A stretch of DNA of 35,790 bases from Acidobacteriota bacterium (lineage in GTDB: Bacteria; Acidobacteriota; Terriglobia; Terriglobales; Acidobacteriaceae). Under the pieces are notes generated by a model that saw only the letters and a list, made by a program, of their open reading frames with translations, searched no databases and was not told the DNA's origin. Positions 1 through 35,790 of this stretch are shown in pieces. Where the stretch lies: positions 1 to 35,790 of the forward strand of contig JAJXWS010000032.1 in the NCBI GenBank assembly GCA_021781495.1, in the 5' to 3' direction. Both the position numbers and the translations under genes were made by a program. Each line of letters opens with the position of its first letter. Within the stretch, counting starts at the first letter, position 1.

Positions 1-1891
1 ACTCGTCAGGAGCCTCGATTTCGACCTTCATGACCGGCTCTAGCAGGCAGGGCTTGGCCAGTTCCATGCACTTGCGGAAAGCAAGGCGGCCCGCCATCTT
101 GAACGACATTTCGTTTGAGTCCACGTCATGATAGCTGCCGTCGTAGACGGTCACCTTGAAGTCAACGACCGGATAGCCGGCCAGGTAGCCGCGCGCAGCA
201 GACTCGACGATGCCCTTTTCCACGGCAGGAATGAACTGCCGCGGAATGGCTCCGCCGAAGACCTCGTTGGCAAACTCAAAGCCGCCGCCGCGGGCCAGCG
301 GCTCCATGCGAATCTTGCAGTCGCCAAACTGCCCATGGCCGCCGGTCTGCTTCTTGTGGCGGCCCTGCGCGTCGGCCTTGCCGCGGATGGTCTCGCGATA
401 GGGCACCTTGGGCGCCTTCAGCGTCACCTCGGCGTGGTAGCGCTTCTTCAGGCGGCTCACGATGGTCTCAATGTGCTGCTGGCCGGCACCGGCGATGAGG
501 AACTCGTTCGTCATCGGGTCGCGATAGAAGCGGATGAGCAGGTCCTCCTCCATCAGCTTGTGGATTGCGGGGGCCAGCTTGTCCTCGTCGGCGCGGCTCT
601 TCGGCTCAATGGCGTAGGTCATGGCGGGTTCGGGCATGGTAGCCGCGTCCACCAGGATCTCCGCGCCCTTCTGTCCCAGCGTGTCGCCGGTCAGGGTTTC
701 ACGCAGTTTGGCCACGGCGCCCAGGTCGCCGGCGTGCAGCTCCGGTACCTCCACCGCCTTGCGGCCCTGCATCACGCTCAGGTGTGCAAACCGCTCCTGG
801 CTGCGGCGGGCATAGTTCTCCAGCGTGGCGTCGTTCTTGATCACGCCGCTGATGACCTTGAAGAAGCTGATGCGCCCCGCAAACGGGTCGCTCATGGTCT
901 TGAATACGGCAACCGCGACAGGCTCCGCGTCGTCCACCTTGCGGAAGCTGATGCCGCTGTCAGAAGCCTCGGCCGAGCTGCCGTTGGCCACCGCGGCCTG
1001 CAAGGCGGGCGTCTTTACGGCGATGGGCGCGCGCTCAATCGGCGCCGGAGCGTAGACCTTCAGAAAGTCCAGCAGGTGGTCGGTCGCCATGTTCGCCAGT
1101 CCGCTCACAAACAGCACCGGGAAGATGCGGTCTTCGCGGATGGCCTCATGCAGTGCGGTGATCAGGTGCTGCTCGGGAATGGTGCCCTCGGCAAAGAACT
1201 CCTCCATCAGCTCGTCCTTGCCCTCGGCTACCAGCTCCACCAGCGCCTCATGCGCGGCCTTGGCCGGGCCTGCCAGCGCGGCGGGAATCTCGCCAATCTT
1301 GCCGCGGCCGTCGCCCCCGGCGGTATAGAAAAAGGCCTCCATCGTCACCAGGTCCACCACGCCGTGAAAGCCGTCAGCGTCTGATATGGGCAACTGCACC
1401 GGCACGCACTGGCGTCCCCAGCGGTCATGCAAATCTTCAATCAGCGCGCTCAACCCGTTCTGGCCGCCCGCCTTGGGGTGGTCCATCTGGTTGATGACCA
1501 CCACGCGGGGCACGTTGGCCTCCTCGGCATACTTCCACACGCGCTCGGTCACCGGCTCCACGCCGCTCTGCGCGTTCACCACCACCATGGCCGTCTCCAC
1601 CGGCAGCAGCGCGGCGCGCGCCTCGTGGGAGAACATGTGGAAGCCGGGCGTATCCACAAGGTTGATCTTCGCGCCCTGCCACTCGGCAAAGGCCACGGCG
1701 TTCTGCATGGTAATGCCGCGGGCCACCTCTTCTTCGTCATAGGCGGTCGCGGCGGAGCCATCTTCCACGCGGCCCTGCGTGGGAGTCATCTTTGCGGCAT
1801 GCAGCAGAGCGGCGATCAATGTGGATTTGCCGCTGTGCGCATGCCCCACTACAGCTACGTTGCGGATCTCACTTCCCTGGTACGTTTTCAT
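1..1891 (-). CDS. fusA: Elongation factor G-like GTPase (FusA2-type), C-terminus cut by window edge
   Basis: This is a translational GTPase of the EF-G family, with about 630 residues visible of a usual 690-700. The N-terminus carries the P-loop GHAHSGKST (residues 16-24), the G3 motif DTPGF (from D80) and the G4 motif NQMD (from N134). Domain IV has the EF-G hallmark KKQTGGHGQFGD. The start ATG at 1891 is preceded by a GAGGAG ribosome-binding site about 8 nt away. The switch regions differ from canonical EF-G: G3 reads DTPGFHMFSHE instead of DTPGHVDF, and G4 has Q where EF-G normally has K. This resembles the EF-G-like paralogues (FusA2 type) found beside a standard fusA. Such paralogues are known, but their role (translocation, recycling or stress translation) varies, so the exact job is uncertain. 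It is transcribed away from the window and has no partner gene visible. Confidence 0.9.
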   Translation of the reverse strand, partial: MKTYQGSEIRNVAVVGHAHSGKSTLIAALLHAAKMTPTQGRVEDGSAATAYDEEEVARGITMQNAVAFAEWQGAKINLVDTPGFHMFSHEARAALLPVETAMVVVNAQSGVEPVTERVWKYAEEANVPRVVVINQMDHPKAGGQNGLSALIEDLHDRWGRQCVPVQLPISDADGFHGVVDLVTMEAFFYTAGGDGRGKIGEIPAALAGPAKAAHEALVELVAEGKDELMEEFFAEGTIPEQHLITALHEAIREDRIFPVLFVSGLANMATDHLLDFLKVYAPAPIERAPIAVKTPALQAAVANGSSAEASDSGISFRKVDDAEPVAVAVFKTMSDPFAGRISFFKVISGVIKNDATLENYARRSQERFAHLSVMQGRKAVEVPELHAGDLGAVAKLRETLTGDTLGQKGAEILVDAATMPEPAMTYAIEPKSRADEDKLAPAIHKLMEEDLLIRFYRDPMTNEFLIAGAGQQHIETIVSRLKKRYHAEVTLKAPKVPYRETIRGKADAQGRHKKQTGGHGQFGDCKIRMEPLARGGGFEFANEVFGGAIPRQFIPAVEKGIVESAARGYLAGYPVVDFKVTVYDGSYHDVDSNEMSFKMAGRLAFRKCMELAKPCLLEPVMKVEIEAPDE

Positions 1892-2267
1892 GGTGTTTCT
1901 CCTCTTGCGGTTGAAGAGCTGAGCGTGAAGGGCATGTTTGCCCGGGTCGGAAAAGCAAGCCGCGCGGCGCCCATTGCGGTGCCGCGTCGCGGGAATGCAT
2001 AGGATTGCGATGAGGGGTGGCGCAGGGGCTTCGCAAAGGCGTCCCGTGAGACGTCAGCGGGTCCGAATTGCCGGGCTTGAGGGCCCAGTCTGCCGTCTTC
2101 CTCGTCCATCGGGAGAGTCTCCGGCAGGCGCCCGGCGCGGGAACAGCAGGCTTGCGCCCGGCGTCTTGCTGTAAGAACGGGATGCTATCACACGCAGAGC
2201 CGGGGCGTCCTGTGACTTGGCGCACACGCCAGCAGGCGCCGCACCCATCCTCAGAAATTCGAAAAGC
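1892..2267. other. Intergenic region upstream of the EF-G-like gene
   Basis: About 375 bases lie between the 5' end of the EF-G-like gene and the stop codon of the membrane-protein gene, both on the minus strand. The stretch must hold the EF-G promoter and the end of the pur operon. I see the EF-G ribosome-binding site just above 1891 but no convincing sigma70 boxes and no hairpin with a T-run. Short open frames here have no recognisable content. Confidence 0.5.
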
Positions 2268-4316
2268 TTACCAGTGCAGCACGGGCAGCAGCGCGGAGTA
2301 GTCGTCGGTCCACAGCCGCAGTCCGGGCTGGGTGCGCGGCATGTGCGCATGCGCGGCCATCTGCGGCTGCTGGAAGAAGGCCGCATCGTCGGTGAGTAGC
2401 ATCCATGTGGCGGTAAACTCGCCGCGTTCGTCGTTGGCATAGCTGGTCACGCGCCGGGCCTGCATGCCCGCGGCCTGCGCCAGCAGGGCAATGGCCGGTT
2501 CAAGGTCCACATGCTGGTTTGAGATGTGGAAGGCCAGGATGCCGCCCGGAGCCAGATGCCGCCGGTAGAGCGCCACCGCCTGCGTGGTTAGCAGGTGCAG
2601 CGGAATGGCATCGCCGGAGAAGGCATCGACGACCAGCACGTCAAAACCCTGCGGCGGCTCCTGCGCCAGCGTCAGTCGGCCGTCGCCGTCCAGAATCCGT
2701 ATCTGTGCGCCGGACTCGCGCAGATACGTGAAGACGTTCTGCGCAATGGGCGCAACGCCGGGGTTGATCTCATAAAAGCGGATGCGGTCGCCCGTGCGTC
2801 CATACGCGGCCAGGGTGCCCGCGCCCAGGCCAATGACGCCGATGTTGCGCGGGCGGTTCTGGCAGCAGAAGCGCAGCGCCAGTCCCACGCCGGAGTCCTC
2901 GGCGTAGTAGGAGGTCGGCGTCCGGCGTTGCTCGTCGGTGCCAAAGATCTGCGTGCCGTGCTGGATGGTTCCGTTGGTCAGCGTGCGCAGCCTGGCTCCG
3001 GGATAGCTCAGCGTCTGCTTCACGCGCAGGCTGGCATAAAAGTTGCGCACCGCGGCAATGGTGTCGCGCTGGTAGGCGATGTAAATCCACGAGAGCAGCA
3101 CGGCCAGCATCACGCTGGCCGCCGACCACAGCATGCGCTGGCTCCATCCGCTGCGCCAAGTCACGGCCAGCGCCAGCAGTGCCGTCACCAGGAACGTAAT
3201 GGCCAGGTCGTAGTTGAAGCGGAACAGCAGCGGCGCGGCAATGCCGATAAGGAAAGAGCCCAAAGCGCCGCCTGCGGCAAACAGCAGGTAGAAGAGCGTG
3301 GACTCCGACGCGCGCCGGGGACGCAGCGCATACGCCTCGGCATGAAAGAAGTAGCAGGAGACGAAGGTCTCCAGCAGGAAAAACAGGATGCTGATGCGCA
3401 GCGGCAGTGAGACATCCGTCTGCGCCAGCATGTAGGCCAGCCCGCCCAGCATCACCACCAGAAAGCGCGTAGCCAGCGCGCGCGAGTAGAGGCGCGGAAA
3501 CTGGAAGGCGAGGATGAGCGTGATCAGGTAGACGGCCAGCGGCAGAATCCACAGCAGCGGAATAGCCGCAATGTTGGAGGTGAGATAGCTGGTCACGGCG
3601 CTCAGCTGCATGGCCGCTCCCATGGGCAGCAGCACCCACAGCAGCCGGTGGCCCAGCGGCGCGGCGGGCTCATCGGCGTCGTGCGCAGCCGCGGCCTGCG
3701 TTGCCGTGCCGGCAGCCGCGCGCATGCGCCACGTCAGGCTGGCCGCCAGCAGAGCAAACGCCACAAAGCCGCCTGCCCACACCAGCCGTTGCGCCTGCAG
3801 CGTCAAATGCGGCTCAATCAGCACCGGGTACAGCCCCAGCGCCAGCAGCGATGCCAGATTCGAAAGCGCAAAGAAGCGGTACGGCACGCCCGCCGATTGC
3901 AGCCGCGCCCACCAGAACTGCAGCAGCGGACTGGTAGCGCCCAGCACCAGGAACGGCAGCCCGATCCACACGCTCAGTGCGGCAAAGACGGTGGTGACGG
4001 GATGCTCTGAGCCTCCGCCCGCGCCACTGCCGCGCAGCGCCCATGCCGCGGCAGCGGCGGCGGCCAGCGCCAGCAGCGCCAGGTGCAGGCTCCAGCGGCT
4101 GCTGCGCGTCATCCAGTGCGCATACAGGTAAGCACACAACAGCGCTGTCTGAAAGAAGACCAGGCAGGTGATCCACACGGCAGCCGAGCCGCCCAGCCAA
4201 GGTAGCAACTGCTTGGCCGCAACCGGTTCCACCAGGAACAGCAGAAACGAGCCGAGAAAGACGGCACCGCCAAACCGCAGTCGCAGTCCGGCCACGCCCT
4301 CTTTCTCTGTCGTCAT
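2268..4316 (-). CDS. Fused membrane transporter-like / spermidine synthase-like protein
   Basis: This 682-residue protein has two parts. Residues 1 to about 430 contain many hydrophobic segments (for example FLGSFLLFLVEPVAAKQLLPWLGG near the N-terminus), as in the MFS-like membrane half of bacterial 'fused MFS/spermidine synthase' proteins. The C-terminal 200 or so residues form a Rossmann methyltransferase-type fold with GVIGLGAGTLAAYG, an acidic FYEINP strand end, DGDGR and DVLVVDAFSGDAIP. These resemble polyamine synthases, but the substrate is unknown and polyamine synthesis should not be assumed. The ATG at 4316 lies 6 nt after the purF stop, so it is almost certainly cotranscribed with purL-purF. 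The family is common in acidobacteria and proteobacteria but poorly characterised. Confidence 0.82.
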   Translation of the reverse strand: MTTEKEGVAGLRLRFGGAVFLGSFLLFLVEPVAAKQLLPWLGGSAAVWITCLVFFQTALLCAYLYAHWMTRSSRWSLHLALLALAAAAAAAWALRGSGAGGGSEHPVTTVFAALSVWIGLPFLVLGATSPLLQFWWARLQSAGVPYRFFALSNLASLLALGLYPVLIEPHLTLQAQRLVWAGGFVAFALLAASLTWRMRAAAGTATQAAAAHDADEPAAPLGHRLLWVLLPMGAAMQLSAVTSYLTSNIAAIPLLWILPLAVYLITLILAFQFPRLYSRALATRFLVVMLGGLAYMLAQTDVSLPLRISILFFLLETFVSCYFFHAEAYALRPRRASESTLFYLLFAAGGALGSFLIGIAAPLLFRFNYDLAITFLVTALLALAVTWRSGWSQRMLWSAASVMLAVLLSWIYIAYQRDTIAAVRNFYASLRVKQTLSYPGARLRTLTNGTIQHGTQIFGTDEQRRTPTSYYAEDSGVGLALRFCCQNRPRNIGVIGLGAGTLAAYGRTGDRIRFYEINPGVAPIAQNVFTYLRESGAQIRILDGDGRLTLAQEPPQGFDVLVVDAFSGDAIPLHLLTTQAVALYRRHLAPGGILAFHISNQHVDLEPAIALLAQAAGMQARRVTSYANDERGEFTATWMLLTDDAAFFQQPQMAAHAHMPRTQPGLRLWTDDYSALLPVLHW

Positions 4317-4322
4317 ACGCCT

Positions 4323-5825
4323 CTACAGGCTCGCGGAGGCGGGCAGGATGTCTTCTACGTCCACCCACTGCGTGGGATAGTTGCCCGTGTAGCAGGCAGT
4401 GCAGAAGCCGTTGCCCTCGCCGCCGTCGCAGCACCGGATCAGTCCGTCGAGCGAGAGATAGGCCAGCGAATCTGCCTCAATAAAGCGCCGTATCTCCTCA
4501 ATTGACTGGTTCGCGGCGATCAGGTCGCGCTTGCTCGGCGTATCTACGCCATAGAAGCAAGGCGAAATGGTGGGCGGACAGCTGATGCGAAGGTGAACCT
4601 CCTTCGCCCCCGCGCCGCGCACCATGCGGACAATCTTGCGGCTGGTGGTGCCGCGGATGATGGAGTCGTCGATGAGCACCACGCGCTTGCCCTGCAGCAG
4701 ATTCCGCACCGGGTTCAGCTTGAGGCGCACGCCAAAGTCGCGCACGCGCTGCTCCGGCTCAATAAAGGTGCGGCCCACGTAGTGGTTGCGGATCAGGCCC
4801 AGACGGAAGGGAATGCCGGCCTCTTCCGCATAGCCAAGGGCGGCGGTCACGCCGGAGTCCGGCACGGGCACCACCACGTCTGCGGGCACGCCGGACTCGC
4901 GCGCAAGCTGGCGGCCCATCTGGTCGCGGCTCTCCTGCACCCAGCGGCCAAAGATGCGGCTGTCCGGCCGGGCAAAGTACACATGCTCAAAGATGCAGCT
5001 CGACTGCGGCACACCGTTGGCGTACTGGCGGCTGGTCACGCCATCCTCAGTTACCATCACCAGCTCGCCCGGCAGCACGTCGCGCTCATACTCGGCGCGC
5101 AGCAGGTCAAAGGCGCAGGTCTCTGAGGCAAATACGATGGTGTCCGGCCCGTCCGCATTGCGGATGCGCCCCATCGAAAGCGGGCGGAAGCCTCGCGGAT
5201 CGCGGGCGGCAAACACGCGGTCGCGGGTCATCATCACGATGGAGAAGGCGCCTTCCACCTGCGAAAGCGAGTCCGCAATGGCGTCCACCAGCGTGCCGGC
5301 CCGCGAGTGCGCGATGAGCTGCACAATAATCTCCGAGTCGGATGTGGTCTGGAAGTAGGCTCCGGCTCTCTCCAGCCGCGAGCGGATATTGCCCAGGTTC
5401 ACCAGGTTGCCGTTGTGGGCAATTGCGATCAGTCCCTTGGTGGACTCCACGCGGATCGGCTGCGCGTTCAGCAGCGCGGAGTCGCCCGTGGTGGAGTAGC
5501 GCGTGTGGCCAATGGCCATGCGCCCGGGCAGCTTCTGCAGCACGTCGTCCGTGAAGATTTCTGAGACGAGGCCCATGCCCTTGATGTTGGCCAGGTGCTG
5601 GCCGTCGGCCGTGGCAATGCCCGCCGACTCCTGCCCGCGATGCTGCAAGGCATAAAGTCCCAGATACGCCTGCCGCGCTGCGTCCGGATGTCCGTGGATG
5701 GCCACGACGCCGCACTCCTCGCGGAGCTTGGGATCGGCGTCCCATTCCATGCGGCCCTGCGTTTCCATGTCCACGTCCGTTGTGTCTGCGATCCCCGGAA
5801 CCCCCTGAAACAGCAGCCGGATCAT
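4323..5825 (-). CDS. purF: Amidophosphoribosyltransferase (Fe-S type PurF)
   Basis: PurF transfers the glutamine amide to PRPP to make phosphoribosylamine, the first committed step of purine synthesis. The Ntn-type glutaminase domain begins at the nucleophile Cys38 ([10 protein letters not shown]). The PRPP-binding signature [16 protein letters not shown] and a C-terminal [11 protein letters not shown] cysteine pair are present, together with [13 protein letters not shown] and SCPPTISPC. This places it in the Bacillus-like class that carries a [4Fe-4S] cluster and is made with a propeptide. The ATG at 5825 overlaps the purL stop (ATGA), indicating translational coupling. It gives a 37-residue leader before the Cys. 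An internal Met26 would leave a 12-residue propeptide, close to the 11 residues known in B. subtilis, so the true start could be either. Confidence 0.96.
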
Positions 5826-8284
5826 GCGTTCACCTCGTCGTGGAGTGCCGCTTCAAGCGAGTTGCTCCACGGCCTGCACAGCTCGGCCAGCGGCGCGGAG
5901 ATAAACGCGTCGCTGTAAACCTTGATCTCCAGCCTGTCTCCGCCCGTGGTGCCGATGCGCGCCACCTGGTATCCGAAGTGGTCGGCCAGCTCCTCAATCT
6001 GCGCGATGCGGCTGGGGTCCGCGGAAAGAATCATCGTCGATGCCGGCTCGGCGAAGAGCCCAAACAGCGGATGCACCATCAGCGACTGCTCCTGCTCCAC
6101 CGTGGCTCCAATGCTCTTCGGGAACGTGGCCTGAGCAATCGCCACCGCCATGCCGCCGTCAGAGACATCGCAGGCGGATTGGATCAGTTGGCGCTCGCCC
6201 AGCTCGACCAGCAGCGTGTGCAGGTCTGCCTCCGCCTCCAGGTCCAGCGCGGGCGGTTGGCCCCATACGGTGCCCAGCACCACCTTGGCATACTCGGAAG
6301 AGCCGAACGTGATCAGCTCGGCGCTGGCGTGGATCTCCGTGGGGGCATCCTCTGAGACGACAACCGCCTCGGTGCCCAGAACGCCCGGCGCAACGCTCGA
6401 CGTGGCGTCCGTTGGCTCCGGATGGAAGGGCACGTGCAAATTCGGATCCGGCTCCTCGCCAAAGGGAATCGGCCACATCAGCAGAATTGCGTCCCCGGGG
6501 CGCTGAAATGCCGCCGGCACAGCCCTCGTCACGTCATCCAGAATGCCCACGATGCCCAGAACCGGCGTGGGATAGATGCCCTCGCCGCGGGTCTCGTTGT
6601 AGAGCGAGACGTTGCCGCCCGTGATGGGCGTGCCAAGCGCGGTGCAGGCCTCCGCAATACCGTCAATGGCGGCGGAGAACTGCGCCATGATCTCGGGCTT
6701 CTCCGGATTGCCGAAGTTCAGGCAGTTGGTGGCGGCAACGGGCGTTGCGCCGGTTGAGGCCACCTTGCGCGATGCCTCGGCCACGGCGTGCATCGCGCCC
6801 AGCTTGGGGTTCAGGTAGGACCAGCGTCCGTTGCCATCCAGCGCCATGGCCAGGCCGCGCTCGTGGCCCGGCGTACCGGTGCCCTTGATGCGCATCACGC
6901 CGGCCTCGCCGCCGGGGCCTTGCACGGTGTTGGTCTGCACCATGGTGTCGTACTGCTCATGCACCCAGCGCTTGGAGCAGATGTTGGCGCTGCCCAGTAT
7001 CTGTTTCAGGTCCGCCGTGTAGTCGCGATCCTCGACCAGCTTGGCCTGCGCTTCCTCCGTCGGCTCCAGCGGCAGAGGACACTGCCACGTCCCCACCGGG
7101 CGACGATACACCGGCGCCTCATCCGTCAGTGACTGGTTGGGAATATCGGCCATCAGCACGCCATGATGCCGGATGCGCAGTCGCGGCTCCGGAATCACGG
7201 TGCCCACGATGACGGCGTCCAGACCCCACTTGGCAAAGACCTTCAACACCTCGTCTTCGCGGCCGCGCTCGGCCACCAGCAGCATGCGCTCCTGGCTCTC
7301 GGACAGCATGATCTCGTAGGCGCTCATGCCCGTCTCGCGCTGCGGCACATTGTCCAGCTCCACGTCCAGACCCACGCCGCCGCGCGCGCCCATCTCGCAG
7401 GTGGAGCAGGTCAGGCCGGCGGCGCCCATGTCCTGAATGCCGACAATCGCGCCCGTCTTCATCGCCTCCAGGCAAGCTTCCAGCAGCAGCTTTTCCATGA
7501 AGGGGTCGCCCACCTGCACGTTGGGCCGCTTCTGCTCCGAGCCTTCCTTGAACTCCTCGCTGGCCATGGTGGCGCCGTGGATGCCGTCGCGGCCGGTCTT
7601 GGCGCCCACATAAATAACAGGGTTCCCCGTGCCCGTGGCCTTGCCGTAGAAGATTTCGTCCTTATGCACCAGCCCCAGCGCAAACGCGTTCACCAGCGGA
7701 TTGCCGCTGTAGCAGGGCTCAAACTTGGTTTCGCCGCCCAGGTTGGGCACGCCAAAGCAGTTGCCGTAACCGGCAATGCCGCTGACCACGCCCTCCACAA
7801 TGGAGTGGTTCTTCGGCACCAGTTCCGGCTCCGGCGAATCCTCCGTGCGGATCGGCCCAAAGCGCAGTGAATCCATCACTGCCAGCGGCCGGGCGCCCAT
7901 CGTAAAGATGTCGCGCAGAATGCCGCCCACGCCCGTGGCCGCGCCCTGGAAGGGCTCAATATAGCTGGGATGGTTGTGGCTCTCAATCTTGAAGGCGCAG
8001 GCCCAGCCGTCGCCCACGTCAATAATGCCGGCGTTCTCGCCCGGCCCCTGCACCACCCGCTCGCTCCGCGTGGGCAGGCGCTTCAGGTGCACGCGGCTGG
8101 ACTTATAGGAGCAGTGCTCGCTCCACATAACGCTGTAAATGCCCAATTCCGTTAGAGATGGGACACGCCCAAGAGCTGCAAGAATGCGCTCGTATTCTTC
8201 CGGCGTAATGCTGTGCTGGGCCAGCAACTCCGGGGTGACGACAACAGGCTCGGGAACGGCGGCGGATGTGGCGTGGTTGGTCAT
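5822..8284 (-). CDS. purL: Phosphoribosylformylglycinamidine synthase subunit PurL
   Basis: PurL converts FGAR to FGAM using ATP and ammonia, and acts with PurQ and PurS. The roughly 820-residue length fits the small PurL class rather than the 1,300-residue fused enzyme, so PurQ and PurS should be encoded elsewhere. Visible motifs include [14 protein letters not shown] near the N-terminus, [46 protein letters not shown] and [12 protein letters not shown]. The start was placed at ATG 8284 (MTNHATSAA). ATG 8299 (MVAYAM) is an alternative, and neither has a strong ribosome-binding site. The frame stays open to about 8890, but that extension is Arg/Ala/Pro-rich and unlike PurL. First gene of the purL-purF-membrane protein operon; it overlaps purF by 4 nt. 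Confidence 0.95.
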
Positions 8285-8567
8285 CGCGTATGCCACCATT
8301 GTCGCACGGAAGACGCTTTCCGGTGCCACCCGGCAGGGCGCCGGGCAGGGAATCCGGGGGCTCCACCTGGGCCACCCGGCCCCGACAAAACCGGGCCTGA
8401 AACTGGCCCAAAGCGCTTTGGAATCAGCTCGAAGCGGGTCCGAAGCCGCAGAACCGGCCGCCACCGCGCCCGCCCGGCCAGCGGCCAGCGGACCACCGTG
8501 CCGCGAGGGGAAGCCAGCCGAACCCAGCGCAGCCTGCCAGCCGGAGAAACCGGACAAAGTGTTCGTC

Positions 8568-8596
8568 TTGACAGGCCCCGGGGGCAGGCTTAAAGT
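8568..8596 (+). promoter_or_regulatory. Sigma70-like promoter of the symporter gene
   Basis: A perfect -35 box TTGACA (8568-8573) is followed, after exactly 17 bases, by TAAAGT (8591-8596), which matches four of six -10 positions. Transcription would start near 8603, just before the operator pair at 8611-8640. The leader to the symporter start would be about 345 nt. Confidence 0.55.
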
Positions 8597-8610
8597 TGGC
8601 TCAACGCGGA

Positions 8611-8640
8611 ATGCATACGTATACATGAACACGTATACAC
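8611..8640. promoter_or_regulatory. Two overlapping LacI/GalR-type operator candidates
   Basis: Site A is ATGCATACGTATACAT (8611-8626), a 16-bp palindrome with a single mismatched pair. Site C, read on the minus strand from 8640 to 8625, is GTGTATACGTGTTCAT. Both fit TG-N4-CG-N4-CA, the framework of LacI/GalR-family operators, and both closely match the site upstream of the GH35 gene (11654-11669). Their centres are 14 bp apart and lie immediately downstream of the promoter at 8568, where a bound repressor would block transcription. Binding is inferred from sequence only. Confidence 0.55.
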
Positions 8641-8947
8641 CCGCTGCGAAGCCAGCGTGCCCGCATGCTCCTTCGTCGCAGGCTCTGCTTCCACGCATGG
8701 TTGCGATGGCCATCCTCCGAGCAGCCTCGCAGGCATGCTGCGGGATTCGTTCCGTCACGAACGAGTCCTCGGGCTCCAACTCCTGTCTGGCTGAAGATAC
8801 CCTGACACATTCAGCCGGCAGGAGTGCCGTACTGCCAACTGCGGAGGGCTCCGTGTCGAGGGCGAAGACTCGCACCTTCGTCCTCGACATCTTTTCCGCG
8901 CCTCACGTATAGTTTGGTCCAGCCGGCCCCGGCAAGGTACTCCATTT

Positions 8948-10540
8948 GTGCATACGCCAACCGCTGAACTCAGCCCGCTGGGCCTTGCCGTCATCCCCGC
9001 CTATTTCCTGACCACCCTCGTCATCGGATGGCTCTCCCGCCGGCGCACTGCGAATGCGGGCCAATATTTGAATGCCAGCCGTTCCATCTCCATGGGTGTG
9101 GTGGCCGCGTCGTTTCTCTCCGCCAACTGCGGCGCGCTGGAGATCGTGGGCCTCAGCGCCATGGCTGCCGAGTATGGCGTGCAGGCCTTTCACTTCTACT
9201 GGATCGGCGCCATCCCCGGCATGGTCTTTCTTGCCCTCTGGATGATCCCCGTCTACAGGCAGAGCGGCGTGCACAGCGTGCCGGAGTATCTTGAGGTGCG
9301 CTATGACCGGCGCGTCCGGCTGCTGAATGCCTACGTCTCGGCCATCGTGATGCTCATGCTCTCCGGCATCAGCCTCTATGCCATGGCGCAGGTACTGCAT
9401 GTGCTTGTAGGCCTCCAGTTCTGGGTCGGCGCGCTCATCTCCGCCGTGGTGGTGCTCGTCTACGTGCTCATGGGCGGCGTGCGCGCCACCATCTACAACG
9501 AAGTCTTTCAACTCGTGGTCATGGTCGCCGGCCTGGCGCCCATCTTCGTGCGCACCGTGGGCATTGTCAAAAGCGGTGCGCCGCTGCCGGGCATGCAGGG
9601 CCACCTGTGGAGCCGTCTTCCGCTGGTGGATCCGCATGGGCAGATGGACCTGACCGGCGTGATGCTCGGCCTGGGCTTTGTGCTCAGCTTCAGCTACTGG
9701 GGAACGGACTTTGTGCAGATTCAGCGCGCTCTGGCAGCGCGTACCCTGGCAGAGGCGCGCCAGGTCCCCTTGTGGGCCGGCTTCGGCAAGCTCGCCTTTT
9801 CGCTGTTGGTGGTCATTCCCGGGCTCGCGGCCATCCACACGTTGCCGCAACTGGGCACCGTGCAGCGCTTCGATCAGGCTCTGCCCGCCATGATGACCCT
9901 CTTCTACAGCCCCACCCTGCTCGGACTCGGGCTCACTGCGCTGGTGGCCAGCCTCATGTCCGGCCTTGCCGCCAACATCTCCGCCTTCGCCGCCGTCTGG
10001 ACGCAGGACATCTATCGCACGCATCTGCGCCCCGGGCGCACCGAGCGCCACTACCTCTACATCGGCAAGCTCGCCACCATCGTTGCCATGGGGATCGGCA
10101 TTGCGGAGTGCACCAGCAGCTTCTACTTCAGCAACCTGATGGAGCAGGTGCAGCTGATCTTCTCGCTCTTCGGTGCGCCCTTCTGGGCCATCTTTCTGCT
10201 GGGCATGACCACGCGGCGCACCACCGCCCGCGGCGCCTTCCTCGGCTTTCTCTGCGGCGCGGGCGTCTCGCTTGCGCATGAGTCCGCCGTAATGCTCCGG
10301 CTTATCCGCTACGGCAGCATCATGAACGCCAACTTCCACATCGCGCTCTACAGCTTCGGCATCGCGCTGGTTGTGGCCTCGCTGGCCAGTACCGAGCCCG
10401 AGCGCGAAACAGCGCCGCAGCCAGCCCCCATGCGCCTGACGCTGCGCGAAGGGCTGCGCGGCGAAAAGATCGGCAGGCTGCTCGTGCTCTCCGCACTGCT
10501 GCTTGCCATCTGCGCTCTTCTCAACTTTGCCTGGCGCTGA
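8948..10540 (+). CDS. Sodium:solute symporter (SSF family, probable sugar importer)
   Basis: This 530-residue inner-membrane protein has about 13-14 hydrophobic segments and belongs to the sodium:solute symporter family (SGLT-like). Family signatures include SVPEYLEVRYDRRVRLLNAY, the conserved GGVRATIYNEVFQ stretch and FSYWGTDFVQIQRALAA. Substrate cannot be read from sequence. Linkage to a LacI-type regulator and a GH35 beta-galactosidase, and shared operator sequences, suggest galactose or a galactoside. The chosen start is GTG 8948 (MHTPTAELSP), with AAGG at 8934-8937 as a ribosome-binding site; no earlier ATG is plausible. The gene converges on the regulator gene, with only 6 bases between the two stop codons. 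Confidence 0.9.
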   Translation: MHTPTAELSPLGLAVIPAYFLTTLVIGWLSRRRTANAGQYLNASRSISMGVVAASFLSANCGALEIVGLSAMAAEYGVQAFHFYWIGAIPGMVFLALWMIPVYRQSGVHSVPEYLEVRYDRRVRLLNAYVSAIVMLMLSGISLYAMAQVLHVLVGLQFWVGALISAVVVLVYVLMGGVRATIYNEVFQLVVMVAGLAPIFVRTVGIVKSGAPLPGMQGHLWSRLPLVDPHGQMDLTGVMLGLGFVLSFSYWGTDFVQIQRALAARTLAEARQVPLWAGFGKLAFSLLVVIPGLAAIHTLPQLGTVQRFDQALPAMMTLFYSPTLLGLGLTALVASLMSGLAANISAFAAVWTQDIYRTHLRPGRTERHYLYIGKLATIVAMGIGIAECTSSFYFSNLMEQVQLIFSLFGAPFWAIFLLGMTTRRTTARGAFLGFLCGAGVSLAHESAVMLRLIRYGSIMNANFHIALYSFGIALVVASLASTEPERETAPQPAPMRLTLREGLRGEKIGRLLVLSALLLAICALLNFAWR

Positions 10541-10546
10541 TCCCGT

Positions 10547-11584
10547 TCATGTGCGCGTTCGGGGCGCCGGCCCGGTCGACTCCCGCTCTACCAGCAGCAC
10601 AGGAACCGAAAGCAGCGGTCCGCGCGTGCCCACGTTTTGCTGCAGCTTGCCCAGGGCCTCCAGGCAGCGCTCGGCCATCTCCCGGCGCGCAACTGCGACA
10701 GTGGTGAGCGGGGGAAACGCCGCCTCACCGAGCAGAATCCCGTCAAAGCCCACCAGCGACATCTGCGTCGGTACGCCGATGCCCAGCGCATGCAACGCGC
10801 GCAGTGCGCCCAGCGCCGTCAGGTCGTTCACCGTCATCACCGCCGTTGGTCGTCGCTGCTGGCGCAGCAGAGAGCGCATGGCCGCATCGCCGCCGTTCAC
10901 GCGGTAGTCCCCCGCGCGCACAAAGCGTGGCTCAAAGCGCAGTTCGGCCTCCGCCAGCGCCTGTTGAAAGGCCTGCAGTCGAATCTCTGAGGTGCGCAGC
11001 CCTTCGGTGCCTCCAATGAATCCGATGCTGCGATGTCCCAGCGCCTTCAGCCGCAGCACGGCCTCGCGGTAGCCATCTTCAAAGGCGATGGCCACATCGG
11101 CGCAGCCCTTCTGCGCGCGTCGCCGGTCGATGGTCACAATCGGAATCTGCTGATTGAGGATCGGCTCAACGGCGCGCGTGTCCACCTCCGACGCCATCAT
11201 CACAACGCCATCCACGCGTCGCATCAGCATGCGCCGCACCGTGTTGGTCAGCTTCTGCTGGCTCGATTGTGTGGTGGCCACCAGCACCTCGTGATCCTGC
11301 TCCACAAACACATCTTCAAACTCCAGCAGAAACTCCGGGTAGAAGGGATTGGTCAGGTCCGGCAGGATGATGCCGTACGTATTGCTGCGCCCGTACTTCA
11401 GCGTAGTGGCCGAAGGGTTGGGGATGAACCGCAGCTCCTTCAGCGCCTTGCGCACGCGCTCCGCCGTCTCCGCCTTCACCGCGCCGGAGCCGTTCAGCAC
11501 ACGCGAAACAGTAGCGGTGGAGACGCCCGCGCGCAGGGCAACGGTACGCATATTGCGGGCAATCTCAGGCGGCTGCGAACGCAC
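10547..11584 (-). CDS. LacI/GalR-family transcriptional regulator
   Basis: This 345-residue regulator has an N-terminal helix-turn-helix, TVALRAGVSTATVSRVLNG (residues 14-32), and the hinge region KELRFIPNPSATTLKYGRS. A periplasmic-binding-protein-like ligand domain follows (TYGIILPDLTNPFYPEFLLEFED, IGFIGGTEGLRTSEIRLQAFQ). The start was set at GTG 11584 because a GGAGGAG ribosome-binding site (11591-11597 on the complementary strand) lies 6 nt upstream and the resulting length is standard for the family. The frame stays open to 11800 without LacI-like content. The recognition helix contains ATVSRV, as in GalR and CcpA, which bind TGNAANCGNTTNCA-type sites; AATCGTTT at 11610-11617 fits the core of that type. 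Neighbouring genes make it the likely controller of the symporter and GH35 genes. Confidence 0.93.
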   Translation of the reverse strand: MRSQPPEIARNMRTVALRAGVSTATVSRVLNGSGAVKAETAERVRKALKELRFIPNPSATTLKYGRSNTYGIILPDLTNPFYPEFLLEFEDVFVEQDHEVLVATTQSSQQKLTNTVRRMLMRRVDGVVMMASEVDTRAVEPILNQQIPIVTIDRRRAQKGCADVAIAFEDGYREAVLRLKALGHRSIGFIGGTEGLRTSEIRLQAFQQALAEAELRFEPRFVRAGDYRVNGGDAAMRSLLRQQRRPTAVMTVNDLTALGALRALHALGIGVPTQMSLVGFDGILLGEAAFPPLTTVAVARREMAERCLEALGKLQQNVGTRGPLLSVPVLLVERESTGPAPRTRT

Positions 11585-11606
11585 AGGGAACTCCTCCGAA
11601 AATGAT

Positions 11607-11620
11607 GGTAATCGTTTGAC
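11607..11620. promoter_or_regulatory. GalR/CcpA-like half-conserved operator candidate
   Basis: The core AATCGTTT (11610-11617) fits AANCGNTT, the centre of classic GalR/CcpA operators; the flanks match on only one side. It lies 23 bp upstream of the regulator start and overlaps the -35 box of the GH35 promoter, so one bound protein could affect both genes. Weaker than the 11654 site. Confidence 0.35.
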
Positions 11621-11644
11621 GCGGCCGTGTGATGCCGGTACCAT
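11616..11644 (+). promoter_or_regulatory. Sigma70-like promoter of the GH35 gene
   Basis: TTGACG (11616-11621) and TACCAT (11639-11644) are separated by 17 bases and match the consensus in five and four of six positions. The predicted start, near 11651, is directly before the operator at 11654. This is the same order as at the symporter promoter. Confidence 0.45.
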
Positions 11645-11653
11645 CGTGAGTTT

Positions 11654-11669
11654 GTGTGTACGTGTACAT
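11654..11669. promoter_or_regulatory. LacI/GalR-type operator candidate upstream of GH35
   Basis: GTGTGTACGTGTACAT fits TG-N4-CG-N4-CA. It matches the symporter site C at 14 of 16 positions and site A at 12 of 16. It also contains the perfect arms TGTAC/GTACA. It sits between the regulator and GH35 genes, just after the predicted GH35 promoter. Confidence 0.5.
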
Positions 11670-11776
11670 GGCTTGCCACTGCGGCGTCCCTTCAGAAGTA
11701 CGCCACTGGCAAACGGCCACCGCTCAATCCGGACATCCGCCACCGCGCCGCACGTGCAAACCCAGGAGAGTCGCCC

Positions 11777-13636
11777 ATGATGCGCCATAATGCAAAGCAA
11801 TCTCTACTGCACGTCAGGCCGCTCACGGTCGCCTGCCTGTTCGCCGTGGCGGTCGCGGCCCACGCCGCAGCCTCCGCGCGCCACACCGTGGCAGTGGTCG
11901 GTCAGCACTTCGTGGTTGATGGCAAGCCGCTCCAGATCATCGCCGGCGAGATGCACTACTCGCGCGTTCCGCGCGCCTACTGGCGTCAGCGCTTCCGCAT
12001 GGCCCGTGCCATGGGGCTCAACACCATCACCACCTACGTCTTCTGGAACCTGCATGAGCCGCGCCCCGGCGTCTTCGACTTCACCGGCCAGAACGACGTC
12101 GCCGAGTACATCCGCGAGGCGCAGCAGGAGGGCCTGTACGTGATCTTGCGGCCCGGCCCCTACGTCTGCGCCGAGTGGGATCTGGGCGGATATCCCGCCT
12201 GGCTGCTCAAGGATCCCCATCTCGTGCTGCGCAGTCGCGACGCCCGCTACATGGCCGCCGTCAACGCATGGTTCACCCGCCTGGGCAAAGAGATCGCGCC
12301 GCTGCTGGCGCAGAACGGCGGGCCCATCCTCGCCGTGCAGGTGGAGAACGAGTACGGCTCCTTCGGCGATGACCACCAATATATGGAAGACGTGAAGGCC
12401 GCGCTCCAGCGCAGCGGCATGGGCGCCGGCGTGCTCTACACCGCCGATGGTCCTGAGCAGCTACCCAAAGGTTCGCTGCCGGAACTGCCCGCGGTCATCA
12501 ACTTCGGCACCGGCGAAGCCCGGCAGGCCTTCGCCACGCTCGACAAGGAGCGCCCCGCATCCCTGCGCATGACCGGCGAGTACTGGGATGGCTGGTTTGA
12601 TCACTGGGGCGAAAAGCACCACGTCACCGACGGCCCCAAACAGGCCGCCGAACTCGACTGGATGCTTCGCCAGGGCTACTCGGTCAACCTCTACATGTTC
12701 CACGGCGGCACCAGCTTTGGCTGGATGAATGGCGCCAACAGCGACGGCAAAAACTACCAGCCGGACACCACCAGCTACGACTACGACGCGCCGCTCAGCG
12801 AGAGCGGTGAACCTGCCGCCAAATACTTTCTCTTCCGCGACGTCATCCGCAAGGCCACCGGCATCACTCCGCCCCCGGTGCCCGGCCGCGCCGCTCCGCG
12901 CAGCTTCCCGGTCTCCATGGGCGTGGAGACGGCCTCGCTCTGGCACAATCTCCCGCAGCCGGTCGAGTCCGACACGCTGCTCACCATGGAAGATCTCGAC
13001 CAGGCCTACGGTTACATTCTTTATCGCACCAGCCTGCAGCCCGGCATGGGCGGCGACCTCGTCCTGAACGGCCTGCATGACTATGCGCAGATCTACATCA
13101 ACCAGGAACTGGTGGGTACGCTCGACCGCAGGCTCGGCCAAACGCAGCTCAGCCTGCCCGTCGTCCGCTCCGCCGCCACACTCGACATCCTCGTTGAGAA
13201 CAGCGGCCGCGTCAACTTCACCACCGCCCTTCGCGGCGAGCGCAAAGGCATCACCGGCGGCGTCACGCTCGCAGGCAAGGCACCGCAGCACTGGCAAATT
13301 TATTCATTGCCCATGCGGCAGCCGTCCTCGCTGCGCTTCCTGCCCCAGTCCTGCAGCGGCCCGTGCTTCTATCGAGCCAAGATGCAGGTGGCCGCCCCGG
13401 CAGACACCTTTCTGGACACGCGCTCGCTGCACAAGGGCGAGCTCTGGATCAACGATCGTCCGCTAGGCCGCTTCTGGTCCATCGGGCCGCAGTACTCGCT
13501 CTATCTGCCAGGCCCCTGGCTCAGCAAAGGCGCCAACACACTCATCTACTTTGATCTGCAGGGCGGCCCGCAGGACCACGTGCATAGCGTTCCAGCGCCC
13601 ATTTTCGAGCGGCCCGCGCCCACGCGCAAGCCGTAG
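11777..13636 (+). CDS. Secreted glycoside hydrolase family 35 beta-galactosidase
   Basis: This 619-residue enzyme hydrolyses terminal beta-galactosides. An N-terminal signal peptide (VACLFAVAVAAHAAA, roughly residues 18-32) directs it out of the cytoplasm. The GH35 barrel begins with IIAGEMHYSRVPRAYWRQR and includes TYVFWNLHEPRPGVFDF and RPGPYVCAEWDLGGYPAWLL. The acid/base is Glu192 in VENEYGSFG and the nucleophile Glu268 in TGEYWDGWFDHWG. C-terminal beta domains end with ELWINDRPLGRFWSIGPQYSLYLPGPWL, the usual jelly-roll signature of the family. The start is ATG 11777, 6 nt after AGGAGAG. It is divergent from the LacI-type regulator and shares operator sequences with the symporter gene, so the liberated sugar is probably imported by that symporter. 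Substrate may be plant galactan, xyloglucan side chains or oligosaccharides. Confidence 0.94.
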   Translation: MMRHNAKQSLLHVRPLTVACLFAVAVAAHAAASARHTVAVVGQHFVVDGKPLQIIAGEMHYSRVPRAYWRQRFRMARAMGLNTITTYVFWNLHEPRPGVFDFTGQNDVAEYIREAQQEGLYVILRPGPYVCAEWDLGGYPAWLLKDPHLVLRSRDARYMAAVNAWFTRLGKEIAPLLAQNGGPILAVQVENEYGSFGDDHQYMEDVKAALQRSGMGAGVLYTADGPEQLPKGSLPELPAVINFGTGEARQAFATLDKERPASLRMTGEYWDGWFDHWGEKHHVTDGPKQAAELDWMLRQGYSVNLYMFHGGTSFGWMNGANSDGKNYQPDTTSYDYDAPLSESGEPAAKYFLFRDVIRKATGITPPPVPGRAAPRSFPVSMGVETASLWHNLPQPVESDTLLTMEDLDQAYGYILYRTSLQPGMGGDLVLNGLHDYAQIYINQELVGTLDRRLGQTQLSLPVVRSAATLDILVENSGRVNFTTALRGERKGITGGVTLAGKAPQHWQIYSLPMRQPSSLRFLPQSCSGPCFYRAKMQVAAPADTFLDTRSLHKGELWINDRPLGRFWSIGPQYSLYLPGPWLSKGANTLIYFDLQGGPQDHVHSVPAPIFERPAPTRKP

Positions 13637-13755
13637 CGTCATACCAGACCATCAGCGGCGAGTTCACTCCAAGCGGCCCGCGCAAGCCCCGGCCGCTGCC
13701 CGCAATGGTATGCTTACAACTGGCACGTATCGCTGGAGACTCCTCCAGAAACAGG

Positions 13756-13843
13756 GCCGGGATGGCGGAACTGGCAGACGCAGCGGACTCAAAATCCGCC
13801 GACCCTTGCGGTCATGGGGGTTCGACCCCCCCTCCCGGCACCA
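13756..13843 (+). tRNA. tRNA-Leu (anticodon CAA)
   Basis: The 5' acceptor strand GCCGGGA (13756-13762) pairs with TCCCGGC (13833-13839), followed by discriminator A and an encoded CCA. The anticodon loop CTCAAAA (13788-13794) is held by a GCGGA/TCCGC stem and gives anticodon CAA at 13790-13792. A long variable arm, as expected for tRNA-Leu, precedes the GGGGGTTCGACCCCC T-arm. Confidence 0.96.
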
Positions 13844-14040
13844 AAGTGCTCCAGCACCCAGACAAACAGTCTTCCTCCGCAGCCAGGCTCTTTCGCAGCC
13901 ATGTTGAGGGCCGTGTGTTCCCCGGCCGCGCGTCCGGCAGCGGCGCCTGCGCGGCGCCGTGCCGCTGACAGCCGTTCAATGCGACTTCAGTTTTATGCTT
14001 TCCGTGTATCGTGCGCGTGATATGCAAAGCATTCGTGAAC

Positions 14041-14055
14041 CACGGATTTTCCGTG
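14041..14055. repeat. Short hairpin upstream of the POTRA gene
   Basis: CACGGA and TCCGTG form a perfect 6-bp stem around TTT. It lies 18 bases before the chosen ATG at 14073. It could be an operator or leader structure; there is no T-run, so it is not an obvious terminator. Confidence 0.35.
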
Positions 14056-14072
14056 CTAATCTTCTACCGACT

Positions 14073-15335
14073 ATGCGCCGGATGTTTGTTCTGCTCTTTG
14101 TCTTTGCAGCCGTATCTCTTCAAGCCCAGAAGTTTGTTCCGAAGTCCATCCAGTTCCGTGGCGATCCGGATTACACGAACAAAGAACTGATGGTCGCCGC
14201 CGGCCTGAAGCATGGCGAGACGCTGGACTATGCCGGAATGAACGACCGGTCAAAGCGGTTGCTTGCCACCGGAGTCTTCGCCACGTTGGCGTTCAAGTTC
14301 GACGGCCAGGATCTGATCTTCATGCTGACTCCGTCGACAGACCTGGTCCCGGCGCGTTTCCAGAACATCCCGCTCAAGCCGGGAACGGATCTCGACGCGT
14401 ATCTGCGCAGCCAGGTGCCGCTCTACCACGGGCTGGTGCCAACGGAAAACGGGCTGATGGAAAGTGTCCGAGTGGCCCTAGAAAAGCTGCTGGCCGAGGA
14501 AGGAATCTCGGCCACGGTTGCTGCCAACACGGGCGCGGATGTTGCTACCCATAAAGTGAATGTGGTCGTTTACTCCGTCACATCCCCAAAGGTCATCGTC
14601 GGAGATCTGCAGCTCAGCGGCGTTTCTGACGCGCAGCACGCAAACATTCAGGGTGCGCTGAACAAGCTGGCGAATCAACCCTTTGATATGACCAGCTCGG
14701 AAAGCGATCTGCAACGCGCTGTGGAGGATGCGTACCACCGACTTGGTTATGCTGCCGTAAATGTGAAGGTTGCAGCAGCCGGCGCTCCGGTCATTTCCGC
14801 GGACGCCGTTCGGATTCCCTTTTCTATTGCGGTGCAGGAGGGTCGAGTTTACAGGGTTGCCTCAGTCAAGCTTCCCGATGGCGCGCTGCTTTCACCGGAC
14901 GACGTAAACAAGATCTTTGCGGATCGGCCAGGGGAGAAGTCGCAGGCTGCGCGCCTTTCTATTGTTCTTGGCGCGCTGTCGCTGGCCTACAAAGCCAAGG
15001 GCTATCTTGACTGTTCCTTCACGCCGCACGCGCAGTTCGACGACGCCGCCGGAACAGTGAGCTACACGGTCGATGTAGATCCGGGCCCGGTGTATCACCT
15101 TGGATTCGTCAAATTTGACAACGTGACCGATCGATTGCGAAATCTGCTGATGCGATATTGGCAGATGATGCCCGGAGACGTGTTCGACGAAAATTATGTG
15201 GCGGACTTTCTGCGCAAGGCCATGGCACAGGACCCCACGCTCCAACGGTCGCTGGTTGGCGCGAAAGAATCCTTCGACGCCACCGCCGACCAGCAAGCGC
15301 ACACGGTGAATGTGGTCATCCGGTTGAGCCGGTAA
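14073..15335 (+). CDS. Secreted POTRA-array protein without beta-barrel
   Basis: This 420-residue protein starts with a clear signal peptide (MRRMFVLLFVFAAVSLQA, cleavage likely before QK). The rest looks like successive POTRA-type repeats, of the kind found in BamA/TamA. Repeat-like starts include VPKSIQFRGDPDYTNKELMVAAGL, VIVGDLQLSGVSDAQHANIQGALN, YRVASVKLPDGALLSPDDVNKIF and YHLGFVKFDNVTDRLRNLLMRYW. The last repeat has the PGDVFDENYV stretch typical of POTRA helices. The protein ends at about residue 420 with no room for a 16-strand barrel, so it is probably periplasmic. Alternative starts are ATG 14082 and ATG 14022; 14073 gives the cleanest signal peptide. Third-position GC appears lower than in neighbouring genes by eye. 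The POTRA assignment is by pattern, not by alignment. Confidence 0.75.
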   Translation: MRRMFVLLFVFAAVSLQAQKFVPKSIQFRGDPDYTNKELMVAAGLKHGETLDYAGMNDRSKRLLATGVFATLAFKFDGQDLIFMLTPSTDLVPARFQNIPLKPGTDLDAYLRSQVPLYHGLVPTENGLMESVRVALEKLLAEEGISATVAANTGADVATHKVNVVVYSVTSPKVIVGDLQLSGVSDAQHANIQGALNKLANQPFDMTSSESDLQRAVEDAYHRLGYAAVNVKVAAAGAPVISADAVRIPFSIAVQEGRVYRVASVKLPDGALLSPDDVNKIFADRPGEKSQAARLSIVLGALSLAYKAKGYLDCSFTPHAQFDDAAGTVSYTVDVDPGPVYHLGFVKFDNVTDRLRNLLMRYWQMMPGDVFDENYVADFLRKAMAQDPTLQRSLVGAKESFDATADQQAHTVNVVIRLSR

Positions 15336-15722
15336 GTTCCATTCGGGTCGCGGCGGGCCCCGCTGCAAAGATTGGTTGGCTCGGGGATTCGCCTCTGAAA
15401 AGAAAGTGGTTGGGGGCGCTGCTGTGCGATATCACTGACGAGCGTACCGCAAATCACTGCACTTCAGCACTAAATGGATAGACTTGGGCCAAGTTGTGCC
15501 CAGATCACCTCGACCCGGCTGCCGCATTGTCGCGTGAGTCAGTGATGAGGTGGCCAGGATTGCGTCGCGAGTCGATCATGACACAGCGAAAAATTCCTGG
15601 TGACAGCGTCAGGTCGCTGCACACCCGGCTGCTTGGATCGCATGGGGCACGAGCAGGGCAGATGGTGCCAGAGCTGGGAGTTAGTTTCTCTCAGCCTTCT
15701 CCGGGAGGAAGGAGCTGAGCCC
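15336..15722. other. Intergenic region before the 144-aa secreted protein
   Basis: About 390 bases with no supported gene. It holds a 13-bp palindrome, ACTTGG-G-CCAAGT (15482-15494), that could be a regulator site, and a purine-rich ribosome-binding site (GGAGGAAGGAG) just before 15723. No convincing sigma70 boxes or terminator are visible. Confidence 0.45.
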
Positions 15723-16157
15723 ATGAAAACCCTAAAGATGATGCTTGTGGTTGCAGGCCTGTTCCTGGCTGCTCCCTTGTTCGCCCAGCGGGGTGTCCAG
15801 TCTGATATCCCCTTCGATTTCTATGTTGGGAATTCCCAACTGATGCCGTCCGGGACCTACCAGATTACGCCGTGCGCTGCTAACGTGGCTGTGGTTCGCA
15901 ACTGCGATAGCGGGGTGTCCGTCTTCCACTTGACGCACCCCAGCGGCAAGGAAGACAAGGTGCGGGGCAAGCTGGTGTTCCACAAATACGGCGACAAGTA
16001 CTTCCTGAGCGAAGTGCTGGGCCCGGCGTACTCAACCAGCGTGGTTCTCCCGCTGGCGAAGAACGAGAAGAAGGTACGGGCAGATATGGCGACGGTAACC
16101 GCCTATGAAACCATCACGGTTCCAAAGGAGGAGGAAACCAAGCCACCGAAGCAATAA
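15723..16157 (+). CDS. Small secreted protein of acidobacterial 'IPFDFYVG' type, function unknown
   Basis: The 144-residue product has a signal peptide (MKTLKMMLVVAGLFLAAPLFAQ). It is followed by SDIPFDFYVGNSQLMPSGTYQI and beta-rich sequence ending with a charged, Lys/Glu/Pro tail. Small exported proteins with an 'IPFDFxVGxxxLPAGxYxV' opening are, to my knowledge, very frequent in acidobacterial genomes, but I know of no established function. The start ATG 15723 has an excellent ribosome-binding site (GGAGGAAGGAG) about 9 nt upstream. Only two cysteines (in TPCAANVAVVRNCD) are seen, which could form a disulfide. It is apparently monocistronic and is followed by a strong hairpin at 16198. Confidence 0.85.
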   Translation: MKTLKMMLVVAGLFLAAPLFAQRGVQSDIPFDFYVGNSQLMPSGTYQITPCAANVAVVRNCDSGVSVFHLTHPSGKEDKVRGKLVFHKYGDKYFLSEVLGPAYSTSVVLPLAKNEKKVRADMATVTAYETITVPKEEETKPPKQ

Positions 16158-16197
16158 CGACGGCCGGCCAGGTCCGCCCCGCTGCAAGCAATGCGTG

Positions 16198-16225
16198 TCC
16201 CAGGTCTCGCTTTCGAGACCTGGGA
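16198..16225. repeat. Perfect 12-bp hairpin, REP-like or terminator
   Basis: TCCCAGGTCTCG (16198-16209) and CGAGACCTGGGA (16214-16225) form a perfect stem around CTTT. It stands between the convergent secreted-protein gene and tRNA-Pro. No T-run follows on either strand, so it is not a textbook intrinsic terminator. It may be a bidirectional transcript end, or a copy of a dispersed palindrome. Confidence 0.6.
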
Positions 16226-16296
16226 TCGCGTCCCCAAGCTACCTACAACCATAGAAGAAAAGGGGAGAAAGCGGAAGATTCCAGGAAAGGTCGAAA

Positions 16297-16373
16297 TGGT
16301 CGGGACGGGCAGATTCGAACTGCCGACCCCTCGCACCCCAAGCGAGTGCTCTACCAGGCTGAGCCACGTCCCG
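16297..16373 (-). tRNA. tRNA-Pro (anticodon GGG)
   Basis: Read on the minus strand, the acceptor CGGGACG pairs with CGTCCCG and is followed by discriminator A and an encoded CCA. The anticodon stem CTCGC/GCGAG encloses TTGGGGT, giving anticodon GGG. The D-loop and the T-arm (GGCAGTTCGAATCTGCC) are regular. Total length is 77 nt with CCA. Confidence 0.96.
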
Positions 16374-16383
16374 ACACAATGGA

Positions 16384-16403
16384 GCCGGCTCGGGTGAGCC
16401 GGC
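16384..16403. repeat. Hairpin just upstream of tRNA-Pro
   Basis: GCCGGCTC and GAGCCGGC form an 8-bp perfect stem with loop GGGT, and GGA/TCC extends it with one bulged base. It starts 10 bases from the tRNA 5' end. It may lie in the tRNA leader or mark the end of the YggX transcript; there is no T-run. Confidence 0.4.
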
Positions 16404-16521
16404 CTCCGGGGTCTTGATCAGTTTACACCAGCAAAGCCCGTTCCGCCGCGGGTTGCCGGGGATTGTCTTGCACGCTGCGCAGATTTTGCGCCGCGCCTTG
16501 TCCAGTGCAGCGGTTCCGGCC

Positions 16522-16794
16522 CTACTGCGACGGCGGAACGTACTCCTGCGGCAGCGCCGAGCCCTCGCCAAAGAAGAACATGTCCATCTGTTCCACCAGG
16601 AACTGCTGCGCCTGCGGGGTCCAGGGCTGCAACCGGTACTCGTTCAGCAGCATCTTCTGCCGATCCACCCACTCGCTCCAAGCTGCCTTGGAGACGTTCT
16701 TGTAAATCTTCTGTCCGAACTCGGAGTCGAAGGGTGGCTCGTCCAGCCCCTCCATCTCTTTCTTGTAGCGAACGCAAAAAACCGTATGCGCCAT
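16522..16794 (-). CDS. Fe(2+)-trafficking protein, YggX family
   Basis: The 90-residue product aligns by eye with YggX: MAHTVFCVRYKKEMEGLDEPPF, then GQKIYKNVSKAAWSEWVDRQKMLLNEYRLQPWTP and a C-terminal FFFGEG stretch. The conserved N-terminal Cys7 is present. YggX-type proteins are linked to labile iron handling and protection of Fe-S enzymes against oxidants in enterobacteria. The start ATG 16794 has AGGAG about 8 nt upstream; the frame remains open farther upstream but without YggX-like content. No operon partner; tRNA-Pro lies downstream on the same strand. Confidence 0.9.
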   Translation of the reverse strand: MAHTVFCVRYKKEMEGLDEPPFDSEFGQKIYKNVSKAAWSEWVDRQKMLLNEYRLQPWTPQAQQFLVEQMDMFFFGEGSALPQEYVPPSQ

Positions 16795-17114
16795 CGTTTC
16801 CGCTCCTGTCTTCAATTGTATGGGATGCCATGGCCTTTCGCCGCTCCGGGGCGTGGGCGTCTCAGAATGTGCGCGCGTTCGGCGGCCCGCTGCCGCCGCA
16901 GGTGCCGGCGCGGCCGTCCGTTCCCAGCCGGCTGCTTGCCGTCCGGCGGCGCGCAATATTCGCGTCACAGCCACTTCAAACTCCGCAACGATCGGGGTAA
17001 TATGGTTGGACAAGTTCCGGCAGGCTATCTGTAGCGCATCCGCGTCGAAGGAGGGCTATCTCCGTGCGGCTGATGCAGCGGGCTGGCCACGATTCCACCT
17101 TCAGGGGAGCACCG
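16795..17114. other. Divergent intergenic region YggX / DUF4870-type gene
   Basis: About 320 bases between two divergent start codons. The left half is very GC-rich with no supported gene. The right half contains one plausible rightward promoter (16975-17003, listed separately). Confidence 0.5.
16975..17003 (+). promoter_or_regulatory. Sigma70-like promoter candidate for the DUF4870-type gene
   Basis: TTCAAA (16975-16980) and TAATAT (16998-17003) are separated by 17 bases, each matching about four of six consensus positions. Transcription would begin near 17010, about 105 nt before the start codon. Confidence 0.35.
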
Positions 17115-17483
17115 ATGGCGGATCAGAGTACATCCACGCACCAGTCCGTGATGCAGGACAAGATCGCGGGGGGGCTGGCTTACATTACGGTCATTCCGGC
17201 GGTGTACTTCCTGCTTACGGAGCCCTACAAGCGGCGTCCCTACGTTCGCTTCCACGCCTGGCAGGCCATCTACTTCGGGATTGCATGCGTGGTCATCAGC
17301 GGGATTCTCGGCGTGGTGATTGATCTGGTGCCGGCGCTCAGTTTCCTGGCGTTCGATCACTTCCCGCTGGTCTCGCTGGCGCTGGTCATCCTTTGGATTG
17401 TCACGCTCATCAAGGCCTTCAACGGCGAGTGGTACAAGCTGCCCATCGTGGGGCAGATGGCCGAAAACCGGTCCGGCCGCTAA
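17115..17483 (+). CDS. Small membrane protein, DUF4870/Tic20-like
   Basis: This 122-residue protein has three hydrophobic segments: about residues 18-35, 52-72 and 84-103. Between the first two lies RFHAWQ (residues 45-50), the recurrent 'FHAxQ' element of DUF4870-type and Tic20-like membrane proteins. Its biochemical role is not known. The start ATG 17115 follows GGGGAG at 17104-17109, giving a good ribosome-binding site. It is convergent with the RNase R gene, with 39 bases between the stops. Confidence 0.8.
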   Translation: MADQSTSTHQSVMQDKIAGGLAYITVIPAVYFLLTEPYKRRPYVRFHAWQAIYFGIACVVISGILGVVIDLVPALSFLAFDHFPLVSLALVILWIVTLIKAFNGEWYKLPIVGQMAENRSGR

Positions 17484-17522
17484 ACAGCAAGCGCAGACAC
17501 GAAATTCGTTTCGCGGCCTGCC

Positions 17523-20060
17523 TCAGCGGCGAGGCCGCTTTCCGCCTTTGCGCGGCATCTTCCGCGTTTGCCCGGATCGCTCCCGTTTCTTTGCGGGCCG
17601 TGCTCCGCGTCGCGCGGCGGGCTTGCCCGTCAGCGGCAGCCCCTCCTCCACAATGGAGAACTGCAGCTTGCGCTCCTGCGCCAGAATGCGGTCCAGGACG
17701 ACCTGCACGCGGTCGCCCGCGCGAAAGCGGCGGCCCCAGCGCTCGCCCACAATCTCATGCGTGTTTTCGCGCCAGGTGTAGTGGTCGTCGCGCAGGGAGT
17801 CAATGGGAACCAGCCCCTCCACGAAGAGATCTGTCAGCTCCACAAACAGCCCGAACTTGGCCGGATTCAGCACCAGCGCGGCAAACTCCTCGCCCACGCG
17901 GTCCTGCATAAACCGCACCTTCTTCCACTCCACCAACTCGCGCTCGGCGTCTGCGGCGCGGCGTTCGGTCAGGCTGGTCTCCTCGGCAATCTGGGCCAGC
18001 TCCGCCTCCGGGATGGGCGGCTCGCCGGCCAGGCCTTTGCCGGGGATGACCGGTTTTGCGCGGTGCACCACCATGCCTGCGAGCCCCTCGTTGGGGTGGG
18101 TCCACGGAGACTTGTGGCGGTCTTCCGCCACCTCGCCGCGGCCCGCAACGCCTGCGCGCAGCAGAGCCTTGGTAATGCGGTGCACAATCAGGTCAGGATA
18201 GCGCCGTATGGGCGACGTGAAGTGCGTATACGTGGGCGCGGCCAGGGCAAAGTGCCCCTCGTTCGTCTCACTGTAGCGAGCCTGCCGCAGCGAGCGCAGC
18301 ATCAGGTAGCTGAGGATGCGCTCCTCCGGCTTGCCTTCAATGCTCGCCGCCAGCTTCTGATACATGCGCGGCGTAACGGCAATGTCTTCCGGAACCTCAT
18401 GCTGGCGCGCATTGCGGCCCGTGCGCTGCGCCTCGCGGCGGTCGCCTCGCGTGACCACGCGCCGCACCGGCAGCGCGCCCAGTCCCAGCGAGTAGCCAAA
18501 GCTGGCGGCCAGCTCCTCAAACTGCACCACGCGCCGCGGGTCCGGCTTCTCATGGATACGGTAGAGCGAGGGCACGCCCATGTCCTCAAGCCACGTGGCC
18601 ACGCTCTCGTTCGCGGCCAGCATGAACTCCTCAATCAGCCGATTGGCCCAGGTGCGCTCTGCCCGGGTCACGCCGCGCATCTGGCCCTGCTCGTCAAACT
18701 CGATTACCGGCTCCGGTAGGTCAAAGTCGATGCTGCCGCGCTCCTCGCGTCGCCGGTTCATCTTCACGGCCAACTGGTGCATGCGCTCAAACTCCGGCAC
18801 CAGGCCTGCGTAGCGTGCGCGCGTGTCGGCGTCGCCCTCCAGAATTGCGTGCACATCGGTGTAGGTCATGCGCTCCGCCGAGCGGATTACGCCCTCGACG
18901 ATCTCGTAGCTCGCAATGCGGCCCTCCGGCGTAAGCTGCATGATGCAGCTCAGCACCAGCCGGTCCTCGCCCGGGCGCAGGCTGCAAATATCCGTCGAGA
19001 GCTCCTGCGGCAGCATCGGAATGGCGCGATCCGGAAAGTAGACGCTGGTTCCGCGCAGCCGCGCTTCCAGGTCCAGGTCCGTACCGGCGCGCACATACTC
19101 CGCCACGTCGGCAATGTGCACCTGCAGCTCGTAGCCGCCGTCGTCGCGCTCGCGCACCAGCACGGCGTCATCAAAGTCCTTGGCCGTTTCGCCGTCGATG
19201 GTCACAATCGGCAGCGCGCGAAAATCGCGGCGGTGCTCCACCTCGGCGCGGTCCAGATGCGCCACCGCGCGCGCCTCGGCCAGCACGCGATCGGGAAAGA
19301 TGCGCGGCAGCTGGTGCTTGCGGATCATCATCTCCACGTCCACGCCGAAGTCGTCCGGGTCGCCCACCACCTCCATCACGCGCCCGATGGGGGGACGGGT
19401 CGGCGTGGGCCAGCTGGTAATCTCCACGTCCACCACCAGACCTTCCAGGTCTTCGTACTCTGCATGCGCATGGGCCTCCGCGCCCAGCACGCGATGCGGC
19501 GTTGCTGCGGGCTCCGCTGCGGGCAGCTCCTGCCCCGGAGGAATGAGGATGTGCTGCGACATGCGCTCGTCAAACGGGACGACGGTGTGTTCGTGCGTCC
19601 GCCCAGCCCGCGCATAGTGGAAGATGCCCACCACCGTGGGATTGCGCCGCTCCAGCACGCGCGCAATGCGGCCCAGCCTGCGGCCATCGGCGCGGGGAGG
19701 CTCCATCTCCACCAGCACTTGGTCGCCCTGCATCGCTCCGCCTATCTCATTGGGTGGGATAAAAACATCCTCTGTGACCGCGCCCTGGCGTGGATTGGGC
19801 CGCACAAAGCCGTAGCCGTCCCGGTGCAGGTCCAGTCGCCCGGCCACCAGGTTGTCGCGCGAGCTCAGCGGCCGGTGGACGGTCCAGACCTCGCGATCCA
19901 GCTTGGTCAGCTCGCCGCGCACCGTCAGGCGGGCAAGCTGCTCCAGCAGCAGGCGCCGCTCCCGGCCGCCGCCCAGTCCCAGCTCGCGCACCAGTTGCTT
20001 GTACCCGGCCTTGCCGCCGGGCGAGCGGGTGATCCGCGCCAGCAGTTCCCTGTCGGTCAT
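17523..20060 (-). CDS. rnr: Ribonuclease R
   Basis: RNase R is a processive 3'-5' exoribonuclease that degrades structured RNA. The 845-residue protein has the expected order. An N-terminal helix-turn-helix/cold-shock region (DNLVAGRLDLHRDGYGFVRPNP) is followed by a second OB fold and the RNB domain. The RNB catalytic motif TIDGETAKDFDDAV carries Asp289, Asp295, Asp297 and Asp298, with the same spacing as E. coli Asp272, 278, 280 and 281. A C-terminal S1 domain (EFAALVLNPAKFGLFVELTDLFVEGLVPID) and a Lys/Arg-rich tail of about 35 residues complete it. The start is ATG 20060. Confidence 0.96.
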   Translation of the reverse strand: MTDRELLARITRSPGGKAGYKQLVRELGLGGGRERRLLLEQLARLTVRGELTKLDREVWTVHRPLSSRDNLVAGRLDLHRDGYGFVRPNPRQGAVTEDVFIPPNEIGGAMQGDQVLVEMEPPRADGRRLGRIARVLERRNPTVVGIFHYARAGRTHEHTVVPFDERMSQHILIPPGQELPAAEPAATPHRVLGAEAHAHAEYEDLEGLVVDVEITSWPTPTRPPIGRVMEVVGDPDDFGVDVEMMIRKHQLPRIFPDRVLAEARAVAHLDRAEVEHRRDFRALPIVTIDGETAKDFDDAVLVRERDDGGYELQVHIADVAEYVRAGTDLDLEARLRGTSVYFPDRAIPMLPQELSTDICSLRPGEDRLVLSCIMQLTPEGRIASYEIVEGVIRSAERMTYTDVHAILEGDADTRARYAGLVPEFERMHQLAVKMNRRREERGSIDFDLPEPVIEFDEQGQMRGVTRAERTWANRLIEEFMLAANESVATWLEDMGVPSLYRIHEKPDPRRVVQFEELAASFGYSLGLGALPVRRVVTRGDRREAQRTGRNARQHEVPEDIAVTPRMYQKLAASIEGKPEERILSYLMLRSLRQARYSETNEGHFALAAPTYTHFTSPIRRYPDLIVHRITKALLRAGVAGRGEVAEDRHKSPWTHPNEGLAGMVVHRAKPVIPGKGLAGEPPIPEAELAQIAEETSLTERRAADAERELVEWKKVRFMQDRVGEEFAALVLNPAKFGLFVELTDLFVEGLVPIDSLRDDHYTWRENTHEIVGERWGRRFRAGDRVQVVLDRILAQERKLQFSIVEEGLPLTGKPAARRGARPAKKRERSGQTRKMPRKGGKRPRR

Positions 20061-20382
20061 AGCTCAAGAGTAGGGCAGGTTCGGCTTTCGTGGCAGTGAG
20101 CCGGGCCGCTTGCGGCCGGTTTTTTCTGCCTGGAATGTTGTCACAGTGGGTAACCGGGGGCCTGCCGGGGCTGCCCACTCGATGAACCTGCCTGTGACGT
20201 CATACAATAGCCCCAGTGATACGCTCGGGCCCGCCGGCCAGCGAAAGCATCCCACCTGCCATGGCATGCAACTGTATGTGTGCAGAGTGTCCGGCAACCC
20301 GCAGATTCAGGTTCTTTTGGGCCCAGGCTAGAGGCCCCTGCCTTGGCAACCCAGTCCGACCAGGACAGAAAAGGAAACTTCG
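20061..20382. other. Divergent intergenic region rnr / bactofilin
   Basis: About 320 bases. It holds the 8-bp palindrome TGACGTCA (20195-20202) directly adjoining TACAAT (20203-20208), a good -10 box for rightward transcription, but no -35 box at the right distance. If used, the bactofilin leader would be about 170 nt. No other gene or RNA is supported. Confidence 0.4.
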
Positions 20383-20892
20383 TTGAGCGCTATGTGGAAA
20401 CCCTCCCAGTCAGGATCGTCCGTTTCTCCCACCCCAACACCCGCCCCGGAGCCGGTGCGCCCCACGCCGCCTGCCCCCGCCTATGAGCCGCCCGCGGCCC
20501 GTGCCGCCTCGCCTGCCACCGGCGAGCAGGCCACCATCGGCAAGAGCCTTTACATCAAAGGCGAGATCAGCGGCTCGGAGTCGCTGTTCATTGACGGCAA
20601 GGTGGAGGGCAGCATCAACCTGCCCGGCAACCGCGTTACCGTGGGCCGCAACGGCCAGGTCTCGGCCAGCGTTACCGCGCGCGAGATCGTTGTGCTGGGC
20701 AAGGTGCGTGGCAATGTCTCCGCCACGGACCGGGTCGACATCCGTGCCGAGGGCGCGCTGACCGGCGACGTGGCCGCAGCCCGCATCAGCATCGAGGACG
20801 GCGCCTTCTTCAAGGGCGGCATCGACATCCGCAAGCCGGACTCGAAGTCCGCCGCGGCTGCCGAGGCTCCCAAGCCCACCACCCAGGCCTAG
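20383..20892 (+). CDS. Bactofilin-family cytoskeletal protein
   Basis: Bactofilins polymerise into filaments that organise cell-wall synthesis and polar structures. The central part, about residues 48-150, is a right-handed beta-helix: TIGKSLYIKGEISGSESLFIDGKVEGSINLPGNRVTVGRNGQVSASVTAREIVVLGKVRGNV. It is framed by a Pro-rich N-terminal tail and an Ala/Lys/Pro C-terminal tail, the usual bactofilin layout. AAGGAA (20371-20376) is 6 nt from TTG 20383 but 15 nt from ATG 20392, so TTG is preferred; ATG 20392 (MWKPSQ) is the alternative and changes only three residues. The gene faces murJ tail to tail. Confidence 0.92.
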   Translation: MSAMWKPSQSGSSVSPTPTPAPEPVRPTPPAPAYEPPAARAASPATGEQATIGKSLYIKGEISGSESLFIDGKVEGSINLPGNRVTVGRNGQVSASVTAREIVVLGKVRGNVSATDRVDIRAEGALTGDVAAARISIEDGAFFKGGIDIRKPDSKSAAAAEAPKPTTQA

Positions 20893-20916
20893 GGGCAACT
20901 GATACCGCTCCATCGC

Positions 20917-20944
20917 AAAGGCTCCTGCGCAAGCGGGGGCTTTT
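20917..20944 (+). terminator. Possible intrinsic terminator after bactofilin
   Basis: AAAGGCTCC (20917-20925) can pair with GGGGGCTTT (20935-20943) with one G-G mismatch and one G-T pair. The stem runs into TTTT followed by further T-rich sequence. It lies 25 bases after the bactofilin stop. Confidence 0.45.
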
Positions 20945-20973
20945 GTGCTTTTGCACCTGCTGGCAGGAGACGA

Positions 20974-22620
20974 CTACGCCAGTCCCAGCCGCTTGCGCGC
21001 CACGCGCGGCAGCGCGGAGCCGGCTCGCGTTAGCACGCGATCCGCAATCACCAGCCAGAGCGCCGAACCCAACAGCAGCACGAGCAGGTCGGTCCAGCGG
21101 CTCTGCCGCGGCAGATGCGCGGCAAAGGCATGCACCAGGTAGCCGCCCAGACCGTCCAGCAACAGCCACACCGCCGCTCCGCTGGCGACGCCGGCAGCCA
21201 GGCAGCGGCCAAGCTCGATATAGTCCAGGCTGGCCAGTGAGACCATGCGGCGCTTGTGCAGCAGTGCGGCGATGGTGAGCGTCTGCATGGCAATGCCAAT
21301 GTCCGAGGCCACGGCCAGCCCCATTGCGCCCAGTCCGTGATACAGGCCGGAGTAGATGGGCAGCGACACCACCGTGACCACGGTGCCCGCGGCCATGGGC
21401 AAAAAGGTGTTGCCCGCCGCATAAAACGCGCGCGCATAGATGGCCTGCGCCGACCACAGAAACATGGAGATGGAGAAGACGGCAAAGTAGGCCGCGCACT
21501 GGTGCGAGTCTGCCAGCGTGAAGCGCCCGCCGACAAAGAACAGGTCAATCATCGGCTTGCCCAGCACCATCATGCCCGAGGCAACCAGCAGGCCCATGCA
21601 TGCCACGCGCGAAACCGAGTCCGCCACCTCTGTCGCAAACTCATAGTGCTGCTTTTTCGTCCACAGGCTGGCGAAGAACGGCATGGAGGCTGCGCCTGCC
21701 GCCTGCGCCAGCACGGCCATGGGAGCGGTAAACAGCTGCTTGGCGTAGCTCATCAGCGACACCGCTCCGCTGGTGCCGGAGGCATAGTGGGCGATGATCC
21801 AGCTATCGGCCGTCACCAGAGAAACGCCCGCCATGAGCGGCAGCGACAGGCGAACCCACTCGCGCAGCCCTTCGTCATGCCAGTCCAGAATGGGCCTGTA
21901 GTGCGTTCCGGCGCGGCGGGCAAAGTAGGCGTTCAAAAAGAACGGGCCAAGGAACGCGCCCGCCACGGTGCCAAGCGCCAGTGAGGCCACGCCCATGTGC
22001 CGCACCAGCAGCACGCCGCCCACAATGGTTCCCATGCCATAGATGAGCGGAGCCACGGCCTGCACATTGAATTGCTTGCGTACCAGCAGCACCGCGCCAA
22101 ACACGCCCCCGGCAAAGAAGAACAGCTGCGCCGGCAGCAGAATGCGCGTGAGCGAGACGCACAGCGCTGCCTTGGAGTCATCAAAGCCGGGGAACCACCA
22201 GTGGATGTACCACGGCGCAATGATCTCCGCCAGCAGAATGGCCGCGCCCAGCACAATGTACATCGTGGTCAGAATCACTGAGAGCGAGCGCTCGCCCTCG
22301 GCCTCGCGGCCGGAGTCGTGATAGCGCGTGAGGATAGTGACAAAGGTGATGGAGGCTGCCCCGCCCACAAGGAAGTACGAGATCATGTCCGGCAGCACAA
22401 AGGCGGCGTTCAGCGCGTCGGCCTCCATGCCCCGGCCAAACAGCCACACAATGTATTTGACCCGCACCAGCCCGATAATCCGCGACAGAAACGTGGACAC
22501 CATCAGCACCACGGTTGCGCTGAAGGCGGAGTGCGCATGCGACGGGCGCAGCATGCTCAGCGCTCGCGCCCAGCGGGACCGGGGAGCGCTCAGCGGCGTG
22601 GCTTGGTGTGTTTCGTTCAC
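20974..22620 (-). CDS. murJ: Lipid II flippase MurJ (MviN family)
   Basis: MurJ flips lipid II across the inner membrane for peptidoglycan synthesis. The 548-residue protein has about 14 hydrophobic segments. It opens with the family signature TFLSRIIGLVRVKYIVWLFGRGMEADALNAAFVLPDMISYFLVGGAASITFVTIL. The later MSYAKQLFTAPMAVLAQAAGAASMPFFASL and ARAFYAAGNTFLPM stretches are also typical. The start is GTG 22620 (MNETHQATPL), with no strong ribosome-binding site. It is convergent with bactofilin and divergent from the prolyl oligopeptidase gene; placement beside a bactofilin gene fits a shared role in envelope growth but is only circumstantial. Confidence 0.93.
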   Translation of the reverse strand: MNETHQATPLSAPRSRWARALSMLRPSHAHSAFSATVVLMVSTFLSRIIGLVRVKYIVWLFGRGMEADALNAAFVLPDMISYFLVGGAASITFVTILTRYHDSGREAEGERSLSVILTTMYIVLGAAILLAEIIAPWYIHWWFPGFDDSKAALCVSLTRILLPAQLFFFAGGVFGAVLLVRKQFNVQAVAPLIYGMGTIVGGVLLVRHMGVASLALGTVAGAFLGPFFLNAYFARRAGTHYRPILDWHDEGLREWVRLSLPLMAGVSLVTADSWIIAHYASGTSGAVSLMSYAKQLFTAPMAVLAQAAGAASMPFFASLWTKKQHYEFATEVADSVSRVACMGLLVASGMMVLGKPMIDLFFVGGRFTLADSHQCAAYFAVFSISMFLWSAQAIYARAFYAAGNTFLPMAAGTVVTVVSLPIYSGLYHGLGAMGLAVASDIGIAMQTLTIAALLHKRRMVSLASLDYIELGRCLAAGVASGAAVWLLLDGLGGYLVHAFAAHLPRQSRWTDLLVLLLGSALWLVIADRVLTRAGSALPRVARKRLGLA

Positions 22621-22690
22621 TGGTGTTGATTCTACTTGGCGGCCCCGGGCGCATAGCGGGCGCGTATGCTGGTGGGCAGGGAGGAGATCG

Positions 22691-24802
22691 ATGAAGGCGT
22701 TGCCGATTCTTGTACTTGGGTTGACCGTGAGCTTTGGAGCCGTGGCGCAGACCGTTCACGGGCGCGACGGCATTACGCTGCCCGCTCCGCCTCCGGTCAA
22801 GGCCGAGCCGGTCATCGACAACTACTTCGGCACCCACATCGCGGACAACTACCGCTGGCTGGAGGACTCCAAAAGTCCGGAGACACGCGCCTTCCTCGAA
22901 GCGGAGAACGCCTATACCGACCGCTACTTCAAGCAGGCGCGCCTTCGCCCGCAGGTGGTGGAGCAGCTTGACGCGCTGGAGAGTGTCTCCGAGTGGTCAC
23001 TGCCGGTGGAGCGCGCAGGCAACTACTACTTCCTCAAGCGCCTGGCCGGTGAAGGACAGGCCTCGCTCTACGTGCGCCGCGGCTGGACGGCGAAGGACGA
23101 GCGGCTGGTGGACCCGGCCATGCTGAGCCGCAATCCCAACACATCGCTGGCGCTGGAGGATGTCTCCCGCGACGGCTCGCTGGTGGCCTATGGCGTGCGC
23201 GAGGGCGGCGCCGATGAGACCACCGTGCATGTCTATAACCTGAAGACCGGCAAGACGCTGGAGGACACCCTGCCCAGCGGCCTCTACTGGTCTGTTCACT
23301 TTACGCCCGATGGCACGGGGCTCTTTTATACGCGCACCAACCGCGAGGGCACGCTGCTCTACCAGCACGCGCTGGGCAGCCGCGTCTCGCAGGACACGCT
23401 GCTTTTTGGCCGCGAGTTTCGCGGCGAGCCGCTCAGCACGAACGATCTCTTCATGGCGCACGTCACCGACGATGGCCGCTACCTGGTGGTGACCATCGGC
23501 CGCGGGGTTCCGGCCCGGCGTGTGGACATTGTCTATCGCGACCTGACCAGGCCCGGATCGCCGTTCGAGGTGCTGGTTTGGGCGCTCGACTCGCGCTTCT
23601 CGGCCGTCTACGCCAAAGGCGCCTGGTATGTGAAGACTGACTACAAGGCGCCGAACGGGCGCATTCTGCGCGCAGACCCCGGCGTGCTGCCCGATGCCTG
23701 GACCACCATCGTGCCCGAAGCGCAGGAGGCCATCGACGATTTCTCCATTGTGGGCGGCAAGCTCTATGTGGAGCGCCTGAAGGACGTGAAGGCGGAGACC
23801 GGCATCTACACGCTCGCCGGCAAGCCCGCCGGCACGCTCGACTATGACGGAATCGGCTCCGTCTCTGCCCCGCGCGGCCGCACCACGGACCGCTACGGCT
23901 TTGTTCGCTTCGACTCGTTCATCCAGCCGCCCACGCTCTATCGCATTGACACGCTGACCGGCAGGCGCGAGATCTTTGCGCAAACCAGGGTTCCGTTTGA
24001 TACCAGCCAGTATGAGCTACGGCAGGTCTTCTACACATCCAAGGACGGCACGCGCGTGCCCATGTTCATCGCCGGCAAAAAAGGCCTGAAGCGCGACGGC
24101 ACAGAGCGCCTGCTGATGACCGGCTATGGCGGCTTTAACGTAAGCATGACGCCCTACTGGAATTCCCAATATGCGTGGTGGATGCAGCAGGGCGGCTGGT
24201 TTGCGCTGCCCAACCTGCGCGGCGGCGGCGAGTATGGCGAGCACTGGCACGAGCAGGCCATGTTTGCCCACAAGCAGAACGTCTTTGACGACTGGTTCGC
24301 CGCGGCGCAATACCTCATCGACAACAAGTACACTTCGCCCGCGCACTTCGCCATCACTGGCCGCTCCAATGGCGGCCTGCTCATGGGCGCGGCCATGACG
24401 CAGCATCCCGAGCTCTTCGGAGCCATCCTCTGCGGCTATCCGCTGCTGGACATGCTGCGCTACCACCAGTTTTTGCAGGGGCCGCACTGGATGACCGAGT
24501 ACGGCTCGTCCCAGGATCGCGACCAGTTTGCGTATCTGCTCAAGTATTCGCCCTACCAGAATGTCAAGCCGGGCACGGCCTATCCGGCCATCCTGTTCTT
24601 TACCGGCGACAGTGACACACGCGTCGATCCGCTGCATGCGCGCAAGATGACGGCGCTGATGCAGGCGGCCACCTCCAGCGGACGGCCCATCCTGCTGCAT
24701 TACAGCCTCAGCGGCGGCCACTCCGCCGGCGTGAGCGTGGAGCAGAAGGTGCAGGACGACGCCGACCAGCTCACTTTCCTGTGGACGGAGACCGGAAAAT
24801 AG
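22691..24802 (+). CDS. Exported prolyl oligopeptidase (S9 family)
   Basis: This 703-residue serine peptidase of family S9A cleaves after proline in short peptides. A signal peptide (MKALPILVLGLTVSFGAVAQ) places it in the periplasm or outside. The N-terminal half is a beta-propeller (for example GTHIADNYRWLEDSKSPETRAFLEAEN at the start). The alpha/beta-hydrolase half carries the triad Ser559 in GRSNGG, Asp642 in GDSDTRVDP and His677 in SGGHSAG. ATG 22691 follows GGGAGGAG at 22679-22685. The stop codon lies inside the inverted repeat at 24798-24838. Confidence 0.94.
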   Translation: MKALPILVLGLTVSFGAVAQTVHGRDGITLPAPPPVKAEPVIDNYFGTHIADNYRWLEDSKSPETRAFLEAENAYTDRYFKQARLRPQVVEQLDALESVSEWSLPVERAGNYYFLKRLAGEGQASLYVRRGWTAKDERLVDPAMLSRNPNTSLALEDVSRDGSLVAYGVREGGADETTVHVYNLKTGKTLEDTLPSGLYWSVHFTPDGTGLFYTRTNREGTLLYQHALGSRVSQDTLLFGREFRGEPLSTNDLFMAHVTDDGRYLVVTIGRGVPARRVDIVYRDLTRPGSPFEVLVWALDSRFSAVYAKGAWYVKTDYKAPNGRILRADPGVLPDAWTTIVPEAQEAIDDFSIVGGKLYVERLKDVKAETGIYTLAGKPAGTLDYDGIGSVSAPRGRTTDRYGFVRFDSFIQPPTLYRIDTLTGRREIFAQTRVPFDTSQYELRQVFYTSKDGTRVPMFIAGKKGLKRDGTERLLMTGYGGFNVSMTPYWNSQYAWWMQQGGWFALPNLRGGGEYGEHWHEQAMFAHKQNVFDDWFAAAQYLIDNKYTSPAHFAITGRSNGGLLMGAAMTQHPELFGAILCGYPLLDMLRYHQFLQGPHWMTEYGSSQDRDQFAYLLKYSPYQNVKPGTAYPAILFFTGDSDTRVDPLHARKMTALMQAATSSGRPILLHYSLSGGHSAGVSVEQKVQDDADQLTFLWTETGK

Positions 24803-24838
24803 CCGCTTTGTGCCAAATAGGGAACATCGGCGGCTATT
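24798..24838. repeat. Inverted repeat spanning the prolyl oligopeptidase stop
   Basis: AATAGCCGC (24798-24806) and GCGGCTATT (24830-24838) pair perfectly over 9 bp around a 23-base loop. The left arm includes the TAG stop. No T-run follows, so it is a weak terminator candidate at best; it could protect the transcript 3' end. Confidence 0.35.
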
Positions 24839-24866
24839 GCTCATTCCGGTACACTTGCGTCACTCC

Positions 24867-24896
24867 TTTACGCCATTCTTGTCTACTTCCTATACA
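24867..24896 (+). promoter_or_regulatory. Sigma70-like promoter candidate for the GAF-EAL gene
   Basis: TTTACG (24867-24872) and TATACA (24891-24896) are spaced 18 bases apart, each matching about four of six consensus positions. The start would be near 24903, about 38 nt before the GTG at 24941. Confidence 0.35.
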
Positions 24897-24940
24897 AAGG
24901 ATGCGAGACCGAAGCATCAATTCATGCCAAGGTCTCATCT

Positions 24941-26482
24941 GTGTCTTTGTGTGGTGCTGTTTCGCCAGCGACGGGCGCAGAGGCAAGTGGCCCATCCGCC
25001 GTGCGCGCAGCGCGGAACATGGGCCTCTTCCGGGACAAGCAGAATCCACGGTTGCAGGGCGAGGCCAACGCATTCGTTATGGTGCAAATGGAGTTTGAGA
25101 CCGTTACGGAAAAGCGGCAGCAGGAAGCCGAGAGGCTGGCCATGCTCAACTCCAGCGGCATTCTCGATACCGGACCCGACCCCACCTACGACGCCATCAC
25201 CCGTCTGGCGGCCGAGTATTTCCATGCCGACGTGGCCCTGCTGGGCTTTGTGGACGCCACCCGCATCTGGATCAAGTCCTACTGGGGCGAGGTGGTGCGC
25301 GAGCTGCCCCGGGCTCACTCCATCTTTGAGACGATTCTGGAAGAGGATGGGGCGGTCGTCATCCCGGACCTCGCCCACTACGCCCGCTATCGCAGCCGTC
25401 GTCCGCTGCTGCGGCACCTGGATGTCGGTTTCTTTGCCGGGGTTCCGGTTCGTTCCGGCAACGGCAGCATCCTGGGCGTGCTCACCATCTTCAACCGCCG
25501 CTCCCGGCCCAGCCTGAGCCCGGACGAGCTGCAGATGCTGCAGAACCTCGCCTCCATGGTGGCCAGCCAGCTGGAGTTGCAGCGGCTGCGCAAGGCGTTT
25601 ACCCGCGAGGATGCGCGGCGCACCAGCACCACGCGCCGCACGAGCGCCACCCACTCCTGGCCGCGCAGCGCCGATCTGAGCCGCGCGCTGGATCACCGCG
25701 AGTTCGAGCTGTTCTACCAGCCGGAGGTGGAGCTGGCCACGCGCAGGATCGTCGGCATGGAAGCGCTCATTCGCTGGCGCCATCCGGAGCGGGGCCTGCT
25801 TTCGCCGGTTGACTTCATCCCTGCCGCCGAAGAGACCGGCCTGATTCTGCCCATCGGCGACTGGGGCCTGGCCGAGGCCTGCCGCCAGATTCAGGAGTGG
25901 AACCTGGAAGACCCGGCCAACCAGTCTCTGCGCGTCTGCGTCAACCTTTCGGCCCGGCAGTTTTCCCGCGAGGGCCTCGCGGACCACGTAGAGTCGCTGC
26001 TGTTGCAGTCGGGCACGTCCAGCCGCCAGCTTGGGCTTGAGATGACCGAGTCCAGCCTGATACCCAACATGAATACCGCCACGCAGGTGCTGGACGGCCT
26101 GCGCAGCCTGGGCATCTCGCTGCTCATGGACGACTTCGGTACCGGCTACAGCTCCCTGAACCACCTGCATTCGTTCCCGTTCGACGTGCTCAAGATGGAC
26201 CGCTCGTTTGTGGCCCGCATGACGGATGGCGACCAGCCGCTCCAGATTGTGCGGACCATCGTGGAGCTGGCGCGCGTGCTGGGCATGGATGTGGTGGCGG
26301 AGGGCATTGAGACGGTTCGCCAGTACCGCATGCTGCGGCAGTTGGGCTGCCGCTACGGCCAGGGATACCTCTTTGCCCGGCCCATGACGGCCGAGGAGGT
26401 TACCGGGCTGCTGCGTCTGCCCGGACGAATCCTGCCCGAGCCCCGGGAGCTGCCCCCGGAGCTGCTGGCTTATCCGGCGTAG
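24941..26482 (+). CDS. GAF-EAL cyclic di-GMP phosphodiesterase
   Basis: This protein probably hydrolyses c-di-GMP under control of a GAF sensor. The GAF domain (about residues 65-215) begins near [31 protein letters not shown]. The EAL domain (about 245-500) keeps all key elements: MEALIRW with Glu274, [27 protein letters not shown] (Asp397-398), [17 protein letters not shown] and [14 protein letters not shown]. All are intact, which supports an active phosphodiesterase. There is no GGDEF domain or membrane segment. The start is uncertain: GTG 24941 has AAGG at 24929-24932 and a promoter candidate just upstream, but ATG 25019 or 25079 would also give complete domains. Confidence 0.88.
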
Positions 26483-26500
26483 ACCGTCCCGGCCTGCCTT

Positions 26501-27913
26501 CTACCCCACCTCAAGCACCAGGCACTTCAGGTACTCCGTCTCCGGCAGATTCAGGATGACCGGATGGTCGGGCGCTGCGCCTCGGCGCTCCAGCAGACGC
26601 ACGCGCCGGTGCGCGTCGGCGGCCGCCGCGGCCACGGCACCCTCCAGGTCTGCCCAGCCCACGTGGTGCGAGCAGGAGCAGGTGACCAGCATGCCGCCCG
26701 GACGCACCATGCGCAACGCGCGCAGATTCAGCTCCTTATAGCCGCGCAGGGCACCCTCCACGGCGCGCTTTGTCTTGGCAAAAGCCGGCGGGTCCAGCAC
26801 GATGGCGTCAAACCGCTCGCTGGCATCCGACCAGTCTCGCAGCAGCTGGAAGGCATCGGCCTCCAGCCAGTCCACCTCGGCCTTCAGCCGTGCCCGGTTG
26901 GCCTCCGCGTTGCGCTCGGCCACCTCCAGCGAGGCGCGGGAGGCGTCCACGCCGGTAACGCGGCTGCAGACCTGCGCCAGGTGCAGCGCAAATCCACCCT
27001 GGTAGGTGCACACGTCGAGCGCCCTTCCGCCCGCCACTCCCAGCCGCTCGGCCCAGTCGCGGGCTGCGGCATAGTTCAGCCGCTGGTCCAGGAAGGCTCC
27101 CGTCTTCTGCCCCGCGTTGGCGTCGTAGTGAAAGACCAGCCCGTTCAGCCGGAATTGCGTGCTGGTGGCTGGCGCAGCCGGGTCCGCGGCCCACAGGGGA
27201 GCAAGACCGGGGGCAGACAGCCCCTCGAGCTCGCGCATGCGCGGGTCCGGGCGTTCCAGGATGCAGGCAGGATGCAACTCCTCCCGCAGCACGCGGGCGC
27301 AGACGTTGCGCACCGTGGGCGAATCCAGCCCCTTGGTCAGCAGTTGCAGCAGGATCAGGTCGCCGTATTTATCCACGACCAGGCCGGGCAGTTCATCGGC
27401 TTCGCTGAAGCAAAGGCGGCAGGCATCCGTCTGGCTGTCCAGCATGGGCTTGCGGCGCGCAACCGCCCGGCGCAGCCGCTCTTCCAGCAGGACCATCCAG
27501 CGGGCTTCGTCCACCAGCTCCCGCGAGACCAGCCGAAGCGCGATCTGCGAGGCGGGGCTGTAGAGCGCCGTGCCCAGCAGCAGGCCGCGGTTGTCGGCCA
27601 CCGGCAGCAGGGCGGGCGTGGCTCCCTCCGGCGTCACAAGCGCCTCCACGTCCGAGGCGTAGACCCACAGGTGCCCGGCCCGCAGGCGGTCTGCCGCGCG
27701 GCGGCTGATGCGGGCGCCGGGGGCGGTTTGCGGAGTGTGCTCCGGGGCGGCGGACGAGACGGGCCTCGCTTGCGGCTCGCGGCCTTTCTTCGGCTGCGAC
27801 GAGGGCCTGGTCTTGCGGCCCGGCTCGAAAGGCGCTTCGGATTTGGCCGTGCTGTGCGCCGTCCCTGGCGCCTTTCGGGGGTTGGCAGGTTTGGATGCGT
27901 GCGGCTTGGTCAT
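26501..27913 (-). CDS. Class I rRNA methyltransferase, RlmI-like
   Basis: The C-terminal 400 residues resemble RlmI (YccW), which makes 5-methylcytosine in 23S rRNA. A PUA-like domain (ISRRAADRLRAGHLWVYASDVE) is followed by a SAM-binding Rossmann fold. Its motifs are ALDVCTYQGGFALHLA, VTGVDASRASLEVAERNAEAN, LDPPAFAK and LVTCSCSHHV. The cysteines of the last motif fit m5C chemistry. The first 68 or so residues are a Lys/Pro/Ser-rich, presumably disordered extension absent from E. coli RlmI; the start ATG 27913 may therefore be too early, but the tail itself could bind RNA. The gene is convergent with the EAL gene, with 18 bases between stops. The target nucleotide is not proven by sequence. 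Confidence 0.87.
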   Translation of the reverse strand: MTKPHASKPANPRKAPGTAHSTAKSEAPFEPGRKTRPSSQPKKGREPQARPVSSAAPEHTPQTAPGARISRRAADRLRAGHLWVYASDVEALVTPEGATPALLPVADNRGLLLGTALYSPASQIALRLVSRELVDEARWMVLLEERLRRAVARRKPMLDSQTDACRLCFSEADELPGLVVDKYGDLILLQLLTKGLDSPTVRNVCARVLREELHPACILERPDPRMRELEGLSAPGLAPLWAADPAAPATSTQFRLNGLVFHYDANAGQKTGAFLDQRLNYAAARDWAERLGVAGGRALDVCTYQGGFALHLAQVCSRVTGVDASRASLEVAERNAEANRARLKAEVDWLEADAFQLLRDWSDASERFDAIVLDPPAFAKTKRAVEGALRGYKELNLRALRMVRPGGMLVTCSCSHHVGWADLEGAVAAAAADAHRRVRLLERRGAAPDHPVILNLPETEYLKCLVLEVG

Positions 27914-27961
27914 GGGCTCCCTCAGTGGTCTGGTTCCAGGCCGGGAGCGGACCCGCCGCCC

Positions 27962-28390
27962 TTACTTTGCCTGGATGCTCTGCAGGTAGCGCGTCAGATT
28001 GCTGATTCTGAGCTGCTTTTCCTGGCTTCTTGACTGGCCCATCTTACCAAGGATCGGTCCCCAGACGGGCATTTCGGCCGAGCCATGCGCCGGCACATCG
28101 GCCCCGAACTGCAGCACACCAACGATGTGAGCCTCAGGGAACTTGCCCTGGTTCATCCGGGCCAGAGTGGTCAGATCGGTCGGCTGCTTCTTCAGCGCAG
28201 ATGCGGCAGGTCCATTGCCCTTGCCGTCCGTGCCATGGCACGGCGCGCAATAGTTGGCATACATCTGCTGACCGCTGGTGGCAGCCGTTTTTTCCACCGG
28301 GATCACGACCTTATTGGGTTTCTGTTGTGCATAGCCGAAGCTGGCGGCGACCGCCACGGCAAGAGCTGCAAGGGAGAGGTGCTTCCACAT
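27962..28390 (-). CDS. Exported monohaem c-type cytochrome
   Basis: The 142-residue protein has a signal peptide (SLAALAVAVAASFGYAQ) and a single haem-binding motif CAPCH (Cys48, Cys51, His52) within MYANYCAPCHGTDGKGNGP. Met107 in EMPVWGP is the likely distal ligand. This is the class I/cytochrome-c-type fold of a small periplasmic electron carrier. The start ATG 28390 follows an excellent GGAGGA ribosome-binding site. No oxidase or reductase subunits are adjacent, so its redox partners cannot be inferred. It is divergent from rel and lies 48 bases from the RlmI-like gene on the same strand. Confidence 0.92.
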   Translation of the reverse strand: MWKHLSLAALAVAVAASFGYAQQKPNKVVIPVEKTAATSGQQMYANYCAPCHGTDGKGNGPAASALKKQPTDLTTLARMNQGKFPEAHIVGVLQFGADVPAHGSAEMPVWGPILGKMGQSRSQEKQLRISNLTRYLQSIQAK

Positions 28391-28589
28391 AGGTTCCTCC
28401 GTTCTTCACCTTTACTCCGCAGGGCACTTTACTCCTGTTACGGGGCGCTGCTGTGATGGAAGGCACACCTGCCGGTGCATTACGGTGTCATCGAATCAGC
28501 GGCAGGGCTCCCCTGCAACCTCTGCATTCCCGGCGGCCTCAGACGGGCGGCTGTCCAAGGGCTTTTCTTCGCAGGAAAAACACCTGACA

Positions 28590-28595
28590 TATAAT
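28590..28595 (+). promoter_or_regulatory. Perfect -10 box immediately before rel start
   Basis: TATAAT ends 5 bases before the ATG at 28601. A transcript from it would begin at or within a base or two of that ATG, which would make rel mRNA leaderless. No good -35 box (TTGACA-like) is seen at 16-18 bases. Confidence 0.4.
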
Positions 28596-28600
28596 GAAGC

Positions 28601-30916
28601 ATGGCGACAGTCCGGCAAACAGTTCCGGAGGAGATCTCCAAGACGCCCCCTGCAACCTCGGGGCAGGCGTCGCCTGTCGCTCCCGCCCCGCAAAACCAGG
28701 CTCACGCCCAGGAGACGATTGACCAGCGCTTTCAGGCGCTGCTGCGCCATGTGCAGGCCAACCGGCCCAGCGAGGATGTGACCATCATCCGCAAGGCGTG
28801 GGAGTTTTGCGTGCAGCACCATCAGGGCCAGCTGCGCGCCTCCGGTGAGCCCTACGTGATTCATCCGCTTGAGGTTGCCGAGGTGCTGGCGGAGATGAAG
28901 CTGGACGCTACGGCCATTGCCGCGGGCCTGCTGCACGACGCCGTGGAAGACACCCCGGCCACCAGCGAAGAGATTGACGCAGGATTTGGCGACCAGGTGG
29001 CCCACATCGTCGAAGGCGTCACGAAGATCGACAAGATCCAGTTTGCCAACCGCGAGGACCGCCAGGCCGAGAATGTGCGCAAGATGCTGCTGGCCATGGT
29101 CACGGACGTGCGCGTGGTCCTGATCAAGCTGGCTGACCGGCTGCACAACATGCGCACGCTGGAGCACCTGAAGCCGGAGCGGCAGGAGGCCATCGCGCGC
29201 GAGACGCTCGACATCTACGCGCCGCTGGCCCATCGCCTGGGCATGGGCAAGGTGCGCGGCGAGCTGGAGGACCTTGCCTTCCGCTACACGGACCCGGTCA
29301 GCTTTGAGCAGCTATCCGCGGCGGTGGAGGCCAGGCGCGTCGAGGGCGAGCAGTTCCTGCGCGGCGTGGAAGACACCCTGACCGAGCAGCTCCGCGAAAA
29401 CAACATCTCCGCCCGCGTGGAGTGGCGCATCAAGCGCCTCTACTCCATCTTCCAAAAGCTACAGCGCACGCGCGGAACCTTTGACCAGGTGTATGACCTG
29501 CTGGCGGTGCGCGTGATTACGCAGGATGTGGCGTCCTGCTATGCCGTCTTCGGGCTCATCCACACGCTGTGGCGCCCGGTGCCGGGCCGCATCAAGGACT
29601 TCATCGCCATGCCCCGCGCCAATCGTTACCAATCCCTGCACACCACGGTGATTGGCGAAGGCGGGCACCAGTTTGAGGTGCAGATCCGCACCGAAGAGAT
29701 GCACCGCGTGGCCGAGGAAGGCATCGCCGCCCACTGGAAGTACAAGGCCGGCGATGGCGTCGTTACGGCGCGCGACGAGGAACGGCTCAACTGGATTCGC
29801 CAGCTTGTGGAGTGGCAGAAGGAGATGACCGACCCCAACGAGTTCCTGAGCAGCCTGAAGATGGACCTCTATCCGGATGAGGTCTATACCTTCACGCCCA
29901 AGGGGAAGGTCGTGGTGGTGCCCGCCGACGGCACGCCGGTGGACTTTGCGTACACGATTCACACGGAGGTGGGCCACACCTGCGTCGGAGCCAAGGTCAA
30001 CGGCCGCATGGTGCCGCTGCGCACCAAGCTGAACACCGGCGACATCGTCGAGATCGTCACGCAGAAGGACCACAAGCCCAGCCGCGACTGGCTTACCTTC
30101 GTCAAGAGTCCACGCGCCCGCAACAAGATCAAGCACTGGCTCAATGAGGACCAGCGTCGTCGCGCCGTGGAGATTGGCCGCAAGCTGCTGGAACGCGAAG
30201 CGCGCAAATACAAGGTCCCGATGAGCCAGATCGACGACCGCGACCTGAGCCGTATCGCCAACGAATACGGCGTGGCCACGGCAGCCGACCTGCTGGCAAC
30301 GCTGGGGCAGGGCAAGCACTCGGCGCATCAGATCCTGAACAAGCTGGCCCCCGGCTATGCAGCGCAGGCGGAGGCGGAGGCGGTTCCCGAGGTCAAGCCC
30401 GGCGAAACGCCCATGTCCGATGCGGTGCGCAAGCTGCACCTCACCGGGTCCGATTCGCTGCAGGTGGAGGGGCAGAACGATCTGCTCGTCTATCGCGCCC
30501 GCTGTTGCAACCCCATTCGCGGCGAGGAGATCGTCGGCTACGTCACGCGCGGCAAAGGCGTGGCCGTGCATGCGCGCAGTTGTCCCAACGTGCAGAACCT
30601 GCTTTATGAGAGCGACCGCCGCATCGCTGTGGAGTGGGCGCGCGCGGGCGATGGCGTTGCCGGCCGTACCGCGCGCTATCCGGTCAAGATCACCGTCTAC
30701 TGCGATGACCGCTCCGGCATGCTGAAGGAGCTGACCGCCGTCATCTCCGACGACGACACCAACATCCGCGGAGTCGATATCCGCCGCGATGAGAACGGCG
30801 AAGCCATCATCGAGTTTGTGGTGGAGGCCGAGGACCTGCGCCATCTGAACCGCATGGTGCTGGGCCTGCGGCGCGTCAGCGGCGTCCGCACCGTACAGCG
30901 CACGCAGAAGATCTAA
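28601..30916 (+). CDS. rel: Bifunctional (p)ppGpp synthetase/hydrolase Rel
   Basis: Rel makes and degrades (p)ppGpp, the stringent-response alarmone. The 771-residue protein has the full long-RSH layout. The HD hydrolase domain retains LLHDAVEDT with His112-Asp113, as in active SpoT-type hydrolases. The synthetase domain contains RIKRLYSIFQKL, the RIKD motif (Arg330-Asp333) and EVQIRT with Glu359. Next come a TGS domain (from about residue 427, VYTFTPKGKVVVVPADGTPVDFAYTIH), a zinc-finger-like region (RARCCNPIRG) and a C-terminal ACT domain. The RxKD signature belongs to bifunctional enzymes. ATG 28601 is preceded by TATAAT rather than a ribosome-binding site. The stop overlaps that of the acyl-CoA dehydrogenase gene by 3 bases. 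Confidence 0.96.
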   Translation: MATVRQTVPEEISKTPPATSGQASPVAPAPQNQAHAQETIDQRFQALLRHVQANRPSEDVTIIRKAWEFCVQHHQGQLRASGEPYVIHPLEVAEVLAEMKLDATAIAAGLLHDAVEDTPATSEEIDAGFGDQVAHIVEGVTKIDKIQFANREDRQAENVRKMLLAMVTDVRVVLIKLADRLHNMRTLEHLKPERQEAIARETLDIYAPLAHRLGMGKVRGELEDLAFRYTDPVSFEQLSAAVEARRVEGEQFLRGVEDTLTEQLRENNISARVEWRIKRLYSIFQKLQRTRGTFDQVYDLLAVRVITQDVASCYAVFGLIHTLWRPVPGRIKDFIAMPRANRYQSLHTTVIGEGGHQFEVQIRTEEMHRVAEEGIAAHWKYKAGDGVVTARDEERLNWIRQLVEWQKEMTDPNEFLSSLKMDLYPDEVYTFTPKGKVVVVPADGTPVDFAYTIHTEVGHTCVGAKVNGRMVPLRTKLNTGDIVEIVTQKDHKPSRDWLTFVKSPRARNKIKHWLNEDQRRRAVEIGRKLLEREARKYKVPMSQIDDRDLSRIANEYGVATAADLLATLGQGKHSAHQILNKLAPGYAAQAEAEAVPEVKPGETPMSDAVRKLHLTGSDSLQVEGQNDLLVYRARCCNPIRGEEIVGYVTRGKGVAVHARSCPNVQNLLYESDRRIAVEWARAGDGVAGRTARYPVKITVYCDDRSGMLKELTAVISDDDTNIRGVDIRRDENGEAIIEFVVEAEDLRHLNRMVLGLRRVSGVRTVQRTQKI

Positions 30917-32082
30917 GGCCTGCTGAGCACCAGCTTCCCAATCGTCGCCAGTTGCATGTTCGACGTGCCCTCATAGATCTTGCCCACCTTGGCATCGCGA
31001 TAGTATTTCTCCGCCGGATAGTCGCGCACAAAGCCGTTGCCGCCGAAGATCTCCACGCACTGCGAGGCCACGCGCTCGGCCACCTGCGAGGCAAACAGCT
31101 TGGCCATGGCCGCTTCGCGCACAAAGGGCTGCCCGGCATCCTTGAGGCGGGCCGCGTTGTAGACCATCAGCTTCGTCGCCTCAATCTCCGTCGCCATCTC
31201 TGCCAGCGTGAACTGCACCGCCTGAAACTCGGCGATCGCCTTGCCGAACTGCCGTCGCTCCCGTGCGTAGCGGGCCGCGTGGCCCCAAACGCCCTCGGCC
31301 AGCCCGAGCATCTGCGCGCCAATGCCGATGCGGCCTTCGTTCAGCGTCTCAATGGCGATCTTGTAGCCCTTGCCCGGCTCGCCCAGCAGGTTCTCCTGTG
31401 GCACAAGGCAATCTTCCAGAATAAGTTCGCAAGTGCTGCTGGCGCGGATGCCGAGCTTGTCCTCTTTCCTCCCTACGCTAAAGCCCGCCGTGCCCTTCTC
31501 CACCAGGAAGGCCGTGATGCCGCGATAGCCCGCCGCCGGGTCCAGCGTGGCGAAGACGAGAAACAGCCCGGCCTCGCGCGCGTTGCTGATCCAGAGCTTG
31601 CGGCCGTTCAGGCGATAGCCCTCTGCGGTGGCTTCGGCACGGGCTTGAAGGGCAAAGGCGTCAGAGCCGGAGCCGGCCTCGCTGAGCGCGTACGCGCCTG
31701 CGGTGTCGGCTGCCAGGCGCGGCAGCCAGCGACGCTGTTGCTCCCCGGTTCCCCAGCGGCGCAGGGCGTTGATCGTCAGCGTGTTGTGCACATCCACCAG
31801 CACGGCCACGGCGGGATCAACGGTGGAGACGGCTTGAATGGCCAGCACGGCATCGAAAAACGTGCCGCCCGCGCCGCCGAGTTCCTCGGGGATCTCAATG
31901 CCCATCAGGCCCAGCTCAAACAGTTGGCGCACCAGCGCGGGAGCCAGTTGCTGCTCGTCGTCCATCTGCCGCACCAGCGGGGCAATCGCATCCTGGGCAA
32001 ACTGCTGAACCGTGCTGTAGAAAAGACTCTCTTCTTCTGTGAGTTGCGTAAGCGGAGCAATGGTGCGCGCGGATTGGGACAA
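30913..32082 (-). CDS. Acyl-CoA dehydrogenase
   Basis: This FAD enzyme oxidises acyl-CoA to trans-2-enoyl-CoA. Family motifs are AYALSEAGSGSDAFALQARAE, GRKLWISNAREAGLF, KEDKLGIRASSTCELILEDCLVP, RIGIGAQMLGLAEGVW, YARERRQFGKAIAEFQAVQF and, near the C-terminus, QCVEIFGGNGFVRDYPAEKYYRDAKVGKIYEGTSNMQL. The Glu in YEGTSNMQ is in the usual catalytic-base position for short-chain and related enzymes. The start is placed at TTG 32082, since GGAGG lies 9 nt upstream and the 389-residue length is normal. ATG 32142 in the same frame falls directly against the terminator T-run of the S53 gene and has no ribosome-binding site. No other fatty-acid oxidation genes are nearby. Confidence 0.92.
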   Translation of the reverse strand: MSQSARTIAPLTQLTEEESLFYSTVQQFAQDAIAPLVRQMDDEQQLAPALVRQLFELGLMGIEIPEELGGAGGTFFDAVLAIQAVSTVDPAVAVLVDVHNTLTINALRRWGTGEQQRRWLPRLAADTAGAYALSEAGSGSDAFALQARAEATAEGYRLNGRKLWISNAREAGLFLVFATLDPAAGYRGITAFLVEKGTAGFSVGRKEDKLGIRASSTCELILEDCLVPQENLLGEPGKGYKIAIETLNEGRIGIGAQMLGLAEGVWGHAARYARERRQFGKAIAEFQAVQFTLAEMATEIEATKLMVYNAARLKDAGQPFVREAAMAKLFASQVAERVASQCVEIFGGNGFVRDYPAEKYYRDAKVGKIYEGTSNMQLATIGKLVLSRP

Positions 32083-32144
32083 GGCCTGCTGCCTCCGGCC
32101 TTGGAGTGTATCAAACCGCGCCGTGGCGTCGTCTGCGGGCATGG

Positions 32145-32176
32145 AAAAGGGGCAGGCGCTGTGCAGCGCCTGCCCC
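32145..32176 (-). terminator. Intrinsic terminator of the S53 protease gene
   Basis: On the minus strand, GGGGCAGGCGCT, loop GCAC and AGCGCCTGCCCC form a perfect 12-bp stem followed by TTTT. It starts about 22 bases after the protease stop codon. It also separates the protease from the acyl-CoA dehydrogenase gene. Confidence 0.85.
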
Positions 32177-32198
32177 CTGGTTTGCCCGGTAGACCGGG

Positions 32199-35141
32199 TT
32201 AGTTCACATTGAGTGTCAACTGTACAGAGTCGGTAACGGCGGAGTTGCTCGAGTCGGTTCCGATCACGGTAAGCGGGTAGCTGCCCTTGGCCACCACGCC
32301 GCCGCCGCCACCACCACCGCTGGTGCTGGAACCGCCGCCGCAGCCGACAGCCATGCTGGCCACGCCCAGCAGCAGGACGCAACCCATCATGGTGAGCCAC
32401 TTGGCGCGCCGCTTGCGCAGCCCCAGCAGCAGGAAGCCGCCCAGCGCCGCCGCGCCGATGGGTACAGCCTTACGCGCCGGCGTGTTTGCGGGAGCCGCCG
32501 GCGTGCCACCGGAGGAAGATTTCACGAACAGATGCCTGGTTCCCGGCTGCGAGGCCGTGGTTGCGCTGCTGCACGCGCTTTGCGAGGTGTACAGCGTCAG
32601 CGTAGCCGTGGCCGTTCCGTTGGCAGGGACAGCCGTGTTGGACAGCGTGTAGCAGCCATACGTCTGCAGAGATGTGCTGGAGGTGGACAGGCTGAACTTC
32701 ACCGTTCCGGAGTAGCCCAGCGTCGAGGTCAGGGTGAGGGTCGACGTACCGGAGCTGCCCTGGTTCACGTTCATGGTGGTGGGGTTTGCCGAGAGCGTGA
32801 AGCCCGGCGCCTGCACCTGCACGGAGGTTGCTCCCGTTGAGGCTGCAAAGATGCCATTGCCCGTGTACTGCGCCACCACGGAGTGTGCTCCCCCCGTCGT
32901 GAACGTCGTGGTGAAGGTGGCCGTGCCGTTGGAGCTCAGGGTGAGGGTCTGCGTGGACCCGCCGCTGCTGTACGTCGTGCCGCCGCCGTCGATGGAGACA
33001 TTCACCGTGCCGCTGGAGACGGTGCTGCCACCCACCAGGGAAACGGTGACGGTGAAGGTGACCGGCACGTTGACGTTGATCGAGGAGCTGGAGGCCGAAA
33101 CCGTCGTGGTGGTGCCCATCAGCGAGGTGGTGGCCGCGGGCCAGGTGGTGGCCGCTGCCAGAACGCCCAGGTCCACGGAGCCAAGGCCCGTCACCGGGTC
33201 ATAGCCGGCGTTGGTGTTGTAGTGGGTGGTGCTGCCGCTGGTGCTGCTGCAGTAGGTTGACCCGGCAAGGCAGTAGTTGTTGCCGCTGGTGATGTCGTGG
33301 AACGCGGCCGCATAGGTGGTGCTGTTGGAGGCCAGCGAGTAGAGCGTGGGGTTCACCAGTCCCTGTCCCGTGGTGTAGCCACGCGCCTCGCCGATAAGGG
33401 CCAGCATGCCCGCAAAGATCGGTGTGGCAAAGCTGGTGCCACCGGCCAGCGTCAGGTAGTTGCCGCCGGAGACCGTGTCGCGGAAGCTGGCGCCGTTGGT
33501 GCAGCTGGAGGCCTGCGCCGCGGAAGTGGTCGAGCCCGTGTACCATGCGCTCGGATCGCTGGTGCAGTAGAGATACGCTACATAGTTCGGTGAAGAGAAG
33601 AGCGAGATATCCGGCACGTCGCGCTTGCCGTCTGCTGGAATGCCCGGAACGCCCGCCTGCCAGTTGGGCTTGCTGAACAGCGTGCTCACGCCGCCGCCGG
33701 TGGCGCTCAGGCCGTTGCTGCTGCTGTCATCGTTCCACGCCACCTCTGGCATGTACTTGAGAGCCGAGGAGATGAGATCGGTTCCGCTCGCAGATTGCCA
33801 GTAGGCGGAGCCGGCGGTGTAGTAGGCCGAGTTGGCCTGCGAAATCTCAGTCCCGCCTACGCCCAGGACATACGGGCTGCTGGCGGGGTAGTTCACGGCC
33901 AGCGCTTCCTGGACGGCCAGCGAGGGGCTGGTGGTGGTCGGGCTCTGGAAACAGGCCGTCGAGCCCTGGTCGCCGGATGCGGAAAGGATCGTCTGCCCCT
34001 GCGCCGAGGCCTGCTGCAGGATGGGTTCCATCTGCGTCTGGAAGTTGTTCAGCAGAGACTCGCAGGCGCCGTAGCTCACGCTGATGATGTTGGCCAGCTT
34101 CTCGTCCACGGTGAAGCCGATTGAGTCAAAGATGCCGCTGGTGGTGGTGCTGTTGCCGGTGAACACAAAGTAGATGGTGGCTCCGGGCGCAATGGCGCTG
34201 GACCACTCCAGGTCGAGGTCGGACTCGGACTCATCTCCCTGGTAGATGGTGGCGACGCCGGACGTGGGCACCAGGACCTTGATCGGATCCTTGACCGGCA
34301 TCCCGGCCGCCTTCTGGAAGTTCTCCACGTCGCTCAGGCTCACGTCCGACTGGCCCATGATGGCGATGCTCTGGCCGGTGCCGTCAATTCCGGTGCTGGT
34401 CAGTGGGGCAAAGTCGTACACCGTCTTGATGTCCTGCGGGGCAAAGAACACGTTGCCGCTCAGGCTGGAGGTAAACGCCGGGCGAGCCTTCTGAATAAGG
34501 TCCGCGCTGGCCGGCAGGCGCATGGAGCGCGGCTTGAAGTCGCTGAGGTTGCGGATGCCCGCCACCGTGGAGGCAAACGCGGTGGGCAGCGAAATCTCGG
34601 TCGAAGGCGAGATGTGCTGCTTGCCGTCCACCTTGTAGTAGTGCATCTCGGTGCGGAAGGCCTGCTCCACCTGCCCCGCGGTGCCGGAGAAGCGGATGGA
34701 GTTGCGGGCGCGGGCGACAGCGTCGATGCTGAACCCCTGCTGTTGCAGCCAGCCCGTCACCTGGTCAATGTCCGACTGCGCCATGCCGAACTGCGCGCCA
34801 AACTGCTCCGGCGAGAGCCACTTGTGAAAGAGCGGCGAGGCCGGATCCTGCTGCGCCGCCAGCAGGGCATTCAGCGCCGACTGCTGCATCGGGGTGCGGT
34901 TGAACACCAGCGTCATGCCCACCATGGGGGTGTTGGCGGGCACGCGGCCGGAATCGAACTCCGGCTGGGCCACCATGGGCCGCGAACCCTTCACGGGAGC
35001 CACTTCCGCGCTGGAGATGCCGTCCTGGATGCGGGCAAGTGGGGTCTGCGCCGCAAGTGTGGTCGCCGCAAGGGCGCATGCGGCCAGCCACCCGCAAATT
35101 CCAAGCCGCTTTTGCTGGATGAGTGCAAGCAGATTCGTCAT
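32199..35141 (-). CDS. Sedolisin (S53) protease with Ig-like repeats and C-terminal anchor-like module
   Basis: This 980-residue secreted acid protease has a signal peptide (GWLAACALAATTLAAQ). A pro-kumamolisin activation domain follows (about residues 50-200, FHKWLSPEQFGAQFGMAQSDIDQV). The S53 catalytic domain carries Glu306 and Asp310 in ESDLDLEW, oxyanion Asp391 in SASGDQGS and Ser570 in GGTSFATP. Ca-binding DPVTGLGSVDL closes it. Then come Ser/Thr-rich Ig-like repeats (TVSASSSSINVNVPVTFTVTV, FTLSANPTTMNVNQGSSGTSTLTL). The tail has a hydrophobic stretch (893-908), RKRR (909-912), a second hydrophobic stretch (915-933), Cys934-GGG, a Gly run and a final beta-strand. ATG 35141 has GAGG 6 nt upstream; ATG 35147 is the alternative. 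Confidence 0.93.
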   Translation of the reverse strand: MTNLLALIQQKRLGICGWLAACALAATTLAAQTPLARIQDGISSAEVAPVKGSRPMVAQPEFDSGRVPANTPMVGMTLVFNRTPMQQSALNALLAAQQDPASPLFHKWLSPEQFGAQFGMAQSDIDQVTGWLQQQGFSIDAVARARNSIRFSGTAGQVEQAFRTEMHYYKVDGKQHISPSTEISLPTAFASTVAGIRNLSDFKPRSMRLPASADLIQKARPAFTSSLSGNVFFAPQDIKTVYDFAPLTSTGIDGTGQSIAIMGQSDVSLSDVENFQKAAGMPVKDPIKVLVPTSGVATIYQGDESESDLDLEWSSAIAPGATIYFVFTGNSTTTSGIFDSIGFTVDEKLANIISVSYGACESLLNNFQTQMEPILQQASAQGQTILSASGDQGSTACFQSPTTTSPSLAVQEALAVNYPASSPYVLGVGGTEISQANSAYYTAGSAYWQSASGTDLISSALKYMPEVAWNDDSSSNGLSATGGGVSTLFSKPNWQAGVPGIPADGKRDVPDISLFSSPNYVAYLYCTSDPSAWYTGSTTSAAQASSCTNGASFRDTVSGGNYLTLAGGTSFATPIFAGMLALIGEARGYTTGQGLVNPTLYSLASNSTTYAAAFHDITSGNNYCLAGSTYCSSTSGSTTHYNTNAGYDPVTGLGSVDLGVLAAATTWPAATTSLMGTTTTVSASSSSINVNVPVTFTVTVSLVGGSTVSSGTVNVSIDGGGTTYSSGGSTQTLTLSSNGTATFTTTFTTGGAHSVVAQYTGNGIFAASTGATSVQVQAPGFTLSANPTTMNVNQGSSGTSTLTLTSTLGYSGTVKFSLSTSSTSLQTYGCYTLSNTAVPANGTATATLTLYTSQSACSSATTASQPGTRHLFVKSSSGGTPAAPANTPARKAVPIGAAALGGFLLLGLRKRRAKWLTMMGCVLLLGVASMAVGCGGGSSTSGGGGGGGVVAKGSYPLTVIGTDSSNSAVTDSVQLTLNVN

Positions 35142-35435
35142 AGCCATCCTCGTTTTACAAAGGGTTAAGAGCCACGCCAGACTACCTCCGGCCAGCAAGC
35201 CGGATCGGCGAAAGGATTATTACATTTCTCCGGGGGTACGGCCGGAGGGGAATCATGCACAATCAACGCCGGCTAACCAGGCACTGCGTGTCTGCCGGGC
35301 CGGTCCGCTCCTAGACAAAATACACCTGTTCGTATGCTTAGACTCCAATTTACGAACAAAGTTGTACGAATTGCCGGAGCATTGCGGGACAAAAAATTTG
35401 GACGCTGTCGGGATAACGGACAGCTGGAGAGGGAT
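35142..35435. other. Intergenic region upstream of the S53 gene
   Basis: About 290 bases, visibly more AT-rich than the genes beside it. It contains GTTCGTA (35328-35334), TACGAAC (35351-35357) and TACGAAT (35365-35371), an inverted pair plus a third copy that could be regulator sites. On the minus strand AATAAT near 35217-35222 could serve as a -10 box, but no -35 box fits. No gene is supported. Confidence 0.4.
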
Positions 35436-35790
35436 TTAGCTGGCCGCAGGAGTGCGGGACATGAGGCGCAGCGCCGCCCGGCCCTTGCGAGGCGGAACGA
35501 AGTGGTCGCTTCGCCACGCGATGGCCAGCTTCTCCCGGCCCAGCAGTTTGCGAATCTGGCCGCGGGCATGCTCGGCCCACGGGCCGTCCTTGTCCAGCCG
35601 GATGTAGGCCTGCCAGTGGCGCAGCGCGGCACGGCGGTCTCCCTTGCGCTCAAAGGCCAGCGCCAGGTTGTAGTGCGCGTCTGCGTAGCGGGGCGAGAGG
35701 GCCACGGCGCGCTGGTAGGCGGCAATCGACTCGTCCGGCCGCTCCAGCTCGTCCAGCACATTGCCCAGGTCAAAGAAGGCCAGCACGTAT
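35436..35790 (-). CDS. Tetratricopeptide-repeat protein, N-terminus beyond window
   Basis: Only the C-terminal 118 or so residues are inside the window. They show TPR helices: FFDLGNVLDELERPDESIAAYQRAVALSPRYADAHYNLALAFERKGDRRAALRHWQAYIRLDKDGPWAEHARGQIRKLL. The frame is open to the window edge, and the sequence entering at the edge (YVLAFFDLGNV) already lies within a repeat, so the gene continues upstream. The C-terminal pattern recalls TPR proteins common in acidobacteria, but any N-terminal domain is not visible. The tail after the repeats is basic and ends LMSRTPAAS. The partner cannot be inferred. Confidence 0.8.
   Translation of the reverse strand, partial: YVLAFFDLGNVLDELERPDESIAAYQRAVALSPRYADAHYNLALAFERKGDRRAALRHWQAYIRLDKDGPWAEHARGQIRKLLGREKLAIAWRSDHFVPPRKGRAALRLMSRTPAAS

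Follow-up and report, generated by a model that had tools for sequence, protein, structure and literature searches.

A peptidase tail predicted to interrupt an Ig-like domain is probably a lipid anchor in Acidobacteriaceae

Introduction

A gene for a secreted S53-type (sedolisin) peptidase from an Acidobacteriaceae genome ends in a tail containing two hydrophobic stretches, a basic loop and a cysteine close to the C-terminus, which raises the question of how such an ending might fix an exported protein to the cell envelope. The gene lies in the window, by which we mean the whole stretch of 35,790 nucleotides analysed here (GenBank assembly GCA_021781495.1, contig JAJXWS010000032.1). A sequence-only reading had taken the tail for an anchoring or sorting module with a lipobox-like Cys. 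In the present study, we used profile searches, comparison of homologous tails and structure prediction to examine this ending, and conclude that the tail is probably a lipid anchor.

Results

All features described below are on the minus strand. The peptidase gene was read directly from its translation and occupies positions 32199..35141, from the ATG through the stop codon. Residues are numbered from an alternative TTG start at 35198, and the cysteine of the tail, Cys953, is Cys934 when counted from the ATG at 35141. The protein matches the Pfam models Pro-kuma_activ (5.3e-30) and Peptidase_S8 (7.6e-12), and begins with a Sec-type signal peptide (35049..35141) that has a basic start, a hydrophobic core and the ending TTLAA, its end being placed by eye. 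Signal-peptide-like starts within the first 80 codons were found in 41 of 45 complete open reading frames carrying the tail, and in 446 of 844 background frames of at least 300 residues (p 1e-7); since this loose rule fires so often in the background, it indicates enrichment among carriers and has little weight for any single protein. An earlier rule (any start codon, first 250), applied without a control, also gave 41/45.

Toward its C-terminus, the protein carries a Big_3_5 bacterial Ig-like domain at residues 700-795 (32814..33101; PF16640, 1.3e-11), followed by the first part of a terminal Ig-like domain at residues 799-871 (32586..32804), which was matched by a profile of uninterrupted Ig domains (i-E 4.2e-8) and has its strands within residues 2-73 of the structural model. 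After a flexible linker (residues 872-912, 32463..32585, pLDDT mostly <60) comes transmembrane segment 1, PIGAAALGGFLLLGL (residues 913-927, 32418..32462), which was read directly from the translation and contains a helix at model residues 117-124. The basic loop RKRRAK (928-933, 32400..32417), predicted to be cytoplasmic, leads into transmembrane segment 2, WLTMMGCVLLLGVASMAVG (934-952, 32343..32399, helix 134-152 of the model), which resembles a lipoprotein signal and ends at the codon of C953 (32340..32342), the predicted lipidation site. Beyond it are a Gly/Ser-rich linker, GGGSSTSGGGGGGGVVAK (954-971, 32286..32339), and finally GSYPLTVIGTDSSNSAVTDSVQLTLNVN (972-999, 32202..32285) and the stop codon. 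The translation of 32199-32462 therefore agrees with the layout already described by the sequence-only reading (hydrophobic stretch, RKRR, hydrophobic stretch, Cys934, Gly-rich linker), except that the single final beta-strand of that description is replaced in the model by two, at model residues 174-184 and 191-200.

The same tail is modelled by NCBIfam NF058595.1 (“invert_tail”), whose name, lipo-invert putative C-terminal anchoring domain (NCBIfam), calls it just a putative anchor. With 39 bits, and 42.9 bits in the genome search, the window protein scored above the cut-off of 37; its residues 902-999 of 999 aligned to profile positions 16-113 of 113, up to the last residue. The tail type has thus been catalogued by NCBI, contrary to the earlier impression that it was not formally described, and is apparently unstudied. 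The term “lipo-invert” occurs in no paper of the open-licence PMC literature, and those portions of the same literature that deal with C-terminal sorting or anchoring in acidobacteria, as far as they were covered, contained nothing on the tail. Similarly, the sections consulted of the main text of a Granulicella proteome paper mention neither Ig-like domains, lipoproteins, propellers nor sedolisins (PMC7074687).

Profile searches found the tail in 96 of 100 sampled genomes of the same family, 95 of them over the cut-off, and in at least 7 genomes elsewhere in the phylum, in keeping with the statement of the sequence-only reading that acidobacterial Ig-like secreted proteins often end this way. 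Each matching family genome had at least 1-23 matches, these being lower bounds from up to 40 candidates scored per family genome and up to 11 in the wider phylum sample. The carriers include peptidases, beta-propeller proteins and Ig-repeat proteins, and 38 of 41 scanned carriers matched NF058595 at E 0.001. Altogether, 117 distinct tails with a profile match ending 0-5 residues before the stop were recovered, which removes the possibility, raised with the original proposal as one that would speak against it, that the ending is unique to this peptidase. When a rule describing the tail architecture was applied to 1714 background open reading frames (2 Mb at fixed positions in eight genomes of the same family), it matched four, of which we judged two to be real tails (L083 and L100) and two to be ordinary polytopic membrane proteins. 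The architecture seen in the peptidase is therefore beyond chance.

By sequence comparison and structure prediction, the two strands after the cysteine supply the final strands that the Ig-like domain before them lacks, and the hairpin of two transmembrane segments is an insertion inside this domain, ahead of its last two strands. A profile made from 35 Ig domains, all of them uninterrupted, matched the N-terminal half in 116/117 proteins and both halves in 62/117, the matched halves being separated by a median of 64 residues, while shuffling the sequence after the cysteine left no C-terminal half matched (0/117). Rejoining the two halves, with the C-terminal half cut at the G-x-aromatic start of its strand, gave a mean score of 52.1 bits, up from 38.8, compared with 38.0 bits for shuffled and 39.9 bits for unrelated segments. 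In 108 of 116 proteins, none of the ten shuffled versions reached the score of the rejoined domain, the one protein without an N-terminal match having been dropped. In the window, the rejoined domain gave 45.6 bits, compared with 32.4 without the last strands and no more than 36.6 for any of ten shuffled copies, and the C-terminal strands were significant only once rejoined. These tests supersede a first split test (both halves in 49/117), whose background still contained tail copies, and a crude splice with three uninterrupted domains that gained more than 3 bits in 41/117 proteins and 1/117 shuffled ones (mean 21.4 vs 19.5 bits) and gave no gain for the window.

Structure prediction points the same way. 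The AlphaFold model of the window tail, with a pTM of 0.56 and low confidence in the linkers, superimposed on PDB 2ber over 95 residues drawn from model residues 1..201 (1.8 Å, Z 11.9), and the matching region of 2ber is one continuous stretch, 405-502. The model of a second homologue reached Z 13.3 against 8jmw and Z 13.1 against 2ber. Taken with the rejoining scores, this indicates that the terminal Ig-like beta-sandwich is a single predicted domain with residues from both sides of the hairpin. The interruption was missed by the sequence-only reading, and the split-domain anatomy is what the present analysis adds to the catalogued tail.

The hairpin and its surroundings were then compared across the 117 homologues. 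Segment 1 has a mean hydropathy of 1.5, and the loop contains at least two K/R in all 117, with a mean of 3.9, as opposed to 0.4 over the 20 positions that follow Cys, although the loop figure is favoured by our rule because the loop was placed where K/R is densest. The uncharged stretch between the last charge and Cys has a median of 19 residues; in the window, RKRRAK is followed by 19 uncharged residues and then G-C. This would place the cysteine on the opposite side of the membrane to the loop, an arrangement shared with lipoprotein signal peptides. The cysteine is present in all 117 tails, and G, A or S precedes it in 115; where a tail had more than one eligible Cys, as 14 did, the last was taken in every case. 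By alignment column, the count was 114/117, and 36/37 rows of alignment A5; all four exceptions have a Cys within two positions, and are therefore alignment slips. The frequency is somewhat favoured because the search profiles (A1 and NF058595) include the Cys column, although a Cys-less tail scoring above 40 bits could still have been detected. The residue is kept with both codons (TGC in 96 tails, TGT in 21), and Asp directly follows it in 0/117.

Judged from sequence motifs, the lipobox around this cysteine is loose. The strict form, [LVI][ASTVI][GAS]C, was found in 26/117 tails and in 8/23 N-terminal lipoprotein candidates of the host, and the window's AVGC falls outside it. The latter yardstick, 23 candidates with G/A/S at -1 among 35 rule-based ones in 2 Mb, is small and impure, since some are probably ordinary signal peptides. 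A looser PROSITE-type core fitted 66/117 tails compared with 21/23 N-terminal candidates (p 0.0017); after thinning to 83 clusters and comparison at positions -3 to -1, the figures were 64/83 and 21/23 (p 0.15). Gln at -3 (24/117) and Pro at -2 (21/117) are inflated, since one subfamily was the target of the scan (A2) that supplied many of the tails. The lipobox-like Cys of the sequence-only reading is supported in that it is invariant and set in a lipoprotein-signal-like context.

The loose lipobox would suit a plain two-helix inner-membrane anchor with no cut, in which an unlipidated Cys serves for a disulfide or metal contact, and the hairpin alone would suffice to anchor the protein. However, Cys is the sole invariant column in an alignment of 61 tails, amid hydrophobic neighbours that vary; the same alignment contains no second invariant Cys as a possible partner, and the position directly at the membrane exit, after G/A/S, is kept in nearly every homologue. 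We consider a plain anchor unlikely.

The window's genome has both LspA and Lgt. Among 60 family genomes, LspA is present in one copy in 55 and two in 2, and absent from 3 that are incomplete. Duplicate Lgt genes occur in the genome of the window, as they do in 28 of the 31 family genomes sampled; a second Lgt is nevertheless no requirement, since three single-Lgt genomes (G010, G013 and G214) carry the tail. No match to exosortase (PF09721) was found in the window's genome, which is 95.75% complete, and exosortase is likewise missing from 26/60 family genomes, the tail being present in 24 of these 26. Rhombosortase (TIGR03902) exceeded its cut-off in 0/60 family genomes, although weaker matches occurred in 59/60 and likewise in 14/14 controls. 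The best match to the GspE model of type II secretion, 533 bits, was below the cut-off of 630. Judging by these gene inventories, none of LspA, Lgt, exosortase or rhombosortase looks like the dedicated, co-occurring enzyme for which the sequence-only reading had suggested a test.

These distributions bear on the idea that the tail is a C-terminal sorting signal like MYXO-CTERM or GlyGly-CTERM, recognised by a still unknown dedicated transpeptidase or protease that cuts segment 1 and sends the protein to the cell surface. Segment 1 with its Arg-rich loop does resemble the ends of known C-terminal sorting signals, which combine a hydrophobic and a basic part, and often contains Pro and Gly (Pro in 100/117 of the 19 residues taken as segment 1, compared with 22/117 in segment 2 minus its last three residues). 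The tail also shares with MYXO-CTERM of Myxococcota an invariant Cys, a hydrophobic helix, an Arg cluster and an N-terminal Sec signal, with no defined lipobox (PMC11980579). The authors of that study propose that such tags can work mid-protein, citing MXAN_5598 (PMC11980579), so that the non-terminal position of the hairpin is no argument against a sorting signal. On the other hand, the order in MYXO-CTERM is Cys-helix-Arg, while the window tail is reversed, helix-Arg-helix-Cys followed by two strands. The PEP-CTERM and GlyGly-CTERM systems would call for exosortase, which had no match in the window's genome, and for rhombosortase, which exceeded its cut-off in none of the 60 family genomes, and a signal composed of segment 1 and the loop leaves the invariant Cys after segment 2 and the later strands unexplained. 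We therefore regard a sorting signal as quite improbable. That one gene yields two products, with an internal start in the basic loop giving a small lipoprotein of segment 2, Cys and two strands, is very improbable, for although segment 2 with its loop resembles an N-terminal lipoprotein signal and has Met codons in the window, ATG or GTG occurs in the loop region of 67/117 tails compared with 62 expected from upstream windows.

Discussion

The explanation we favour, with moderate confidence, is that the tail serves as a membrane anchor of the lipoprotein type, internal to the chain and set within an Ig-like domain, with lipidation predicted to be carried out by the general Lgt. According to topology rules, Sec would export the protein until segment 1 halts in the inner membrane, the basic loop would remain cytoplasmic, and segment 2 would lead back out in the orientation of a lipoprotein signal peptide. 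Since segment 2 exits the membrane, Cys would be at the periplasmic face, where Lgt could add diacylglycerol and thereby anchor the exported protein, with the Ig fold pinning the anchor segment to it. Less certainly, LspA may cut before Cys, leaving the last two strands as a short N-terminally lipidated peptide that the Ig fold would retain non-covalently; we consider this cleavage plausible. A fuller scheme, in which ordinary N-terminal lipoprotein enzymes provide a C-terminal lipid, with Lgt and LspA acting on the internal signal, the resulting two-strand lipopeptide knitted into the Ig-like fold as a non-covalent tether, and a second cut near segment 1 freeing the protein for the outer membrane or cell surface, is put forward tentatively, as a possibility we doubt more than we believe. 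In 20/41 carriers, the NCBIfam model of the Leptospira SBBP lipoprotein was matched at E 0.001, a figure taken without reference to the model's cut-off that may reflect the repeats alone.

The tail resembles N-terminal lipoproteins, the substrates of Lgt and LspA, in having a basic start, a hydrophobic segment, a small residue, Cys and an exposed linker. It differs from them in that the signal is internal, with Cys953 of 999 residues lying beyond both a long exported part and transmembrane segment 1, and in a far higher Gly/Ser content at +1 to +6 (70% in the 117 tails, 17% in the 23 host candidates). Neither Lgt nor LspA is known to have been shown to process a signal inside a protein, and the portions of the literature covered by our search contained no such case.

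A fold that is cut and yet held together is familiar from the SEA domain, and both GAIN and SEA domains cut themselves and keep a transmembrane fragment. In the acidobacterial tail, by comparison, a cut is proposed and a lipid would act as the anchor. For a chain that is cut while its last strand remains in the fold, adhesion receptors would offer a precedent in their GAIN domain (PMC13062082).

If the anchor is indeed built into a split domain, the lipoprotein enzymes are able to work on a signal in mid-chain, and a beta-sandwich can be the clasp for a lipid; the tail could also yield a generally usable means of anchoring proteins by a lipid at their C-terminal end. Since it is so widespread in the family, and occurs on peptidases, beta-propeller proteins and Ig-repeat proteins alike, the tail may be a main route by which these soil acidobacteria fix exported proteins to their envelope.

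Anatomy of the C-terminal Tail

Translation of the open reading frame at 32199-35198 (minus strand) bore out the sequence-only reading of its product, in which a hydrophobic stretch, a basic loop (RKRRAK), a second hydrophobic stretch, a Cys, and a Gly-rich linker lead to the last strands, all encoded at the 3' end. The gene encodes a peptidase of the S53 type (Pro-kuma_activ, 5.3e-30), which has a Sec-type N-terminus and carries Ig-like domains; its key Cys is residue 934 counted from the ATG at 35141, or residue 953 from the TTG at 35198; the Cys953 numbering was adopted. The sequence-only reading knew of no formal description of the tail, but the NCBIfam model NF058595.1 covers residues 902-999 (39 bits; cut-off, 37). 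The tail is real and widespread, and was named beforehand by NCBI as a putative anchor. Our literature search found the name of the NF058595 tail in no paper, and no paper on such an acidobacterial tail was found among the titles and abstract listings returned; the split-domain anatomy described below did not appear in those results.

To define the conserved features, we kept 117 distinct full-span tails from the fetched loci (137 matching ORFs, 130 of them full-span). The profile match stopped 0-5 residues short of the stop codon in all 117, and all 117 carried the Cys (three alignment slips counted as Cys), preceded by G, A, or S in 115; the next residue was G in 86 tails and S in 20. Both Cys codons are used (TGC 96, TGT 21), so what is conserved is the residue. 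The mean hydropathy profile showed two hydrophobic segments separated by a strongly polar dip, and Lys/Arg averaged 3.9 in the loop, 0.4 in the 20 residues past the Cys, and 1.7 in the 23 residues ahead of segment 1. We regard this architecture, including the split domain described below, as very nearly certain. Basic loops are cytoplasmic under the positive-inside rule, so the loop is predicted to be cytoplasmic and the Cys periplasmic, if the carriers are exported; by a loose rule, signal peptides were called in 41 of 45 complete carriers, compared to 446 of 844 background ORFs. Pro was present in segment 1 of 100/117 tails and in segment 2 (minus its last three residues) of 22/117, and might mark a kink or a cut site. 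In one tail subfamily (L016, L017, L021, L029, L033, L034, L036, L038, L043, and L048), the motif YATWLPVSGLALLG is shared in segment 1, a conservation above the need of a plain membrane segment.

The Hairpin Lies Inside an Ig-like Domain

For a profile of the uninterrupted Ig-like domain, 35 sequences were used, each free of runs of three basic residues; most of the 30 members shown were upstream repeats of tail-bearing proteins. This profile matched upstream of the hairpin in 116 of the 117 tails, and on both sides of it (i-E < 0.01) in 62, in which the N-half ended at median position 74 and the C-half started at 69 of a profile length of 99, with a median of 64 residues between the halves. 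When the residues past the Cys were shuffled, the C-half was matched in 0/117. Averaged over 116 proteins, the N-half alone scored 38.8 bits; rejoining it to its own strands raised this to 52.1, whereas shuffled strands gave 38.0 and an unrelated segment 39.9. The rejoined domain outscored all ten shuffles in 108 cases and reached the profile end in 93. The window's domain rose from 32.4 bits (N-half) to 45.6 on rejoining, and no shuffled version exceeded 36.6. In an uninterrupted relative from Micromonospora (L180), the chain runs on without a break at the hairpin point.

The AlphaFold model of the window's tail (53 sequences; mean pLDDT 74.9, pTM 0.56) had seven strands within the first 73 residues, followed by helices at 117-124 and 134-152 and strands at 174-184 and 191-200, with block mean pLDDT of 88-96 from 171 on. 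Its range 1-201 superimposed on residues 405-502 of 2ber (Z 11.9, 95 residues, 1.8 Å), and structure prediction and comparison for the homologue L145 agreed with the window's tail. Foldseek alone scored weaker (best E 7.6e-4, TM 0.36), which we attribute to the unmatched insert. The 2ber match indicates that the two parts around the hairpin jointly make up one ordinary Ig-like domain.

Distribution and Carrier Proteins

The suggestion that such tails recur in acidobacterial proteins was confirmed by profile search: the tail is not unique to this protein, and 96/100 genomes of the window's family matched at 1e-6 (1 to 23 matches each), 95 over cut-off. The window's own genome has five tails over the NF058595 cut-off and eight weaker matches. 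In a phylum sample, 51/396 genomes matched at 1e-7 (49 over cut-off), 44 in this family and 7 in others; no genome of the family was seen among the unmatched genomes listed. Two of the seven, G304 and G357, are strong cases, and their tails (L056 and L062) belong to another family, f43; the basic loop of L056 is sparse, with scattered Arg. None of 14 control genomes matched at 1e-6 or 1e-7. At E 0.01, 11/14 matched weakly, none over cut-off, so low tail scores mean little.

A scan for the tail gave 67 loci, 64 of them with Acidobacteriota titles. The set does not consist of tails alone, as the actinobacterial L174 and L180 match in the Ig strands only. The third locus titled otherwise, L160, has a full tail, the one over cut-off in its genome; it lies on a 1.06 Mb contig titled Ideonella sp. 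MAG (a betaproteobacterial label), reflecting lateral transfer or contamination. The L033 tail, from the window's family, is identical to that of L118, on a contig titled Acidobacteria, which identifies the family as acidobacterial. Paired same-strand genes within a few kb, each tail-ended, were seen at L045, L151, L152, L153, L157, and L182; in L045, L153, and L157 the second gene encodes a short protein (318-361 residues).

Carriers were varied. Among 41 scanned (the window's protein and 40 of the 45 complete ORFs, five being omitted for size), SBBP propeller repeats were found in 22 and Pro-kuma_activ in 5, and 20 matched NF047494, a Leptospira SBBP propeller lipoprotein family. This match, perhaps via the repeats alone, hints at lipid anchoring of such proteins elsewhere; the two groups perhaps share cargo and differ in anchoring route.

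A Lipoprotein-like Signal

Segment 2 is laid out as a type II signal peptide. The lipobox of the tails is loose, which counts against this reading, and fits poorly where position -3 is Gln or position -2 is Pro. A strict lipobox was found in 26/117 tails and 8/23 N-terminal lipoprotein candidates of the family (p 0.29), and a PROSITE-type core in 66/117 and 21/23 (p 0.0017). After thinning to 83 clusters, the values were 24/83 for the strict form (p 0.61) and 64/83 for the core (p 0.15; this comparison covered positions -3 to -1, over which the hosts again gave 21/23), and no lipobox difference from the hosts' own candidates was found, against a small yardstick (n = 23). With no such difference shown in the thinned set, and a poor fit of the Gln and Pro tails, we consider lipidation of the Cys, as predicted from sequence, somewhat likely, and a predicted LspA cut at the Cys possible. 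That the chain is cut while its final strands are still held in the Ig fold seems rather unlikely.

The sequence-only reading had proposed looking for co-occurrence with a dedicated enzyme; none among LspA, Lgt, exosortase, and rhombosortase looks dedicated to the tail. The window's genome encodes one LspA and two Lgt, and three tail-bearing genomes of the family have a single Lgt. Two or more Lgt genes were present in 28/31 sampled family genomes (loci L112 and L113), and the best Lgt-model match was weak in many (∼1e-32 to 1e-43), compared to ∼1e-57 in G010, G013, G055, and G214. No exosortase was found in 26/60 family genomes, 24 of which have the tail, and rhombosortase exceeded cut-off in 0/60, with weaker matches in 59 and likewise in all 14 controls.

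In MYXO-CTERM, an invariant Cys precedes a helix and an Arg cluster, an Lgt-like step is proposed, and such tags are considered able to work within a chain (PMC11980579). The window's tail type has the reverse order, plus Ig strands. On the features tested, it also lies outside the class of N-terminal lipoproteins, being internal and, at the window's site, lacking the strict lipobox. In E. coli, Asp directly after the Cys retains lipoproteins in the inner membrane; it occurs in 0/117 tails, so a signal of that type is absent. In its action, the tail would resemble a lipoprotein signal.
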